Origin: Agromyces subbeticus DSM 16689
GTDB taxonomy: Bacteria; Actinomycetota; Actinomycetes; Actinomycetales; Microbacteriaceae
Assembly: GCF_000421565.1 (NCBI RefSeq)
Contig: NZ_ATXG01000011.1
Span: 1 to 64,000 of the forward strand
Length of the DNA stretch: 64,000 nucleotides
Direction of reading: 5' to 3'
Shown here: positions 1-64,000 of the stretch, piece by piece
Layout: every line of letters begins with the position of its first letter
How positions within the stretch are numbered: the stretch's first letter is position 1
Made by a program: the position numbers and the translations under genes
The notes under the pieces: model-generated
Told to the model about the DNA's origin: nothing
The model's input: only the letters and a program-made list of their open reading frames with translations
Databases searched by the model: none

Positions 1-113
1 ATGAGGCCGAGCAGGATGTGCTCGGTGCCGATGTAGTTGTGGTTCAGCATCTTGGCCTCTTCTTGGGCCAGGACGACGACACGACGGGCTCGGTCGGTGA
101 ATCTCTCGAACAT
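1..113 (-). CDS. clpC: ClpC ATPase, N-terminal end only (runs off the window)
   Basis: The reverse strand encodes the first 37 residues, beginning [20 protein letters not shown] and reaching the TEHILLGL segment, which is the first half-repeat of the Clp N domain of ClpC. ClpC is the AAA+ unfoldase that feeds ClpP and refolds or degrades damaged proteins in the cytoplasm. The ATG is preceded by a strong ribosome-binding site (GAGGAG, five bases before the start). The gene continues beyond base 1, so the AAA modules are not seen. A ClgR-like site lies about 80 bases upstream. Confidence 0.93.
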
Positions 114-190
114 TTCTACTCCTCACGACCCCGCTGGGAAGGGGCGCCGATATGAAGAGCGTAACCAGCAGAGGGGGCTGTGAAGTCGTT

Positions 191-206
191 GTTCGCCCTC
201 GGCGCA
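191..206 (-). promoter_or_regulatory. Putative ClgR box upstream of clpC
   Basis: Read on the clpC strand this is CGCCGAGGGCG followed by AAC. The core fits the actinobacterial ClgR consensus CGCYNANRGCG at every defined position, and the trailing AAC fits WWS; the flank before the core fits poorly. ClgR is known to activate clpC and clpP genes in corynebacteria, mycobacteria and streptomycetes. Its place about 80 bases before the clpC start suits a promoter site. Confidence 0.5.
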
Positions 207-267
207 TCGGCATGACGCAGGGTTGACGAACGACGACGGCGAGGGATGCCACGTGGTGACACCGCCG

Positions 268-296
268 TTGACAGCACGCCGCGGCATCCGTAACCT
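268..296 (+). promoter_or_regulatory. Sigma-A-type promoter for the DUF2975/HTH pair
   Basis: TTGACA at 268-273 and TAACCT at 291-296 are separated by 17 bases, a near-ideal housekeeping -35/-10 arrangement. The predicted transcript start is near 303, inside the TATCG repeats described next, so a bound repressor could block it. Confidence 0.6.
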
Positions 297-326
297 ATCG
301 TTTATCGTTATTATCGATATTCGTTA
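296..326 (+). promoter_or_regulatory. Putative operator: TATCG repeats with TATCGATA palindrome
   Basis: An A+T-rich island in otherwise G+C-rich DNA holds TATCG at 296-300, 303-307 and 312-316, the last extended to the perfect palindrome TATCGATA at 312-319. It sits between the -10 box and the ribosome-binding site (GGGAG, 327-331) of the following gene. The obvious candidate binder is the small HTH protein encoded second in the operon, giving autoregulation; that is inference. Confidence 0.45.
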
Positions 327-334
327 GGGAGATA

Positions 335-958
335 ATGAGCATCACACCAACCACCGTCTCCACGGTCAAGCGCAGCGACGCCGTCGCCCTCTGGATCTTC
401 ATGATCGCCGGCGTCGGCATCGCGATCTGGGCGGCCTGGTCAGCCGCCGTGCGCATCATCGAAGTGCTGCCGAATCAGGATGTCGCGGTGCTCGCCGAGT
501 TCGCAGGCACGACGGCCGACGCCCCGATCGGCGTCGACGGAGCCCTCGTCGCGATCGAGCTCGACAGCGCCATCATCACCGCACCATCGCTTCCGGCCGC
601 GTCGCTCGCCGCCCTCGTCATGCAGCAGGTCGTCATGGCCGTCGTCGTGGTGGGCGTCGTGGTCTGCCTCGTCTGGCTCGCTCGGAACGTCAGCCGCAGC
701 ATCGTGTTCAGCCGCACCAACACGGTGCTCGTCACGACCGCGGGATTCACCGGCATCGCGGGCTGCTTCGCGGTGCCCTTCCTCGGCAACATGGCAGCGA
801 ACGGTGCATTCGCCGTGCTCAGCGGCCGCACCTTCGACAACGTGGTGATGTCCGTCGAGCTGTTCCCGCTCATCCTCCTGACGTTCATCGCAGCGACGGC
901 AGCGACCGTCTTCGCGGTCGGCGAGCGCCTGCAGCGCGACACCGACGGTCTCGTCTGA
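335..958 (+). CDS. DUF2975-type membrane protein
   Basis: A 207-residue integral membrane protein with four predicted membrane segments (about residues 18-40, 90-115, 130-160 and 172-195) and a short charged C-terminus. The layout, and the small Cro/C1-type regulator immediately after it, match the DUF2975 (YoaS-like) plus YozG-like pairs found in many Gram-positive genomes. Its biochemical role is unknown. The ATG has a GGGAG ribosome-binding site. Its stop shares one base with the next start (TGATG), so the two are probably translationally coupled. Confidence 0.72.
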   Translation: MSITPTTVSTVKRSDAVALWIFMIAGVGIAIWAAWSAAVRIIEVLPNQDVAVLAEFAGTTADAPIGVDGALVAIELDSAIITAPSLPAASLAALVMQQVVMAVVVVGVVVCLVWLARNVSRSIVFSRTNTVLVTTAGFTGIAGCFAVPFLGNMAANGAFAVLSGRTFDNVVMSVELFPLILLTFIAATAATVFAVGERLQRDTDGLV

Positions 959-1194
959 TGGCGCCCGCCGAACCCGACGAGGCGACCGATATCCACTGCC
1001 GACTCGACGAATTGCTCGAGGCGCGCGGCATGACCCTCACCCGGCTCGCCGAGCTCGTCGGCGTGAGCGTGGTGAACCTCAGCGTGCTGAAGAACGACCG
1101 GGCTCGAGCCATCCGTTTCTCGACCCTGCAGGCCGTGTGCGAAGTGCTCGACTGCGAGGTCGGCGAACTGCTCGTGATGCGCCGCGAGCGGTGA
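958..1194 (+). CDS. Small Cro/C1-type HTH regulator (YozG-like)
   Basis: A 78-residue protein that is almost entirely one helix-turn-helix domain. The segment ARGMTLTRLAELVGVSVVNL is the characteristic HTH, followed by a conserved tail ending CEVLDCEVGELL, as in HTH_26/YozG-type regulators. It follows the DUF2975 gene with a one-base overlap. The usual reading of this pair is that the regulator controls its own operon; the TATCG repeats upstream of the first gene are the likely site. There is no ligand-binding domain. Confidence 0.85.
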   Translation: MAPAEPDEATDIHCRLDELLEARGMTLTRLAELVGVSVVNLSVLKNDRARAIRFSTLQAVCEVLDCEVGELLVMRRER

Positions 1195-1197
1195 CCG

Positions 1198-1656
1198 CTA
1201 CTTGATCGGAACCTCGACTTCGGCGCCGGCGACCTCGACGATGAGCGGCTCGGTCGTGGTCACCGTCATGGGGGTCCAGAAGACGGTCGTGTGCGGCACG
1301 AGGTCCATGGTGCAGACCTGGTCTTCAGGGTGCTCGATGAGGTCGATGGCGACGCGGTTGCCCTCGCCCGCGGCGTCGATGACCCGGATGTTCGTGCCGA
1401 CCTCGGGGCACGTGGAGCTGCCCGAGACGGTCACCGCGAGTTGACCGCCCTGGCCAAGCCAGACGGCCTGCGGCTCGCCCTCGGCGTGCTCTTCGCCGCC
1501 GTGCTCGCCCTCGGCATCGCCGGCGTGGTCGGAGACGGGAGCGCCCGAGTACTCTTCTGCCGGTGTCGTCGGCGGCGCGCACGCCGCGAGCAGGAAGACG
1601 GATGCCAGGGCCGCGGTCGCCAGACCGGCACGACGGAAGCGCACAGAGGAAGCCAT
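1198..1656 (-). CDS. Putative secreted lipoprotein, unknown function
   Basis: 152 residues. The N-terminus has arginines, a hydrophobic stretch and the lipobox LLAAC, so the mature protein should start at a lipid-modified cysteine near residue 25. A histidine/glutamate-rich stretch follows (DHAGDAEGEHGGEEHAEGE), which could bind metal but may only be a linker. The rest looks like a small beta-rich domain with two cysteines. It is convergent with the HTH gene, four bases from it. No family recognised. Confidence 0.65.
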   Translation of the reverse strand: MASSVRFRRAGLATAALASVFLLAACAPPTTPAEEYSGAPVSDHAGDAEGEHGGEEHAEGEPQAVWLGQGGQLAVTVSGSSTCPEVGTNIRVIDAAGEGNRVAIDLIEHPEDQVCTMDLVPHTTVFWTPMTVTTTEPLIVEVAGAEVEVPIK

Positions 1657-1791
1657 GCGGCAATGCTATCGGCTCGGCGTGGTTCGGCCCGTTCACTCGA
1701 GCGATCGACTGGCGGCCCGCGCCTGCGCCGGCCGCGGGGCACCGGCGCTGGCACCTGCCGCGGCGTCGCCGTGCGCGGGTAGGCTGCCGAC

Positions 1792-2820
1792 ATGAGCAAC
1801 CTGGAACGCGATCCGGTCGAGCTGCTCTGCGCCGCCGACGGGACGGGCGGGCCGGTGGTGCAGGTGCTGGCACCGCGCGAGGTGCCGCTCGGCGGCCCTC
1901 GCGCCATGAACGTTCGGCGCACGCTCCCCCAGCGCGGTCGCACCACCATCGGGGCGTGGTGCTTCGCCGACCACTACGGCCCCGACGACGTGCAACTCGG
2001 CGTCGGCATGGTGGTGCCGCCGCATCCGCACACCGGCCTGCAGACCGTCAGCTGGCTCTTCGAGGGCGAAATCGAGCACCGCGACTCGGCCGGCAGCCAC
2101 GCGATGGTGCGGCCGGGCGCCGTCAACCTCATGACGGCAGGCCGCGGCATCTCGCACTCCGAGGCCTCGACACCCGCGACCACGCGCCTGCACGGGGTGC
2201 AGCTCTGGGTGGCGCTGCCCGACGCGTCGCGGCACGTCGGGCCCTTCTTCGAGCACGCCGACATCACTCCCGTGCTCGTCGACGACGCCACCGTGCGGGT
2301 GTTCGTCGGGTCGCTGGCCGGCAGCGTCGCGCCCGAGTCATCCGTCACCGTCTTCTCGCCGCTCCTGGGCGCGCAGATCGACCTGCCGCCGTTCGGCACC
2401 GTCGAGCTCGAGCTCGAGCCCGCCTTCGAGCACGGCGTACTCGTCGACTCCGGGCCGGTCGAGATCAGTGCCACGGATGCCGCTGACGGCGACGCCCTCG
2501 GCAACGAGGCGTCGACGACGGCCGCGTGGAGCGAGCTCGCCTTCCTCGAGGCCGGTCGCCGCCGCATCCGCCTCTCCGCCGAGGCGCAACCGGTGCGCGT
2601 GATCCTGCTCGGGGGCGTGCCGTTCGGCGAAGAGCTCGTGATGTGGTGGAACTTCATCGGCCGAACGCATGACGAGATCGTCGAGTTCCGTCGTCAGTGG
2701 CAGGCCGACGTCATCGCGCGGGACAACCCCGATGGGCGCTTCGGCACGGTCGCGGGCTACGACGGGTCGCCGCTGCCCGCGCCCGAGCTGCCCACCGTGC
2801 GGCTGAAGCCGCGCCGCTGA
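1792..2820 (+). CDS. Pirin family protein
   Basis: 342 residues. The pirin N-terminal cupin is clear: PPHPHTGLQTVSWLFEGEIE carries two metal-binding histidines, and HRDS and AGRGISHSE follow as in other pirins. A pirin C-terminal cupin is present near residues 210-310. Pirins are iron-containing cupins; some have quercetinase activity or act as redox-sensing regulatory partners, and the role in any one bacterium is usually unknown. The start is the ATG after a TAGG sequence. The gene stands alone and converges on the cardiolipin synthase gene with a gap of only 21 bases. Confidence 0.88.
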   Translation: MSNLERDPVELLCAADGTGGPVVQVLAPREVPLGGPRAMNVRRTLPQRGRTTIGAWCFADHYGPDDVQLGVGMVVPPHPHTGLQTVSWLFEGEIEHRDSAGSHAMVRPGAVNLMTAGRGISHSEASTPATTRLHGVQLWVALPDASRHVGPFFEHADITPVLVDDATVRVFVGSLAGSVAPESSVTVFSPLLGAQIDLPPFGTVELELEPAFEHGVLVDSGPVEISATDAADGDALGNEASTTAAWSELAFLEAGRRRIRLSAEAQPVRVILLGGVPFGEELVMWWNFIGRTHDEIVEFRRQWQADVIARDNPDGRFGTVAGYDGSPLPAPELPTVRLKPRR

Positions 2821-2841
2821 TCGCTGGCTGCGAGCGACCCG

Positions 2842-4308
2842 CTACTGCAGCGCCGAGGTGAGACGGGCGAGGTTGTCGAGCACGGTCGATCGCAGGGGCT
2901 GCCGCATCCAGTCGTCGAGGGTCAGCTCGCGACTGTCGCGCCGGTAGCCGTCTTCGACGGCGCGCATCTCTCGCACGAACGACGCCCCGCGCACGAGCAG
3001 CGAGACCTCCATGTTGAGCTCGAACGAGCGGATGTCCATGTTGCTCGAGCCGATCACCGCGACGTCGTCGTCGATCGTGAAGTGCTTGGAGTGCAGGATG
3101 TACGGCGCCTGGTACATGTAGATCTTCACGCCGCCCCGCAGCAGCGCCTCGTAGTACGAGCGCTGCGCGTGGTACACGAGCGCTTGGTCGCCGATCTCCG
3201 AGACGAAGAGCTCGACGTGGATGCCGCGCTGCGTGGCGCCGCTGATCGCGCGGAGCATCGCCTCGTCGGGCACGAAGTACGGGCTCGTGATGATGATGCG
3301 CTCTTCGGCGGCGTAGAGCAGCGCGAGGAAGAGCTTCAGGTTGTTCTCGTTCGGGAATCCGGGCCCGCTCGGCACGACCTGGCAATCGAGGTCTTGCGCC
3401 TCGCCCGGCCCGTCGAGCAGCACCGCGAGGTCGCGCTCGGGCTCCTCACCGGTCTCGAGGTACCAGTCGGTGGCGAAGATGGCGTCGAGCCCCGCGACGA
3501 TCGGGCCTTCGACCCGGGTCACGAGTTCCTTCCACTTCAAGCCGCGACGGACGTTGCTGCGCTTGTTGTAGCTGCGATCGATGACGTTCTGCGAACCCAT
3601 GAAGCCGACCTCGCCATCGACGACGAGGATCTTGCGGTGGTTGCGCAGGTCGGGCCGCTGGTACCGGCCCTTGAGCGGCTGCACGGGGAGCATGAGCTGC
3701 CAGCGCACGCCCATCGCGGTCATGCGCTTGAGGGTCTTGCGGTACCCCTTAACCCGGAACGAGGCGACGTGGTCGAGCAGCACGCGCACGTCGATGCCAC
3801 GGGCGACGGCATCACCGAGTGCGTCGAAGAACGGCGCCGTCGTGGTGTCGTAGGCGAGGATGTAGAACTCAACGTGCACGTAGCGCTTCGCCTGCCGCAC
3901 CGCCGCGGTCATCGCGTCGAGCGAGCCCTGGTAGTCGCCGATCAGGCTCGCGCTGTTGGACCCGATGAGAGGCATCGAGCCGAGGTTGCGGTTCAGCCGC
4001 ACCACGCCCTCGAACCAGGCCGGCCACTCGCCCGAATCGCTGACCCGCTCGACGCCGTGCGTCGATTCGCGGATGTAGCGATCGACCTCGGCCTGCTTGC
4101 GGCGACGGTGCTTCGGCAGCTTCGGATTGCCGATGAGCAGGAAGAACAGCACCCCGATGTACGGCAGGAAGAAGATCGTGAGGAGCCAGGCCATGCCCGC
4201 GGTGGGCCTGCGGTTCCGGGGCACCACGATGACCGCGATGACACGCACGACGAGATCGATGAAGATGAGGATGCCGGCGACGAGGAGCGCCGTCTGCTCA
4301 GCATCCAT
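2842..4308 (-). CDS. cls: Cardiolipin synthase, phospholipase D type
   Basis: 488 residues. Two membrane segments occupy roughly residues 1-65, then come two PLD catalytic motifs: H224-x-K226-x4-D231 in NHRKILVVDGE and H406-x-K408-x4-D413 in LHSKHFTIDDD, each followed by the usual GSxN. The family condenses two phosphatidylglycerols into cardiolipin at the membrane. Full length for the bacterial ClsA type. The start lies five bases after the stop of the small membrane-protein gene at 4314-4490, with no strong ribosome-binding site of its own, so expression is probably coupled to it. Confidence 0.93.
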   Translation of the reverse strand: MDAEQTALLVAGILIFIDLVVRVIAVIVVPRNRRPTAGMAWLLTIFFLPYIGVLFFLLIGNPKLPKHRRRKQAEVDRYIRESTHGVERVSDSGEWPAWFEGVVRLNRNLGSMPLIGSNSASLIGDYQGSLDAMTAAVRQAKRYVHVEFYILAYDTTTAPFFDALGDAVARGIDVRVLLDHVASFRVKGYRKTLKRMTAMGVRWQLMLPVQPLKGRYQRPDLRNHRKILVVDGEVGFMGSQNVIDRSYNKRSNVRRGLKWKELVTRVEGPIVAGLDAIFATDWYLETGEEPERDLAVLLDGPGEAQDLDCQVVPSGPGFPNENNLKLFLALLYAAEERIIITSPYFVPDEAMLRAISGATQRGIHVELFVSEIGDQALVYHAQRSYYEALLRGGVKIYMYQAPYILHSKHFTIDDDVAVIGSSNMDIRSFELNMEVSLLVRGASFVREMRAVEDGYRRDSRELTLDDWMRQPLRSTVLDNLARLTSALQ

Positions 4309-4313
4309 GCCGG

Positions 4314-4490
4314 TCAGGCTGCCGGTCGGTGCTGGGCGAGCTTCGCCCGCTCCTCTGCCTCGATGCGGGCGTACGCCCGGCGCTCATTGCGGTCGGAGTG
4401 GATGATCGCGCGCATCACGAACCAGAAGATGAGCCCGATGAGCACGGTCGGCGCGAGCGACCAGATCGCGTTCGCCCAGAATTCGTCCAT
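4314..4490 (-). CDS. Small single-pass membrane protein upstream of cls
   Basis: 58 residues. One hydrophobic helix (about residues 7-28, WSLAPTVLIGLIFWFVMRAI) is followed by a charged, alanine/glutamate-rich tail. The ribosome-binding site is excellent (GGGGGA close before the ATG), and the stop is five bases before the cls start. Small proteins of this shape precede cls in related actinobacteria; a helper role in membrane targeting is possible but not shown by the sequence. Confidence 0.75.
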   Translation of the reverse strand: MDEFWANAIWSLAPTVLIGLIFWFVMRAIIHSDRNERRAYARIEAEERAKLAQHRPAA

Positions 4491-4576
4491 AGTCCCCCAA
4501 GACTACGTGCAAACGCGGCCGGCTGTCAGTTTCGCGCCGTCGCGACCGCGGCGCCGGTGCAACCGGTCAGCGAACT

Positions 4577-4607
4577 GCGGGGCCCGGTACCCATTGCCGG
4601 GCCCCGC
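4577..4607 (-). terminator. Hairpin terminator after the surface-protein gene
   Basis: A perfect 11-bp stem (GCGGGGCCCGG paired with its complement) and a 9-base loop lie 13 bases beyond the stop of the leftward gene 4620-7049. There is no clear U-run, which is common for actinobacterial terminators. Confidence 0.7.
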
Positions 4608-4619
4608 GTCGCGTTCAAC

Positions 4620-7049
4620 TCATTCGCCGCCGAGGCTTCGGCGACGTACGAGGAACACCAGGCCGCCGGTGATGAGGAGGGCCAGTGCCGCCCACATCCC
4701 CGTTGCGAGATCGACGCCCGTGACGGGCATCGCCGGCCGCAGCGTGTTCGTGATGGCGCACTCGACCTCGTCGCCGGGGGCGACCTCGAAGTCGGATGCA
4801 TCGATCGCGACGGGCTCGCCGCCGCCGGCAGGCGTCACCTCGCACGTCATCGGTCCCGCGGACCAGCCTCCCCCGACGGGCGCCTCGACGATCGAGTAGC
4901 GCAGCCCGGGGTCGACGAGTTCGAAGACCGCCGTGCCCGTGCCGCTGACCGTGGTGATCTCGCGAGTGCGCGGGTCGTCATCGGAGCCGAGTTGCGTGAG
5001 CACGAATCCGAAGGTGCCGTTGCCGCCCACGGTGGACTTCTTCACCGTGACCTCTGCCGGGTTCGCCGAGTTCGTGAAGACGCAGCTCACGACCTCGCCT
5101 GCACCGAGCTCGATCGTGGCGCCGTCGCCGTCGACCGTGCCGCACGAGATGTCGTCGAGCGTCCAGCCGGCAGGCAGCAGTTCGGCGACCGTGTAGGTGC
5201 CGGGCACGATGAACCCCGAGCTCCAGAAGGCGCCTTCGTCGTCGTTCGCGTCATTCAGCGTGAAGTCGACCGTCGCCTCGCCGTCACCGAAGGCGAAGTC
5301 GAAGTCCTGGTCGAACTCGTCGGGCAGGGTCTCCTTGTCGACGAAGATCAGGCCGCGCTGGGTGTTCGTGAACGTGCACTCCACGGTCTCACCGGCATCG
5401 AGGTCGATCGCGGCCGAGAAGTCCTCGACGTCGACGAGGGTACCGCTGTCGGGATCGACGCAGACGAGGTTCGTCGTGTCGTAGCCGGTGATCGGGTCTT
5501 CGCTCACGTCGTACGATCCGGGAGTCAAGCCACTGAACGTCTCCGTTCCATACCCCTCGAGCGTCTCGATCGAGAAGTCGCCGAGCGTCTCGCTCGAGAA
5601 CTCGAACTCGGCGTCATCGATGCCCTCGACGAGCTTGTTGATGATGATCGTGCCCTGCTGCTCGTTGGTGAACACGCAACTGACGGTCGCGCCCTCGATC
5701 GTCGTGACGGTCGCGCCGTCTTCGATCGAGATCTCTTCGGTGTCGCACGTCACGTCGACGAGGTCCCAGCCGACGGGCACGGACTCGGTGATGTCGACCT
5801 CGGTGCCGGGAACGAACTGGAAGGTCTCGGACTCGCCGTCGACGAGCTCGAAGCCGGTGCCGTCGATCGTGAAGTCGAACAGCTGGGCCGAGGCATCCGG
5901 CAGGGTCTGCTTCTCGACCGTCACGTACGAGGTCGCGTTCGTGATCACGCAATCGGTGGTCTCGAGGGTCACGACCGGGAAGGTCAGCCCGGTGGCCTGG
6001 CCGTTCTCGGAGAGCACGTACTCGGTGCCGTCTTGCGTGCAGACGATCGAGTACAGCGACCACGGAGCGCCATCGGGAATGACCTCGTCGAGCGTGAACT
6101 CGTCGCCCGGCTCGACGTCGAAGTACGAGTCGGTCTCATCGATGACCAGGTCGCCCTCGATCGGTGCTTCGCCACCCGACACGGTGTAGTCGAACACGGT
6201 GCCGCTGTCGTCGGCCACGTCGTTCAGCGACTCCTTCGTCACGGTGAGATAACCGCACGTCGACGGAGGCGTCACTGTGAGCGGAGCCACGTAGGCCTTG
6301 AGGTTGCCCGCAGCGCTGCCGCCGGTGATCGAGCGCATGTACACCGTCGCGGCGTCTTCGGCGGGCGGGCAGCCCGGCTCGATGCCGGTGAGCTCGGTGA
6401 GGTCGAAGCCGACCTCGAAGAACGTGCCGCTGTCGCTGATGGCGCTCGCGAAGCCCGAGGTGTCGGTCGTGCACCCCTCGTCCGATTCCACATCGTCGGG
6501 ATAGCCGGCCTGATCGGCGTACTCGCAGAGCTGTCCGAGCGTCGGCGCGCCACCGCCGGCCATGTTGATGTAGGCCACCACGCCACCCTCATCGTGGAGG
6601 GGCTGCGGCGTGCCGTCGGGCGCAACGTTCATGCCGGCGTACGACAGGTCGATCGCGTACTTGCCCGTGCCGCTGTCGCCGGTTCGATCCCAGCCGACGA
6701 AGAGGAAGTAGTGTCCGTCGACCACGCGCGCCAAGGTGTAGACCTTCGAGAAGTCGGCCTTGTCGGGCGTGGAACCGGCCGACGTCCACGTCGATGGGTC
6801 ATCGACGTCCTTCGAGCTGGCACTGTACGTGCCGCCCTGCTCGGTGCTGTTGAAACCGATGCCTGGCGTATCCCAGTCGTCGAATCCGGTTTCGCAGTCC
6901 AGCTCCGTCAAATTGCCGTCGATCTCGAAGTCACCGAGATCGCAGAGTGGATCAGCATATGCGGGCGCGGCCAGCGCGACCGGTGCGAACAGGCCGGCGA
7001 CGAGTGCACCGGCAGCGAGCAGCGCAGTGCGCTGGCGTCGTGAAAACAC
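4620..7049 (-). CDS. Secreted multi-domain surface protein with CnaB/SpaA-like repeats and sorting-like tail
   Basis: 809 residues. GTG start with AAAGGGG six bases upstream. Residues 1-32 are a signal peptide ending AYA. About 33-290 is an N-terminal domain of unknown fold. From about 290 to 770 there are roughly six beta-rich repeats of about 85-90 residues, each ending in a C-x-(F/I)TN motif (for example VSCVFTNEQQG, VECTFTNTQRG, VSCVFTNSANP, VECAITNTLRP), as in prealbumin-like/DUF5979-type surface proteins. The C-terminus has MPVTG, a hydrophobic helix and a basic tail RRRSLGGE, a sortase-signal arrangement with M in place of L or the A-type residue. Acidic overall. Probably a wall-attached stalk or adhesin; ligand unknown. 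A 16-base palindrome lies 124 bases upstream. Confidence 0.78.
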   Translation of the reverse strand: MFSRRQRTALLAAGALVAGLFAPVALAAPAYADPLCDLGDFEIDGNLTELDCETGFDDWDTPGIGFNSTEQGGTYSASSKDVDDPSTWTSAGSTPDKADFSKVYTLARVVDGHYFLFVGWDRTGDSGTGKYAIDLSYAGMNVAPDGTPQPLHDEGGVVAYINMAGGGAPTLGQLCEYADQAGYPDDVESDEGCTTDTSGFASAISDSGTFFEVGFDLTELTGIEPGCPPAEDAATVYMRSITGGSAAGNLKAYVAPLTVTPPSTCGYLTVTKESLNDVADDSGTVFDYTVSGGEAPIEGDLVIDETDSYFDVEPGDEFTLDEVIPDGAPWSLYSIVCTQDGTEYVLSENGQATGLTFPVVTLETTDCVITNATSYVTVEKQTLPDASAQLFDFTIDGTGFELVDGESETFQFVPGTEVDITESVPVGWDLVDVTCDTEEISIEDGATVTTIEGATVSCVFTNEQQGTIIINKLVEGIDDAEFEFSSETLGDFSIETLEGYGTETFSGLTPGSYDVSEDPITGYDTTNLVCVDPDSGTLVDVEDFSAAIDLDAGETVECTFTNTQRGLIFVDKETLPDEFDQDFDFAFGDGEATVDFTLNDANDDEGAFWSSGFIVPGTYTVAELLPAGWTLDDISCGTVDGDGATIELGAGEVVSCVFTNSANPAEVTVKKSTVGGNGTFGFVLTQLGSDDDPRTREITTVSGTGTAVFELVDPGLRYSIVEAPVGGGWSAGPMTCEVTPAGGGEPVAIDASDFEVAPGDEVECAITNTLRPAMPVTGVDLATGMWAALALLITGGLVFLVRRRSLGGE

Positions 7050-7172
7050 GTTGAACCCCTTTTATGTGTTCGGATTCGCAGGCACCTCGGGATGGGCCCC
7101 TGCGGCCACATAGTCGGGACGCTATCTGAATTGAGGAGTTCTCGGAACGACTGAGAACCGCGCCAGACATGG

Positions 7173-7188
7173 GTGAGAGCGCTCTCAC
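7173..7188. promoter_or_regulatory. Perfect 16-base palindrome, LacI-family operator type
   Basis: GTGAGAGCGCTCTCAC is fully symmetric. Its core TGAGAGCGCTCTCA has the central CG step and half-sites typical of LacI/GalR-family operators; the streptomycete CebR box TGGGAGCGCTCCCA differs by one base per half-site. It lies 124 bases upstream of the surface-protein start, suggesting carbohydrate-responsive control of that gene. No LacI-family gene is in this window. Confidence 0.6.
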
Positions 7189-7373
7189 AACAAGCCGGCT
7201 CCGACCCGCTCGCCGAAACGGGGGACACGCGTGAAGCGGCATCCCGAAACCCACGCGAGCGCGGCCGATTTCACGCGTCTCGCTGCCGCACCCTCCCGTT
7301 CGGGGGTCGCCGAAGCGGCCGCGATTCGGGGTACACGTCGCCCGTTATCGAATCGTGACGTAACGCGCGCCCC

Positions 7374-7444
7374 CGAACGAGGGTCACACCCCCGAGACGA
7401 GGGTCACAGCGCGAACGAGAGTCACAGCGCGCGAACGAGAGCAG
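7374..7444. repeat. Imperfect tandem repeat, about 19-20 bases, 3.5 copies
   Basis: Units starting CGAACGAGGGTCACA recur at 7374, 7393, 7412 and (partial) 7432, with small substitutions and one-base length changes. The shared core is ACGAG(G/A)GTCACA. It lies between the lysS-side small gene and the surface-protein promoter. Copy number is too low and spacing too short for CRISPR; stacked protein-binding sites or slipped-strand expansion are the simple readings. Confidence 0.6.
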
Positions 7445-7471
7445 CGCCAGACGCAGCGCTCGACCGCGGCA

Positions 7472-7630
7472 TCAACCGGCGGTGACGATGCCCCAGATGC
7501 CCGAGCCGACCAGGTAGAGGCCGATCGCGCCGACGACGATCCAGATGCCGAGGCGCATGTTGGACGGCCGCTTGGGATCGCGGTCGGGTTCGAGTTCGGA
7601 CTTGGGAAGGTAGTCGTTCACGCGCGGCAT
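7472..7630 (-). CDS. Small membrane protein downstream of lysS
   Basis: 52 residues from an ATG four bases past the lysS stop; a GTG nine bases later (7621) is an alternative start. A charged head (LPKSELEPDRDPKRPS) precedes one hydrophobic helix (about 28-50, IWIVVGAIGLYLVGSGIWG). Probably co-transcribed with lysS as the last gene of the leftward block. Small proteins of this design are common after lysS in Microbacteriaceae; function unknown. Confidence 0.62.
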   Translation of the reverse strand: MPRVNDYLPKSELEPDRDPKRPSNMRLGIWIVVGAIGLYLVGSGIWGIVTAG

Positions 7631-7634
7631 CCGC

Positions 7635-9167
7635 TCATTTGACCAGTGGGAAGAGGATGGTCTCGCGAATACCGAGACCGGTGAGTGCCATCAGGAGGCG
7701 GTCGATGCCCATGCCCATGCCGCCCGACGGCGGCATGCCGAACTCGAGTGCCCGCAGGAACTCCTCGTCGAGGCGCATCGCCTCGGGGTCGCCGCCGGCC
7801 GCGAGCTTCGCCTGCTCGACGAAGCGCTCGCGCTGCACGACGGGGTCGACGAGCTCGGAGTAGCCGGTGGCGAGCTCGAAGCCGCGGATGTAGAGGTCCC
7901 ACTTCTCGACGACGCCCGGGATCGACCGGTGCTCGCGCACGAGGGGCGAGGTGTCGAGCGGGAAGTCCATCACGAAGGTCGGGCGCACGAGGCCCGTCTT
8001 CACGTGATGCTCCCAGAGCTCTTCGACGTACTTGCCGGGCAGCGGGTGGTCGACCTCGAGGCCGGCGTCGTCGGCGAGCTGCTTCAGTCGCTCGACGGGT
8101 GTCGACGAGGTGATCGTCTCGCCGATCGCCTCGGACAGCGAGTCGTACATCGAGATGCGCGCCCACTCGCCGCCGAGGTCGAAGTCGGTGCCATCGGCCC
8201 AGGTCACGACGTGCGAGCCCGACGTGGCGAGCGCGGCATCCTGGATCAGCTGCTGCGTGAGGTCGGCGATCGTCGTGTAGTCGCCGTAGGCCTCATAGGC
8301 CTCGAGCATCGCGAACTCGGGGCTGTGCGTCGAGTCGGCGCCCTCGTTGCGGAAGTTGCGATTGATCTCGTAGACGCGCTCGATGCCGCCGACGACGGCG
8401 CGCTTGAGGTACAGCTCGGGTGCGATGCGCAGGTAGAGATCGGTGTCGAACGCGTTCGAGTTCGTGACGAAGGGGCGAGCGGATGCCCCGCCGTGCATGA
8501 CCTGCAGCATCGGCGTCTCGACCTCGATGAAGCCGAGGCCGTCGAACGTGCGGCGCAGGCTCGCGTTGACCTTCGCCCGGTCGATCACATTCTTGCGCGC
8601 CTGCTCGCGCGAGATCAGGTCGAGGTAGCGGCTGCGCACGCGCATCTCTTCGGAGAGCTCGTTGTGCAGGTTCGGCAGCGGCAGGATCGCCTTCGAGGCG
8701 ATGCGCCACTCCTTCACCATGATCGAGAGCTCGCCACGACGGCTCGTGATGACCTCGCCCGCGATGAAGACGTGGTCGCCGAGGTCGACGAGGTCCTTCC
8801 AGTCGGCGAGCGATTCCTCGCCCACCTCGGCGAGCGAGACCATGGCCTGGATGCGGCTGCCGTCACCCGACTGCAGCGTGGCGAAGCAGAGCTTGCCCGT
8901 GTTTCGCGAGTGCACGACGCGGCCGGCGATGCCGACCTGCTCGCCGCTCGCCTCGTCGACGCCGAGCCCGACGAAGCGATCGCGCACCTCGGGGATCGTG
9001 GCCGTGATCGGCAGGCGCACGGGGTAGGCACCGAAGGCGGGGTCGTCGGATGCCGCGATCAGCCGTTCGCGCTTGGCGAGACGCACGGCCTTCTGCTCGG
9101 AGATCTCAGCGGCGCTGATCTCTTCGGCAGTGGGCTCGGTCGTGGCGCCAGTCTGGTTCTCGGCCAT
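7635..9167 (-). CDS. lysS: Lysyl-tRNA synthetase, class II
   Basis: 510 residues. An N-terminal OB-fold anticodon-binding domain (about 60-165) is followed by the class II core: motif 1 near FIEVETPMLQ, motif 2 as FRNEG, and motif 3 as GMGIDRLLMAL near the C-terminus. It charges tRNA-Lys with lysine in the cytoplasm. The ATG follows GAGAGA. The first 30 residues are acidic, alanine-rich and probably disordered, a usual actinobacterial extension. It sits downstream of panC, 86 bases away. Confidence 0.97.
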   Translation of the reverse strand: MAENQTGATTEPTAEEISAAEISEQKAVRLAKRERLIAASDDPAFGAYPVRLPITATIPEVRDRFVGLGVDEASGEQVGIAGRVVHSRNTGKLCFATLQSGDGSRIQAMVSLAEVGEESLADWKDLVDLGDHVFIAGEVITSRRGELSIMVKEWRIASKAILPLPNLHNELSEEMRVRSRYLDLISREQARKNVIDRAKVNASLRRTFDGLGFIEVETPMLQVMHGGASARPFVTNSNAFDTDLYLRIAPELYLKRAVVGGIERVYEINRNFRNEGADSTHSPEFAMLEAYEAYGDYTTIADLTQQLIQDAALATSGSHVVTWADGTDFDLGGEWARISMYDSLSEAIGETITSSTPVERLKQLADDAGLEVDHPLPGKYVEELWEHHVKTGLVRPTFVMDFPLDTSPLVREHRSIPGVVEKWDLYIRGFELATGYSELVDPVVQRERFVEQAKLAAGGDPEAMRLDEEFLRALEFGMPPSGGMGMGIDRLLMALTGLGIRETILFPLVK

Positions 9168-9253
9168 CGTTCTCTCTCGTTGCGCGAACAGGTGCAGTGC
9201 TCCAGCCTACTTGGGCGCTCCTGAGCGCCGAACCCGGGCCGGGTCGATCGGCG

Positions 9254-10120
9254 TCAGCCGAGCGTGATGGTCGCGTTGTCGATGAGCCGAGTGGCGCCGA
9301 CGCGCGCCGCGACGAGCACCACGGCGTCGCCGCGCGCCTCGTCGGCGACGGGCAGGAACGTCTCGGGGTCGACCACCACGAGGTAGTCGAGCGTGACCTC
9401 GTCGTGGTCGCCGAATGCAGCAGCGCCCTCGGCGAGCACCTCGGCGAGACCGTCGGGCGCCGCGGCATCCGCTGCCCGCAACGCTTCGGACAGCGTCAGC
9501 GCGGCGTCGCGATGCGCCGGGTCGAGGTAGCGATTGCGGCTCGAGAGCGCAAGCCCGTCGGCCTCGCGCACCGTGGGCACCACCGCGATCGTCGTCGCGA
9601 CGTCGAGGTCGCGCACCATGCGACGCACGAGGAAGACCTGCTGGGCGTCCTTCTGCCCGAACACCGCGATGTCGGGCCGTGCGACGTTCAGCAGCTTGGC
9701 GACGACGGTGAGCATGCCGTCGAAGTGCCCGGGTCGCGAAGCTCCCTCGTAGAGCGAGCCGACCCGCCCGGCGGTGACCTTCGTGCCGACCTCGCCGTGC
9801 GGGTACATCTCGGCCGCCGTCGGTGCGAACACAAATTCGACGCCGAGCCCCTCGAGCGCCGCGACATCAGCATCGAGGGTGCGCGGGTAGCGATCGAGGT
9901 CTTCGCCCGGGCCGAACTGCAGCGGGTTCACGAAGATCGACACCACGACGACATCGGCCAGATCGCGGGCACGAGCCACGAGCGCGAGGTGGCCGTCGTG
10001 CAGGGCGCCCATCGTGGGCACGAGGGCGACGGATGCCCCGGCAGCGCGTCGCTCGTCGAGCAACGCCCGCAGCTCGGCGATGGTCGGCACCACGCGGGTG
10101 CCGGCAGCGACCTCGGTCAC
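9254..10120 (-). CDS. panC: Pantothenate synthetase
   Basis: 288 residues from the GTG that overlaps the previous stop as GTGA; a TTG seven codons earlier is possible but less likely. The PanC signature is plain: VPTMGALHDGHLALV holds the HxGH-type nucleotidyltransferase motif, and VVVSIFVNPLQFGPGEDLDRYP and FGQKDAQQ follow. It condenses pantoate and beta-alanine with ATP in coenzyme A synthesis. The neighbouring DUF2520 gene, just upstream and overlapping, is a frequent partner of panC in actinobacteria. Confidence 0.96.
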   Translation of the reverse strand: MTEVAAGTRVVPTIAELRALLDERRAAGASVALVPTMGALHDGHLALVARARDLADVVVVSIFVNPLQFGPGEDLDRYPRTLDADVAALEGLGVEFVFAPTAAEMYPHGEVGTKVTAGRVGSLYEGASRPGHFDGMLTVVAKLLNVARPDIAVFGQKDAQQVFLVRRMVRDLDVATTIAVVPTVREADGLALSSRNRYLDPAHRDAALTLSEALRAADAAAPDGLAEVLAEGAAAFGDHDEVTLDYLVVVDPETFLPVADEARGDAVVLVAARVGATRLIDNATITLG

Positions 10121-10875
10121 GCGCCACCCCCCAGCGGCCAATCCGATGCGGCCCCGTCGATCGTACCGGTGCCGTCGGCGTAGGCGCCGCCGTCGTGCCG
10201 GGCCAGCGCGTTCTCGACGCTCGAGCGCACGAGCGGTGCGAGAACAGCACCTGGCCTGCCCACCCCGATGCCGTCGAGCAGGCCGCTCGCCTGGTCGACG
10301 ATCGCACTCGAGAACGAGATCGCAGTGTCGATCGCCTCGCCGTAGGCGGCGCGATCGGTCTCGGCCACGACGAAGGGCTCGCCGCCCATCTCGACGACGA
10401 GGGCCTGCCCGATCGGCAGCACTGGCGCCGGTGCGGTGACCGCGAACCAGGTGCCGGGCAGGCGAGCGAGATCGATGCTCGTGCCGGTGAAGCTCATCGC
10501 CGGGTGCACGGCGAGCGGGATCGCGCCGGCCAGCCGGGCCGGATCGAGGGCGCCGGCGCCGAGGCGCGCCACGGTGTGCAGCACGAGCTGCCCGGGTTGC
10601 CAGACTCCGGCGTCGGCGAGTCCGGCGACGAGCGGGCCGAGCTCGGCTTCTGGCACGGCGAGCAGCACGAGTTCGCTGCGTTCGATGATCTCGGGGATCG
10701 CGAGCACCGGCACCGACGGCAGCATCGCGGCTGCACGCTCACGACTGGAGTCGGAGACGGCCGAGATGCCGGTGAGCGCGTGGCCGGCGCCGGCGAGCGC
10801 CGAGGCGAGCACGGCCCCGACCCGACCGGCGCCGATGGTGCCGACACCGAGTCGGCCCGGGCGTTCAGCGGGCAT
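10117..10875 (-). CDS. Rossmann-fold/DUF2520 protein
   Basis: 252 residues. An N-terminal NAD(P)-binding Rossmann motif (GVGTIGAGRVGAVLASALAG) is followed by a DUF2520-type helical domain (about 130-245), the arrangement of ketopantoate-reductase-like proteins. The start is an ATG 11 bases inside the end of the upstream PH-domain gene; longer frames upstream only read its repeats. Position next to panC suggests a part in pantoate supply or in moving a pathway intermediate, but the reaction is not established by the sequence. Confidence 0.85.
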   Translation of the reverse strand: MPAERPGRLGVGTIGAGRVGAVLASALAGAGHALTGISAVSDSSRERAAAMLPSVPVLAIPEIIERSELVLLAVPEAELGPLVAGLADAGVWQPGQLVLHTVARLGAGALDPARLAGAIPLAVHPAMSFTGTSIDLARLPGTWFAVTAPAPVLPIGQALVVEMGGEPFVVAETDRAAYGEAIDTAISFSSAIVDQASGLLDGIGVGRPGAVLAPLVRSSVENALARHDGGAYADGTGTIDGAASDWPLGGGA

Positions 10876-12700
10876 GACGGGGCCTCGTCTCATCGGCCGG
10901 ATCGGCGGGTGCCGGATCGGCGGGCGCCGGATCGGCGGGCGCCGGATCGGCGGGCGCAGCTTCGGCGGGCGGCTGCACGGCGGGCGCCGGCTCGACTGCT
11001 GCCGGCACGGGCCACTCGACAGCCGGTACTGCACCCCAGTGGTGCGAGGTGTCGCTCGCTGCGCGCTCGACGGCCTCGTGCGACAGGCTCTCGAAGAGCA
11101 GGAGCGCCTCAGAACGATCGACGATCGGCAGCACGGCCGTGACCGGACCGGTCACCGTGTGCAGGCGAAGCGTCGCGAGACGAAGACCACGCTCGATCGG
11201 GCCGACCGACACCGCGAGCGACTGCATGCGGGCAAGCGGCACCAGGGTGAGGCCGCGCACGAGCGCCCCGCGCCGGATGACGGTGACGCCGGAGGCGGTC
11301 GCCAGGCCGATGCGCCGCCACGAGAACGGGCGCAGCCACGCGGCGCGCTTCGGCGTCGTCGAGAAGCCGCCCGCGGCACCGCGCCCGACGAGCCCGGCAT
11401 CGACCAGCGGCTCGACGTCGGCCGCGACATCCGGCAGCAGCAGGGCGAGCACCCGGTGCACGTCGGCCGTGGTGCCGACCGGCAGCACGATCGTGCGCTG
11501 CGCCGCCTCACCCGAGGCGGAGATCGACTGACCGGCGACGTTGATGCGCACCGACCACCAGCCGAACGGCCGCCAGAACACCCACTGCGTGGCCTCGATC
11601 GCGTGGATACGCCCTGGCGGGATGGTCTGGTTGCCGGTCGAGAGCAGACCGTGACCGATGCGCACGCCGTCGGGCGTGCCCGCGATCGAGTATCTCAACG
11701 ACTTCGTGATGCGCGACCACATGTAGCTCACGAGGCCGATCGCCGCGGGCACGAAGCTGAAGAGCACCCACATCTGACCGGTCGTGACGCCGACGACGAT
11801 GATCGCGACGATGATGATCGCCCACATGGTCGAACCGCCGAGCAGGGTCGAGCCGATCACCCGGCCGAGTGGCAGGTGCACGATCGACTCGGGCGGCGCG
11901 AGCGCCGGGTCGAGCTCGGGCGCGAGGAACTCGTCGACGCGCTGGGTGACGAGCGCTCCGGCGCGTGCCGTCACCGGGGTGCGCTCCCCCGGCGCCATCC
12001 TGCCCCCGGCGGCGACGCCGTTCTCAGCCGCGGTCGGGGCAACGGCGTCGGGCGCGGCATCCGCTGCTGACTGCACCGGCGCCCCTGCGCCCTGCTGGCG
12101 GTCGGCGCGCGCGCCGGACGCCAGGCGCAGGATGTCGGCCCGGAGGGCGTCGGCGAGCGTCGACCCCAGGTAGGCGAGCTGTACGTTCGCCGACTGGCCG
12201 GCCACCGAGACCTCGAGCTTCGCCGTGCCGAAGAGCCGAGCGAAGAGCGGCCGGTTGACGTTGATGCCCTGGATGCGATCGAGTCGCGCGCTTCGGTGCG
12301 AGCGGAAGAGGATGCCGCTGCGCACCTCGACCGCCTCGTGCGTCACCCGGAAGGTGTGCATGCGCCACGACAGCCAGAACCCGATGATGACGGCCACGAT
12401 GATGACCGCGACACCGAGCACGGCCCAGCCGACGAGTCCGTTCGAGACGATGCCGCCGACCGGGTCGTTCGCCCAGTCGTTGCGCCACCCGTTGTAGCGA
12501 TCGTCGGCCTGGTCGCGCGTGCCGGGCGCGAAGATCGTGAGGAAGATGTCGATCACCCGCTCGCGCAAGTTCGCGATCACGAATCCGAGCACCGCGATGA
12601 ACACGAGGCCGCCCCGCAGCAGTGGACTCGCTGGGTGGAGGCGGTGCCAGTCGCCGTCGGCGAGGTTCACCACTCCCTGCGGGCGCTCGACTCGGCTCAC
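10865..12700 (-). CDS. Large PH-domain membrane protein (YdbT-like)
   Basis: 611 residues. GTG start overlapping the previous stop (GTGA). It has paired membrane helices near 25-50 and 75-105 and again in the middle, alternating with bacterial PH (DUF304/bPH_2) domains recognised by segments such as HTFRVTHEAVEVRSGILF followed by SARLDRIQGI. The smaller PH gene precedes it, as in the ydbS-ydbT pairs of Firmicutes and actinobacteria; membrane-stress protection is reported for that pair in Bacillus. The extreme C-terminus is a tandem (PADPA)-type repeat encoded by 10896-10955. Residues about 150-220 are a low-complexity linker. Confidence 0.85.
   Translation of the reverse strand: MSRVERPQGVVNLADGDWHRLHPASPLLRGGLVFIAVLGFVIANLRERVIDIFLTIFAPGTRDQADDRYNGWRNDWANDPVGGIVSNGLVGWAVLGVAVIIVAVIIGFWLSWRMHTFRVTHEAVEVRSGILFRSHRSARLDRIQGINVNRPLFARLFGTAKLEVSVAGQSANVQLAYLGSTLADALRADILRLASGARADRQQGAGAPVQSAADAAPDAVAPTAAENGVAAGGRMAPGERTPVTARAGALVTQRVDEFLAPELDPALAPPESIVHLPLGRVIGSTLLGGSTMWAIIIVAIIVVGVTTGQMWVLFSFVPAAIGLVSYMWSRITKSLRYSIAGTPDGVRIGHGLLSTGNQTIPPGRIHAIEATQWVFWRPFGWWSVRINVAGQSISASGEAAQRTIVLPVGTTADVHRVLALLLPDVAADVEPLVDAGLVGRGAAGGFSTTPKRAAWLRPFSWRRIGLATASGVTVIRRGALVRGLTLVPLARMQSLAVSVGPIERGLRLATLRLHTVTGPVTAVLPIVDRSEALLLFESLSHEAVERAASDTSHHWGAVPAVEWPVPAAVEPAPAVQPPAEAAPADPAPADPAPADPAPADPADETRPRHAR
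10896..10955 (-). repeat. 15-base tandem repeat, four copies, within the PH-protein gene
   Basis: GCCGGATCGGCGGG(T/C) is repeated four times without gaps; only the last base of the first copy differs. Since 15 is a multiple of three it keeps frame and encodes a proline-alanine-aspartate pentapeptide array at the protein's C-terminus. Near-identity suggests recent expansion by slippage. Confidence 0.9.
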
Positions 12701-13251
12701 AGCCCCGCCCGGCGCGACTCGGCGAGGGCGACGAGCTCGTCGCGCAACCGGTCGGCCTCCTCCATCGGCAGGCCGGGCACGGTGACCGCGGTCGCCGCTG
12801 CGGCCGTCACGAACTTCAGGTCGGCGAGGCCGAGGGCTCGGGCGACCGGACCGCGCGTGATGTCGACGAGCTGCATGCGCCCGTAGGGCACTGCCACCTG
12901 CCGCTGGAACATGATGCCGCGCCGGAACAGGAGGTCGTCGGCGCGCAGGCGGTATTGGATCGAGCGCACCCGACGCGGCTCGAACGCGATGCCGAGCAGC
13001 GACAGCACGGCGATGGCGCCTGCGACCCAGAGCGCCCACTCCCACTGCCACAGGAAGTGCGCCACGAGCGCGGCGCCGACGAACACCACCATGCCGATGA
13101 TCGAGCCGATCACCTCGACGAGCACGTACTTCGGCGACACGCGCTGCCAACCGGTGTCGACGGTGACGGATGCCGCGGCTCGCGCCGACTCGTCGGGCAC
13201 GCCCTCGCCGGGCGCGGTCTCGTCATGGTGGAGGCCGGGCGACTCAGGCAT
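12697..13251 (-). CDS. Small PH-domain membrane protein (YdbS-like)
   Basis: 184 residues. About 35 polar residues, then two adjacent membrane helices (VEVIGSIIGMVVFVGAALVA and WALWVAGAIAVLSLLGIAF), then one bacterial PH domain (about 90-175) with YRLRADDLLFRRGIMF and PYGRMQLVDITRGP. The ATG overlaps the DUF3180 stop by eight bases, and the stop overlaps the next gene's GTG, so three genes are tightly coupled. Function probably joint with the larger PH protein at the membrane. Confidence 0.88.
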   Translation of the reverse strand: MPESPGLHHDETAPGEGVPDESARAAASVTVDTGWQRVSPKYVLVEVIGSIIGMVVFVGAALVAHFLWQWEWALWVAGAIAVLSLLGIAFEPRRVRSIQYRLRADDLLFRRGIMFQRQVAVPYGRMQLVDITRGPVARALGLADLKFVTAAAATAVTVPGLPMEEADRLRDELVALAESRRAGL

Positions 13252-13717
13252 GCGCGTGCTCTTCCTTCTCGGTCTCGGTATCGTCGGGCGGAAGCGTGCA
13301 GAAGAACTCGGCGATGAGCCCGCCGGCCAGCAGCAGCGCCGCGCCGATCGCCGTGCCGAAGGCGAGCCACACGGTGCCGGCGGTCGGCACGACGCTTCGG
13401 GTCAGCAGGAAGAGCGCGATGCCGAGCCCGAACCCGAGGATCAGCGATCCGCTCAGACTGCACGCCTTGGCGAGCACCGCGGTGCGCATGGCGCGGAACG
13501 GGTCGAGGTGCTTCGTCGCCTTGCCCTTCACGGCGCGGCGCACAGGCCATGCGAAGGCGACCACGAGCACCGCGACGCCCGCGAGGGTGATCGGCAGCGA
13601 GATCGGCGGCACGATCGCCTTCGATCCGTTGGAGACGATCGCGAGATCGATCAGGTAGCCGGCGACGAGCCCGGCGAGCACGAAGGCGATGACGATCGAG
13701 GCATGCGTGCGCTTCAT
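13244..13717 (-). CDS. DUF3180 membrane protein
   Basis: 157 residues with four predicted membrane helices (about 8-30, 38-58, 82-104, 112-138) and an acidic, histidine-ended tail (ETEKEEHAHA). The start ATG overlaps the folK stop as ATGA. DUF3180 proteins occur almost only in actinobacteria at exactly this place, after folK. The function is unknown; the conserved position implies co-expression with folate synthesis, not necessarily a role in it. Confidence 0.82.
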   Translation of the reverse strand: MKRTHASIVIAFVLAGLVAGYLIDLAIVSNGSKAIVPPISLPITLAGVAVLVVAFAWPVRRAVKGKATKHLDPFRAMRTAVLAKACSLSGSLILGFGLGIALFLLTRSVVPTAGTVWLAFGTAIGAALLLAGGLIAEFFCTLPPDDTETEKEEHAHA

Positions 13718-14199
13718 CGCCGCACCACCTCGTCGGTTGCTGCCGAGCGGAGCACGGCGATCGGGCCGCGACCGGTCAGCGCGGCGTCGGGTTCGATGTC
13801 GAGCCACGGCTGCAGCACGAACGCCCGCTGCCACGCGCGCGGGTGCGGCAGCACGAGTCGTTCGTCGGCGAGCTCGACGCCCGCGACATCGATGAGGTCG
13901 AGGTCGAGCGTGCGGTCGCCCCAGTGCTCCTCGCGCACCCGACCGTGCTCGAGCTCGATGCGCTGCAGCACGTCGAGCAGCACGTGCGGGTCGAGCTGCG
14001 TGTCGACGATCACAACGCCGTTCAGGTAGCCGGGCGCATCACGGTCGACCCCGGCGTCTTTGATGGCGGGCGTCTCGTAGACGGGCGAGACGGCGACCAG
14101 CTCGAGCTCGTCGGTTGCGGCGAGCTCGCGCACTGCCCCGGCGATCGTGGCCTCGCGGTCGCCGAGGTTGGCCCCGAAGGCGATGACGGCACGGGTCAT
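13714..14199 (-). CDS. folK: 6-hydroxymethyl-7,8-dihydropterin pyrophosphokinase
   Basis: 161 residues. It begins with AVIAFGANLGDREATI, the HPPK N-terminal motif, and carries EHWGDRTLDLDLIDV, which holds the two magnesium-binding aspartates and the conserved R-x-LD-LD signature, then LPHPR. It transfers pyrophosphate from ATP to the pterin in folate synthesis, producing the substrate of FolP. The start overlaps the folB stop as ATGA and the stop overlaps the DUF3180 start. Confidence 0.96.
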   Translation of the reverse strand: MTRAVIAFGANLGDREATIAGAVRELAATDELELVAVSPVYETPAIKDAGVDRDAPGYLNGVVIVDTQLDPHVLLDVLQRIELEHGRVREEHWGDRTLDLDLIDVAGVELADERLVLPHPRAWQRAFVLQPWLDIEPDAALTGRGPIAVLRSAATDEVVRR

Positions 14200-14591
14200 G
14201 TGCGACTCCGCACGATGGTGACGGCGACGTCGCCGAAGGGAACGCTGATGGGCGCCTGCGGCTTGTGCACCGTGACCTCGACCTGGTCGACGGCCGCGAA
14301 CCCCAGCGCCACGGCCGCGACGCGCTCGGCGACGGTCTCGATCAGGTCGACCGGGTCACGTTCGACGGCGGCGACGACTGCCTCGGCGAGCTCGCCGTAG
14401 TGCACGGTGCGGTCGAGGTCGTCAGAGGATGCCGCGGCGGCCAGGTCGACCGCGACCGACACGTCGATCACGAACTCCTGCCCCTCGACCCGTTCGAACT
14501 CGAACACCCCGTGGTGCGCGCGCACGCGCAGCCCCGTGAGGGTGATGCGATCGGCTCGCTCGGGATTGCGCAGTTCAGCCACGTCGTCCAC
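14196..14591 (-). CDS. folB: Dihydroneopterin aldolase
   Basis: 131 residues from a GTG inside the end of folP; a GTG three codons later (14582) is equally possible. DRITLTGLRVRAHHGVFEFE is the FolB opening, with the conserved glutamate in EFERVEGQEF and a tyrosine in TVHYGELAEAV; the C-terminus has VTVHKPQAPI with the catalytic lysine. It cleaves dihydroneopterin to hydroxymethyl-dihydropterin for FolK. It overlaps both neighbours, so the fol genes form one translational chain. Confidence 0.94.
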   Translation of the reverse strand: MDDVAELRNPERADRITLTGLRVRAHHGVFEFERVEGQEFVIDVSVAVDLAAAASSDDLDRTVHYGELAEAVVAAVERDPVDLIETVAERVAAVALGFAAVDQVEVTVHKPQAPISVPFGDVAVTIVRSRT

Positions 14592-15411
14592 TCTGCCATG
14601 CACCGAGCACGTCGAGGGCGCGGCGCGTTGCCTGCACGTCGTGCACTCGCACGCCCCAGGCTCCCGCTTGCGCCGAGAGCACGCTGACGACCGCGGTCGG
14701 CAGGTCGCGATCGGCGACGGATGCCTCGGCGGGCAGCATCGCGCCGAGGAAGCGCTTGCGCGAGGCGCCGACGAGCATCGGCAGCCCGAGTTCAGCGAGC
14801 ACGTCGAGACGGCCGAGCAGCTGCCAGTTCTGCTCACCGCGCTTGGCGAAGCCGAGTCCGGGGTCGAGGATGAGCTTCTCAGGGACGACGCCCGCCGCCA
14901 CGAGCGCGTCGACGCGCTGGGCGAGTTCGTCGCGCACCTCGGCGGCGACGTCGTGGTACTCGGCGAGCGAGTCCATGCGGTCGGAGTGCCCGCGCCAGTG
15001 CATCGCGACGTACTGCGCGCCGGTCTCGGCGGCGATCGAACCCATGGCGGCATCAGCGAGACCCGCGGAGACGTCGTTGATGATCTCGGCGCCCGCCTCG
15101 ACGGCCGCTTGCGCAGTGGCCGCCCGCATCGTGTCGACGCTCACCCGGATGCCCCGGCCGGCGAGCTCGCGGATGACGGGGACCACTCGCCGAAGCTCTT
15201 CGTCGGGCTCGACGCGTGCGGCGCCCGGCCGCGTCGACTCGCCGCCCACGTCGAGGATGTCGGCGCCGTCGGCGACGAGCTCGAGGCCGTGCGCGATCGC
15301 CGCCTCGGCGTCGAACCACCGCCCGCCGTCGCTGAACGAGTCGGGCGTGACGTTCACCACACCCATGACCAGCGTGGGGTTCGAAACGACCCCCGGCCGC
15401 TCGTCAGGCAT
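14575..15411 (-). CDS. folP: Dihydropteroate synthase
   Basis: 278 residues. The first signature VMGVVNVTPDSFSDGG and the second DILDVGGESTRPGA are both present, with VGASRKRF for pterin/phosphate binding near the C-terminus. It joins hydroxymethyl-dihydropterin pyrophosphate with 4-aminobenzoate and is the sulfonamide target. The segment AMHWRGHSDRMDSLAEYHDV matches actinobacterial FolP1. The start lies eight bases inside the end of folE. Confidence 0.97.
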   Translation of the reverse strand: MPDERPGVVSNPTLVMGVVNVTPDSFSDGGRWFDAEAAIAHGLELVADGADILDVGGESTRPGAARVEPDEELRRVVPVIRELAGRGIRVSVDTMRAATAQAAVEAGAEIINDVSAGLADAAMGSIAAETGAQYVAMHWRGHSDRMDSLAEYHDVAAEVRDELAQRVDALVAAGVVPEKLILDPGLGFAKRGEQNWQLLGRLDVLAELGLPMLVGASRKRFLGAMLPAEASVADRDLPTAVVSVLSAQAGAWGVRVHDVQATRRALDVLGAWQSGRRG

Positions 15412-16000
15412 GGGCCGATGCTCCGATGAGGGCGATGATCTCGGCGCGCGCGGCGGGCTCCGACAGTGCCCCGCGACTCGCGATCGTGACGGTCGAGCTG
15501 CGCTCCTGGCGCGAACCCCTCGTCGTCACGCAGCGGTGCTGGGCGTCGAGCACGACGAGCACGCCCTTCGGGTCGAGACCGGCGACGAGGGTATCGGCGA
15601 TCTCCTCGGCGAGCCGTTCCTGCAGCTGGGGCCGACGGGCGAGCGTGTCGACGACGGCCGGGATACGGCCGAGACCGACGACCCGGTCGCCGGGCAGGTA
15701 GGCCACGTGCGCGGTGCCGACGAACGGCAGCAGGTGATGCTCGCAGACCGAACGGAACGCGAGGTCGCGAAGGATCACCGCGTCGCTCGTGGCGGGCACA
15801 CCGGCATGCGTCGCGCCGATCGGCACCGTGTCGGCGAGGTGACCGAGCGGATCGACGTCGAGCCCGCCGAAGAAGTCGGCGTAGGCCTCGGCGACGCGCT
15901 GCGGCGTGCGCTCGAGCCCCGGCCGGGTCGGGTCTTCACCGATCGCGAGCAGGATCTCGAGCACCGCACGCTGGATGCGCTCGGCGTCAACTCCGGCCAT
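15404..16000 (-). CDS. folE: GTP cyclohydrolase I
   Basis: 198 residues. Zinc and catalytic motifs are visible: FRSVCEHHLLPFVGTAHVAY (cysteine and paired histidines), LGRIPAVVDTLARRPQLQER, and a C-terminal DAQHRCVTTRG with the second zinc cysteine. It opens GTP to dihydroneopterin triphosphate, the first step of tetrahydrofolate synthesis. The ATG follows GGGGGAGCC, a strong ribosome-binding site. It is 42 bases after ftsH. Confidence 0.97.
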   Translation of the reverse strand: MAGVDAERIQRAVLEILLAIGEDPTRPGLERTPQRVAEAYADFFGGLDVDPLGHLADTVPIGATHAGVPATSDAVILRDLAFRSVCEHHLLPFVGTAHVAYLPGDRVVGLGRIPAVVDTLARRPQLQERLAEEIADTLVAGLDPKGVLVVLDAQHRCVTTRGSRQERSSTVTIASRGALSEPAARAEIIALIGASAHA

Positions 16001-16042
16001 GGCTCCCCCTCTTCGGGTCGACGGGTCTTCGACGACCGGCGG

Positions 16043-18058
<2,016 letters not shown>

Positions 18059-18139
18059 GGTGTTGACAGGCTACATCGCAGTCGCCGAACGTCGGCCGAG
18101 TGTTCGCTGTGGGCTGTGCCCGCGGTGGCGACCGGTGAT

Positions 18140-18856
18140 TCAGAGCGCGGCTGCAGCGCGGCGGGTACGCCGCAGCCCCACCATGTACGGCAGGCCCGGC
18201 CCTACTGCGGCGAACGTCTGCCCGATGCGCTTCGGCCACGAGGGCGCCGGCGGTGTCGCCTGCGAGCCGCCGAGGTCGCCGACGTCGACGAAGTAGGCGC
18301 GCACCGTTCCGAACCCCTCGAGTTCGGGCAGGACCTCCTGAACAGGTGCCCGCATGGAAGCCTCGCCGGCTCGGTACAGCTCTTCGGAGAGCAGCACGTA
18401 CTCGGGGATTCCGACCGGGTTCTTCAGCATGCGGTGCACGAGGATCACGTCGATGCCGACGAGCTTGATGCGGTCGCGGATCGTCTGGGTCGCGACCTCG
18501 CCGACGTGCGCCACGAACTTCAGTTTGAGGTCGGCGGCGCCCTTGCATCCCACGCACGGGCAGAGGTTGGCCGTGACGTACCGGCGCTCGAGATGGAAGG
18601 CGCGGTGCATGGCGACCGCGGCGTCGAGGATCTCGGTGATCGAGGCATCCGTCGTGCCCTCGTCGACCTGCAGCGAGAAGAAGGCCGCGTCGCCCTCGAT
18701 CTCGATCAGGTCGAACCCGGGGGCGGCGTCGATCATGCGCTCGAGCATGCGCCCCGTGTTGACCTCGGCGTGCGCGAGGCTCATGCGGTGCGTGCTCATG
18801 TAGTCGGTGTAGCCACCGATGTCTGCGATGAGCAGCACGGCGCGGCCGGAGTCCAT
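18140..18856 (-). CDS. DUF2652 protein, class III nucleotide-cyclase-like
   Basis: 238 residues. The start LLIADIGGYTDYM resembles the first metal-binding strand of class III adenylate/guanylate cyclases (D12), and EIEGDAAFF the second (D56). An arginine-containing segment, IDVILVHRML, sits where cyclases carry the transition-state N-x3-R motif; the arginine is present but the asparagine is not. A cysteine cluster CPCVGC near residue 99 is an addition. I assign DUF2652; whether it makes a cyclic nucleotide is unproven. It lies 41 bases after an MFS transporter with a cyclic-nucleotide-binding domain, which strengthens the link. GAGG ribosome-binding site. Confidence 0.75.
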   Translation of the reverse strand: MDSGRAVLLIADIGGYTDYMSTHRMSLAHAEVNTGRMLERMIDAAPGFDLIEIEGDAAFFSLQVDEGTTDASITEILDAAVAMHRAFHLERRYVTANLCPCVGCKGAADLKLKFVAHVGEVATQTIRDRIKLVGIDVILVHRMLKNPVGIPEYVLLSEELYRAGEASMRAPVQEVLPELEGFGTVRAYFVDVGDLGGSQATPPAPSWPKRIGQTFAAVGPGLPYMVGLRRTRRAAAAL

Positions 18857-18897
18857 GCCTCACGATCCCACCGATACGGCGTTCTCGACACCCCCCA

Positions 18898-20589
18898 TCA
18901 GGAGGGCGGCGGCGCGTCGTCGAACGGCTCCTTCGGCGAGTAGCGGTCGAGCTGGCCGTCGACGACGACCGCCGCTGCGCTGGTGCTCGCGGTGTAGCCG
19001 AGCACCACGGGAAGGAACCGCTCTGAGCCGAGCGCCCGGAGCGCGAGGGCGCTCCTCGCCACCACCGTGGCCGTTCGGCGCGTGCTGCGCAGCAGCGCGA
19101 TCTCACCGAAGCCCTCACCCGGGCCGAGTGTCGCGACGACGCGACCATCGCCGACCACGTCGGCCTCGCCCATCTCGATGACGTAGAACCGGTCGCCGGG
19201 GTCGCCTTGCCTGAACACGGCGGCACCGGCGGCGACCTCGACGGACTCCATGCCGCGGGCGAGCTGCTCGATCGACGGCAGTGGCAGGGCGCGGAACATG
19301 CGTACTCGCTGGAGCAGGCCGATCTGCTCGTCGAGCACGTCGACCGAGCTGTCCATGCCGCGCAGCCGCCGCAGCGACAGAAGCGCCAGCACCGGGCACA
19401 CGAGACCGATCGCGATCAGCGCCGTCTCGACGCCGAACCATTCGACGAGCACCGACGCGACGACGGCGCCGATGCCGATGAACACGGCGACGAGACTCTC
19501 GAGCACCCCGAAGACGCGGGCGAGCACCTCGTCGGGCGCCATACGGGCGATGAGGGTGAACCCGGCGACGTCGATGAGGGCGTTGCCGACGCCGACGAAC
19601 GCGAGCAGCCCGAGCGCCGGGATCTCGGCGGGCGCGAGGCCGATGAGCGTGAACGGCAGGCCCCAGAGCCCGACCCCGACGGCGAACCACACCCCCAGCC
19701 GGCCGGTGCCGACGAGCAGCGACGCCGCGAGCGAACCGAGCACGGCCCCCACCCCGACGGCGGTCATCAGTGCGCCGACGCCCGGTTCCCCGGTGCCGAG
19801 CAGTTCGATCGCCACCACGACCGAGAGCACGGTGAGCGCGCCCCGCGTGAGTGCCTGCGCCGCCGCGAGCGCGAGGACGAGCGTCAGGTCGTGGTTCTGC
19901 ACGACGGCCCTGATGCCGTCGGCGGCCTCGCGCGGGAGGTTCGGATGCTTCGGCGCCGATGGTCGCGGCGGTGCGTCGTAGCGCAGCCGCAACAGCAGCG
20001 CCGCGGCCCAGAACGACGCCGCCGCGGCCACCGCGAACACGACGTCGACACCGGTGTACTGCAGGAGCACCGCGGCCAGCAGGGGGCCGACGAGGGTCGC
20101 CGCGGAGTCGAGGAGGCCGCGCACGACGTTGGCGCTCGCGAGCTCGTGCCCCGTGCGGCAGAGCGACGGAAGCAGCGCGGAGTGCGCCGGACGGTAGAGG
20201 GTCGCGGCGATCGTCGAGAGCACGGCGAGGGCGTAGATGACCACGACGGGCCCCGACAACGCCGCGACCAGGGCGGCCGCGGCCGTCGCGAGACCGCGCA
20301 CCACCGAGACGAGCACGAGCACCCGCTCGCGGCGTCCTCGGTCGGCGATGGGCGATAGCAGTGGAGCGAGGATCGCCGAGGGCAGCATCCGGAGCAGACC
20401 GACGAGTCCGAGCGCCACCGCACCGCCGTCGCGATAGGCGACGATGCCGAGCGCCACGGTGAACGCCCACTCGGCCGTCCAGGCGCCGAGGAAGCTGAGC
20501 TGGGCGCGGCGCAGGTTGGGATTGCGCCAGTTGCTCGTGAACGCGGCAGCAGCGTCGCGCACCCTGCCGTGGCGCCGAGCTTCGCCCAT
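18898..20589 (-). CDS. MFS transporter fused to a cyclic-nucleotide-binding domain
   Basis: 563 residues. About 20-415 is an MFS permease of about 12 helices with the loop motif DRGRRERVLVL after helix 2, as in the MFS_3/enterobactin-exporter-like group. About 430-535 is a CAP-ED/cNMP-binding domain: FRQGDPGDRFYVIEMGEADV then FGEIALLRSTRRTAT, in which E496 and R505 occupy the ribose- and phosphate-binding positions with the nine-residue spacing seen in PKA-type cassettes. So nucleotide binding is plausible. Substrate unknown. It sits between hpt and ftsH, upstream of the DUF2652 cyclase-like gene, and is not part of the usual block here. Confidence 0.88.
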   Translation of the reverse strand: MGEARRHGRVRDAAAAFTSNWRNPNLRRAQLSFLGAWTAEWAFTVALGIVAYRDGGAVALGLVGLLRMLPSAILAPLLSPIADRGRRERVLVLVSVVRGLATAAAALVAALSGPVVVIYALAVLSTIAATLYRPAHSALLPSLCRTGHELASANVVRGLLDSAATLVGPLLAAVLLQYTGVDVVFAVAAAASFWAAALLLRLRYDAPPRPSAPKHPNLPREAADGIRAVVQNHDLTLVLALAAAQALTRGALTVLSVVVAIELLGTGEPGVGALMTAVGVGAVLGSLAASLLVGTGRLGVWFAVGVGLWGLPFTLIGLAPAEIPALGLLAFVGVGNALIDVAGFTLIARMAPDEVLARVFGVLESLVAVFIGIGAVVASVLVEWFGVETALIAIGLVCPVLALLSLRRLRGMDSSVDVLDEQIGLLQRVRMFRALPLPSIEQLARGMESVEVAAGAAVFRQGDPGDRFYVIEMGEADVVGDGRVVATLGPGEGFGEIALLRSTRRTATVVARSALALRALGSERFLPVVLGYTASTSAAAVVVDGQLDRYSPKEPFDDAPPPS

Positions 20590-20661
20590 GCGATGACTCT
20601 AGGGCGTGCCGTCGCTCACCGTAGGGGAAAGTTCAGCAGGGAGCAGCGGAGCCCGAGCGGT

Positions 20662-21213
20662 TCAGGAGTAGACGTGCGGCGCGAGGATCGCGACGTCGCG
20701 GAGGTTGCGGTACTGCTCGGCGTAGTCGAGGCCGTAGCCGACGACGAACTGGTTCGGGATGTCGAAGCCGAGGTACTTGACGGTGACGTCGACCTTCGCG
20801 GCATCGGGCTTGCGCAGCAGCGCGCAGATCTCGACCGACTCCGCGCCGCGGGACTCGAGGTTGCCGAGCAGCCAACTGAGGGTCAGGCCCGAGTCGATGA
20901 TGTCTTCGACGATGAGCACGTGCTTGCCGGTGAGGTCGGTGTCGAGGTCTTTCACGATGCGCACAACGCCCGACGACTGCGTGCCGGCGCCGTAGGATGA
21001 CACGGCCATCCAGTCCATCTTGATATGCCCGGCGAGCTCGCGGGCGAGGTCGGCCATGACCATGACCGCGCCCTTCAGCACGCCGACGAGCAGCACGTCG
21101 CGGCCCTCGTAGTCGGCCTCGATGCGCCGGGCGAGCTCGGCCAGCTTCGCGTGGATCTCGGCTTCGGTGACGAGCACCTCGGTGAGGTCGGCCTCGATCT
21201 CGCGCGCGTACAT
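20662..21213 (-). CDS. hpt: Hypoxanthine phosphoribosyltransferase
   Basis: 183 residues. The PRPP-binding loop HVLIVEDIIDSGLTLSWLL is unmistakable, with GVLKGAVMVMADLAREL before it and VGYGLDYAEQYRNL near the end. It salvages hypoxanthine and guanine to IMP and GMP. GAAGGAG five bases before the ATG. It is next to tilS, the common Gram-positive pairing, 64 bases downstream of it. Confidence 0.96.
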   Translation of the reverse strand: MYAREIEADLTEVLVTEAEIHAKLAELARRIEADYEGRDVLLVGVLKGAVMVMADLARELAGHIKMDWMAVSSYGAGTQSSGVVRIVKDLDTDLTGKHVLIVEDIIDSGLTLSWLLGNLESRGAESVEICALLRKPDAAKVDVTVKYLGFDIPNQFVVGYGLDYAEQYRNLRDVAILAPHVYS

Positions 21214-21277
21214 ACGGCTCCTTCATGTGACATCGATTGGATGCGTCGAGCCTACGCGTTCACTCGCGTCGCGAGGG

Positions 21278-22363
21278 TCAGTGATCGCGCGGCAGCACCT
21301 CGGTCGAGCCGGTCGCGCTCAGCACGACATGGGCGCCCGCGCGCGTCGCCCGCACGCCGTCGGGCAGCTCGATGGGGCCCTGACCGTGCCAGTCGGTGAC
21401 GAGCCGGGTCACCTCGAGCGTCTGGGTGCGCGAGAGCGAGACGCCGAACTCGCTCTGCACCACGTGGCGCACGATGCGCTGGCGCAGCGCGGCCGGGTTC
21501 GCAGCGAGCGCCCCGGCCGAGATCGCGATGCCGGCCTCGGCCGGGTCGCAGATCTCCTCGATGACCTCTTCGATCTGCTCGGCGAAGGCCTCGTCGTCTT
21601 CGCGCAGTTGCTCGGCGGTGCGCACGAGGGCCTCGGCGATGCCCGGTCCGAGCTCGGCCTCGAGCACGGGCAGCACTCGCTCGCGCACCCGCACCCGTGC
21701 GTAGGCGGCGTCGGCGTTGTGGGGGTCGTCCCAGGCGACGAGGCCGGCATCGAGGCATGCCTGCCTCGTCGTCGCGCGACGGATGCCGAGGAACGGCCGG
21801 GCGTAGCGACCGGCACGAGCCGGCATGCCCGAGAGGCTCGTCGCGCCCGAGCCGCGGGCGAGGCCGAGCAGCACCGTCTCGGCCTGGTCGTCGAGGGTGT
21901 GGCCGAGCAGCACATGCACGGCACCGGTCTCGACAGCTGCGGCATCGAGCGCCGCATAGCGCGCCGAGCGAGCGGATGCCTCGGGCCCGCCCTCGCCCGT
22001 CACCTCGACGCGGCGCACGAGCACGGGGTCGAGCCCGAGGTCGCGCGCCTGCGCAGCGGCGGCCGCCGCGACATCTGCCGAGCCGGCCTGCAGGCCGTGA
22101 TCGACGACGATCGCACCGGCCCTGAGCCCCGCTCGCGGCGCCTCGAACGCGGTGGCCGCGGCGAGCGCGAGCGAGTCCGCCCCGCCCGAGAGCGCCACGA
22201 GCACGAGCGGCCCGCCGCTCCCCCGCTGCGATTCGGGCACGCCCGGGAGCACCCCGCGCACGGCGCGGCGCACATCGGCGATCGGCGGCGTCAGGCGCGG
22301 GCGTCGCGGGGCCGCAGCGCCTTCGGGAGGCTCAGGGAACGGCGCCGGCTGGTCGGAAGGCAT
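21278..22363 (-). CDS. tilS: tRNA(Ile)-lysidine synthase
   Basis: 361 residues from the ATG at 22363; upstream in-frame codons only extend into the promoter and the oppositely oriented ppa gene. The N-type ATP pyrophosphatase P-loop is [13 protein letters not shown], followed by [10 protein letters not shown] and [15 protein letters not shown]. It converts the wobble C of the CAU isoleucine tRNA to lysidine, which is essential. The first 35 residues are proline-rich. The C-terminal domain is shorter than in E. coli TilS, as usual in actinobacteria. Confidence 0.94.
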
Positions 22364-22442
22364 CAAGGTAACCTTATTCCGCCGATCGTGCCGCGCCCGA
22401 GGCGGGCCGCCGGCAGAAGCTTCCAGACAAGGAGAACCCAGC

Positions 22443-22928
22443 ATGGGCGAGTACGCCGCCATCATCGAGATCCCCAAGGGGAGCCGCAACAAGTACGAGG
22501 TCGACCACGAGACCGGTCGCGTCTTCCTCGACCGCGTGCTCTACACGACGTTCGTGTACCCGACCGACTACGGCTTCTTCGAGAACACCCTCGGCGACGA
22601 CGGCGACCCGCTCGACGTGCTCGTGCTGCTCGACTACCCGCTCTTCCCGGGCGTCGGCGTCAAGGTGCGCCCGGTGGGCGTGTTCCACATGACCGACGAC
22701 GGCGGTGGCGACGCGAAGGTCATCGCGGTGCCCGCGGGCGACCCGCGCTGGAACCACATCCAAGACCTCGGCGACATCCCCGAGTTCACCCGCAAGGAGA
22801 TCGAGCACTTCTTCGAGCACTACAAGGACCTCGAGCCCGGCAAGTGGGTCAAGACCGAGGGCTGGGCCGACGCAGCAGAGGCCGAGGCGCTCATCGCCAA
22901 GGCGATCGAGAAGTTCCCCGGTCACTGA
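22443..22928 (+). CDS. ppa: Inorganic pyrophosphatase, family I
   Basis: 161 residues. [17 protein letters not shown] and [20 protein letters not shown] carry the conserved lysine, glutamate, arginine and the D-x-D-P-x-D metal site of family I enzymes. It hydrolyses pyrophosphate, pulling biosynthetic reactions forward. AGGAG precedes the ATG. It is divergent from tilS with a promoter region of about 80 bases, and two hairpins follow it. Confidence 0.97.
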
Positions 22929-22946
22929 CCAGGGCATGAACCGAGC

Positions 22947-22970
22947 GGATGTCGCGGGCTCGCGACATCC
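22947..22970 (+). other. Inverted repeat just after ppa
   Basis: GGATGTCGCG and CGCGACATCC form a perfect 10-bp stem with a 4-base loop (GGCT). It comes seven bases before a second, stronger hairpin (22978-23011). It may strengthen termination or protect the ppa mRNA end. Confidence 0.6.
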
Positions 22971-22977
22971 GGAACCT

Positions 22978-23011
22978 GAGAAGGGGCGGGCCTCACGGCC
23001 CGCCCCTTCTC
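22978..23011. terminator. Bidirectional terminator between ppa and the NlpC/P60 gene
   Basis: A perfect 15-bp stem (GAGAAGGGGCGGGCC with its complement) and a TCAC loop lie between two converging genes, 49 bases after ppa and 20 bases after the leftward peptidase gene. Symmetric, so it can serve both strands. Confidence 0.85.
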
Positions 23012-23031
23012 GCGTCTGTCGTCGTCGGCGC

Positions 23032-24306
23032 TCAGCCCGCGGGGCGCGCCGCGGCCGAGGGGCTGCCCCAGATCGGCCACTCGCGCACTGGCTTGCCGTA
23101 GTCGGGAGCCTCGAGGATGCGGCCGCCGCCGAGGTAGATCGCGACGTGATAGTAGCTGCCACCCGAACCCCAGAACAGCAGGTCGCCGCGCTGCACGTTG
23201 CCGAGCGAGACCGCCTTGCCGCGGCCCGCGAGCGTGTAGTACTGGTTGGTCGCCGAGTGTGTGCCGATGCCGATGCCCGCTGCGGCGTACGCCGCCCGGG
23301 TCAGGCCAGAGCAGTCCCAGACGTCGGGGCCGGCACCGCCGAGGCCGTACCGCTCGCCGAGTTGCTGGCTCGCGAACCAGATGGCGGTCTCGACGGCGCT
23401 CGCGTTCGGCGGAGCCGGGTCGGGATTGGGCGCGGGAGCTCCGCCACCGCCGCCTCCACCACCGCCGGGCGCAGGGCCCGGGCCAGGTGCCGGTGACGAG
23501 GGACGAGTCGCCTCCTGGAGCGCGGCAGCCGCCGCGGCACGTGCCTGCCCCTCGACGCGCTCGCGTTCGAGCTCGGCCGTCGTGTCCTTCAGCGTCGCGA
23601 GTTGCGCGTAGAGCTCGGCCGAACGCTGCTCCTGCACGGCGACGGCCGACATCGCGGCCTCTGCGGCCGCGTTCGCCTCGGTCGCCTTCGCCTCGGCGAG
23701 CGCGGCGAGCCGCGTTCGTTCGGCGGCGGCCGTCGCGGCCTGGGCGCGCAGTGCATCGGCGGTGTTCCGATCGGCGATCGCCTGCTCGTACACGGCCTGC
23801 GCCTGCTCGCCGAGCTTGGACGCCATGCCGAGCTGCTTCAGCAGCCCGTCGGCGTTCTCGCCCGAGAACACGAGTTCCGAGGTCAGGTCGTTGCCGGCCG
23901 TCTTCGCGAGGTGCGCGGCGAGCAGGCCCGCGCGCATCTTCGAGATCTCGGCGACGGCGTCGGCTTCATCGGCCTGCTGCCCGATCGTGCGTTCGCGTTC
24001 GGCCGCGCGGTCGCGCTCGTCGACGGCGATGCGGTACGACTCGGCCGCCATCTGCGACGCCTGCACCGCGACATCCGCTGCCTGCTGCAGACCCGCGAGC
24101 AGATCGCCCACGCGTGCGATCTCGGCCTGCTTCGTGGCCTCGTTGGTCTTCGCCTGCTCGATCTCGCTCCACGACGGGTAGTCGGGCTCGGCCATCGCCG
24201 GCCCGCCCGCTGCCACGACGGATGCGGTGACGGCGCCGACCGCGACCGTCGAGAAGACGGTGGCGGGCTTCACCCGCGACACCGGCCTGGTCCTGTTCTC
24301 AGCCAA
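23032..24306 (-). CDS. Secreted coiled-coil NlpC/P60 endopeptidase
   Basis: 424 residues. I chose the TTG at 24306 because GGGGGA lies six bases before it, although it overlaps the upstream stop by eight bases; a GTG about seven codons later is possible. Signal peptide to about residue 38, then a long alanine/glutamate-rich coiled coil (about 45-265), a proline/glycine-rich linker with a run of glycines, and a C40 catalytic domain (about 300-420) with C332 in WDCSGLT and H387 in YYHVAIYLG. Such proteins cleave peptide stems of peptidoglycan during cell separation (RipA-like). Its coiled coil resembles that of its upstream neighbour. Confidence 0.9.
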   Translation of the reverse strand: MAENRTRPVSRVKPATVFSTVAVGAVTASVVAAGGPAMAEPDYPSWSEIEQAKTNEATKQAEIARVGDLLAGLQQAADVAVQASQMAAESYRIAVDERDRAAERERTIGQQADEADAVAEISKMRAGLLAAHLAKTAGNDLTSELVFSGENADGLLKQLGMASKLGEQAQAVYEQAIADRNTADALRAQAATAAAERTRLAALAEAKATEANAAAEAAMSAVAVQEQRSAELYAQLATLKDTTAELERERVEGQARAAAAAALQEATRPSSPAPGPGPAPGGGGGGGGGAPAPNPDPAPPNASAVETAIWFASQQLGERYGLGGAGPDVWDCSGLTRAAYAAAGIGIGTHSATNQYYTLAGRGKAVSLGNVQRGDLLFWGSGGSYYHVAIYLGGGRILEAPDYGKPVREWPIWGSPSAAARPAG

Positions 24307-25654
24307 AGGAGATCCCCCGATCTGCCATGAAGGGTATCGGGTCGATGCGGTTGCCGCCGCTGTAGACCTCGAAGTGCAGGTGGCAGCCGTCGGAGGCACC
24401 GGTCGTGCCGCTCGAGGCGATGTTCTGGCCGGCGTCGACCCACGCTCCGACGCCGACGAATCGGCCGTTGTCGCGGATGTGGGCGTAGCCGGTCGAGACA
24501 CCGCCGCCGTGGTCGATCTTGATGAAGTTGCCGTAGGTGCCCGAGTAGCCCGAGAAGGTCACGACGCCGCTGTTCGCCGCGTAGATCGGCGAGGAGCATC
24601 CGGTGCCGAGGTCGACCGCGTAGTGGAAGCTGCCCGAGCAGCCGCCGCCGGAGCAGATCGGGGAACGCGGGCCGAAGTCGCCCGTGATGCGGCCACCGGC
24701 GGGCTTCGCCCAGCCCGAGGATGCCACGCCGCCCGGCGAGCCGCTGCGAGCTGCTTCTTCGCGGCGCTTCCGCTCCTCCTCCTGGCGGATGCGCTCACCC
24801 TCCTGGTACGCGGCGGTGGTCTTCGCCTCGGCGTCTTTCAGGAAGGCCAGCTGCGCGTCGAGCTCGATCTTCTTCGCCTGCGATTCGGCGAGCGCGGCCT
24901 CGGCAGCAGCCTGTGCCTCCTGCGCGGCCACGAGCGCGGCCTCGGCGGCGATGCGCAGCTTCTCGCGCTCGGCCTGCGCGACCTCGGCCTGATCTGCCAG
25001 CGCGAGGGCGGTGTTCTTCTTCTCCTGCGCCCGGTCGTAGATGCTCGAGGTGCGCTCGACCATCTTCTCCATGTTGCCGAGCTTGGAGAGCAGCGCGTCG
25101 GTCGCCTGCGCGTCACCGGCATCGAGGAAGAGGTTCACGCCGACGTCGTTGCCGCCCGAGCGGTAGAGCTGCGCGGCGACCTGGCCGGCATTGGTCTCGG
25201 CGACCTGCGCCTCGGTGGCGGATGCGTCGGCCTGGGCCTGGATCTGATCGGCCCTGATCACCGCCTCGTCGTACTTCTGCTGCGCGACGAAGAGTTCGTC
25301 GGTGCGCTTCTCGGCCTCGGCCCGCGTGAAGGCGACATTGTCTTCGAGCTGTGCGATGAGCGCCGTGACCTGCTCGACCGCGGCAGCGCCGGCGGCGGTG
25401 TTCGCCTTCGCGGCCTGCAGTTCGTCCCACGTCGGGTAGGTGGCGGCGATCGCCGGCTGCGGAACCGTGACGATCGGCCCGACGAGGGCCGCGGCGATGA
25501 TGGCGACGACGGCGATGAGTCGGCGGGGCGTCTGCGATCTGCGCGCACTCCGTTCGCGGCGTTCGCGCGGTGCGCGCTGGACGCCTCGCCCGCCCCGCGG
25601 AACCGGGCTCGTTCGGGCTCGGGCGGTGGGCGTGCGATCTGTGGTGCGGTACAT
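24299..25654 (-). CDS. Secreted coiled-coil M23 family metallopeptidase
   Basis: 451 residues. GGGGAAAG precedes the ATG. A long arginine-rich cytoplasmic head and one signal/anchor helix (about 48-70) are followed by a coiled coil (about 75-305) and an M23 LytM domain (about 320-450). Zinc ligands are visible: H344 and D348 in HYAVDLG, and H425/H427 in CHLHFEV. It cleaves peptidoglycan cross-links. The mature start YPTWDELQAAK is paralogous to YPSWSEIEQAK of the downstream gene, so the pair arose by duplication with exchange of the catalytic domain. Coiled-coil forms of this type are often regulated by FtsEX. Confidence 0.92.
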   Translation of the reverse strand: MYRTTDRTPTARARTSPVPRGGRGVQRAPRERRERSARRSQTPRRLIAVVAIIAAALVGPIVTVPQPAIAATYPTWDELQAAKANTAAGAAAVEQVTALIAQLEDNVAFTRAEAEKRTDELFVAQQKYDEAVIRADQIQAQADASATEAQVAETNAGQVAAQLYRSGGNDVGVNLFLDAGDAQATDALLSKLGNMEKMVERTSSIYDRAQEKKNTALALADQAEVAQAEREKLRIAAEAALVAAQEAQAAAEAALAESQAKKIELDAQLAFLKDAEAKTTAAYQEGERIRQEEERKRREEAARSGSPGGVASSGWAKPAGGRITGDFGPRSPICSGGGCSGSFHYAVDLGTGCSSPIYAANSGVVTFSGYSGTYGNFIKIDHGGGVSTGYAHIRDNGRFVGVGAWVDAGQNIASSGTTGASDGCHLHFEVYSGGNRIDPIPFMADRGISFG

Positions 25655-25876
25655 CTTTCCCCGTCCACGCGGGCTCGGGTCCCCGCGCTCCTCGCTCTCG
25701 GTTCGGGCACTGGCAGCCCCCACGATATGCATGGATCCGGCGCTTTCCGGGCATTTGCGGCGCATGTCCGCGGATGCTCCGTGGCGGGCCCCGCGGCATC
25801 CGCGGCACTCGTTTTGCCATCTCGCCCGACTGCACGTATGCTTGGCTGTCGGCGGGCGTGCCCAGCACAGCCCTCC

Positions 25877-25949
25877 GGCCCCATCGTTTAGTGGCCTAGG
25901 ACACCGCCCTTTCACGGCGGCAGCACGGGTTCGAATCCCGTTGGGGTCA
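25877..25949 (+). tRNA. tRNA-Glu (UUC)
   Basis: 73 bases fold as a cloverleaf. The acceptor stem pairs GGCCCCA with TGGGGTC, allowing one G-U. The anticodon loop CTTTCAC has TTC at 25911-25913, and the T loop is TTCGAAT. Discriminator A; CCA is not encoded. It opens a three-tRNA cluster. Confidence 0.96.
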
Positions 25950-26010
25950 CTGCACGACATACAATTGCAAGACATATAACTGAATACCTCGGTGCCGCAA
26001 GGTGCCACGA

Positions 26011-26084
26011 GGCCCTGTAGCGCAGTTGGTTAGCGTGCCGCCCTGTCACGGCGGAGGTCGCGGGTTCAAGTCCCGTCAGGGTCG
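26011..26084 (+). tRNA. tRNA-Asp (GUC)
   Basis: 74 bases. Acceptor GGCCCTG pairs with CAGGGTC (one G-U); the anticodon loop CTGTCAC has GTC at 26045-26047; T loop TTCAAGT. Discriminator G, as required for aspartate identity; no encoded CCA. Confidence 0.96.
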
Positions 26085-26093
26085 CTCAGGCGA

Positions 26094-26130
26094 CAAGCCC
26101 TTTCCCTTACGAGAGAAGGGGCTTTCTCCT
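26094..26130 (+). terminator. Possible terminator after tRNA-Asp
   Basis: AAGCCC and GGGCTT arms flank a pyrimidine/purine stretch and are followed by TTCTCCTTATT. The stem needs a bulge, so this may be partial terminator or processing structure before tRNA-Phe. Confidence 0.4.
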
Positions 26131-26173
26131 TATTCGAGGCAGCAGTTCGATGCAGATCGAGCGGATGCCCCGA

Positions 26174-26249
26174 GGCTCTGTAGCTCAGTTGGTAGAGCGC
26201 ACGACTGAAAATCGTGAGGTCACGGGATCGACGCCCGTCGGAGCCACCA
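26174..26249 (+). tRNA. tRNA-Phe (GAA)
   Basis: 76 bases including an encoded CCA (26247-26249). Acceptor GGCTCTG pairs with CGGAGCC; the anticodon loop CTGAAAA has GAA at 26207-26209. The T loop reads ATCGACG, unusual in starting with A where most tRNAs have T54T55C56, but the stems are intact. Confidence 0.93.
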
Positions 26250-26253
26250 CCTG

Positions 26254-26284
26254 AAAGCCCCCGGTCTCCCCGGGGGCTTTTCTC
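26254..26284 (+). terminator. Intrinsic terminator of the tRNA cluster
   Basis: AAAGCCCCCGG and CCGGGGGCTTT form an 11-bp stem with a TCTCC loop and end in TTTTCT. It starts five bases after tRNA-Phe. Confidence 0.88.
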
Positions 26285-26335
26285 GTCTGTTCGGCTTCGT
26301 TGACGCGTGATCCCGCGGCGAGGATGATCGTCGAC

Positions 26336-27226
26336 ATGGCCACGACCGCGGCTCGACGCCGACACCCCAGGCGGGCAGCGTCGCGTCTGGCCGAGCGATG
26401 GACGACCGTCGACGGCATCGATGTCTTCTATCGCGAGTCGCCGGCACCGCCGGATGCCCCGGCGATGATGCACCTGCACGGCTTCGGCCTCTCGGGCCGC
26501 TACCTCCTGCCGACGGCCGAGCGGTTGATGAACGAGTTCCACACGCTCGTGCCCGACCTGCCGGGGTTCGGACACAGCGGCAAGGCACCCGACGCCCTCG
26601 ACGTGCCCGGCCTGGCGCGGGCTGCCGTGGGGTTCCTCGACGACCGCGGCATCGAATCGGCCACGCTGGTCGGCAACTCGATGGGGTGCCCGGTGATTCT
26701 CGAGTACGCCTTCCGCCACCCCGAACGTCTCGACCGTGCCGTGCTCGTCTCGCCGGCGGGCGGCCTGCACAACCAGCCCCTGCGCCGGGCCGTGGGCCAG
26801 CTGACTCGAGACGGCACTCGCGAACCGCCGCGCATGATGCGGGTTGCGACTCCCGACTACCTGCGGTTCGGGGTGCCGAGCACCTTCAAGATGTTCCGCG
26901 CCCTCACCCGCTACCCGACGCTCGAGCGGCTGCTCGAACTGCGGATCCCGACGCTCGTGGTCATCGGAGACCGGGATCCACTGATGCCGGGGCCGGCCCG
27001 CGTCAAGGAGGTCGCCGGCCGCACCGACAACCACGTGCTGCTCGTCATGATCGAGGGCGCCGCGCACGCCATCAACTTCAGCCACCCGGGTGAACTCGCG
27101 CACCTCATCCGCCTGTTCATGGCCGACCAGCCGATCGTCGACGACCCCGATGCACCCGGGCACTCGCGGTCGTTCGAGATCCACCGCGGAGCGCTGCATC
27201 CGCCCACGAAGGAACAATCGAACTGA
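26336..27226 (+). CDS. Alpha/beta hydrolase
   Basis: 296 residues from the ATG at 26336; earlier in-frame starts at 26300 and 26324 lack a well-placed ribosome-binding site. The fold is clear: oxyanion loop HLHGFG, nucleophile elbow GNSMG with S115, acid in IGDRDPL and histidine in GAAHAINF. Related to the meta-cleavage hydrolase/proline iminopeptidase-like group; the substrate cannot be told. It follows the tRNA cluster terminator and is followed by a small acidic protein gene. Confidence 0.85.
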   Translation: MATTAARRRHPRRAASRLAERWTTVDGIDVFYRESPAPPDAPAMMHLHGFGLSGRYLLPTAERLMNEFHTLVPDLPGFGHSGKAPDALDVPGLARAAVGFLDDRGIESATLVGNSMGCPVILEYAFRHPERLDRAVLVSPAGGLHNQPLRRAVGQLTRDGTREPPRMMRVATPDYLRFGVPSTFKMFRALTRYPTLERLLELRIPTLVVIGDRDPLMPGPARVKEVAGRTDNHVLLVMIEGAAHAINFSHPGELAHLIRLFMADQPIVDDPDAPGHSRSFEIHRGALHPPTKEQSN

Positions 27227-27319
27227 CGGCGCGTCCCACCGCGCCCGCGCCCCACGGCACGACCTGGGCCGGCCGTCAAGGGGTTGGCAGATGCCGCCCG
27301 CCCTGCGAGCGTCGAGGGC

Positions 27320-27544
27320 ATGGACGTGCAGAACGAACCGATCGAAGACGGCCACGACGACGCGAGCCTGCGGCAGAAGCTCGCGGGCATCGTGGTGCAG
27401 ATGCGCAGCGACCTCGGAACCGGCGCCGTCGACGACCTGCGCGTGATGGCGCGTCAGCGACTCGAAGACGCCGGGCTCCCGGCATCCGACGACGACATCG
27501 ACGCCGTCGTCGCGGCAGTGCAGGCGCGCCCCGCGAACGAGTGA
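27320..27544 (+). CDS. Small acidic hypothetical protein
   Basis: 74 residues, soluble, helical and acidic, with no cysteines. The middle (QKLAGIVVQMRSDLGTGAVD) and the end (SDDDIDAVVAAVQ) look like a folded three-helix unit. The ATG at 27320 has GAGGG close before it; a TTG at 27284 is an alternative. It converges on the PHP gene with 13 bases between. No family recognised. Confidence 0.6.
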   Translation: MDVQNEPIEDGHDDASLRQKLAGIVVQMRSDLGTGAVDDLRVMARQRLEDAGLPASDDDIDAVVAAVQARPANE

Positions 27545-27557
27545 CGGCCCTCGCGGG

Positions 27558-28574
27558 TCAGCGGTCGCGAGTCCACTCCAGAAGTCGTTCGACCGGCCAG
27601 GTCGTGACGATGCGCTCAGCGGGCACCTCATTGGCCGCGGCGCGGGCGGCACCGAGTTCGAGGAAGGTCAGATGGCCCGGCGCGTGCGCGTCGCTGTCGA
27701 TCGAGAAGAGGCAACCGGCGTCGAGCGCGAGCCGGATGAGCTCGTCGGGCGGGTCCTGACGCTCGGGCCGTGAGTTGATCTCGACCGCGACGCCGTGTTC
27801 GGCGCACGCCTCGAACACGGCCTCCGCATCGAAGGTCGATTGCGGGCGGGTGCCGCGCGAGCCCTCGACGAGACGACCGGTGCAGTGGCCGAGCACGTTC
27901 GTGTGCGGTTGGGCGATGGCTCGCAACATCCGCTTCGTCATCTCGGGCGCCTCGGTGCGCAGCTTCGAGTGCACGCTCGCGACGACGACATCGAGACGGT
28001 CGAGCAGCTCTGGCGTCTGGTCGAGCGAGCCGTCGAGCAGGATGTCGACCTCGATGCCGTGCAGCAGACGGATGCCGCCGGCCGCCGCCTGCACGTCGTC
28101 GATCACCTGCTGCTGGGCGATCAGCCGTTCGGCGCTGAGGCCGTTGGCCACGCGGAGGCTCGGCGAGTGGTCGGTGACGGCGAGGTACTCGAGTCCGAGC
28201 GCCGTGGCAGATTGCGCCATCGCCTCGAGGGTCGTGGTGCCGTCGGACCAGTCGGTGTGGCTGTGCAGGTCACCCCGCAATTGCCCGCGCAGGCCGGTCG
28301 GCGCGCCCGTCGGCGAGAGCCCGGTGCGCGTGCGCAGCTCGACGAGGTAGTCGGGCACCGCACCATCCGTCGCCTGCGCGATGACCGTGAACGTCGTGTC
28401 GCCGATGCCCTTCGTGCGCTGCAGGCGACCGTCGCGCACCCGCGCCGCGACGTCGTCGGCCGCGAGCGGGCGGATGACGTCGGCGGCGCGGCGGAACGCC
28501 TTCGACTTGAAGGCAGAGGCCCGATCACGTTCGAGGAGGAACGCGATCTCCTCGAGCGCGGCGACGGGGTCCAT
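27558..28574 (-). CDS. PHP-domain phosphoesterase (PolX C-terminus-like)
   Basis: 338 residues from ATG 28574. Residues about 1-85 are a helix-hairpin-helix type domain like that of DNA polymerase beta/PolX (ALEEIAFLLERDRASAFKSK, LQRTKGIGDTTFTVI). About 110-335 is a PHP domain with the metal motif DLHSHTDWSDG, then AVTDHSP, GIEVDIL, ASVHSKL and SDAHAPG. The polymerase core is absent. Similar stand-alone proteins are annotated as histidinol-phosphatase-like or PHP hydrolases; a DNA 3'-end repair nuclease is a reasonable inference. Confidence 0.85.
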   Translation of the reverse strand: MDPVAALEEIAFLLERDRASAFKSKAFRRAADVIRPLAADDVAARVRDGRLQRTKGIGDTTFTVIAQATDGAVPDYLVELRTRTGLSPTGAPTGLRGQLRGDLHSHTDWSDGTTTLEAMAQSATALGLEYLAVTDHSPSLRVANGLSAERLIAQQQVIDDVQAAAGGIRLLHGIEVDILLDGSLDQTPELLDRLDVVVASVHSKLRTEAPEMTKRMLRAIAQPHTNVLGHCTGRLVEGSRGTRPQSTFDAEAVFEACAEHGVAVEINSRPERQDPPDELIRLALDAGCLFSIDSDAHAPGHLTFLELGAARAAANEVPAERIVTTWPVERLLEWTRDR

Positions 28575-28645
28575 TGCCCCATTCTGACGCCTCGAGCGAT
28601 CGGCGACCACTGTCGCGGGCGCCACGCCGGGTCAGGCTGCGTGGA

Positions 28646-29425
28646 TCAGTAGGAGTACGGGTACGTCCCGATGGCGGTGGAGATGCTGTTCGCGATCGCC
28701 ACGAACGTCCACACGATCACGGCGATCGTGACGACCACCGTCAGCGCGATCGCCGCCCACATCGGCGCGTAACCCCGGCCCGCCTGCCGGCGCACCACGA
28801 CGGAGCGGCCGATCACGTAGACGATCGACGAGAGGAACGCCCATGCCCAGTGGAACCGGCGTTCGTAGCCGAGACGCTTGAGCGCTGCGGTGTCGAGGTA
28901 CGCGATCCAGACCGACACCCCGTAGACGAGCCAGCTGAGCAGCGTCAGTGCGAGGTAGGCGGGATCGGTGTACGGGCCGAGCGCGGACTCGATGGGCGAC
29001 ATGGCACCGGTCATCGACATCGAACGGGCCATGTAGCCCTCGAAGTCCCAGAAGAACAGGGGAAGGGCCGCGAACACGGGCAGGGCGACGAGCAGCCAGA
29101 TCCACACGGTGTCGACGGGCGTGCCGGCGGGAACCTTCGGGGCGACCTGGCCGCCGTACGGGGCGATCGCGCCGCCGTAGGCCGGGGCGGCGACGTAGGC
29201 GGGAGCGGCGGCGTACGCGGGAGCGACTGGCGAGACCGGTGCAACGGCATACGCGGGAGCGATCGGCGCGACGGACTCGACGGGCGCAACGTGGTGCACG
29301 GGTGCCACCGGCGCGGCCGGCGCGACGTGCTCGGTCCACCGTCCGCCGTCCCACCAGCGTTGCGCCGCGGCGTCGCCGCTCGGGTCGGGGTACCAGCCGG
29401 CGGGTGCAACGCGGCCATCGCTCAT
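28646..29425 (-). CDS. DUF2510 membrane protein
   Basis: 259 residues from the ATG with AGGAGG five bases upstream. The N-terminus AGWYPDPSGDAAAQRWWDGG is the DUF2510 tryptophan-rich motif. A low-complexity alanine/proline/valine/tyrosine stretch (about 38-100) follows, then four to five membrane helices. DUF2510 domains are found at the ends of many actinobacterial membrane proteins and their role is unknown. Confidence 0.85.
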   Translation of the reverse strand: MSDGRVAPAGWYPDPSGDAAAQRWWDGGRWTEHVAPAAPVAPVHHVAPVESVAPIAPAYAVAPVSPVAPAYAAAPAYVAAPAYGGAIAPYGGQVAPKVPAGTPVDTVWIWLLVALPVFAALPLFFWDFEGYMARSMSMTGAMSPIESALGPYTDPAYLALTLLSWLVYGVSVWIAYLDTAALKRLGYERRFHWAWAFLSSIVYVIGRSVVVRRQAGRGYAPMWAAIALTVVVTIAVIVWTFVAIANSISTAIGTYPYSY

Positions 29426-29496
29426 CGATTCCTCCTGAGGGTTCACGTCATGCTACGGGCAGCGGATGGCGCGTTGCGAAACCCGAGCGGGTGACG

Positions 29497-30540
29497 CTAC
29501 AGCTCGACGACCGTCATGCCCGAGCCGGCGCCACCGGCCGTGCCCATCGCCGCGAGCGCCGCCGGCACCTCGTCGAGCGTGATGCGCCGCCCGACGAGTT
29601 CGATCGGCCGGAAGTCGCCCGAGGCGACGGCGCTCAGCATGAACGGGTACTCGTGCGCGGCCATGCCGTGGCTGCCGAGGATCTCGAGCTCGCCGGCGAT
29701 CACGGCGTCCATGGGCATCGCGGCGAGCGCGGAGTCGCCGACCATGAGACCGATCTGCACGTGGCGGCCGCGCTTCTTCAGGCTGCGGACGGAGGCGAAC
29801 GACGTCTCGGTCGAGCCGTACGCGTCGACCGAGACGTCGACGCCGCCGCCCGACGCCTCGAGGATGCGATCGGCCGCGCCCTCGCCGCCCTGCACCGGCA
29901 CCGCACCGAGCCCTTCGGCCGCGGCGAGCGCGGCATCCGAGACGTCGACGCCGTAGACCTTCACGCCCGCCGCCACGGCGATCATGATCGCCGAGAGGCC
30001 GACCCCGCCGCATCCGTGCACCGCGATCTGCTCGCCGGGAGCGAGCCGGCTGCGCGAGACGATGGCTCGGTAGGCGGTCGCGAACCGGCAGCCGAGCGAG
30101 GCCGCCTCGACGAACCCGAGCGAGTCGGGAAGCCGGATGAGGTTGAGCTCGGCCTCGTCGATCGCGACGTACTCGGCGAAGGAGCCCCAGTGCGTGAAGC
30201 CCGGCTGCGACTGGTGGTCGCACACCTGCTCATTGCCCGTGCGGCACTCGTCGCAGCGCCCGCACGCGCAGATGAAGGGCGCGGTGACCCGGTCGCCGAC
30301 GGCCCAGCCGGAATCGCCAGCGACCTCGGAGCCGAGCGCGGCGATCTCGCCGGCGAACTCGTGCCCCGGCACGTGCGGCAGGGAGACGGTGTCGTCGTGC
30401 CCCATCCAGGCGTGCCAGTCGCTGCGGCAGACGCCGGTGGCGCGAACCCGGATGATGGCACCGCGGGGCGGGCACTCGGGTTCGGCCACATCCGTGAGCT
30501 CGGGTGCCTCACCGAAGGCGTTGAAGAGCACGGCGCGCAC
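29497..30540 (-). CDS. Zinc-dependent alcohol dehydrogenase, MDR family
   Basis: 347 residues. Catalytic zinc ligands appear in GVCRSDWH and GHEFAGE, and the structural zinc loop has four cysteines in CACGRCDECRTGNEQVC. The NAD-binding motif is GCGGVGLSAIMIA. Full length for the family. It oxidises or reduces an alcohol/aldehyde with NAD(P); SDWHAWMG is typical of a subgroup annotated as zinc-dependent alcohol dehydrogenase. Substrate unknown. Confidence 0.92.
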   Translation of the reverse strand: MRAVLFNAFGEAPELTDVAEPECPPRGAIIRVRATGVCRSDWHAWMGHDDTVSLPHVPGHEFAGEIAALGSEVAGDSGWAVGDRVTAPFICACGRCDECRTGNEQVCDHQSQPGFTHWGSFAEYVAIDEAELNLIRLPDSLGFVEAASLGCRFATAYRAIVSRSRLAPGEQIAVHGCGGVGLSAIMIAVAAGVKVYGVDVSDAALAAAEGLGAVPVQGGEGAADRILEASGGGVDVSVDAYGSTETSFASVRSLKKRGRHVQIGLMVGDSALAAMPMDAVIAGELEILGSHGMAAHEYPFMLSAVASGDFRPIELVGRRITLDEVPAALAAMGTAGGAGSGMTVVEL

Positions 30541-30694
30541 AGGGGTCCTTCCGGTCGGTCACCCTTCGAGGGCAAGCGGATGCCGCGGGGCGGGGCGGCA
30601 TCGTCGCCGTGCCGGGCGCACGACATCCGCGAGCCTACCGGCCAGCACGGGTCGTTCCGCGCTCGACCGCCGGTGTCTCGAGCGACTCGTCGGG

Positions 30695-30707
30695 ATTGTG
30701 TAACAAT
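30695..30707. promoter_or_regulatory. ATTGT-GTA-ACAAT palindrome at the eamA start
   Basis: A 13-base inverted repeat ends five bases before the start codon of the exporter gene. It takes the place of a ribosome-binding site. TAACAA within it could be the -10 box of a leaderless transcript starting at the ATG, so a bound regulator would block initiation. Confidence 0.45.
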
Positions 30708-30712
30708 ATGGC

Positions 30713-31672
30713 ATGCGATACGTGACCGCCGTGCTGCTGGCAGCCGTGTGCTTCGGCACCACGGGCACTGCGCAGGCGCTCGGGCCAGACGCGAGCGCCG
30801 CGTCGGTGGGCGCTGCTCGCATCCTGATCGGCGGCGGTGCCCTCGGGCTCATCGCGCTGGTCGTGCACGTCGCCGGTCGCGGGCGTGGTGCGGCAGGGAC
30901 ACCCGCCGCGCCGGCGACCGGCGTCGCTTCGCGGCATCCGCTGCCCACGTGGCTGCTCGTCGCCATCGGCGCGGCGGGCGTGCTCGCGTATCAGCCGGCC
31001 TTCTTCGCCGGCACGTCGGCGAACGGCGTCGCGGTCGGCACCGTCGTCGCCCTCGGCTCGGCTCCCGTCATCACCGGCGGGCTCGACTGGGTGCTGCGGC
31101 GGCGCTACCCCGGTCATCGCTGGGCCCTCGCGACCGCGATCGCGACGGTCGGCGTCGGCATCCTCGCCGCGGCGACGGGCGGGATGAGCGGTGGCGGGAG
31201 CGCTGCTGACCCGGTCGGACTCGCCGCATCACTCGCAGCCGGCGCCTCCTACGCCGTCTACACGCTCGCTGCGAAGGCGCTGCTCGACCGCGGGTGGAGC
31301 AACGCAGCGGCCATGGGCGGGCTGTTCGGCACGGCAGCGGTCTTCAGCATTCCACTGCTCGCGGCGACGGATGCCTCGTGGCTCACGACCGGCCCCGGCC
31401 TCGCGATGGCCGTCTGGCTCGGCCTCGTCACGACGACCGTCGCGTACCTCCTCTTCGGATTCGGACTCGGCGGCCTCGCCCCGGCGACCGTGTCGACGCT
31501 CACGCTCGCCGAGCCGCTGACTGCAGGAGTGCTGGGTGTCGCGCTGCTCGGCGAGAGCCTCACGGCGGGCGCGCTGCTCGGGCTGCTCGTGCTCGCCGCT
31601 GGAATCGTCGTGCTCGCGACGGCCGGCCGAGGGCGCCGACCTTCCGATTCAACCGTGGGAGGCCTTCAGTGA
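30713..31672 (+). CDS. EamA/DMT family transporter
   Basis: 319 residues, ten predicted membrane helices in two homologous EamA halves (about 5-140 and 160-305). The ends ESLTAGALLGLLVLAAGIVV and the N-terminal VLLAAVCFGTTGTAQAL are typical of the drug/metabolite transporter superfamily. Probably an exporter of amino acids or other small molecules; substrate not predictable. There is no ribosome-binding site before the ATG. A fragment of an unrelated hydrolase gene overlaps its end. Confidence 0.9.
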   Translation: MRYVTAVLLAAVCFGTTGTAQALGPDASAASVGAARILIGGGALGLIALVVHVAGRGRGAAGTPAAPATGVASRHPLPTWLLVAIGAAGVLAYQPAFFAGTSANGVAVGTVVALGSAPVITGGLDWVLRRRYPGHRWALATAIATVGVGILAAATGGMSGGGSAADPVGLAASLAAGASYAVYTLAAKALLDRGWSNAAAMGGLFGTAAVFSIPLLAATDASWLTTGPGLAMAVWLGLVTTTVAYLLFGFGLGGLAPATVSTLTLAEPLTAGVLGVALLGESLTAGALLGLLVLAAGIVVLATAGRGRRPSDSTVGGLQ

Positions 31673-31888
31673 TGAGGACCTCACCGACCTCGACGAGGGG
31701 CGGCGCGCCGAGTTCCGGGCGCGGGCGGTTCCCGAGCCCGCGGCCGTGGCCGTGGCGAACGAGCCGATGCGGCTGGGCGACGAGCGGCGCTACGACGTGC
31801 CGGTCACGGTCATCGCGTGCGAGTTCCCGAGCCGGCTGCTCGGCGAGTGGATCGAGGCCGGCTCACCGTTCACGCGTGAACTCGCGTC
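31641..31888 (+). pseudogene. C-terminal remnant of an alpha/beta hydrolase gene
   Basis: In the frame of 31647 the DNA reads PWEAFSDEDLTDLDEGRRAE, then RARAVPEPAAVA, then DERRYDVPVTVIACEFPS and EWIEAGSPFTREL. This resembles the region just before the catalytic histidine in a common actinobacterial alpha/beta hydrolase group, from memory. There is no nucleophile elbow upstream (that DNA is the end of eamA) and no histidine-containing end downstream, so it is a decayed internal piece about 80 codons long, in a different frame from eamA. Confidence 0.6.
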
Positions 31889-32062
31889 GTCCTGCTGCGC
31901 CCGGGCGCCGAGGCGGGTTCCCTCGGTGTGCGGATTGTGCGCGGGTTCGGCGTACCAATGGTCGACGCCCCGGTTGCAGGTGCAGGAGAGCCCCACGGTC
32001 TCGTCGATGGTCACCGCGTGGAAGAACTCGCGGTGGGGAATGGGTGTGTCACGTCGTCGCAT
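31790..32062 (-). CDS. Hypothetical small protein with CTC-x-RG-x2-HW motif (uncertain)
   Basis: 90 residues from the ATG at 32062. The first two thirds look protein-like, with VGLSCTCNRGVDHWYAEPAH and NPHTEGTRLGA; the last third reads antisense through the hydrolase remnant and looks random. So this may be a real small gene whose original end was lost when the region was rearranged, or a chance frame. No family recognised. Confidence 0.35.
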   Translation of the reverse strand: MRRRDTPIPHREFFHAVTIDETVGLSCTCNRGVDHWYAEPAHNPHTEGTRLGARAQQDDASSRVNGEPASIHSPSSRLGNSHAMTVTGTS

Positions 32063-32207
32063 GCTCGAGCTCCCCGTTCTGCGCACGCCGCGGTGCGCTT
32101 CACTTGAGAGACGAGGAATTCACGAGATCATGACGCGGGTCGTGCGAAGAATTCCGTGACGGCTTCGACGAAGCGGCAGCGAGAGCGGGTGGCGAGCCTG
32201 CGCCCGT

Positions 32208-33092
32208 TCACAGGTCGGCGGGAGCCACCGCGAACGTGTCGCAGGCACCGGCGCCCTGCTCGACACCGGTCTTGAACCAGGCCATGCGCTGCTCGCTCGA
32301 GCCGTGCGTGAACGAGTGCGGCGTGACCTGCCCCTGGGTGGCCTGCTGGATCCGGTCGTCGCCGACCGCAGAGGCCGCGCTCAGCGCGTCTCGGTACTGC
32401 GCCTCGGTGATCGGCTGCAGGAACGGCACGCCGCTGTCGTCGGCCACTTGCGATGCGTTCGCCGCCCAGGCGCCGGCGTAGCAATCGGCCTGCAGCTCGA
32501 CCCGGACGGCGTTCGACGTCGGCCCGGTCTGCCCGTCTTGCGAGCGCGCGAGCGTGCCGTCGAGGTTCTGCACGTGGTGGCCCCACTCGTGCGCGATGAC
32601 GTACATCTCGGCGAGCGGCCCGCCGCTCGCGCCGAAGCGGCTGCGCAGTTCGTCGTAGAAGGTCACGTCGATGTAGATCGTCTGATCGGGCGGGCAGTAG
32701 AACGGGCCGGTGGCGGCCGATGCACTGCCGCAGCCCGTCGTCGTGGCCTGATCGAAGAGGATGAAGTCCTGCGGCGGGTTGTACGCGATGCCGAGCTCCG
32801 GCGCCTCGGTCTCCCAGTAGGCCTCGAGCGAGGCCGAGGCGCCCTTCATGCGGCACTCCACGTTCTCGTTGGCGTCGGCACCGGTGAGGCACTGCTCGAG
32901 TGCCGAGTCGCTCGCCGCCGGCTGCCCGCCGCCGCCACCACCGAGCAGCGGCGACAGGTCGACGCCGAGCAGCTGGGAGATCAGGAAGATCGCGATCACG
33001 CCCACGCCGCCGCCGGCGACGGCGATGCCGGTGTTGCGCCCGCGTCTGGAGGCCTTGCCACCGCTGATGTCGGCGTCGGGATTGAACGTCAT
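32208..33092 (-). CDS. Neutral zinc metallopeptidase (YpfJ-like)
   Basis: 294 residues. A short cytoplasmic head, one membrane helix (about 22-45), a glycine run, then a soluble domain with the zinc motif HEWGHH (H168, E169, H172) and the third-ligand region VELQADCYAGAWA. These mark the Zn_peptidase family PF04228, with the typical ATTGCGSASAATGPFYCP. It probably faces the outside of the membrane; its substrate is unknown. It ends beside the decayed region. Confidence 0.92.
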   Translation of the reverse strand: MTFNPDADISGGKASRRGRNTGIAVAGGGVGVIAIFLISQLLGVDLSPLLGGGGGGQPAASDSALEQCLTGADANENVECRMKGASASLEAYWETEAPELGIAYNPPQDFILFDQATTTGCGSASAATGPFYCPPDQTIYIDVTFYDELRSRFGASGGPLAEMYVIAHEWGHHVQNLDGTLARSQDGQTGPTSNAVRVELQADCYAGAWAANASQVADDSGVPFLQPITEAQYRDALSAASAVGDDRIQQATQGQVTPHSFTHGSSEQRMAWFKTGVEQGAGACDTFAVAPADL

Positions 33093-33101
33093 GATCCGAA
33101 G

Positions 33102-34181
33102 CTACTCCGCGTCGTGCGCGCGTGGTTCACCGAGATCGGCGGCAGCGTCGTCATCGAGACCGGCGTCGTCGGCGTCGTCGGCGTCGTCGTCGGCGGCGTC
33201 GACCTCGACCTCATCGTCGACGTGTCCGCGGGCGAACCGATCGGTGGCCGTGATCAGCGCGTCGAGGATGCCCGGCTCATCGAAGGCGTGGCCGGCATCG
33301 TCGACGATCGTGAGCTCCGCCTCGGGCCACGCCCGATGCAGGTCCCACGCCGTCATCGCAGGCGTGCACATGTCGTACCGCCCCTGCACGATGACGGCGG
33401 GGATGTCGCGGAGCCGCGCGGCATCCCGGATCAGCTGCCCCTCCTCCCACCATCCGCCGTGCCGGAAGTAGTGGTTCTCGATACGTGCGAAGGCCGTGGC
33501 GTACTCGGGGGCGGTGAAGCGGGCGATCGTGGCCGCTTGCGGCAGCAGCGTGATGGTCGACGACTCCCAGCGCGCCCAGGCGATAGCGGCCGGTTCGTGC
33601 ACCTCCGGATTCGGATCGGAGAGCAGTCGACCGTATGCCTCGATGAGGTGGGCTCGCTCGTGCACCGGCACGGGGGCGATGAACTCCTCCCACAGGTCGG
33701 GGAAGACCGCAGAGGCGCCGCCCTCGTAGAACCAGTCGAGCTCCTGGCGGCGCAGGGTGAAGATGCCGCGCAAGACGAGCTCGGTCACCCGCTCGGGATG
33801 CGTCTGCGCGTACGCGAGCGCGAGCGCACTGCCCCAGGAACCGCCGAACACCTGCCAGCGGTCGATGCTGAGGTGCCCGCGCAGTCGCTCCATGTCGGCG
33901 ACCAGATGCCACGTCGTGTTCGCGGCGAGATTCGCTGCGGGCTCGCTCGCGTGCGGGATCGACAGGCCGCAGCCGCGCTGGTCGAAGAGCACGATGCGGT
34001 AGCGCTCGGGATCGAAGAGCCGTCGATGCTCGGGGTTCGTGCCGGCACCCGGTCCACCGTGCAGGAACACGACCGGCTTCCCCTGCCGATTGCCCGACAC
34101 TTCCCAGTAGATGTGCTGGCCGTCCCCCACGTCGAGCATGCCGGTGTCCAGCGGCTCGATCTCCGGATACTTCTCTCTCAT
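33102..34181 (-). CDS. pip: Proline iminopeptidase with long acidic tail
   Basis: 359 residues. HGGPGAGTNPEHRRLFDP, DQRGCGLS and the nucleophile elbow GGSWGSALAL (S115) identify a proline iminopeptidase of the S33 family, which removes N-terminal proline from peptides. The enzyme core ends near residue 315. After it comes about 40 residues rich in aspartate and alanine (for example DDDADDADDAGLDDDAAADL), beyond the usual length of about 315-325. The tail is encoded by low-complexity GTCGTC/GGC runs and may be a slippage product. Start ATG with no strong ribosome-binding site. Confidence 0.9.
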   Translation of the reverse strand: MREKYPEIEPLDTGMLDVGDGQHIYWEVSGNRQGKPVVFLHGGPGAGTNPEHRRLFDPERYRIVLFDQRGCGLSIPHASEPAANLAANTTWHLVADMERLRGHLSIDRWQVFGGSWGSALALAYAQTHPERVTELVLRGIFTLRRQELDWFYEGGASAVFPDLWEEFIAPVPVHERAHLIEAYGRLLSDPNPEVHEPAAIAWARWESSTITLLPQAATIARFTAPEYATAFARIENHYFRHGGWWEEGQLIRDAARLRDIPAVIVQGRYDMCTPAMTAWDLHRAWPEAELTIVDDAGHAFDEPGILDALITATDRFARGHVDDEVEVDAADDDADDADDAGLDDDAAADLGEPRAHDAE

Positions 34182-34289
34182 GGCGCCACGGTAACGACGC
34201 CCGGACGCCGCGGGGGGAAGCCGCGCGGGTATGTCCGGTCACGATCGATTCGCGCTCTCGCGTCCGCGTCCCCCATTCCGTCAACACCG

Positions 34290-34307
34290 GTCCCCCTTTT
34301 GGGGGAC
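34290..34307. promoter_or_regulatory. Palindrome GTCCCCC-TTTT-GGGGGAC
   Basis: A perfect 7-base inverted repeat around TTTT, 278 bases before the first EPS start and 109 bases from the pip start. It is not followed by a U-run and is upstream of both divergent genes, so an operator fits better than a terminator. The binder is unknown. Confidence 0.5.
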
Positions 34308-34344
34308 TGGGGCTCGTGACGAATGGCACGTAGCCTCAAGCATG

Positions 34345-34372
34345 CGAACGTCGAGCATTGCTCAGATGTTCG
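34345..34372 (+). other. Imperfect hairpin in the EPS leader
   Basis: CGAACGTC and GATGTTCG pair over eight bases (one G-U), with an inner GAGC/GCTC. It may be a second operator or an RNA hairpin in the leader of the first EPS gene. Confidence 0.35.
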
Positions 34373-34584
34373 TCTGACACGGCGGGAGCAGGTGCCCCAA
34401 CCTGCTCTCACGAAGCGCCCCGGTGCTTTCACACCCGAGCCCGCGTACCCGCGCGGACACCCTGCTGTACACCCGAAACAGGCCGACTCGTGAACCCATC
34501 ACGTCGGCGAGTACCCCTGTCGCATCTGCGTACCCGCCCCCCAGCGCGCTCCGAACGAAGCGCAAGCACCATTCGGAGCCGACG

Positions 34585-36102
34585 ATGACCTCCGCCCGGA
34601 TGACTCGGGCCGCGGCGTTCGTCGAGCCGGCAGGGATCGCGAGCGAACAGCTGCTCCGCCGACACGTCGGCGCAGCAGCTGGACGAGCCTCCTCCTGGGT
34701 GCGCCAGATGCGCTGGCGCCTGGCCGCGACCGACGCTGCCGTCGTCGTCGCGAGCATCGCGACCGCGACCGCGGTCGGATTCACCATCGAACCCCCGGCG
34801 ATGGACGCCCCCAAGACCCAGGTCTTCGCCATCGCCGGGCTGACCGTCATCACCTGGCTCGCGTTCATCGCCGCGGCGCACACCCGCGACGACCGCGTGC
34901 TCGGCATGGGCCCTCGCGAGTATCGCAGGGTCGCCAATTCCACCGTGCTCTTGTTCGGCATCCTCGCACTGGCCGTGCTGCTCGCGGGAGTACAGGGCGC
35001 CCGCACCTTCGTCGTCATCGCCCTCCCCCTCGGATTGGCCGGCCTGCTGCTGGAGCGTTGGCTGTGGCGCAAATGGTTGCTCAAGCAGCGTCGGGTCGGG
35101 CGGTACGTCGCCAGCGCGATCGTTGCGGGCGACGCCGCCGATGCGGAGTACGTCGTGCGCCGCATCGCCGAGCAGTGCTGCGTCGGATACCGCGTCATCG
35201 GGGTGGCCACCGATTCACCCGAGCACCGGTTCCTCGACGACAGCGGCAACGTCGTGCCCGTCGTCTCGTCGATCTCCGACGTCGCCCGCCAGGCGCGCGA
35301 GCTCGGCGCCGAGGCTGTCATCATCGCCGGACGGACCCCCGGCGACGGCGAACTCATTCGCGAGCTGAGCTGGCAACTCGAAGGCAGTGGAGCGGAGCTC
35401 GTGCTCTCCAGCCGGCTGACGGATGTCGCGGGCCCCCGAATCCACTTCCGCCCCGTCGAGGGGCTGCCGCTCATCCAGGTCGAGATCCCCCAGTTCGATG
35501 GCGGGAAGCACGCCCTCAAGCGAGGTTTCGACGTCGTTGCTGCGAGTTTGGGACTGCTGGTGATCGCGCCGATCCTCATCGCCGCCGCGATCGTCATCAA
35601 GCTGAACGGCCCCGGCCCGGTGCTCTACGCACAAGACCGCGTGGGCCGCGACGGACTCACGTTCCGGATGCTGAAGTTCCGGTCGATGGTGCCGGACGCC
35701 GACTGCCAGCTTCCGGGGCTGGCAGCCAGCAACGACGGCGCGGGGCTGCTCTTCAAGATGCGAGACGACCCGCGCGTCACGCCCGTCGGTCGATTCCTTC
35801 GCAAGCACTCCATCGATGAGCTGCCGCAGCTCTGGAACGTGCTGCGGGGCGACATGAGCATGGTCGGACCCCGCCCCCCGCTGCCCGGCGAAGTCGAGGA
35901 GTACGAGGGCCACGTGCATCGCCGCCTGCTGATCAAGCCCGGCCTGACCGGCCTCTGGCAAGTCAGCGGGAGAAGCGACCTCGACTGGGACGAAGGCGTT
36001 CGGCTCGACCTGTACTACGTCGAGAACTGGTCGCTGACCGGCGATCTGATGTTGATCTGGCGCACGCTCCGCGTCGTCTTCCATTCCGAGGGAGCTTACT
36101 GA
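34585..36102 (+). CDS. Polyprenyl glycosylphosphotransferase (initiating sugar transferase)
   Basis: 505 residues from ATG 34585, with GGAG six bases before it. Four to five N-terminal membrane helices, a cytoplasmic CoA-binding-3 Rossmann-like domain (about 160-295), one further helix (about 315-338), and a C-terminal bacterial sugar transferase domain (PF02397) with RVGRDGLTFRMLKFRSM, HSIDELPQLWNVLRGDMSMV, GPRPPLP and KPGLTGLWQVSGRSDLDW. It places the first sugar phosphate on undecaprenyl phosphate, starting the EPS repeat unit. First gene of a rightward run joined by ATGA-type overlaps or short gaps. Confidence 0.94.
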   Translation: MTSARMTRAAAFVEPAGIASEQLLRRHVGAAAGRASSWVRQMRWRLAATDAAVVVASIATATAVGFTIEPPAMDAPKTQVFAIAGLTVITWLAFIAAAHTRDDRVLGMGPREYRRVANSTVLLFGILALAVLLAGVQGARTFVVIALPLGLAGLLLERWLWRKWLLKQRRVGRYVASAIVAGDAADAEYVVRRIAEQCCVGYRVIGVATDSPEHRFLDDSGNVVPVVSSISDVARQARELGAEAVIIAGRTPGDGELIRELSWQLEGSGAELVLSSRLTDVAGPRIHFRPVEGLPLIQVEIPQFDGGKHALKRGFDVVAASLGLLVIAPILIAAAIVIKLNGPGPVLYAQDRVGRDGLTFRMLKFRSMVPDADCQLPGLAASNDGAGLLFKMRDDPRVTPVGRFLRKHSIDELPQLWNVLRGDMSMVGPRPPLPGEVEEYEGHVHRRLLIKPGLTGLWQVSGRSDLDWDEGVRLDLYYVENWSLTGDLMLIWRTLRVVFHSEGAY

Positions 36103-36593
36103 TGACCCGATACGATGCCGCACCCGACCGACCCGACGGCGGCAGGGTCGGGTATGCCGGAGGTGCCTTCGACCTCTTCCACGTCGGACACCTCAACATC
36201 CTGCGGCATGCGAGCAGCGAGTGCGATTACCTGATCGCCGGCGTCGTCTCCGACGAGATGCTGCTCGCCAGCAAGGGGTCCCTCCCCGTGGTGCCGCTCA
36301 GCGAGCGGCTCGAGATCGTGCGCAGCGTCAGCTTCGTCGATGAGGCGATCGCCGAGACCGAGCCCGACAAGCTCGACACCTGGCGGAGCACGCCGTTCGA
36401 CGTGTACTTCAAGGGCGGCGATTGGCAGGGCACCGAACGCGGGCGGCGCCTGGAACGGGAGTTCGCCGCCGTGGGCGTCGAGGTCGTCTACTTCCCGTAC
36501 ACGATGACCACATCGAGCACGATCCTGCGGCGAGCGCTTTCGGCGCTCACCGACGCCGAGACGACGGTTCACGTGGCGGCGCAGCGATCATGA
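36102..36593 (+). CDS. Cytidylyltransferase-like protein (TagD/GCT type)
   Basis: 163 residues. [18 protein letters not shown] carries the HxGH nucleotidyltransferase motif, SERLEIVRS follows, and [11 protein letters not shown] is the late nucleotide-binding (x)SST motif. The family activates a small phosphate as a CDP or ADP derivative (glycerol-3-phosphate, ribitol phosphate, phosphocholine, heptose phosphate). Its start shares the last base of the previous stop and its stop overlaps gmd as ATGA. With the CDP-alcohol phosphotransferase at 42490 it suggests a CDP-polyol for EPS decoration. Confidence 0.85.
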
Positions 36594-37711
36594 CCAAGCG
36601 CGCACTCATCACCGGTATCACGGGCCAGGACGGCTCGTACCTTGCCGAGTTCCTGCTCGAGCGAGGATACGAGGTGCACGGCATCAAGCGCCGGGCCTCG
36701 CAGTTCAACACCCAGCGCATCGATCACCTCTACGAGGATCCCCATGACGAGGACCGCCGGTTCATCCTCCACCACGGCGAACTCACCGATGCCACCAACC
36801 TGACCCGCATCATCCGTGATGTCGAGCCCGATGAGATCTACAACCTCGGTGCGCAATCGCACGTCGCGGTGAGCTTCGAGGAACCCGAGTACACCGCCGA
36901 CGTGAACGCCCTCGGCACGCTCCGGCTGCTCGAGGCGATCAGGCTCCTGCGGATGACCGACCGCGTGCGCTTCTACCAGGCGTCGACCTCCGAGCTGTTC
37001 GGCAAGGTGCAGGAGACGCCGCAGCGCGAGACCACGCCGTTCCATCCCCGCTCGCCCTACGCCGTGTCGAAGCTGTTCGCGTTCTGGATGACCGTGAACT
37101 ACCGCGAGGCCTACGGCATGTTCGCCTGCAACGGCGTGCTCTTCAATCATGAGTCTCCGCGCCGGGGTGAGACGTTCGTGACCCGCAAGATCACGCGCGG
37201 CATCGCGAACTGCGCGCAGGGACTCGAGTCCTGTCTCTACCTCGGCAATCTCGACGCCCGCCGCGACTGGGGGCACGCCAAGGACTACGTGCGACTGCAG
37301 TGGATGATGCTGCAGCGCGACACGCCCGAGGACTTCGTCATCGCGAGCGGGGTGCAGCACTCCGTGCGGCAGTTCACCAAGTGGGCTGCTGAGGAGGTCG
37401 GCATCACGCTCCGCTTCGAAGGCTCCGGACTCGACGAGGTCGGCGTGGTCGACGAGGTCATCGGGTCGTCGGCACCCGGCGTCAACGCCGGCGACGTCAT
37501 CGTCAGGGTCGACCCGAGATACTTCCGGCCCGCCGAAGTCGAGACCCTGCTCGGCGACGCGAGCAAGGCGCTCCTCGAACTCGGTTGGTTGCCGCAGATC
37601 GGGGCCAGCGAGCTCTGCTCCGAGATGATGGCCGCCGATCTCGCCGCCGCAGAGCAGAAGGCGCTCCTGCGGTCCCTCGGCTATCCGGCTCCGCTGCCGG
37701 TGGAGGTCTGA
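36590..37711 (+). CDS. gmd: GDP-mannose 4,6-dehydratase
   Basis: 373 residues. [20 protein letters not shown] is the NADP-binding start and [18 protein letters not shown] the GMD-specific segment; the catalytic set is in [14 protein letters not shown] and YAVSKLF (Y-x3-K), with [17 protein letters not shown] for GDP-sugar binding. It makes GDP-4-keto-6-deoxymannose, the substrate of the next enzyme. ATGA overlap with the preceding gene. Confidence 0.98.
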
Positions 37712-37713
37712 CC

Positions 37714-38709
37714 ATGCGCACGCCACGGATCTACGTCGCCGGCCACACCGGAATGGTGGGCTCGGCGATCGTGCGGCGGCTCACCGCGCTCGGCCGCGGC
37801 ACGATCGTCACGCGTACGCGCGACGAGCTCGACCTGACCGATCAGGCCGCCGTGCGCGCGTTCTTCGCCGCGGAGGTCATCGACGAGGTGTACCTGGCCG
37901 CGGCGCGGGTGGGCGGCATCCACGCCAACGCCACGTTCCCGGCCGACTTCGTCTACGACAATCTCATGATCGAGGCCAACGTCATCCGGGCTGCCCACGA
38001 CTTCGATGTCGAACGGCTGCTCTTCCTCGGCTCGTCGTGCATCTACCCGAAGTTCGCCGCCCAGCCGATCACCGAGGAGACGCTCCTGTCCGGCCCCCTC
38101 GAGCCGTCCAATGCGGCGTATGCGATCGCCAAGATCGCGGGCATCTCGCTCTGCGAGAGCCTCCGAACGCAATTCGGTCGCGACTACCGAGCCGTGATGC
38201 CGACGAACCTCTACGGCACCGGCGACCGCTACCACCCGATGTACAGCCATGTCGTCCCCGGCCTCATCCGCCGATTCCACGAGGCACGCGAGCGCGGCGA
38301 CCTCGAGGTCGTCGTGTGGGGCACCGGCGCTCCGCGACGGGAGTTCCTGCACGTCGACGACCTCGCGGCCGCGAGCGTCTTCGTGATGGAGCGCCCGCGC
38401 GCAGAGTTCGAGGAGGTCGTCGGCGACCACCTGGTCTACGTCAACGTCGGAAGTGGCACCGACATCCCGATCCGCGAACTCGCCGAGCTCATCGCCAAGG
38501 TCGTCGGCTTCCACGGTTTCGTGTCGTTCGATCCGTCGATGCCCGACGGCACGCCGCGCAAGCTCCTCGACATCTCGCGCCTCGCCCGCCTCGGCTGGAC
38601 ACCCACCATCCGACTGGACGAAGGCATCCGGCGCACCTACGCCGAGTACCAGGCCGAACTGGCCCTCACCGGCGCGGCCGCGCCGTCACTCACGGGGGGT
38701 GCAGCATGA
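37714..38709 (+). CDS. fcl: GDP-L-fucose synthase
   Basis: 331 residues. VAGHTGMVGSAIVRRL binds NADP; AARVGGIHAN and LGSSCIYPKFAAQPITEE are specific to this family, with the catalytic Y-x3-K in NAAYAIAKIAG. It epimerises and reduces the Gmd product to GDP-L-fucose. TGGAGG lies seven bases before the ATG, two bases after the gmd stop. The fucosyltransferase at the far end of the locus is the natural consumer. Confidence 0.97.
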   Translation: MRTPRIYVAGHTGMVGSAIVRRLTALGRGTIVTRTRDELDLTDQAAVRAFFAAEVIDEVYLAAARVGGIHANATFPADFVYDNLMIEANVIRAAHDFDVERLLFLGSSCIYPKFAAQPITEETLLSGPLEPSNAAYAIAKIAGISLCESLRTQFGRDYRAVMPTNLYGTGDRYHPMYSHVVPGLIRRFHEARERGDLEVVVWGTGAPRREFLHVDDLAAASVFVMERPRAEFEEVVGDHLVYVNVGSGTDIPIRELAELIAKVVGFHGFVSFDPSMPDGTPRKLLDISRLARLGWTPTIRLDEGIRRTYAEYQAELALTGAAAPSLTGGAA

Positions 38710-39395
38710 TCCACGCCGACTTCGAACCCGACGAGGGGCGAGCGGATGTCGCATCGCCACCGCCTCGCCGACGGCGCGTGCGCTGGATCCTCGCCGGCGC
38801 CGGCGTGCTCGCGCTCGCGCTCATCGCGGTGTCGATCGGTGTCGCCGTCAACACGGTTCCGCCCTCACCTGACGCTGCGCCCGTCGACGCTGCGGAGCAG
38901 GCCGAGCAGGAGGAACCGACCCCGCCGCCCGTCGAGGCTCCAATGCCGACTCAGGCGCCACTCGGCGACGAAGCTGTCGCGACCGAGGCGGTCGTCGTCT
39001 CCGTGAACGCTCTCGTCGACGCGACCAACGAGGTGCTGCAACGCGCCGACGGCGGCACGGAAGGCATCGAATCCGTGGCGACGGGATTCGTCGAGGGAGA
39101 AGTGCAGGCGCTCGCGCTCGAGCGGGAGCAGCTGGGCTACACCCAAGTGGGCGAGGCGACGGTCACGAGCGCGAAGGTGCGATCGCTCGACCTCGCGGCC
39201 GACCCGCCGGCCGCGCTGCTCGAGGTCTGCATCGACACGAGCGACCTCGACGTGCTCGATCCCAACGGCGACTCGGTCGCCGACCAGCTCTACCGGCCGG
39301 ACCATCCGGTCATGCACCTGTACGGAGCCGTCTACACCGACGGACTCTGGCGGGTGTCCACCCATGAGATCCCAGACGGCGCAAGCTGCACCTGA
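38706..39395 (+). CDS. Membrane-anchored protein of unknown function in the EPS locus
   Basis: 229 residues. A basic cytoplasmic head (PPPRRRRVRW), one membrane helix (about 27-48), a proline/glutamate-rich linker, then an outside domain of about 130 residues resembling the NTF2-like/Mce-associated type (two cysteines; LYGAVYTDGLWRVSTHE at the end). ATGA overlap with fcl. It probably faces the cell surface and may help the secreted protein that follows; this is inference from position. Confidence 0.65.
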   Translation: MIHADFEPDEGRADVASPPPRRRRVRWILAGAGVLALALIAVSIGVAVNTVPPSPDAAPVDAAEQAEQEEPTPPPVEAPMPTQAPLGDEAVATEAVVVSVNALVDATNEVLQRADGGTEGIESVATGFVEGEVQALALEREQLGYTQVGEATVTSAKVRSLDLAADPPAALLEVCIDTSDLDVLDPNGDSVADQLYRPDHPVMHLYGAVYTDGLWRVSTHEIPDGASCT

Positions 39396-39412
39396 GAGGA
39401 CCAGGCCACATC

Positions 39413-42400
39413 ATGAACACCTCGACCCGCCGACCGGGACAGATCAGGCGAGCTGCGCTCGCAATGGGCACGACGCTGGTGATGGCGGCATCCGTGCTGA
39501 TGTTCACCGCCGCGCCGAGCACCGCGGCCGAACCATTGCCCGACGGCAAGACCTCGCTCACCGCAGCGGGTTCCTGCTGGGAGGCGAAGCAGAACTTCCC
39601 GGCTTCCGCCGATGGCCTCTACTGGCTGCTGACCCCCGCACTCAAGGCGCCGGCGCAGTTCCACTGCGACATGACGACCGACGGCGGAGGCTGGGTCCTC
39701 GTCGGCCGTGGTCGCGAGGGGTGGAAGAACCACTACAACGGGCTCCGCACCCCCGAGATCCTCCGCAACACCGTCACCGGTCAGGGCGCGTTCCTCGTCG
39801 CGCAACTGCCGGCGCTGACGGTCGACGCGCTGCTCAACAACGGTGCGGTCAGCGCGCTGACCGAGGGCGTGCGGCTGCGCCGGGCGACGAACACCGCGGG
39901 CACGTCGTGGCAGGAAGCACGATTCGCGATGCCCAAGCGGGATCGCTGGGTCTGGACGTTCCGCGGCGAGCACCCCGTCGGCAGCTGGAGCTTCGGCGGC
40001 CTCTTCGGGTCGGGGTCGGGCGGCACCACGAACAGCTTCGGCAACGACTCCCAGTTGCGGCGGGTGGACACCAACGTGCGGCAGGCGCAAGGCTGGGTCG
40101 GCGGCTTCGCGTTCGGCTCCCAGGTCGCCGGTCAGAACGCGGCCACGTCGTACCTGTACTCCGCGACAGCCGGGGCCGGCAACGCGATGCCCTTCACGCA
40201 GGTGTACCTGCGCCCGCGGCTGCGCATCTCGCAGATGACCTTCCCGGCCATTCCCGATGCCGGCGCACCGGCGCAGACGCTGCGCGCCATGCCCGACAGC
40301 GACGCCCTCACCACGGTGTGGGGCGTGACCGGGCAGGCCAACGGCATCGACGGTGAGCTCAACACCGAGGTGTCCGCCTTCGCCCAGATCGGCAATCGCG
40401 TCTACGTCGGCGGCAATTTCCAGTACGTCCAGCGAACCCTCAACGCGACCGGAACGAACAAGGTCGAGCGGCGGTTCCTCGCGGCATTCGATGTCAATAC
40501 CGGGCAGTTCATCCCCGGCTTCCAGCCGGTGCTGAACAACCAGGTGAAGGCGCTCGTCGCCCTGCCCGATGGCAGGCTCGCCGTCGGCGGCCAGTTCAGC
40601 CAGGCCAACGGCGCGGCCCGCTCGGCATTCGTCATCGTGGATGCCAGCACGGGCCAGACGTCGGGTTGGCAGGTCGATGCCGAGAACCGCACCACGGGTG
40701 GCGTCGGGCAGGTTCGCGGGCTCGCCGTCCACGGTCAGAATCTGTACGTCGCCGGGGCGTTCACGCACCTCGTCGGTTCGGGCGGCGTCACATCGAACTC
40801 CTGGAACGGTGCCCGCATCAACCTCGCCGCCGGAGCTCCCGACACCAACTGGAACCCCACGCTGAACGGCACGAGCGTCGGCGTGGAGGCGGCGGGCGAT
40901 GGCACTCGCACCTACCTCACGGGCTACTTCAAGCAGAGCGGATCGACCTCGACACCGAACTCCGCCGCGTTCCAGTCGGCGGCGGGCGCCCCGCTGGTGC
41001 AGCCGCTGTGGGTGCCGACGTTCAGCAACCCGGCCCCGACCAGGGGTTGGCAGCTGGGGGTCGCCGAGTCGAGCGGCCGCGTCTACGTCGGTGGCTCAGA
41101 GCACAGCCTGTTCGGCTACGACCGCACCACGTTCGAGCTGAAGAGCGGCAGCATCACCAAGAACGGCGGTGACTTCCAGGTGGTCGAAGCCAACAGCGAC
41201 ACCGTCTTCGCCGGTTGCCACTGCGGCGACTTCAGCTATCAGGACGCCTACGCATGGAGCAACATCGGCACGAACTGGACGCAGGGCGACAGCATCAACC
41301 TGTTCGGTGCTTGGGATGCCGCGAGCGGCAAGTACATCGCCGAGTTCAACCCGATCACGCAGGCACGTCGAGGATTCGGCCCGTGGGCACTGTTCCAGGA
41401 TTCCAACGGGACGCTCTGGACCGGCGGCGACTACGCGTATTCGACGCGCGCCGGACAGGTCAACCAGTGGTCGGGCGGCTTCGTCCGCTTCGGCATGCGC
41501 GACTCCTCGGCACCCTCGACACCGACCGGCGCGACCTCGACCTCCGTCGACGCGACGACCGCACTGCTTCGCTGGTCGGCCTCGACCGACAACCGGGGAG
41601 TCACCGGCTACGAGGTGATCCGCGATAACAAGGTCATCCAGACGACGACTGCGCTCGAGCTGAACGTTCCCGTCGCGGCAACGCCGACGCGGTACTTCGT
41701 GCGGGCAGTGGATGCAGCGGGCAACCGCTCGGCCACGACCCCGGTCGTGCTCGTGGCGCCGCCGTCGGCCGACGACCTGACCTTCGTGGTGACGGGTGAC
41801 TCCTGGCGCTGGCAGTACATGTCGACGGCCTGGCAGGCCGCGTGGAACACCCGCGGGTTCGACGACTCCTCGTGGGCACAGGGTCCGTCGTTCCTCGGCT
41901 TCAACTCGTCGCTGATCGCGACCGACGTGTCGGTGGGCGCGCCCTCGCCGAGGCCGCTGAGCGCACAGTTCCGGAGGTCGTTCAGCGTGACCGACCCGGC
42001 GACCGTGACGGCAGGCGTCATCTCGGTCGTGGCCGACGACGGCGTGGTGGTCTACGTCAACGGGGTGGAGATCGGGCGGAGCAACCTTCCGGCCGGCACC
42101 CTGACGCAGAACAGCTACGCCACGGCCGCACCGCGGACGTCGACGGCATCGGCGAACCGCATCGAGTTCGCGGTTCCCGACGGGCTCCTCGTCGCCGGCA
42201 CCAACGTCATCGCGGTCTCGACGCATCTCAACTACCGCTCGACGCCCGATATCAGCTTCGACTTGCGTTACACCGCGAAGCGAGGCACCCCGCAGCCGCT
42301 GGCCGCGCCGGCACCGCCGGCCGCCCGGATGGCGCCGGTGGACCCGGTCGCTCCGCTTGCGCCGCTCGCGCCGGCAGATCCGGTGGCTCCGGTCGAACCG

Positions 42401-42493
42401 GTGGCTCCGGTGGCCCCGGTGACCCCCGTCGATCCGGCCGCCCCCGACTCCAAGCCGGCGCCCGTGCCGCCTGAACCCGAGCCGGAACCATGA
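39413..42493 (+). CDS. Large secreted protein: fibrinogen-like, beta-propeller, FN3 and EPS-associated C-terminal domain
   Basis: 1026 residues. Signal peptide to about residue 40. About 50-280 is a fibrinogen-related domain (FHCDMTTDGGGWVLVGRGRE). About 300-695 is a repeat region with IGNRVYVGGNF, LPDGRLAVGGQF and HGQNLYVAGAFTH units, as in seven-bladed propellers. About 698-783 is a fibronectin type III domain. About 786-957 is a beta domain homologous to the N-terminal domain of the GH16 protein at 51110. The tail is (A/V)PxxPVAP-type proline repeats. No sorting signal or anchor, so it is released or bound to polymer. Overlaps the next gene as ATGA, inside the EPS operon. Confidence 0.85.
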   Translation: MNTSTRRPGQIRRAALAMGTTLVMAASVLMFTAAPSTAAEPLPDGKTSLTAAGSCWEAKQNFPASADGLYWLLTPALKAPAQFHCDMTTDGGGWVLVGRGREGWKNHYNGLRTPEILRNTVTGQGAFLVAQLPALTVDALLNNGAVSALTEGVRLRRATNTAGTSWQEARFAMPKRDRWVWTFRGEHPVGSWSFGGLFGSGSGGTTNSFGNDSQLRRVDTNVRQAQGWVGGFAFGSQVAGQNAATSYLYSATAGAGNAMPFTQVYLRPRLRISQMTFPAIPDAGAPAQTLRAMPDSDALTTVWGVTGQANGIDGELNTEVSAFAQIGNRVYVGGNFQYVQRTLNATGTNKVERRFLAAFDVNTGQFIPGFQPVLNNQVKALVALPDGRLAVGGQFSQANGAARSAFVIVDASTGQTSGWQVDAENRTTGGVGQVRGLAVHGQNLYVAGAFTHLVGSGGVTSNSWNGARINLAAGAPDTNWNPTLNGTSVGVEAAGDGTRTYLTGYFKQSGSTSTPNSAAFQSAAGAPLVQPLWVPTFSNPAPTRGWQLGVAESSGRVYVGGSEHSLFGYDRTTFELKSGSITKNGGDFQVVEANSDTVFAGCHCGDFSYQDAYAWSNIGTNWTQGDSINLFGAWDAASGKYIAEFNPITQARRGFGPWALFQDSNGTLWTGGDYAYSTRAGQVNQWSGGFVRFGMRDSSAPSTPTGATSTSVDATTALLRWSASTDNRGVTGYEVIRDNKVIQTTTALELNVPVAATPTRYFVRAVDAAGNRSATTPVVLVAPPSADDLTFVVTGDSWRWQYMSTAWQAAWNTRGFDDSSWAQGPSFLGFNSSLIATDVSVGAPSPRPLSAQFRRSFSVTDPATVTAGVISVVADDGVVVYVNGVEIGRSNLPAGTLTQNSYATAAPRTSTASANRIEFAVPDGLLVAGTNVIAVSTHLNYRSTPDISFDLRYTAKRGTPQPLAAPAPPAARMAPVDPVAPLAPLAPADPVAPVEPVAPVAPVTPVDPAAPDSKPAPVPPEPEPEP

Positions 42494-43248
42494 CTGCGAT
42501 CGGAGAGCACCGGAGCTACCGGGAGGCGGTCGAACGGCTCGCCGCAGCGCAGAAGTCCGGGGCAGGCGTGCCCGCCTACCTGCGCTGGGTGAACCGCGGT
42601 CTCGGCCGCCGGGCAGCGGCTCTCGCCTACGTCGCCCGGTCGACTCCGAACCAGGTCACCGCGGCGAGCGCCCTCTTCTCGCTCGCGGGAATGCTCGTGC
42701 TGGCGTCGGCCGAGCCGTCCCCAGTCACCGCGGTCGTGGCGACGGTGCTCCTGCTCGCCGGCTATGCGCTCGACTCGGCCGACGGGCAGCTGGCGAGGCT
42801 GACGGGCAGCGGGTCAGTCGCGGGCGAGTGGCTCGATCACGTGATCGACGCGGTGCGCCTGCCGCTCTTCCATCTCGCGGTGGCGGTGTACCTGCTTCGT
42901 GACAGCGGGTCCCTCGGGCTCGCGAGCATCGGCGTGGCGTTCTCGCTGCTCTCGTCGGCGTGGTTCTTCGCGCAGACCCTGGCCGAGAAGCTCTCACCCG
43001 AGACACCCGAGACACCCGAGACGCCCGGTACGACGACGGATGCGCCCGCCTGGGTGTCATTCGCGAAGCTCCCCTACGACGTCGGCGTGCTCTACCTCAT
43101 CGTGCTGACGAGCGGCTGGCCGACGGTGTTCCTCGGCGCGTACGTGGCCCTGTTCGCGGTCACCGCGTTGGTCGCCGCGCTCTCCATGGCGCGAAAGTAC
43201 CGGGGGCTCGCGCGCGCCGGTGTCTCCGTCGCGGCCCATCAGGGGTGA
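42490..43248 (+). CDS. CDP-alcohol phosphatidyltransferase family protein
   Basis: 252 residues, about six membrane helices. The catalytic signature D-x2-DG-x2-AR-x8-9-G-x3-D-x3-D is seen in LDSADGQLARLTG and GEWLDHVID. The family moves a phospho-alcohol or phosphatidyl group from a CDP carrier. Here, in an EPS operon with a cytidylyltransferase, it may attach a phospho-polyol to lipid-linked sugar or to lipid. A repeat ETPETPETPGTTT lies in a cytoplasmic loop. ATGA overlap with the preceding gene. Confidence 0.88.
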   Translation: MTAIGEHRSYREAVERLAAAQKSGAGVPAYLRWVNRGLGRRAAALAYVARSTPNQVTAASALFSLAGMLVLASAEPSPVTAVVATVLLLAGYALDSADGQLARLTGSGSVAGEWLDHVIDAVRLPLFHLAVAVYLLRDSGSLGLASIGVAFSLLSSAWFFAQTLAEKLSPETPETPETPGTTTDAPAWVSFAKLPYDVGVLYLIVLTSGWPTVFLGAYVALFAVTALVAALSMARKYRGLARAGVSVAAHQG

Positions 43249-43251
43249 CCC

Positions 43252-44580
43252 GTGTCCACCGCCATCCGCGATTCGCTGCCGGCGACATCGGCGCACGTCG
43301 CCCCGTCGAGAGAGCTCCCCGCGTGGCCAGTGCTCGTGCTCCTCTGGGGTATGCCCGCGTGGTGGGCGTTCGGCCTGCTGCCGTTCTCGATGCTGATCAT
43401 GACGGTGCCGATGGTGGCGTATCTCGTGCAGCGCGGCCGCGTTTCGATCGTGCCCGGCACCATGCCGTGGCTCGCCTTCGTCGTGTGGATGGTGCCGTGC
43501 GCGCTGATGCTCGATTCGCTCGGCCGGATCATCGGTTTCGGCATGCGGTTCTCGCAGTTCGCGGGAGTGGCCATCGCGCTCGTCTACCTCGTGAACGCGC
43601 CTCGATCGCTCACGGTCCGCCGGGTCCTCTCCGGGCTGAGCTTCACGTGGGCGTTCATCATCGTCTGCGGATACCTCGGCATGCTGTGGCCGGACGGCGA
43701 ACTCACGCTCACCGTCGGGAAGCTGCTCCCCGCATCCGTGCTCGAGAACGAGTACGTGCGCGACCTTGTCTTCCCCGGCTTCTCCGAAGTGCAAGAGCCA
43801 TGGGGAGCGGAGGAACCGTTCGTGCGTCCGTCGGCGCCGTTCCCGTACGCGAACGGCTGGGGAGCCGCCCTCGTGATCCTGACGCCGGCCGCGATCGCGG
43901 CGGCGCTGGAGCGCGGCACGGCCAAGGCCATCTGCTGGCTCATGGTGGGAGCCGCTCTCGCGGTACCCCCGGCTGTCGCATCGAGCAATCGCGGCCTCCT
44001 CCTCGGGCTCGTCATCTGCATCGCCTACGTGTCGGTGCGACTCCTGTTGCGCGGCCGCTGGCTCGCGTTCCTCTGGGTCTGCATCCTGAGCTCCGGCATG
44101 CTGTTCCTGCTCTCGGCCTCGGGCGCGATCGAGGGCATCGTGGCGCGTCAGGAGGTGGCCGACACGACGACCGGGCGGAGCCTGCTCTACGAGGAAACCT
44201 TCGCCCGAACCTTCGAATCGCCGATCCTCGGCTTCGGCTCACCACGGCCCTCGCTCTCGAGCGAGATCACGGTCGGCACCCAGGGCGCGCTCTGGAACAC
44301 GATGTTCTGCTTCGGGTTCGTCGGGCTCGCGCTCTTCGCCTGGTTCCTCATCGGGGCGGCCATCCGCACCGCGGCCGCACCCAACACGATCACGCTCTGG
44401 CTGCACTCCGCGGTCGTGAGCTCCTGCGTCGTCGCCGTCTTCTACGGGCTCGATCGCCACCTCCTCTGGATCTGCCTCATCATCGGGCTCCTCCTCCGCG
44501 AGAAGTCCCTCCCCTCGTCGAGGCTCTGGCCGCATGAGCCCCGTGCGCCGCGTGAGCTTCGTGAGTCGCGGGAGGCGTGA
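43252..44580 (+). CDS. Wzy-like polysaccharide polymerase / O-antigen-ligase-type membrane protein
   Basis: 442 residues with about 11-12 predicted membrane helices. A large outside loop (about 155-200, with PFPYANGWGAALVIL at its end) and the NRGLLLGLVI and TTGRSLLYEETFARTFESPI segments fit the Wzy_C/O-antigen ligase superfamily. GTG start, with AGGGG before it. It would join repeat units on the outer face of the membrane. Assignment rests on topology and a few motifs, as is usual for this divergent family. Confidence 0.8.
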   Translation: MSTAIRDSLPATSAHVAPSRELPAWPVLVLLWGMPAWWAFGLLPFSMLIMTVPMVAYLVQRGRVSIVPGTMPWLAFVVWMVPCALMLDSLGRIIGFGMRFSQFAGVAIALVYLVNAPRSLTVRRVLSGLSFTWAFIIVCGYLGMLWPDGELTLTVGKLLPASVLENEYVRDLVFPGFSEVQEPWGAEEPFVRPSAPFPYANGWGAALVILTPAAIAAALERGTAKAICWLMVGAALAVPPAVASSNRGLLLGLVICIAYVSVRLLLRGRWLAFLWVCILSSGMLFLLSASGAIEGIVARQEVADTTTGRSLLYEETFARTFESPILGFGSPRPSLSSEITVGTQGALWNTMFCFGFVGLALFAWFLIGAAIRTAAAPNTITLWLHSAVVSSCVVAVFYGLDRHLLWICLIIGLLLREKSLPSSRLWPHEPRAPRELRESREA

Positions 44581-44583
44581 CGC

Positions 44584-46116
44584 ATGCGAGCCGAACGACT
44601 GGCACGGAGCGGGCTGCTCGGGCTGCTCGGCTCGATAATCGCCGCGACGGCCGCGTTCGCGGTCGCCCTCGTCGTCGGCAACGCACTCGGCGCCTCGGGC
44701 ACCGGTCTCTTCTTCCAAGCAGTCGCCATCTTCACGATCGCGAGTCAGGTGCTGCGGCTCGGCACCGGCAGCGGCATCGTGCGCACGGTGTCGGAACAGC
44801 ACGCGTTCGGGCGTCACGGCGAAGCATGGCGCACGGTCGTCATCGCGGCCGTGCCGGTCGCCGTGCTCTCGACGCTCGTGGCAGCTGCCATCTGGTGGTC
44901 GGCCCCGTGGCTCGCCGAGTGGCTCGTGCCGCCAGGAGGAAGCGAACGGTTCGAGGCCTACCTGACCTTCATGGCGCCCTTCATTCCCATCGGCGCGCTG
45001 CTCGCGGTGCTCCAGATGGCATCGCGCATGCTCGACGGCATCGTCACGTACACGGTCGCGCACGCGATCGCGTTTCCGATCACCCGTCTTGCGGCGGTCG
45101 TCGGCGCGTTGCTCGTCGTGGGCACGGCCTTCAGCGGCTTCGCCGCCTGGCTGTGGGTGAATCCGCTCTGGCTGCTGATCGCCGCCGCGCTGCTCGCCCG
45201 ACCGTTCATCCGCGACTGGCGGCGGCGGGCCGAAGCGCTCGAGACGTTGCCGGCGGCGAGCCGCCGATTCTGGGCCTTCAGCGGCGCCCGCGCGGTCGGC
45301 GGGTCGCTCGAGATCGTGCTCGAGTGGTCGGATGTGCTGATCGTCGCGGCGCTCACGTCGCCCGCCGAGGCGGGCGTGTACGCGATCGTCACCCGCACGG
45401 TGCGCGCCGGCCAGGTGGTCGATCACTCGATGCGGCTCGCCGTGAGCCCGACGCTGTCCCGTCTCCTCGCGCTCGGCGAATCGGCGGCGACCCGCGCGCT
45501 GCACACGTCCGTGGCGCGAGCGATGATCATCGTGAGCTGGCCCTTCTACCTCACTCTCGCCATCATGGGTCCGGCGATCCTCGGGCTCTTCGGCCCGGGC
45601 TTCGAATCGGGCGCCGTGCCGCTCGTCATCGTCAGCGGTGCCATGATGGTCGCGTCGAGCGCCGGAATGCTGCAGAGCATCATCCTCCAGGGCGGCCACA
45701 GCAGCTGGCAGGTGGGGAACAAGTCGGTCGTGCTCGTCACGAGCGTCGCCCTGAACCTGCTGCTCGTGCCGCTGCTCGGCATCGTCGGAGCGGCCGCGAC
45801 GTGGGCATTCGTCACGCTGCTCGACACGGCGATCGCCGCGTGGCAGGTGCACCGCCGCATGGGCGTCGGTGTGAACCTCCGTAGGCTCATCCCCGCGATG
45901 ATCGTGCCGGCCATCGTCTTCGGCGCGGGCCTCGGGTTCGTGCGCCTGGTGTTCGGCACGTCGGCGGGCGCGCTCATCGGCGGGGTCCTCGGCGTCGGGC
46001 TCGTCTACCTCGCCGTGCTCTGGGTGCTTCGACACCGACTCGGCATCGAATCGCTGTGGCGCGAGGCGCCCGGGATGCGGCGGCTGGTCGAACGGTCATC
46101 GCAGGCGGCGTACTGA
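44584..46116 (+). CDS. Wzx-like flippase, polysaccharide transporter family
   Basis: 510 residues with about 14 membrane helices and no large soluble domain, the MOP-superfamily design. LGASGTGLFFQAVAIF near the start and ALTSPAEAGVYAIVTR in the middle are typical. It would flip the lipid-linked repeat unit across the membrane. GGGAGG before the ATG, three bases after the polymerase stop. Last gene of the first rightward run. Confidence 0.9.
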   Translation: MRAERLARSGLLGLLGSIIAATAAFAVALVVGNALGASGTGLFFQAVAIFTIASQVLRLGTGSGIVRTVSEQHAFGRHGEAWRTVVIAAVPVAVLSTLVAAAIWWSAPWLAEWLVPPGGSERFEAYLTFMAPFIPIGALLAVLQMASRMLDGIVTYTVAHAIAFPITRLAAVVGALLVVGTAFSGFAAWLWVNPLWLLIAAALLARPFIRDWRRRAEALETLPAASRRFWAFSGARAVGGSLEIVLEWSDVLIVAALTSPAEAGVYAIVTRTVRAGQVVDHSMRLAVSPTLSRLLALGESAATRALHTSVARAMIIVSWPFYLTLAIMGPAILGLFGPGFESGAVPLVIVSGAMMVASSAGMLQSIILQGGHSSWQVGNKSVVLVTSVALNLLLVPLLGIVGAAATWAFVTLLDTAIAAWQVHRRMGVGVNLRRLIPAMIVPAIVFGAGLGFVRLVFGTSAGALIGGVLGVGLVYLAVLWVLRHRLGIESLWREAPGMRRLVERSSQAAY

Positions 46117-46141
46117 GCACAAGGGTTCGTGCCGACGTCGG

Positions 46142-46708
46142 TCAGTGCCGACGTCCGAGGATCATGCGGATCGAATGCGACATCCGCCGCGCCCGCACCC
46201 GGCCGCTGATGCGAGCCGGCGGGGCTGCGAGCAGCTCGATCGCAGCGGCGATGCCCGGGGTCGGCGCGGGCGTCGGGGCATGCGACTCGAGCTGCCCGCC
46301 GAGCATCCCGTCGAGCGCCGCCCACAATTGCTCTCGCGACGTCGCCCGGTGCACCGCACCGAGTCGCTCGGCCTGATCCGTGAAGATGAGCTGGTGCTCG
46401 TCGACGACCTCGTCATGCACGGGCACCCGCGGAACGACGATCGGCAGTCGCCCGATCGCCCGCATGTCCATCACGCCGCCCGCCCCGCCCTGGAGCACCA
46501 CTGCATCGGCGGTACGGCACAGCTCGAGCAACCCGAGATACGGCAGCACATCGTGGTTCTCCGCTCCGGCGACCGGCCGGCCGGGGCCGTGCTGCATCAC
46601 GACACGCACCTCGGAATGACGAGTGATCCAGGGCTCCATCCACTCGCCGAGGCGATCGAACGGCAAGTGGTAGCTGCCCACGCTCACCACGACCATGCGC
46701 CGGGTCAC
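46142..46708 (-). CDS. Glycosyltransferase catalytic subunit, Alg13/PssE-like
   Basis: 188 residues from GTG 46708 (GTGA overlap with its partner); an ATG four codons later is possible. VVSVGSYHLPFDRL at the start and VVLQGGAGGVMDMRAIGRLP plus HDEVVDEHQLIF are the C-terminal half of a GT28 enzyme, which binds the nucleotide sugar. In the split Alg13/Alg14-type enzymes this half is the catalytic subunit and its neighbour is the membrane anchor. It probably adds the second or a later sugar. Basic C-terminal tail. Confidence 0.85.
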   Translation of the reverse strand: MTRRMVVVSVGSYHLPFDRLGEWMEPWITRHSEVRVVMQHGPGRPVAGAENHDVLPYLGLLELCRTADAVVLQGGAGGVMDMRAIGRLPIVVPRVPVHDEVVDEHQLIFTDQAERLGAVHRATSREQLWAALDGMLGGQLESHAPTPAPTPGIAAAIELLAAPPARISGRVRARRMSHSIRMILGRRH

Positions 46709-47154
46709 AGCACGACTCCGATGTCGTCGGCGTCGGGGTAGATCCCCTGAAGCGCCGGCCATTGCACGAGGAACCGGTCGGCGAAGGGGTAGACGAGGCG
46801 GCCGCTGAGCGAAGCCGTCGTGATGCGGTCGACGGGCTCGAGGTACACCGTGGTCGCGCCGTATCGGTGCGCCTGCGTGAAGAACGGCAGGGCGATGGCG
46901 GCTCCGGTGCTGAACACGACGTCGGGCCGCGTCTCGGCGAGCACCCGCCGCGCGAGCCCGAAGTTCCTGACGAGGTTCGGCAGGTTCCGCACCGTCGGGT
47001 AATGGGCCTCGACGACCTGCTCGCCGACGAGGCGCGAGCGGGCGTCTTCAGTGGGGAGCGTGACCCAGGTGCGCTCGTGCGCCGACCACCACTCCTTCAG
47101 GGCGAGCGCTTGCGTGAGGTGGCCGCCCGAGGAGCAGACGATGAGCACGCGCAC
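46705..47154 (-). CDS. Glycosyltransferase membrane subunit, Alg14/PssD-like
   Basis: 149 residues. GTG start with AAGGGG upstream. RVLIVCSSGGHLTQALAL is the Alg14 opening, with RPDVVFSTGAAIALPFF and YLEPVDRITTASLSGRLVYP following. It recruits the Alg13-like subunit encoded directly downstream to the membrane. The pair equals EpsD/EpsE- or PssD/PssE-like two-part transferases of EPS loci, several of which add glucuronic acid; the sugar here is unknown. Confidence 0.88.
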   Translation of the reverse strand: MRVLIVCSSGGHLTQALALKEWWSAHERTWVTLPTEDARSRLVGEQVVEAHYPTVRNLPNLVRNFGLARRVLAETRPDVVFSTGAAIALPFFTQAHRYGATTVYLEPVDRITTASLSGRLVYPFADRFLVQWPALQGIYPDADDIGVVL

Positions 47155-47156
47155 GC

Positions 47157-48071
47157 TCAGATCCCCTTGCCGAATCGCGCCGCGACTCGTGTGACCTGAC
47201 GCGTGGTGACGAGTCGCGCCGCGATCAGGAGCGCGAGGTACGACTTCACCTGCGTCGGCGAATGCCGCAGCGACCGCCGGGCCCACCGCGCGCCGTCGCG
47301 TCGGCGATCCGCCGACACCCTGGCGAACGCGATCTGCGACTCGATCCTTCCGATCGCCCGGCCGCTCCGCGCGAAGTCGGGATGCTTCGCGAGCAGGTAC
47401 TCGAGGGCGTCGGCGTAGTCGTTCCAGCGGCCGAAGAAGTAGGACTGTCCCTGCCAGGTCACGCGCACGAATGGACGGTCGACCACGTGGATGTCGCCGA
47501 CGACGGATGCCCGCAACAGAATGTCGTAGTCCTCGCCGTAGCTCCGGGGCAGCTCCTCATCGATGAGGCCGACGTCGCCGAGCAGCGCCGAGCGGCGGAA
47601 CAGGAAGCTCGACGAGTGCAGGCCGGCGATGCGGTCGTGCAGGAGCATGTCGTGCGTCACGATGCCCGACCCGACCAGGCGTTCATGTTCGCGAGCACCG
47701 TCGTCGACGACCATCGCCGTACCGACGAGGGATGCCGCCGGGTGCGCTTCGATCACATCGACCTGCGACGACAGCTTGCCGGGCAGCCAGGCGTCATCGT
47801 CGTCGAGGAAGGCCACGAGCGCATGGCGGGCCGCGAGGATGCCGGTGTTCCGTGCGCCGGCGAGGCCGCGGCTGCGTTCATTGACGACGCCGTGGAGTGT
47901 GCGGCCGTCGGCGAGACCGACCGCGGGAAGCACGGGCTCGCACGCGTCGAACACCACGATCACCTCGATGTCGCCGTCGTAGTCCTGATCGAGAATGCTC
48001 TGGACTGCACGGCGCATCATCTCGGGTCGGTCGTGCGTCGGCACGACCGCGGTCACAGGAGGCGACGTCAT
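47157..48071 (-). CDS. Glycosyltransferase family 2
   Basis: 304 residues. GT-A fold with VTAVVPTHDRPEMMRRAV, the metal site FLDDDDAWLPGKL, and the base-like ED in RSYGEDYDILLRAS. It transfers a sugar from a nucleotide donor to the lipid-linked EPS intermediate. GGGGAAC lies upstream of the ATG. It is divergent from the Gfo/Idh gene and shares the symmetric control region at 48102-48159. The two-subunit transferase genes follow it. Confidence 0.93.
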   Translation of the reverse strand: MTSPPVTAVVPTHDRPEMMRRAVQSILDQDYDGDIEVIVVFDACEPVLPAVGLADGRTLHGVVNERSRGLAGARNTGILAARHALVAFLDDDDAWLPGKLSSQVDVIEAHPAASLVGTAMVVDDGAREHERLVGSGIVTHDMLLHDRIAGLHSSSFLFRRSALLGDVGLIDEELPRSYGEDYDILLRASVVGDIHVVDRPFVRVTWQGQSYFFGRWNDYADALEYLLAKHPDFARSGRAIGRIESQIAFARVSADRRRDGARWARRSLRHSPTQVKSYLALLIAARLVTTRQVTRVAARFGKGI

Positions 48072-48101
48072 GGTCAGTTCCCCGATCGATGCCGGTGGCG
48101 A

Positions 48102-48159
48102 CATCCTACCGTCGCAGCCCGAATTCCGTGGACGGAATCTTGCCCTGATCGGTAGGATG
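48102..48159. promoter_or_regulatory. Concentric double palindrome with mirror-image promoters
   Basis: CATCCTACCG (48102-48111) is complementary to CGGTAGGATG (48150-48159), and inside them ATTCCGT (48123-48129) is complementary to ACGGAAT (48132-48138). Both pairs have the same centre, 48130.5. Each outer arm holds TAGGAT, a TANNNT-type -10 box, reading outward on its own strand. The inner palindrome covers the -35 zone of both. Predicted transcript starts are near 48096 (leftward) and 48165 (rightward). Confidence 0.6.
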
Positions 48160-48192
48160 ATCTGGCACGTCATCGTCCTGGGGGGTGATCGT

Positions 48193-49299
48193 CTGATCAG
48201 GGTCGGCGTCATCGGTGCAGGAAAGATGGGGCTCTCCCATCTCGCGATCCTCGGTGCCCACCCCGACGTCGAGCTCGTCGGCGTCTGCGATTCCCTCGGG
48301 TATCTGCTCGATGTGCTCGAGAAGTACACGGGCGTCCGCAAGTTCAGCGACGCCGCGCACTTGTTCGACGAGCAGCCCGACGCCGTGCTGATCGCGACCC
48401 CGTCGGCCTCGCACGTCGCGCTCGTCGGCGAGGCGCTCGCCCGCGGCATCCACGTCTTCTGCGAGAAGCCGCTCACCCTGAGTGCAGCGGAGTCGACGGC
48501 GTTGGCGGATGCCGCGGCGAACGCCGGCCTGGTGACCCAGGTCGGCTACCACAACCGATTCGTCGGCACGTTCCGCGAGGTGAAGCGGCTGCTCGACCTG
48601 CAGGCCATCGGGCGCGTGACCCACGTGCTCGCCGAGGCCTACGGCCCGGTCGTGCTGCGCCCGAAGGGCGAGACCTGGCGCAGCAAGCGAGTCGCGGGCG
48701 GCGGCGCCCTCTACGACTATGCGGCGCATCCCCTCGACCTCTTGTGCTGGTATCTCGGCGAGCCGGAGACGGTGACCGGCGCGGTGCTCGCCCGCGACTT
48801 CTCGGCCGAGACCGACGACGAGGTCTACGGCACGCTCAACTACGCCGGCGCCACGAGTGCGCAGCTGTCGGTGAACTGGTCGGATGAGTCGTACCGCAAG
48901 ATGACGACGAAGATGACGGTCTGGGGTGAACGCGGAAAGATCAACGCCGATCGGCAGGAGCTCGAGGTCTACCTCCGTGACACCGCCGAGGTGCCCGAGG
49001 GGTACCGGGTCGGCTGGAACAGCGTCAACACGACGACGCTCACCCCGCCCGTGTGGTTCTATCTCCGAGGCGAGGAGTACAGCGCCCAGATCGACCACTT
49101 CGTGCGATCGGTGGCCGCATCCAAGAGCGATTCCAGCGCGGTGGCGCGCGTGAACGACTTCGCGAGCGCCGCGGCCACCGATCGCACGATCGAGCGATTC
49201 CTGCGCGAACCGTCGGGCGACGACCACCAGCGGCAGGCCGAGCCCGCGAACCACCATGACCGGCGGTTGTTCGGGCGCGCGCGGAAGGGCCACCGATGA
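48193..49299 (+). CDS. Gfo/Idh/MocA family oxidoreductase (probable CTG start)
   Basis: 368 residues if it starts at CTG 48193, giving (M)IRVGVIGAGKMG, the normal beginning of this family; GGGGGG (48180-48185) is seven bases before it. The next in-frame ATG upstream (48157) lies in a promoter-like sequence with no space for a ribosome-binding site. Residues 1-120 bind NAD(P), with FCEKPLTLS carrying the family's EKP motif; YDYAAHPLDLLCW has the catalytic-type histidine. It oxidises or reduces a sugar or cyclitol, perhaps to prepare an EPS building block. The last 25 residues are basic and probably disordered. Confidence 0.85.
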   Translation: MIRVGVIGAGKMGLSHLAILGAHPDVELVGVCDSLGYLLDVLEKYTGVRKFSDAAHLFDEQPDAVLIATPSASHVALVGEALARGIHVFCEKPLTLSAAESTALADAAANAGLVTQVGYHNRFVGTFREVKRLLDLQAIGRVTHVLAEAYGPVVLRPKGETWRSKRVAGGGALYDYAAHPLDLLCWYLGEPETVTGAVLARDFSAETDDEVYGTLNYAGATSAQLSVNWSDESYRKMTTKMTVWGERGKINADRQELEVYLRDTAEVPEGYRVGWNSVNTTTLTPPVWFYLRGEEYSAQIDHFVRSVAASKSDSSAVARVNDFASAAATDRTIERFLREPSGDDHQRQAEPANHHDRRLFGRARKGHR

Positions 49300-50177
49300 C
49301 GCTCGATCGGCTCCTGCTCGGTGACAACCAGTTCTTCGGCGTCAACCACATGTCAGAGGAGCGCGCGCACCGCAGCGCGCTGCGCTTCCAAGACACGGCG
49401 GCGATCATCGAGGTCATCGACGACGCCGTCGAGGCCGGAGTGCGCTCGTTCATGTGCACGACGCACGAGCGCATCGCCGAAGTCGCCGATCACGTGCGCG
49501 CGCATCCCGACGACTACCCCGGATTCGCCTTCCTGCCGTGCCTTCCGTACGCCCACAAGTACGCGAACGCGGTCACCGAGCTCGGCATGATGGGCGCGAT
49601 GCGGAGCTTCCTCCCCGACGAGGGGTTCGTGAATGCGGCGCTGCGCGGCGGCAAGGCGCTCGCGGGCAAAGACGTCGAGGGGCTCATCACGCTGCTCGTC
49701 GATGCCGAGATGAAGATGTTCCACGGACTCTCGACACCCGTCGTGTTCCTGCAGAACGTCGTCGTCGACCTTCTGCTCGGCCTTCGATTCGACGCGGCGT
49801 TCTCGATCTTCGCCGAGCACGTGCGTTCGCGGTACGGCGCGGAGCCGGGCTTCATCACGATGAACCTGCCCATGGCCCTCGACGCGCTCGAGCGAGCAGG
49901 AGTCGACGACCCCATCGTGTGCTCGAACATGAACAAGCTCGCCTTCCGGGTCTCCGGCGGGGTGCAGGCGTACGACGAGGTACTCGAGACGCGGGTGTTC
50001 CGTCCGGTGGCGATGTCGGTGTTCGCGTCGGGTGCGATCCCGCCGCGCGAGGCACTCGAGTGGGTGAGCGAGCGCCCGCAGATCCGCTCCGTGGTGTTCG
50101 GTGCCTCGACGCCGCAGCACATTCGCTCGACCGTGCAGATCGTCGAACAGCTGTGGGGCGGTGTCAGCTCTCGCTGA
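49296..50177 (+). CDS. Conserved protein of unknown function paired with Gfo/Idh gene
   Basis: 293 residues, soluble, with no signal peptide. The opening LLLGDNQFFGVNHMSEERAH and alternating beta/alpha pattern (for example RSFMCTTHERIAEVADHV, FITMNLPMALDALE, IVCSNMNKLAFRVSGGV) suggest a TIM-barrel enzyme. The late segment PVAMSVFASGAIPPREALEW and RSVVFGASTPQHI recall the end of aldo/keto reductases, but the AKR catalytic motifs are not obvious. ATGA overlap with the oxidoreductase, so they probably act on the same compound. Its 3' end overlaps the opposite-strand Wzz-like gene by 14 bases. Confidence 0.65.
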   Translation: MTLDRLLLGDNQFFGVNHMSEERAHRSALRFQDTAAIIEVIDDAVEAGVRSFMCTTHERIAEVADHVRAHPDDYPGFAFLPCLPYAHKYANAVTELGMMGAMRSFLPDEGFVNAALRGGKALAGKDVEGLITLLVDAEMKMFHGLSTPVVFLQNVVVDLLLGLRFDAAFSIFAEHVRSRYGAEPGFITMNLPMALDALERAGVDDPIVCSNMNKLAFRVSGGVQAYDEVLETRVFRPVAMSVFASGAIPPREALEWVSERPQIRSVVFGASTPQHIRSTVQIVEQLWGGVSSR

Positions 50178-50931
50178 CGGGTTCGCCGCCGCCGACGGCC
50201 CTCGAGGATCGCGACCTGCGCGTCTCCGCGATGCGATCCACGATGAGCGCGGTGAACGCGCCGACGAAGAGCCCGAGGAAGACGCCGGCACCCACGAACA
50301 CGTAGAGACTCGGCGTGTTGGTGTCTTGCGGCGGAGCCGCCGGGTCGATGAGTGTTCCGGCGTCGATCGAGGTCGCGATCAGCACCGCCCGCTGGGTGTC
50401 GAGGGCGCGAATCTGGCCCTCGAGTGATTCTCGGAGGGGATTGTCAGCCTCGAGGTCGCTGAACTGCGTCCGCAGTTCATCGGCGGTCGAGGCCAGGGTG
50501 TCGGATGCCTCTGAGATACGCCGCTCCGCGACGGCGGTGCGCTGCTCGAGGTAGGCGGCCGCGATGGTGTTGGCGATCTCAGCCGATCCCTCGGCACTGC
50601 CCGTCGTGACGCGGAACTCCAGCACCTGGGAGCCGCGCGGAATGGTGACTTCGAGCTGGTCGCGAAGGCCCGCGACGGTGGAGTCGGCGAGCTCGTCTGC
50701 CGCGAAGGAGAGCACTTCGGTCGACCTCGCGATGAGGCGCTGCGTCTCCATGTTGACACTCGGAGCGGCCTCGCCCGCGGTGGGGATCGCCTCGACCGTG
50801 ACCGACGCCGTCGCGGTGTACCGGTCGGGCCAGATCATGCCGAGCGCGGTCGCCGCGACCGCGATCGCCACGGCGACGATGACGAGCACCCGCCACTGCC
50901 GCGTGACGCTGCGATACACGTCTTCGACCAT
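50164..50931 (-). CDS. Wzz-like chain-length determinant protein
   Basis: 255 residues. Two membrane helices, about 14-35 and 208-232, enclose an outside helical domain of about 170 residues; the opening VEDVYRSVTRQWRVLVIVAV and the second-helix region with P-rich start are the Wzz/polysaccharide co-polymerase layout. No C-terminal tyrosine kinase, so it is the capsule co-polymerase membrane part only (Wzc-N or YveK-like). It would set polymer length with the Wzy-like protein. Transcribed away from the GH16 gene. Confidence 0.85.
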   Translation of the reverse strand: MVEDVYRSVTRQWRVLVIVAVAIAVAATALGMIWPDRYTATASVTVEAIPTAGEAAPSVNMETQRLIARSTEVLSFAADELADSTVAGLRDQLEVTIPRGSQVLEFRVTTGSAEGSAEIANTIAAAYLEQRTAVAERRISEASDTLASTADELRTQFSDLEADNPLRESLEGQIRALDTQRAVLIATSIDAGTLIDPAAPPQDTNTPSLYVFVGAGVFLGLFVGAFTALIVDRIAETRRSRSSRAVGGGEPVSES

Positions 50932-51109
50932 TGCGGCCCCCTCAGCGCAGTAGCTCGACGGTTCCCCGACGTGTCGGCGAACAGTCGAGTCGTGCTCAGC
51001 ATATGCCCCGAGCTGGATACGAAGTGGGATTTGTCGGACTCGACACCGTCACGTACAGTGTTGCGCTACTCGTTACCGAATTGAGATAGTTGAGTATTCC
51101 TTGCGAAAC
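50932..51109. promoter_or_regulatory. Divergent control region between wzz-like and GH16 genes
   Basis: 178 bases with two short inverted repeats that share TGTCGG: CCGAC-GT-GTCGG at 50966-50977 and TGTCG-GACT-CGACA at 51032-51045. They may be operators for a common regulator. No strong -35/-10 pair stands out. Confidence 0.35.
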
Positions 51110-52747
51110 GTGAAGCACAAGCACGCCTCCCCCAAATCCCCCAGAACCACCCGAACCCGCCTGCTGATCGCCGCCGGACTCGCGTCGGCGCTGACGATCT
51201 CGCCGATCGCTGCGAGCGCGATCGCCGCGACGTCCGAGACGTCCGCCGACAAGATCCTCGCCTTCGGCAGCGACGGCTGGTCGTACTACCGCGGCACCAC
51301 GGCACCGTCGAGCGACTGGCGCGACGGCGACAACGGCTGGCCGACCGGCACCGCGCCGCTCGGATTCGGCATCGGCACCGGTTCACTCGGAACCAAGCTG
51401 ACGAACGACTTCAGCCCGCGACCACTGGCGACGTACTTCGCACGTTCGTTCACCCTGGCCGAGGTGCCGGCCGGTGGAGTCACCCTCACGACGTGGGCCG
51501 ATGACGGCGTTGCCGTGTCGGTGAACGGCGACGAGGTGCTGCGCCGCAACCTGCCGTCGGGCGAACTCAAGTTCACCAGCTACGCGACTGCCGCCCCGCA
51601 GAGCAGCACGGCGCGAACGACGCCGGTGAAGGTGACCGTGCCCGCCGCACAGCTCCACGTCGGTGAGAACGTCGTGGCCGCTCAGGTGCAGTCGAACTGG
51701 CGCACGACCCACAATGTGACGTTCGACGCCCAGCTGACCGCGAACACGGGGTCGGCGCCGGTCCCCACCCCGACCCCGACTCCCACCCCCGCACCGACGC
51801 CCACTCCGGCACCGACCCCGGAGCCGACGCCCGCTCCGACCCCGGAGCCGACCCCGACCCCGACGCCCACCCCGACGCCCACTCCCGTGCCGGAGACGGA
51901 CACCGGCGTCGTCTCGGGCTGGGGCGCGCCGGCCTGGCGCGACGAGTTCGACCACGTGGACGCATCGACGGGAACGCCCGCGATCGATCCCGCGAAGTGG
52001 AATGTGCGCGACCGATCCGACCTCGGCCTGCTGCAGGACGCCGCCGTGCCGTCGCGTGACCAGATCTCGGTCGACGACAACGGCATCGCGCACCTCAAGG
52101 GCGACTGGCTGGACACGCCGCTCGCCCGCCCGGCCGGTCAGGCCGGCGTACCGACGCTGACGCACAAGACCGGTTACATGGACCAGCGTTCGCTGGGCTC
52201 GGGCGACATGTCGCACAGCCAGCAGTACGGACGCTGGGAGGTTCGCGCCAAGACGCCGACCGGCCCGCACACCTACGGTTCGCTCGCGGCCTTCTGGCTG
52301 CGCAACAGCCAGTCGGGCGAGATCGACATCATGGAGGCCTGGGGCTACAACGAGCAGGCCGCACCCGGTGGCCAGCGCATCGACACGGCCACCACCACCG
52401 TGCACACGCAGACCTCCGGCTCGGGAAACCAGAAGTACTACTGGACGCACACCGATTTCGCGAACGACACTCCCCCGTGGAGCGAGTTCCACACGTACGC
52501 GTTCGAGTTCACCCCGACCTATGCGGCCATCATCGTGGACGGCAAGGAGCTGGGCCGTGCGACCCCTGCGACGCACCCGAACCTCTGGAACAAGGACTAC
52601 TTCGGCAGCCCGCTGCACGTTCGGCTGAACCTGCACATCGGACCCTCGGCCCAGTACTGGGGTCTGCCCGACCCGATGCACAAGGAGTGGACGCAGCCCT
52701 TGGACTACCAGGTCGACTACGTGCGGATCTGGAGCTACCAGGGCTAG
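51110..52747 (+). CDS. Secreted glycoside hydrolase, family 16, with N-terminal EPS-associated domain
   Basis: 545 residues from GTG 51110; a TTG three codons earlier (51101) is an alternative, and neither has a clear ribosome-binding site. Signal peptide to about residue 38. About 47-214 is a beta domain homologous to the C-terminal domain of the protein at 39413. About 216-263 is a threonine/proline linker. About 265-545 is a GH16 catalytic domain with the signature E404-I-D406-I-M-E409 in [13 protein letters not shown] and a final VDYVRIW. GH16 enzymes cut beta-1,3/1,4-glucans or galactans. In this position it probably trims or releases the EPS. Confidence 0.9.
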
Positions 52748-53619
52748 AGCCGCACCCAGTCTCGGGGCACCAGCTCTGCCGCATCGCTGTGCCCGTCGGC
52801 GAACCACGTCGACGGGGCGATCACCGGATGTGCGGGCGAGCTCGGTGCCCCGAGCCATCCGCCCCACCAGCTGAAGCTGCTGTTCGCGATGATGCGCGTC
52901 GCGCACGAGGCGATCAGCGCGATCTCGCCGCCGTCGTGCCGCGTGGCGTCGGCGGGGCAGAGCAGGTCGTCGTCTCGCGCGAGGTGCTCTCGCACCCAGT
53001 CGAGGTCGTCGCTGAACCAGACTCGACGCACATGACCGAGCGCGGCGGCGTGCTCGAGCGCCTGATCGTAGTATCCGGCGCCGAGCACACCGTGCCGCAC
53101 GGCGGCGTTCGGATCGCTGACGTAGTCGCCACGGCGCACGTGCACCGCGACGCGATGCGGGTCGGCGCGCAGCTCGTCGGCGAAGCGCCGCCCGCTCGGG
53201 GTGAGCATTCCCTCGAGGAGCGCACGCACCGCCGCGCGGACCTCGTGCTCGACACCGTCGAAGTATCGCGCGGACTGGAACGTGCCGAGCAGGTACGACG
53301 TGCCGCCGAGTCGCTCGAGTACCGAGGGATCGTATCCCGACCGCCGTTGCCGCACGAGCCGCGGCCAGGAGCGGTCGGAGAGCAGCCCCGCCTTCGTCGC
53401 GCCGGCGAGCGCGAGCCCGACGGGCGCGGCCAGCCAATCTGATGCCGGCAGGAGCGGGCCGATCATGAGGGGCCGGTCGCCGCGGCACCGGACGGCGTCG
53501 AAGAGCACCCGTCGACCGATGCTGCGGAGCGCCATCGCGAACGCCCATTCGAACAGCTGGTTGCCGATGCCGCCCTGCAGGCCGAGGACGATCTCACCGG
53601 TGCGGATACGCCAGGCCAC
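52744..53619 (-). CDS. Alpha-1,2-fucosyltransferase-like, family GT11
   Basis: 291 residues from GTG 53619, which has GGAGGG upstream; longer frames have no family match. GLQGGIGNQLFEWAFAMAL, then AVHVRRGDYVSDP (the GDP-fucose-binding HxRRGD) and IIANSSFSWWGGWLG are the three GT11 signatures. It moves L-fucose from GDP-fucose, which gmd and fcl make in this locus. Its stop shares CTAG with the stop of the convergent GH16 gene. The last EPS-related gene on the right. Confidence 0.93.
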   Translation of the reverse strand: MAWRIRTGEIVLGLQGGIGNQLFEWAFAMALRSIGRRVLFDAVRCRGDRPLMIGPLLPASDWLAAPVGLALAGATKAGLLSDRSWPRLVRQRRSGYDPSVLERLGGTSYLLGTFQSARYFDGVEHEVRAAVRALLEGMLTPSGRRFADELRADPHRVAVHVRRGDYVSDPNAAVRHGVLGAGYYDQALEHAAALGHVRRVWFSDDLDWVREHLARDDDLLCPADATRHDGGEIALIASCATRIIANSSFSWWGGWLGAPSSPAHPVIAPSTWFADGHSDAAELVPRDWVRL

Positions 53620-53750
53620 GAGACCCTCCCCGTCTGTGCACGACACGTCGGCCGCTTGCCGCCGCGCGATGCCGACCCGCCCGACCATCCGACCTCCCCG
53701 TCGGTGCCCCGAGCCTATCTCCTGCCACCGCACTCAGGAAGCGGCCGTAG

Positions 53751-54773
<1,023 letters not shown>

Positions 54774-54851
54774 CACCCGCCCGCGGCACCACCCGCCGTC
54801 GAGCAGGCCGCCGCGGCCTCTCGAGACCACGCACGCCCGTAGGCTTGACGC

Positions 54852-55037
54852 ATGGCCGCATCGATCCCTCCCGCACGACGCACGCAACTCATCGTCGGGC
54901 TCGTCGTGGGCGCGATCGTCGGAGTGGGCATCAGCCTCTGGACCGGGTTCTGGCTCTGGCTGGCTGCCGGCATCGTCGTGGGCATCGCCGCGGGCGCGCT
55001 CATGAAGCCGCCATCAGACGAGTCGTCGAAGAAGTAG
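54852..55037 (+). CDS. Small two-helix membrane protein
   Basis: 61 residues: a short head, two closely spaced hydrophobic helices rich in glycine (LIVGLVVGAIVGVGISLW and FWLWLAAGIVVGIAAGAL) and a charged tail ending SSKK. Glycine-zipper-like. It follows mdh by 78 bases. Function unknown. Confidence 0.7.
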   Translation: MAASIPPARRTQLIVGLVVGAIVGVGISLWTGFWLWLAAGIVVGIAAGALMKPPSDESSKK

Positions 55038-55061
55038 CCGGAACCTCGACGACGCAATCGC

Positions 55062-55868
55062 TCAGGCGGTTTCGCCGGCGGCGCTCGACGCTTCGCTCGA
55101 CGCACCGGTCGACGCGACGTACTGCTCGATGCCGTCGATGACGCGCTCGAGGCCGAACGCGAACGCCCCCAGCGGGTCGGCAGGCGCTTCGTACGCCTCG
55201 CCGGCCGCCTGGCCGACTCGACCCGAGATCGGATACCGGGTCGGGTCCATGATCTGCTCGAGCAGCGGCGCATTGCGCTCCCACCACTCGATGTCGGATT
55301 CGGCGCTCGATCGGCGCAGGCGCTCGGCGTCGAGATACGCCCGTGCCGGCCCGCCGACGAAGCCGAGCAGCAGCGTGATGACCCGGTCCATGTCGAGATC
55401 GGCGAGGCCGAGGCCGTCGATCGCGCCGAGACACCACTCCCAGCGGTCGGAGACGTTCGGGCCGAGGGGCGGCCGGCTCGTGTCGATCGCGAGCAGCCAC
55501 GGATGCCGCAGGTACTCCTCCCACTGCAGCCGCGCGATCGCGGTGAGTCGCTCGCGCAGGCTTCCCTCGAGCGCGGAAAGCGCCACCTCGCCTGCCACGT
55601 GGTCGACCATGAGGTCGATGAGCTCGGCCTTGCCGGGCACGTACGTGTAGACCGACATCGGCTTCAGCCCGAGGCGATCGGCGATGCGGCGCATCGAGAG
55701 CGCGTCGATGCCCTCTTCGTCGGCGATCTGGATGGCGGTCTCGACGACCTCGTCGACGCTCGAGCGCTGCTTGGGGCCGCGCGAGCCGAGCGGATCGCCG
55801 AGCCGCCCGCGCCAGAGGAGGCGGAGCGTGCGGTCGGGTTCGCCTCGCCCCGTGGATTCGGTCGACAT
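55062..55868 (-). CDS. TetR/AcrR family repressor
   Basis: 268 residues. An unusually long N-terminal arm (about 35 residues) precedes the TetR HTH (RRIADRLGLKPMSVYTYVPG) and a TetR_C-type ligand domain (about 110-260). The arrangement with a divergent drug-type ABC transporter 75 bases away, and the inverted repeat between them, indicates local repression released by a drug or lipid. It converges on the small membrane protein gene. Confidence 0.93.
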   Translation of the reverse strand: MSTESTGRGEPDRTLRLLWRGRLGDPLGSRGPKQRSSVDEVVETAIQIADEEGIDALSMRRIADRLGLKPMSVYTYVPGKAELIDLMVDHVAGEVALSALEGSLRERLTAIARLQWEEYLRHPWLLAIDTSRPPLGPNVSDRWEWCLGAIDGLGLADLDMDRVITLLLGFVGGPARAYLDAERLRRSSAESDIEWWERNAPLLEQIMDPTRYPISGRVGQAAGEAYEAPADPLGAFAFGLERVIDGIEQYVASTGASSEASSAAGETA

Positions 55869-55887
55869 GGCGCTAGCCTACATTCTT

Positions 55888-55931
55888 CGTATGGTGTACG
55901 GTTTGCAAGGAATAAATCCGTACAGCGTACG
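55888..55931. promoter_or_regulatory. TetR-type operator between repressor and ABC transporter
   Basis: CGTATGGTGTACGG (55888-55901) and CCGTACAGCGTACG (55918-55931) are inverted copies matching at 12 of 14 positions, with TGTACGG/CCGTACA perfect. The centre is at 55909.5 in an A+T-rich stretch, between the divergent starts (55868 and 55944), where it would cover both promoters. Confidence 0.7.
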
Positions 55932-55943
55932 TTGAAGGATGCG

Positions 55944-56975
55944 ATGACACTCATGCCACAGCCAACGACCCCCGATTCCCCGGCCCTTCGAGCACGCGGC
56001 CTGCGCAAGCGCTACGGCGCCGAACAGGCCCTCGACGGCTTCGACCTCGAGATCCGGCGCGGGCAGGTGCACGGCCTGCTCGGACCGAACGGCGCCGGCA
56101 AGACCACCGCCGTTCGATGCCTCACCACCCTGACCGACCTCGACGACGGTCACGCCGAGATCGACGGCATCGATGTGCGCCGGCACCCAGCACGGGTGCG
56201 CGAGCGCATCGGGCTCGTCGGCCAGTTCCACGCCGTCGATGAGGCACTCACCGCGCAGCAGAACCTCGTGCTCTTCGCCCGGCTCAGCGGACTCTCCAAG
56301 GCGAATGCGCGTCGCCGCGCGAGCGAGCTGCTCGCCTCCTTCGAGCTGACGGATGCCGCGTCCCGCGCGGTCTCCGGCTTCTCCGGCGGCATGCGGCGCC
56401 GGCTCGACATCGCGGCGAGCCTCGTGCTCACCCCCGCGATCCTCTTCCTCGACGAGCCCACCACTGGGCTCGACCCGCGCGGGCGGGCGACCGTGTGGCA
56501 AGCGGTGCGCGAGATCGCAGCGGCCGGCACGACCGTGCTGCTGACGACCCAGTACCTCGACGAGGCCGACCAGCTCGCCGATCGCATCTCGGTCATGGAC
56601 CACGGCAGGGTCGTGGCCGAGGGAACGCCGGCCGCGCTCAAGCGGCGGCTCGGCGGCGACCGGGTCGCAGTGGTGATCGCCGACGCCGCCCGGCTCGACG
56701 AAGCGGCGGAGCTCGTCGGCCGAACGGTCGGCTCCGCAGCATCCGTCGATCACGACACCCGCACCGTCACCGTGGAGGTCGACGACGGACAGAAGGCGCT
56801 CGCCCCGATCGTGCGCGCACTCGACGGCGCGGGGCTCACCGTCGACGACCTGGCGCTGCGGCGGCCGACCCTCGACGAGGTGTTCCTGCATCTCACGGGC
56901 CCCGGAGGGCAGTCAGCATCCGACCCCACCGCCGCCAGCACCCCACCACTCCACGAGACTCAGGAGGCACGATGA
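55944..56975 (+). CDS. ABC transporter ATP-binding protein, DrrA-like
   Basis: 343 residues from ATG 55944 (AAGGA upstream). Walker A LLGPNGAGKTTAVR, signature FSGGMRRRLD, Walker B ILFLDEPTTGLDPRG and H-loop region TTQYLDEADQLADR are intact. The C-terminal extension with DDLALRRPTLDEVFLHLTG is the daunorubicin-resistance DrrA CREEM-like type. It powers export with the permease that follows (ATGA overlap), under the TetR repressor. Confidence 0.96.
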   Translation: MTLMPQPTTPDSPALRARGLRKRYGAEQALDGFDLEIRRGQVHGLLGPNGAGKTTAVRCLTTLTDLDDGHAEIDGIDVRRHPARVRERIGLVGQFHAVDEALTAQQNLVLFARLSGLSKANARRRASELLASFELTDAASRAVSGFSGGMRRRLDIAASLVLTPAILFLDEPTTGLDPRGRATVWQAVREIAAAGTTVLLTTQYLDEADQLADRISVMDHGRVVAEGTPAALKRRLGGDRVAVVIADAARLDEAAELVGRTVGSAASVDHDTRTVTVEVDDGQKALAPIVRALDGAGLTVDDLALRRPTLDEVFLHLTGPGGQSASDPTAASTPPLHETQEAR

Positions 56976-57811
56976 CCACCATCACCCCGCCCACCGCCGT
57001 CGCCGGCGCATCCGTCGTGCGAGACCGACGCCCGAATGCCGCGCGAGAGGCATGGCTGATCGCCGGGCGCGACATGCTGCACTGGGTGCGCGAGCCCTGG
57101 GGCATCGTGTTCGGGCTCGCGTTCAACATCATGCTCATCCTGATGTTCGGCTTCCTCTTCGGCGGCGCCATCGAGCTGCCGGGCGGCGGCGACTACATCG
57201 CCTTCCTGCTGCCCGGCATGTTCGCGCTCACCATGCTGTTCGGCCTCGAATCGACCATGACCGCGATGGCGGAAGACGCGAAGCGCGGCATCACCGACCG
57301 GTTCCGCTCACTGCCGATCTCGAGCGCATCGGTCGCACTCGGCCGAGCGATCGCCGACCTCGCATCGTCGGCGCTGAGCCTCGCCGTGCTCATGCTCGGC
57401 GGGCTGCTCATCGGCTGGCGGCCGACGACCGGGCCCGGCGAGGTCGCGCTCGGCATCGTGCTGCTGCTGTGGCTGCGCTTCTCGCTGCTGTGGCTCGGCA
57501 TCTTCCTCGGCCTGCGCTTTCGCGGTGCCGGCGCGACGACCGCGGTGCAGGTGCTGGTCTGGCCGATCGGGTTCCTCTCGACCGTGTTCGTCTCGGCCGA
57601 GACGATGCCCGGCTGGCTCGGCGCGATCGCCACGTGGAACCCGGTCTCGGCGACGGCGGCCGCGACTCGTGAGCTGTTCGGCAACCCGACCGGCACGACG
57701 AGCGGATGGTTCGCCGAGAACGCCGTGCTCGCGGCATCCGTCTGGCCGCTCGTGATCACGGCCGTGTTCCTGCCGCTCGCCGCCGGGGCGTACCGACGCC
57801 TGCGGCGCTGA
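56972..57811 (+). CDS. ABC-2 type permease, DrrB-like
   Basis: 279 residues, AGGAGG before the ATG. Six membrane helices with the ABC-2 features FLLPGMFALTMLFGLESTMT, RFRSLPISSASVALGRAI and a late GWLGAIATWNPVSATAAATR. DrrB-type permeases export anthracycline-like drugs or lipids. Probably one operon with the ATPase; a strong hairpin follows. Confidence 0.95.
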   Translation: MTTITPPTAVAGASVVRDRRPNAAREAWLIAGRDMLHWVREPWGIVFGLAFNIMLILMFGFLFGGAIELPGGGDYIAFLLPGMFALTMLFGLESTMTAMAEDAKRGITDRFRSLPISSASVALGRAIADLASSALSLAVLMLGGLLIGWRPTTGPGEVALGIVLLLWLRFSLLWLGIFLGLRFRGAGATTAVQVLVWPIGFLSTVFVSAETMPGWLGAIATWNPVSATAAATRELFGNPTGTTSGWFAENAVLAASVWPLVITAVFLPLAAGAYRRLRR

Positions 57812-57822
57812 CTCCGGAGCGC

Positions 57823-57857
57823 ACGACGGCCGGGCTCGATTCGAGCCCGGCCGTCGT
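57823..57857. terminator. Bidirectional terminator between ABC permease and acyl-CoA oxidase
   Basis: ACGACGGCCGGGCTCGA and its complement form a perfect 17-bp inverted repeat around a single T. It lies 11 bases after the permease stop and 12 bases from the end of the convergent gene, so it can end both transcripts. Confidence 0.88.
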
Positions 57858-57869
57858 CGCGCGATCGCG

Positions 57870-60002
57870 CTACTTCTTCTTCGACTTCTCGGGCACCGGC
57901 AGCGTGCCGGCCGCCCGCTGCGCCGCGTAGTAGGCGCGCGCCTCGTCTTGCCGCTCGAGCTCGGCACCCGACGCGATCTTCGCGCGCAAGTGCTCGGGAG
58001 CGTAGCCGAACGCGTCGACCAGGTCTTGCGCGTGCGGTCGCAGGCGCTCGACGAGCCGGTCGATGTAGGCCCCGACGGCCTGAGCACGCTTCGGCGCGAG
58101 GCGGCCGTGGATCAGGTACCACGCGAGGTGCTTCTCGATGAGGCCGAGTCCGAAGAGGTCGCGCACCCAGGTCAGCACCTGCTTGGTTCCCGGGTCTCTC
58201 GTCTTGGCGAGGGCGCGCGTGAACGCCTCCCACTGCAGCAGCTCGCCGTGGGCCCGCGCCGCCTCGATGAGTTCGTTCTGGTTCCGGTTGAACGCGGCGG
58301 CCGCGTCGGCCTTCGGCAGCCTGCGCGCATCGCGCAGCCGGCCGGCGATCTCGCCGATCATGGCCTCGACGCGGTCGGTGAGCAGCTCGCGCTGCGTCCG
58401 CTCGTCGCGCAGCTCGCTGACCGATCGGGCGGTCGAGCCGAAGTCGGCGATCGTCTGGGCGAGGCTGCGGAGCCCGGTGCCGTGGTAGGCGCGATCGGCC
58501 GTCTGCGCGACCACGTAGCGCGCCATGACGCCGGCATCGGCCTTCGCGAACTGCTTCGAGAAGTCGGTGAGCAGTCGCTTGGCCACGAGCTGCAGCAGCA
58601 CGTTGTTGTCGCCCTCGAAGGTGACGTAGATGTCGAGATCCTGGCGCAGGCCCACCATGCGGTTCTCGGCGAGGAAGCCCGCACCGCCGGTCGCCTCGCG
58701 CGCCTCCTGCAGCGTCTCGAGCGCGTGCCACGTCGACAGCGGCTTCAGCGCGGCCGCGATCGTCTCGAGGTCTTGACGGTCGTCGTCGGTGTCGGCCTCG
58801 CCCGAGAACACCGCGTCGAACTTCACCAGGAACTCGTCGTGGGCGAAGAACTGCGCATAGGTCGTGGCGAGCTTCGGCAGCAGTCGGCGCTGGTGGCGCT
58901 GGTAGTCGAGCAGCACCTCTTCTTCGGTGTCGCTCGCTGCGTTGAACTGGCGGCGCTGGTTGCCGTAGGTGATCGCGATCGTGAGCGCCATCGCGGCGGC
59001 AGCGGTCGCCGCGCCGTCGAGCGAGACGCGGCCCTGCACGAGCGTGCCGAGCATGGTGAAGAAGCGGCGCCCCGGGCTCGCGATCGGGCTCGAGTAGGTG
59101 CCGTCTTCGGCGACGGCGCCGTAGCGGTTCAGCAGGTTCTCGCGCGGCACCCGCACATTGGTGAAGTGCAAGCGGCCGTTGTCGATGCCGTTCAGGCCGC
59201 CCTTCAGGCCGTCGTCTTCGCCGCCGATGCCCTTGAGGAAGGCGCCCTTCGTGTTGCGGAGCGGCACGTAGAAGGCGTGCACTCCGTGATTCACGCCCTT
59301 CGTGATGAGCTGCGCGAAGACCACCGCGGCGGTGCCGTGCACGGCCGCGTTGCCGAGGTAGTCCTTCCAGGCGCCGCGGAACGGGGTGTTGATGACGAAC
59401 TGGTGCTTCGCCTCGTCGTAGGTGGCGGTCGTGCCGATCGCCGCGACATCCGAACCGTGGCCGGTCTCGGTCATCGCGAACGCGCCGGGCACCTTGAGCG
59501 ACATGATGTCGGGCAGGAACGTCTCGTGGTGGTACTCGGTGCCGAGGTGCAGCACCGCTGCACCGAAGAGGCCCCACTGCACGCCCGCCTTGATCTGCAG
59601 GCTGGGGTCGGCGATGACGAGCTCTTCGAACGCGGCGATGTTGCCGCCGTGGTCGTCGAACCCGCCGAGCGACGTCGGGAACGCGCGGTGCACGGCGCCC
59701 TCGTCGACGAGGAGTTTGAGCTGCCCGAGCACGCGCTCGCGGTGCTCGGCCATGGGCTGGCCCTCGATGCGCTGGAGCTCGGGTCGCGCAGCACGTTCAC
59801 GCGATGCAAGGCGGATGTCCGCCCACGTGCCGAGCAGTTGCCGCCCCAGGGTGGCGACGTCGACAGCCGGCTGGGCGGGTGCTGCGCTCTGCGCAGGGGC
59901 GGATGCCTCGGTGCTGGCCGGCTTCGGCGGCGCCGTATCGGCCGACCGCTGCGGCTTGGCGGCCTGCTGCTTCGAAGTGGTGCGGGGTGCCGTGTCAACC
60001 AT
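57870..60002 (-). CDS. Acyl-CoA oxidase/dehydrogenase
   Basis: 710 residues. The first 50 are an alanine/proline/glutamine-rich extension. The acyl-CoA dehydrogenase-like core has PGAFAMTETGHGSDVAAI, where flavin and substrate bind, and ATGGAGFLAENRMVGLRQDL with DIYVTFEGDNNVLLQLVAK at the acyl-CoA oxidase C-terminal catalytic region. It performs the first oxidation of fatty acyl-CoA beta-oxidation, passing electrons to oxygen or to an electron-transfer protein. Length matches the ACOX family, longer than ordinary dehydrogenases. Stands alone. Confidence 0.93.
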   Translation of the reverse strand: MVDTAPRTTSKQQAAKPQRSADTAPPKPASTEASAPAQSAAPAQPAVDVATLGRQLLGTWADIRLASRERAARPELQRIEGQPMAEHRERVLGQLKLLVDEGAVHRAFPTSLGGFDDHGGNIAAFEELVIADPSLQIKAGVQWGLFGAAVLHLGTEYHHETFLPDIMSLKVPGAFAMTETGHGSDVAAIGTTATYDEAKHQFVINTPFRGAWKDYLGNAAVHGTAAVVFAQLITKGVNHGVHAFYVPLRNTKGAFLKGIGGEDDGLKGGLNGIDNGRLHFTNVRVPRENLLNRYGAVAEDGTYSSPIASPGRRFFTMLGTLVQGRVSLDGAATAAAAMALTIAITYGNQRRQFNAASDTEEEVLLDYQRHQRRLLPKLATTYAQFFAHDEFLVKFDAVFSGEADTDDDRQDLETIAAALKPLSTWHALETLQEAREATGGAGFLAENRMVGLRQDLDIYVTFEGDNNVLLQLVAKRLLTDFSKQFAKADAGVMARYVVAQTADRAYHGTGLRSLAQTIADFGSTARSVSELRDERTQRELLTDRVEAMIGEIAGRLRDARRLPKADAAAAFNRNQNELIEAARAHGELLQWEAFTRALAKTRDPGTKQVLTWVRDLFGLGLIEKHLAWYLIHGRLAPKRAQAVGAYIDRLVERLRPHAQDLVDAFGYAPEHLRAKIASGAELERQDEARAYYAAQRAAGTLPVPEKSKKK

Positions 60003-60192
60003 CGTCGGTGTCTCGTCCTTCGTGTGCGGTCTGGGCGTCGTTCCACGCTACGACTGCGCCGGTCGGCACGGAAACGCTGCTCAGGTGGCCTACAAAGGCG
60101 GGCGGGAACCCCTCGACGCCCGCTGTGACTACCCTACAAACGGGACTCTCGAGCTCGATGGGATACCGACAACGACGTGATCGGCCGCCCGC

Positions 60193-60588
60193 TCACCCGC
60201 GGAAGAACGCGTTCGCGCGGCCCGTCCAGAGGAAGGCCAGGATGATCACGGCGACGGCGACACTGAAGTACTCGCCGATCGCGCCGGCCGGGTAGGCGAT
60301 CGCCAGGAAGATCGAGAGCGCGATCGAGAGCACCTGGAAGACCGTGACGACGATGCGGGCCCCCGGGCTGCCGCGCAGCAGCCCGCCGGCGACGGCGATG
60401 ACGATGCCGCCGACGAGGATCGTGATGATCGCCGAGGCGATGAGCTGGCTGGCTCCGCCGAACTGCTCGACGGTGGCCGCGACACTCGTCTGGAAGAGCA
60501 GGATGGTGCCGCCGATGATGTCGAGCAGGCCCGAGATCCAGGTGAGCACGGCGATGAAGGTGACGCCGCCCGGGCGCACCGCGCTCAC
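60193..60588 (-). CDS. Small four-helix membrane protein, copy 2
   Basis: 131 residues, GTG start overlapping the previous stop (GTGA). Four membrane helices fill the chain. It starts PGGVTFIAVLTWISGLLDII, matching PTGVTIVAILAWIAGALDVI in the upstream gene, and both share GTILLFQ and end with W-T-x-RA-x-x-FF. So the two are tandem duplicates of a DUF7144-like four-helix family. Function unknown. Confidence 0.8.
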   Translation of the reverse strand: MSAVRPGGVTFIAVLTWISGLLDIIGGTILLFQTSVAATVEQFGGASQLIASAIITILVGGIVIAVAGGLLRGSPGARIVVTVFQVLSIALSIFLAIAYPAGAIGEYFSVAVAVIILAFLWTGRANAFFRG

Positions 60589-60998
60589 GCCACGCTCCGG
60601 GTGCCGAAGAACACGCTGGCCCGGTGCGTCCAGAGCAGCAGCACCACGACGAGCGAGACGAGGATGCCGAGCCACTCGCCGACGGCGCCGCCGAGGTAGG
60701 CGAAGGCGAGGAAGAGCGAGCCGATCATCGAGATGACCTGCACGACCGTGATGATGAGGCGCGCCACCGGGTTGCCGCCGAGCAGGCCCGCGGCGAGCCC
60801 GATGACGATGAATCCGAGCACGATCGAGCCGATCGCGGCCACGTAGAGCGGCCCGGTGCCGCCGAAGCCGTCGGCGACCGACTCGACGCCGGCTTGGAAG
60901 AGCAGAATCGTGCCGGAGATGACGTCGAGTGCACCCGCGATCCACGCGAGGATCGCGACGATCGTCACCCCTGTCGGCCGAGTCGCCTGTTCGGACAT
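60585..60998 (-). CDS. Small four-helix membrane protein, copy 1
   Basis: 137 residues from the ATG with AGGGGG six bases before it. The topology is the same as the downstream copy: four helices, GTILLFQAGVESVADGFGG between helices 1 and 2, and WTHRASVFFGTR at the end. The duplicates diverge enough to be old and may act as a hetero-oligomer. Confidence 0.8.
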   Translation of the reverse strand: MSEQATRPTGVTIVAILAWIAGALDVISGTILLFQAGVESVADGFGGTGPLYVAAIGSIVLGFIVIGLAAGLLGGNPVARLIITVVQVISMIGSLFLAFAYLGGAVGEWLGILVSLVVVLLLWTHRASVFFGTRSVA

Positions 60999-61106
60999 GC
61001 CGTACCCCCTTGCCCCTGCGCACCGCCGGCGCGGCGCACTTGCGCCGATCGTAGCGTTCACGACGGCATGCCGTACAGCATCCGCGCCGACGGGTACTGC
61101 CGCGAC

Positions 61107-62951
61107 TCAGTCGGCGTAGCGCAGCCCGTGCCCGAAGCGGAACAGCGGGTCTGCCGTGTCGAACGGCACGTCGGGCCGATTCGCCTCCACCGCCGCCATG
61201 CTCCTCGGCAGGTCGAACGGCAGCTTTCCCTGAGGCGCGGCGGCACCCGTGAGCACGTCGAGCACCGCACGTGGGCTCGCGCCCCAGTTGGCGGTCAGTG
61301 CGGCGAGTTCGTCGACGATCGGCGTGAGGATCGCCGGGCGGTCGAGGAAGACGTCGACGACGGTCGGCACTGCGTCGGCCACCTCTCGCACGTGCGCGAT
61401 CTGGTCAGCCGAGAAGTCGAGCGAGCCGGAGTGGAAGAAGTTCTCGAAGAACGTCGGGCGCTCCTCGAACGGCGCTGACAACCGCAGGATCGCGACGTCG
61501 GCCTCGGCCGGTGACGCGACGACGTCGCCGTACTCCGCCGCGATCTCGGGCTCGATGCCCTCGACGTAGAGCCGCAGGCCACGGGCGAGCGGCAGGGCGG
61601 GGCGCGTCGCGCCCGAGGCATCCGTCTGTTCGCGATTGACCAGCAGGGTGATGGCCGCGCGCTGGGCGGCCTCACCCGCGGCGACGAACTCGGGCGAGCC
61701 GACGACGCGCTTGGCCCGCTCGACGTCGACGTAGGGGTTGTCGAAGAGGCCGAGCACGAACTTCTCGCGCAGCAGGCGACGCGCCGAGACATCCAGTCGC
61801 GCCTCGGTGATCTCACCCGATCGCACGAGCTCGACGAGCATGTCGGGTGCCGCCTCACCGCCGAACTGGTCGGCACCGGCGTCGATGACCTTCTTCATGC
61901 GCTCGCGCGGCGACAGGTGCTCGACGCCCCAGGCGCGGGCGGGGAACGAGGCGCCCATGATCGAGGCGTCGTTGATGAGCCCCCAGTCGGTGCACACGAT
62001 GCCGTCGAAGCCGTAGCGCTCGCGCAGCAGGCCGGTGATGACCGACTTGTTGAAGCCGAAGCCGACCTCTTCGTATTCGGTGCCGACCGGCATGCCGTAG
62101 TAGGGCATGATCTGGCTGGTGCCCGCCTCGAAGGCGGCTTCGAACGGCTTCAGGTGCAGCTCGAACTCGCCACCGGGGTAGACCTGCTCGCGACCGTGTG
62201 CGAAGTGCGGGTCCTCACCGTCTTTCTGCGGGCCGCCGCCGGGGAAGTGCTTCGTCATCGTGGCGACCGAGTCGGGGCCGAGCTCCGCGCCCTGGAACCC
62301 GCGGATGTACGCGGCACCGAGTCGCGAGGCGAGCTCGACGTCTTCGCCGAAGGTCTGCAGCGCGCGCGACCAGCGCGGCTCCGTCGCGAGGTCGATCTGG
62401 GGATGCAGCGCGACGCGGATGCCGACGGCGGTGTACTCCTGCCGCGCGATGTCGCCGAATCGCTCGACGAGGGCCTCATCTCCGATGGCGGCCAGCCCCA
62501 TGGTCTCGGGCCAGACCGAGAACGAGCCCGTGAGCATGCCCGAGAGCGGGTTGTCGGTGTAGGAGTGGCGCGGGTCGGTCGAGATGGTCACGGGGATGCC
62601 GAGGCGGGTCGCGGCTGCGGCCTCCTGCAGGCGGTTGTGCCATTCGGCGATGAGCTCCGCCGTGGGCGGGGTCTGCAGCACGTTGAAGTGGTTCATGAGG
62701 CGACCCGCGACGTAGTCGTCGGTCGCGGGCAGGCCGAACATGTCGTCGCCCTGCGAGAGCGTGCCGTCTTCACCGGCGGCGATCATCGTCTGGAAGAAGA
62801 GGCCTGCCTTCTCTTCGAGCGTCATCTGCGAGAGGAGGATCTCGACGCGCTCGGCGACCGGCAGGCTCGCGTCGCGATAGCGCAGGTCGAGGTCACCGGC
62901 GGTGTCGACGGGCACCGCGGCATCCGTCTCGTGGTTCAGCTGATCGGTCAT
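61107..62951 (-). CDS. Glycoside hydrolase family 3
   Basis: 614 residues. The GH3 N-terminal barrel is clear: TMTKHFPGGGPQ, SQIMPYYGMP, and the nucleophile D322 in GIVCTDWGLI. The C-terminal alpha/beta sandwich domain (about 400-600) is present, with no fibronectin III end domain. No signal peptide, so it is cytoplasmic and probably acts on imported oligosaccharides as a beta-glucosidase or beta-xylosidase-type enzyme. An imperfect operator-like repeat lies upstream. No transporter is adjacent. Confidence 0.93.
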   Translation of the reverse strand: MTDQLNHETDAAVPVDTAGDLDLRYRDASLPVAERVEILLSQMTLEEKAGLFFQTMIAAGEDGTLSQGDDMFGLPATDDYVAGRLMNHFNVLQTPPTAELIAEWHNRLQEAAAATRLGIPVTISTDPRHSYTDNPLSGMLTGSFSVWPETMGLAAIGDEALVERFGDIARQEYTAVGIRVALHPQIDLATEPRWSRALQTFGEDVELASRLGAAYIRGFQGAELGPDSVATMTKHFPGGGPQKDGEDPHFAHGREQVYPGGEFELHLKPFEAAFEAGTSQIMPYYGMPVGTEYEEVGFGFNKSVITGLLRERYGFDGIVCTDWGLINDASIMGASFPARAWGVEHLSPRERMKKVIDAGADQFGGEAAPDMLVELVRSGEITEARLDVSARRLLREKFVLGLFDNPYVDVERAKRVVGSPEFVAAGEAAQRAAITLLVNREQTDASGATRPALPLARGLRLYVEGIEPEIAAEYGDVVASPAEADVAILRLSAPFEERPTFFENFFHSGSLDFSADQIAHVREVADAVPTVVDVFLDRPAILTPIVDELAALTANWGASPRAVLDVLTGAAAPQGKLPFDLPRSMAAVEANRPDVPFDTADPLFRFGHGLRYAD

Positions 62952-63008
62952 GCCAGCACTCCTTCATGCTTCGAGAATCGGGCCGCGACGCGGCATCCAG
63001 TTCATCAT

Positions 63009-63029
63009 AAACCGAATGACGCTTGGTTT
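63009..63029. promoter_or_regulatory. Possible operator upstream of the GH3 gene
   Basis: AAACC and GGTTT are inverted around an 11-base centre (AAACCGAATGACGCTTGGTTT), symmetric at seven of ten paired positions and A+T-rich compared with its surroundings. It lies 58 bases before the GH3 start, a typical repressor position. Weak evidence. Confidence 0.35.
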
Positions 63030-63051
63030 TCGAGTCCTCGGCGGAAACGCA

Positions 63052-63087
63052 CAGGCACGGCCGCATGCCTGGATGCGGCCGTGCCTG
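63052..63087. terminator. Terminator after the ABC permease
   Basis: CAGGCACGGCCGCAT and its complement form a perfect 15-bp stem with the loop GCCTGG, 44 bases past the stop of the leftward permease gene and upstream of the GH3 promoter region. Confidence 0.8.
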
Positions 63088-63131
63088 GTCCTCTCGCGTC
63101 GGGTCGGGCTTCGGGTCGAGGCTCGGGTCGG

Positions 63132-63962
63132 CTATGTGCTCCGCTGGTACACGCGGAACGCGCGCGTCGCCACCCAGGCGAGCACCGCGGTGAACACGGC
63201 GAGGAGGCCCAGGTGACCCCACACGCTCGCCCAGTCGGGGCTCGCGCCGAGCGCCTCGCGGCCGGCCACGACGGCCCACTCGAACGGGTTGAACCGCGCG
63301 ACCTCGGCGACCCAGTCGGCCGACAGGCTCGTGTCCATGAGCGCAGAGCTCAGGAACATGAGCGGGATCGTGATGAGTTGCGAGATGCCGATCAGCACGT
63401 TCTGGTTGCGCGCGAGCAGCGCCGCCGCGTTCGACAGCGCCGAGAACGATGCCGTCAGCAGCATCGCCGCGAGCAGCAGGATCAGGATGCCGCCGAGGCC
63501 GCCGTCGAACCTCGCCCCGCCGAGCCAAGCGACGCCGAGCACGATGAGCGACTGCACGAGGGTGAGCAGCGCCTGGTAGACGAGCGTCGAGACCATCATC
63601 GCGCCGCGACTCGTCGGCGAGGTGAGGAAGCGGTCCATGACGCCGCGGTCCATGTCCTGGATGTAGCTCGTGCCGGCCCAGGCGCTGCCGAACAGGGCCA
63701 TCATCATGACGATGCCGGGCGTGAGGAACTCGAGGTAGTTGTCCCCGCCCGTGAATCCCGGGATGTCGACGACCGAGGTGAAGAGCTGGCCGAACAGCAG
63801 CAGCCAGATGAGGGGCTGCACGACGTTCATGACGACGAACGCCGGGACTCGCGCTGCGGCCCGCAACTGCCGGAGCGTGAGGTAGGCGGTGTGGCGGAAG
63901 AAGCTCGGCCGGGCAGTTGCGGGCGGGGCCGCGACGCGGGCCTGGTTCGTGAGCGCGGTCAT
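63132..63962 (-). CDS. ABC-2 type transporter permease
   Basis: 276 residues, six membrane helices. EFLTPGIVMMMALFGSAWAG, DRGVMDRFLTSPTSRGAMM and the late ADWVAEVARFNPFEWAVVAG are ABC-2/DrrB-type motifs. Its start overlaps the stop of the ATPase gene at the window edge as ATGA, with GGAGG upstream. A multidrug or natural-product exporter is likely. It is the second such system in the window and is related to the 56972 permease only at family level. Confidence 0.94.
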   Translation of the reverse strand: MTALTNQARVAAPPATARPSFFRHTAYLTLRQLRAAARVPAFVVMNVVQPLIWLLLFGQLFTSVVDIPGFTGGDNYLEFLTPGIVMMMALFGSAWAGTSYIQDMDRGVMDRFLTSPTSRGAMMVSTLVYQALLTLVQSLIVLGVAWLGGARFDGGLGGILILLLAAMLLTASFSALSNAAALLARNQNVLIGISQLITIPLMFLSSALMDTSLSADWVAEVARFNPFEWAVVAGREALGASPDWASVWGHLGLLAVFTAVLAWVATRAFRVYQRST

Positions 63963-64000
63963 GATGCGACCTCCTCGAGCTCGGTGCGGGCATCTGCGGA
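63959..64000 (-). CDS. Last 13 codons of an upstream gene, probably an ABC ATPase
   Basis: The frame that ends TGA inside the permease start reads SADARTELEEVAS before the stop. The content is too short to identify, but ATGA coupling to an ABC-2 permease makes an ATP-binding subunit the natural guess. Confidence 0.6.
   Translation of the reverse strand, partial: SADARTELEEVAS

Follow-up and report, generated by a model that had tools for sequence, protein, structure and literature searches.

A DUF2652 cyclase-like gene and a cNMP-domain MFS transporter as a predicted second-messenger module in Agromyces

Why should a gene for a cyclase-like protein of the DUF2652 family stand beside a gene for an MFS transporter that ends in a cyclic-nucleotide-binding (cNMP) domain, and why should the two be found within a row of housekeeping genes? 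The question is raised by a 64,000-nucleotide stretch of the Agromyces subbeticus DSM 16689 genome (the window), in which a first-pass annotation had read the two genes as a self-contained switch whereby a nucleotide is made and opens or closes a transporter. Both genes lie where that annotation had placed them, as open reading frames that match the expected Pfam families (Table 1). On the minus strand the order runs hpt-like, MFS-cNMP, DUF2652, ftsH-like, all genes being co-directional, with 41 bp between the MFS-cNMP and DUF2652 genes. A scan revealed no promoter or terminator between these two genes, an outcome that is weakly informative in a GC-rich actinobacterium. The names of the flanking genes, hpt-like and ftsH-like, are presumptive, resting on the earlier annotation and on a reading of the sequences.

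Table 1. Coordinates of the pair, its flanking genes, key residues and two related genes. Positions are those of the window unless a locus is named; gene coordinates of the pair include the stop codon.
Feature	Position	Strand	Remarks
ftsH-like gene, downstream flank of slot	16043..18058	-	ORF list
DUF2652 gene	18140..18856	-	238 aa; class III cyclase-like
R142 codon, predicted transition-state or phosphate Arg	18431..18433	-	R in 61/61 paired-type
Ile138 codon, at transition-state Asn place	18443..18445	-	hhalign register; I 60/61, V 1/61
K131 codon, predicted second base-reading residue	18464..18466	-	K in 60/61, N in 1
CPCxxC motif (C99, C101, C104), possible zinc site	18545..18562	-	three Cys in 61/61 paired-type
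D56 codon, second metal-binding aspartate	18689..18691	-	invariant in 51/51 aligned DUF2652 proteins
E52 codon, predicted first base-reading residue	18701..18703	-	place of adenylate cyclase Lys; E in 61/61 paired-type
D12 codon, first metal-binding aspartate	18821..18823	-	invariant in 51/51 aligned; aligns with cyclase DL/DI motif
MFS transporter gene with C-terminal cNMP domain	18898..20589	-	563 aa; PF07690 and PF00027
cNMP-binding domain	19012..19242	-	residues 450-526; PF00027
Phosphate-binding cassette, F494-G-E496 to R505-T506-A507	19069..19110	-	FGEIALLRSTRRTATV
R505 codon	19075-19077	-	direct reading
E496 codon	19102-19104	-	direct reading
hpt-like phosphoribosyltransferase gene, upstream flank of slot	20662..21213	-	ORF list
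Degenerate PF00211 cyclase	L086 1-3462; contig C1:666078-669572		AELIGF and RGGYLAS replace metal aspartates; Asn and Arg kept
PIG-L-cNMP gene	L118 6778-7938		

Recurrence of the pair within and beyond the genus

Among 60 genomes of the genus, DUF2652 was found in 26 and an MFS-cNMP orthologue in 29. Only a divergent DUF2652 is present in three of the 26 (G510, G521, G525); wherever the DUF2652 is of the paired type, MFS-cNMP adjoins it (23/23 genomes, the source genome included). The pair occupies the hpt-ftsH site in 20 of these 23 and lies elsewhere in three (L046, L056, L058); among the 20 copies, one could be seen on its ftsH side only and has a truncated MFS gene (L053), and another has a split MFS gene (L047). 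The hpt-ftsH site lacks the pair in 32 cases, made up of 29 genomes without MFS-cNMP and the three with the pair elsewhere, and 31 of the 32 are closed, with 72-282 bp between the flanks. Hence the pair fills an otherwise empty slot, and the interruption of the hpt-ftsH block claimed at the outset is real; the proposed insertion fits both the closed sites and the presence of the pair elsewhere in three genomes. Two more MFS-free genomes, with no ftsH match, fall outside the 32 sites, ftsH giving one match in 58 of the 60 genomes. In a tree of the MFS proteins, the three relocated copies group with Glaciibacter, Leifsonia and Microterricola (support 86/91), a placement that joint movement of the pair would predict.

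The slot itself shows some further variety. In G549 (L204), 1.7 kb of different sequence separates hpt from ftsH, so that the slot may be open to more than one kind of insert; in G506 (L066), DUF2652 and ftsH are about 2.5 kb apart.

The paired type of DUF2652 is rare: DUF2652 of any kind was detected in 3/119 genomes of the order (two above the cut-off) and in 16/396 of the phylum. A scan of named genomes with a paired-type profile yielded 54 loci, 52 of them actinobacterial and two from Bacteroidota, and with one locus cut by a contig end (L129), 51 actinobacterial loci are evaluable. MFS-cNMP lies within a flank of at most 6 kb in 48 of the 51, its place being taken in the other three (L115, L142, L148) by a PIG-L deacetylase fused to a cNMP domain (PIG-L-cNMP); as 14 of the 51 repeat the genus survey, the corresponding counts without them are 34 and 3 of 37. 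Paired loci occur in Microbacteriaceae, Kribbellaceae, Nocardioidaceae, Geodermatophilaceae, Propionibacteriaceae, Intrasporangiaceae and Thermoleophilia. Among 57 non-duplicate pairs, the window excluded, MFS-cNMP precedes DUF2652 in 47, follows it in seven and converges with it in three, and the sequence identities of the two proteins correlate over 56 loci (Spearman 0.80). Since the two genes are kept together in all 23 genus genomes with the paired type and in nearly all evaluable loci, their linkage is not chance, and the pairing suspected from a single genome is one that recurs. A broader notion, that all DUF2652 genes have cNMP neighbours, was rejected: profile searches found no cNMP gene in the fetched stretches of 17 loci with other types of DUF2652 (of 21 found, four being without a wide stretch) or of the two Bacteroidota loci.

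The reverse link, from MFS-cNMP to DUF2652, is loose. Six of the 29 genus genomes with MFS-cNMP, all of one clade, have no DUF2652 beside it. E496 and R505 are retained in all six; in four, Met or Leu replaces T506 and no DUF2652 match occurs anywhere in the genome, while the other two keep the Thr and carry another DUF2652 type elsewhere. Decay of the sensor after loss of the cyclase is weakly supported, the six genomes representing one clade and maybe one event. A class-wide sweep, scoring three candidates per genome, matched MFS-cNMP at E 1e-60 or better in 14/394 genomes, of which four (G000, G004, G721, G894) have DUF2652 adjoining it. Two relatives at 53-55% identity (L242, L243) lack both DUF2652 and any cyclase within 12-14 kb. 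Among 23 distant loci that have MFS-cNMP but no DUF2652, five (L095, L097, L252, L253, L256) carry an ordinary class III cyclase domain about 0.35-4.3 kb away, and no cyclase was found at the other 18, where some stretches extend only 3-4 kb (L220, L245). PF00211 has 58 matches in 59 genomes of the order, about one per genome, and by a rough estimate chance would place a cyclase near a distant MFS-cNMP at well under one locus. In L095 (1-9251) a distant MFS-cNMP gene shares its neighbourhood with a class III cyclase protein of tandem build and with what, judging by its sequence, looks like a cNMP-plus-patatin gene. L253 (4872-17443) carries MFS-cNMP twice, about 10 kb apart, and a class III cyclase domain follows each copy; these cyclases presumably bear a long ATPase/TPR-like tail, as we read them.

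The alternative neighbour, PIG-L-cNMP, is present in 12 of the 52 loci (L115, L118, L123, L141-L148, L150), sitting between DUF2652 and MFS-cNMP in five loci of Geodermatophilaceae; both PF02585 and PF00027 were matched in the fusions of L115 and L118. The protein database returned 1,286 matches, and both domains are present in all 120 of the matches listed. A sweep of the phylum, scoring four candidates per genome, gave a match (E 1e-40) in 1/396 genomes, so that the fusion is uncommon, and the locus concerned (L240) has no DUF2652 within 16 kb. Four of the 12 loci (L118, L123, L142, L148) also hold a PALP (cysteine-synthase-like) gene. A connection with mycothiol is a lead, suggested by a PIG-L part of MshB/Mca/BshB type, below every curated cut-off, and by the cysteine-synthase-like neighbour in L118.

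Fold and residues of the DUF2652 protein

The encoded protein matches DUF2652 (PF10851) with E 1.3e-33 and 115.9 bits against a curated cut-off of 22.1. Compared with the cyclase fold, it proves to have the cyclase-homology fold of class III nucleotide cyclases with the metal residues intact; the hhalign probability against cyclases is only 61% despite a low P. A search of PDB sequences with the single protein found no match, and with the family profile it gave six weak matches, the best to an unrelated protein (E 0.038) and the next to soluble adenylyl cyclase (E 0.13).

D12, E52, D56, C99, C101, C104, H117, H141 and R142 are present in 61/61 non-duplicate paired-type proteins. Neither this set nor that of the 16 other-type proteins considered below includes L053 (a misread MFS and a long branch in the tree), L152 (DUF2652 in a wrong frame) or L071 (missing from the alignment). 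The two aspartates that had been proposed to bind metal, D12 and D56, are thus kept, and the arginine noted in the right region is R142, the predicted transition-state or phosphate Arg. The weak point acknowledged from the start is also real: the transition-state Asn is absent, Ile138 occupying its place four residues before R142, and the paired protein of A. tardus has N131 and V138. Ile for Asn is a family feature that had already been described (PMC4886424).

The invariant CPCxxC motif is without counterpart in the ordinary cyclases of the hhalign comparison, and its three cysteines may form a zinc site. Elsewhere in the family, the DUF2652 domain is joined to a methyltransferase-like part in L083 (7570-8781) and L084 (7004-8239), and other distant DUF2652 proteins are likewise long, with C-terminal extensions. 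PMC12828279 lists DUF2652 under conjectured cysteine-based pathways, e.g. electron transport and Fe-S biogenesis.

The residues predicted to read the base, Glu52 and Lys131, half agree with the GTP form when set against the reference pairs (Lys/Asp for ATP, Glu/Cys for GTP), and they are charge-swapped in most of the other DUF2652 proteins read. Sixteen other-type proteins (one of 17 was dropped) have both aspartates in 16/16, and at positions 52/131 they carry K/E (9), K/D (2), A/T (2), S/S (1), N/E (1) or E/R (1), so that 11 of the 16 combine K52 with E or D at 131; two Bacteroidota proteins have E/K. On a tree of 42 proteins, whose several long branches leave the numbers soft, the K/E-or-K/D label requires three changes, of which well-supported branches force at least two, and the E/K label requires four, one of which is just the N131 of A. 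tardus. Repeated charge reversal of this kind is expected of a contacting pair that reads the base. Guanine offers its N1-H and amino hydrogens to Glu and takes a hydrogen bond from Lys at O6; with adenine the roles of Lys and Glu are reversed; uracil presents the same hydrogen-bond pattern as guanine. Applying this chemistry to DUF2652, we infer that E52/K131 would suit a guanine (or uracil) edge better than adenine, which makes cGMP the most likely predicted product, with cUMP also possible since uracil shares the guanine pattern. In the Ma1120 adenylyl cyclase, a mutated Lys that we take to be the base-reading one corresponds to the place of E52. The PDB titles of the KDA-to-EGY mutant of that enzyme (5d0g, 5d0h) name a Lys to Glu change and a complex with GTP; the mutant is engineered from an ordinary cyclase, and the partner residue here is Lys131 and not Gly. 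Both K,E and E,K types of DUF2652 are tabulated in PMC4886424; to read them as a repeated charge swap, as the aligned residues suggest, goes beyond that tabulation and is our own interpretation.

The transporter and its sensor

The partner protein matches MFS_1 (PF07690; E 1.2e-26) and cNMP_binding (PF00027; E 1.9e-16), and its cassette contains the expected Glu and Arg. Direct reading confirms the presence of E496 and R505, which the first-pass annotation took to contact the nucleotide; an alignment of 36 MFS-cNMP proteins has R505 in every row and both E496 and T506 in the class of 90% or more. Among 33 distant MFS-cNMP rows found by profile, 32 have Glu and one Asp, and all 33 have Arg. The rows of our cassette table (79 MFS rows with duplicates, 9/12 PIG-L) were chosen by a Glu-containing motif and are uninformative on conservation of the Glu. 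Thr, Ser or Asn follows the Arg in the rows read, except that the four cyclase-free relatives have Met or Leu; in PycTIR the Arg and the following Ser contact phosphate, the Ser also contacting the base (PMC11224242). In a PDB sequence search, the last 151 residues match PKG and PKA first and also MlotiK1 and CRP-type proteins, a ranking that favours chains with several cNMP domains and does not fix the ligand of the sensor.

The structural model (pLDDT 85) has a 12-helix MFS fold, and helix 387-427, which leaves the last membrane segment in the direction of the sensor, could plausibly transmit gating. The membrane part of the model resembles the folds of VMAT, peptide transporters, SotB and MdfA, among others, and the NCBIfam matches that rank best, an H+ antiporter subfamily and EntS, fall short of the cut-off; these resemblances make export the likely direction of transport. 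Fusions of MFS and CNBD were already known and are of the same C-terminal type as that described here (PMC10710835). In what it says of these fusions, that account gives no source of ligand, and for fused domains at large it notes that their role is often unclear; in the present case the standing neighbour is a cyclase-like gene.

At the search threshold the source genome has two PF00027 matches, MFS-cNMP and a channel that we take from its sequence to be MscS-type. The same search found no third cNMP protein, e.g. a CRP-type regulator, at threshold, so that local action of the signal, on the transporter, is most likely. The only PF00211 cyclase of the genome adjoins the MscS-type channel and has lost its metal residues (L086, Table 1). 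The loss of metal aspartates is shared by the cyclases of L155-L157, and the MscS-like channel that follows the L086 cyclase has a weak cNMP domain.

A predicted module, its alternatives and its meaning

Taken together, these findings make it probable, in our judgement, that DUF2652 and MFS-cNMP form a dedicated second-messenger module in which a nucleotide gates transport; the self-contained switch proposed for the locus finds good support in the conservation of adjacency across several gene orders, the cyclase fold, the metal and phosphate residues and the cNMP cassette. Of the conditions that the first-pass annotation set for its refutation, two were checked and neither holds, since the pairing recurs and the fold is a cyclase fold. 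DUF2652 would be a divergent soluble class III nucleotide cyclase in which D12 and D56 hold metals, E52 and K131 read the base and R142 serves the phosphates, catalysis dispensing with the usual Asn, which is also reported of some other cyclases (PMC4886424). E496, R505 and T506 in the transporter's C-terminal sensor would bind the cyclic nucleotide, and transport of the cargo would be opened or closed through the helix between sensor and membrane. In other actinobacteria the same messenger would probably also switch the PIG-L deacetylase, which bears the same kind of sensor. A more specific form of this proposal is tentative and somewhat short of even: an actinobacterial cGMP (or cUMP) module that has a cyclase family to itself and works without a transcription factor, its messenger directly gating a secondary transporter and in some relatives also switching a PIG-L deacetylase. 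Speaking against the module are the Ile (in one case Val) at the Asn place in all 61 paired-type proteins, the N131 of A. tardus, the modest hhalign score, the loose reverse link, with 18 of the 23 distant loci showing no cyclase, and the lack of DUF2652 at the PIG-L-cNMP locus L240; linkage, moreover, is silent on the nucleotide, and the sensor resembles cGMP and cAMP kinases alike.

It is unlikely, though worth weighing, that DUF2652 is a working cyclase whose gating product is cAMP or another cyclic nucleotide such as cUMP. The E/K pair suits uracil too, the sensor matches PKA and CRP-type proteins as well as PKG, and in Pycsar there is a precedent of class III-like cyclases that make cUMP and CNBD proteins that sense it (PMC11224242); yet E52 is the guanylate-cyclase residue, opposite in charge to that of adenylate cyclases, and DUF2652 matches no PADLOC model, PycC included. 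We are rather doubtful that DUF2652 is a pseudo-cyclase that retains the fold and binds nucleotide without catalysis, acting on the transporter by contact or by holding the nucleotide. The change from Asn to Ile would accord with this, as would L086, which has lost its metal residues beside a cNMP-domain channel and thus places a non-catalytic homologue next to a cNMP protein. The paired-type proteins, unlike the degenerate cyclases of L086 and L155-L157, keep the metal aspartates, the Arg and E52 in 61/61, and Rv1900c is active without the Asn (PMC4886424).

A Pycsar-like anti-phage system with the MFS protein as membrane effector seems improbable. Pycsar does share the layout of two genes, a class III-type cyclase and a CNBD effector that in one form is in the membrane (PMC11224242); the distribution here is patchy over several loci; and the best PADLOC matches of the MFS sensor are to PycTIR and TIR effectors, with one PycC-labelled model too. 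Those matches (E 7.8e-11 to 7.7e-7) cover sensor residues only (best 441-529), so that the protein is neither a PycTM nor a PycTIR effector, and DUF2652 itself matched no PADLOC family at E up to 1. The partner is a complete 12-helix transporter or, alternatively, a deacetylase, and its usual site in the genus is a row of housekeeping genes. One Pycsar cyclase clade has a Cys3-His zinc site, whereas the candidate zinc residues of DUF2652 lie elsewhere in the sequence (PMC11224242). Least credible of all, and barely so, is adjacency without function, two genes having been inserted together and then inherited; the 20 of 23 genus copies at one site are not independent, but the pair occurs in three gene orders, in several families plus Thermoleophilia, and with a second cNMP fusion as alternative neighbour. 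The module is real and recurs, and it most likely works as first guessed, its enzymatic step being a prediction.

The first-pass annotation knew of no description of the pairing, and in this it was partly right. Ramakrishnan et al. (2016; PMC4886424) had presented DUF2652 as a class III cyclase-like family, with an E,K subtype of guanylate-cyclase type and Ile for Asn, and had noted cNMP-domain neighbours in mycobacteria (Rv2561 and kin); Pfam family, predicted fold, E,K pair and Ile are the same here. The MFS-cNMP and PIG-L-cNMP pairings, the gene orders and the insertion slot were not found there, the words MFS, major facilitator, transporter and zinc being absent from its main text. Neither the DUF2652/MFS-cNMP pairing nor the PIG-L-cNMP alternative was found in the literature searched, which lay outside most subscription journals, bioRxiv and supplements.

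Through the pairing, an orphan MFS-cNMP fusion and a cyclase-like family so far uncharacterised become a single testable system, the likely source of ligand for the sensor being the next gene in 48 of the 51 evaluable loci, and the remaining three having another cNMP-fused neighbour. Moreover, the Glu/Lys charge swap offers a simple, falsifiable rule for the nucleotide made by each DUF2652 protein; if it holds, reversal of one Glu/Lys pair would flip the choice of base within the family. Should the module prove to work as predicted, an MFS transporter would be gated by a second messenger from a cyclase dedicated to it, and a small molecule could thereby be processed and moved on command. It would also mean that a messenger controls a secondary transporter directly, that cGMP probably has a role in actinobacteria and that DUF2652 has a function.
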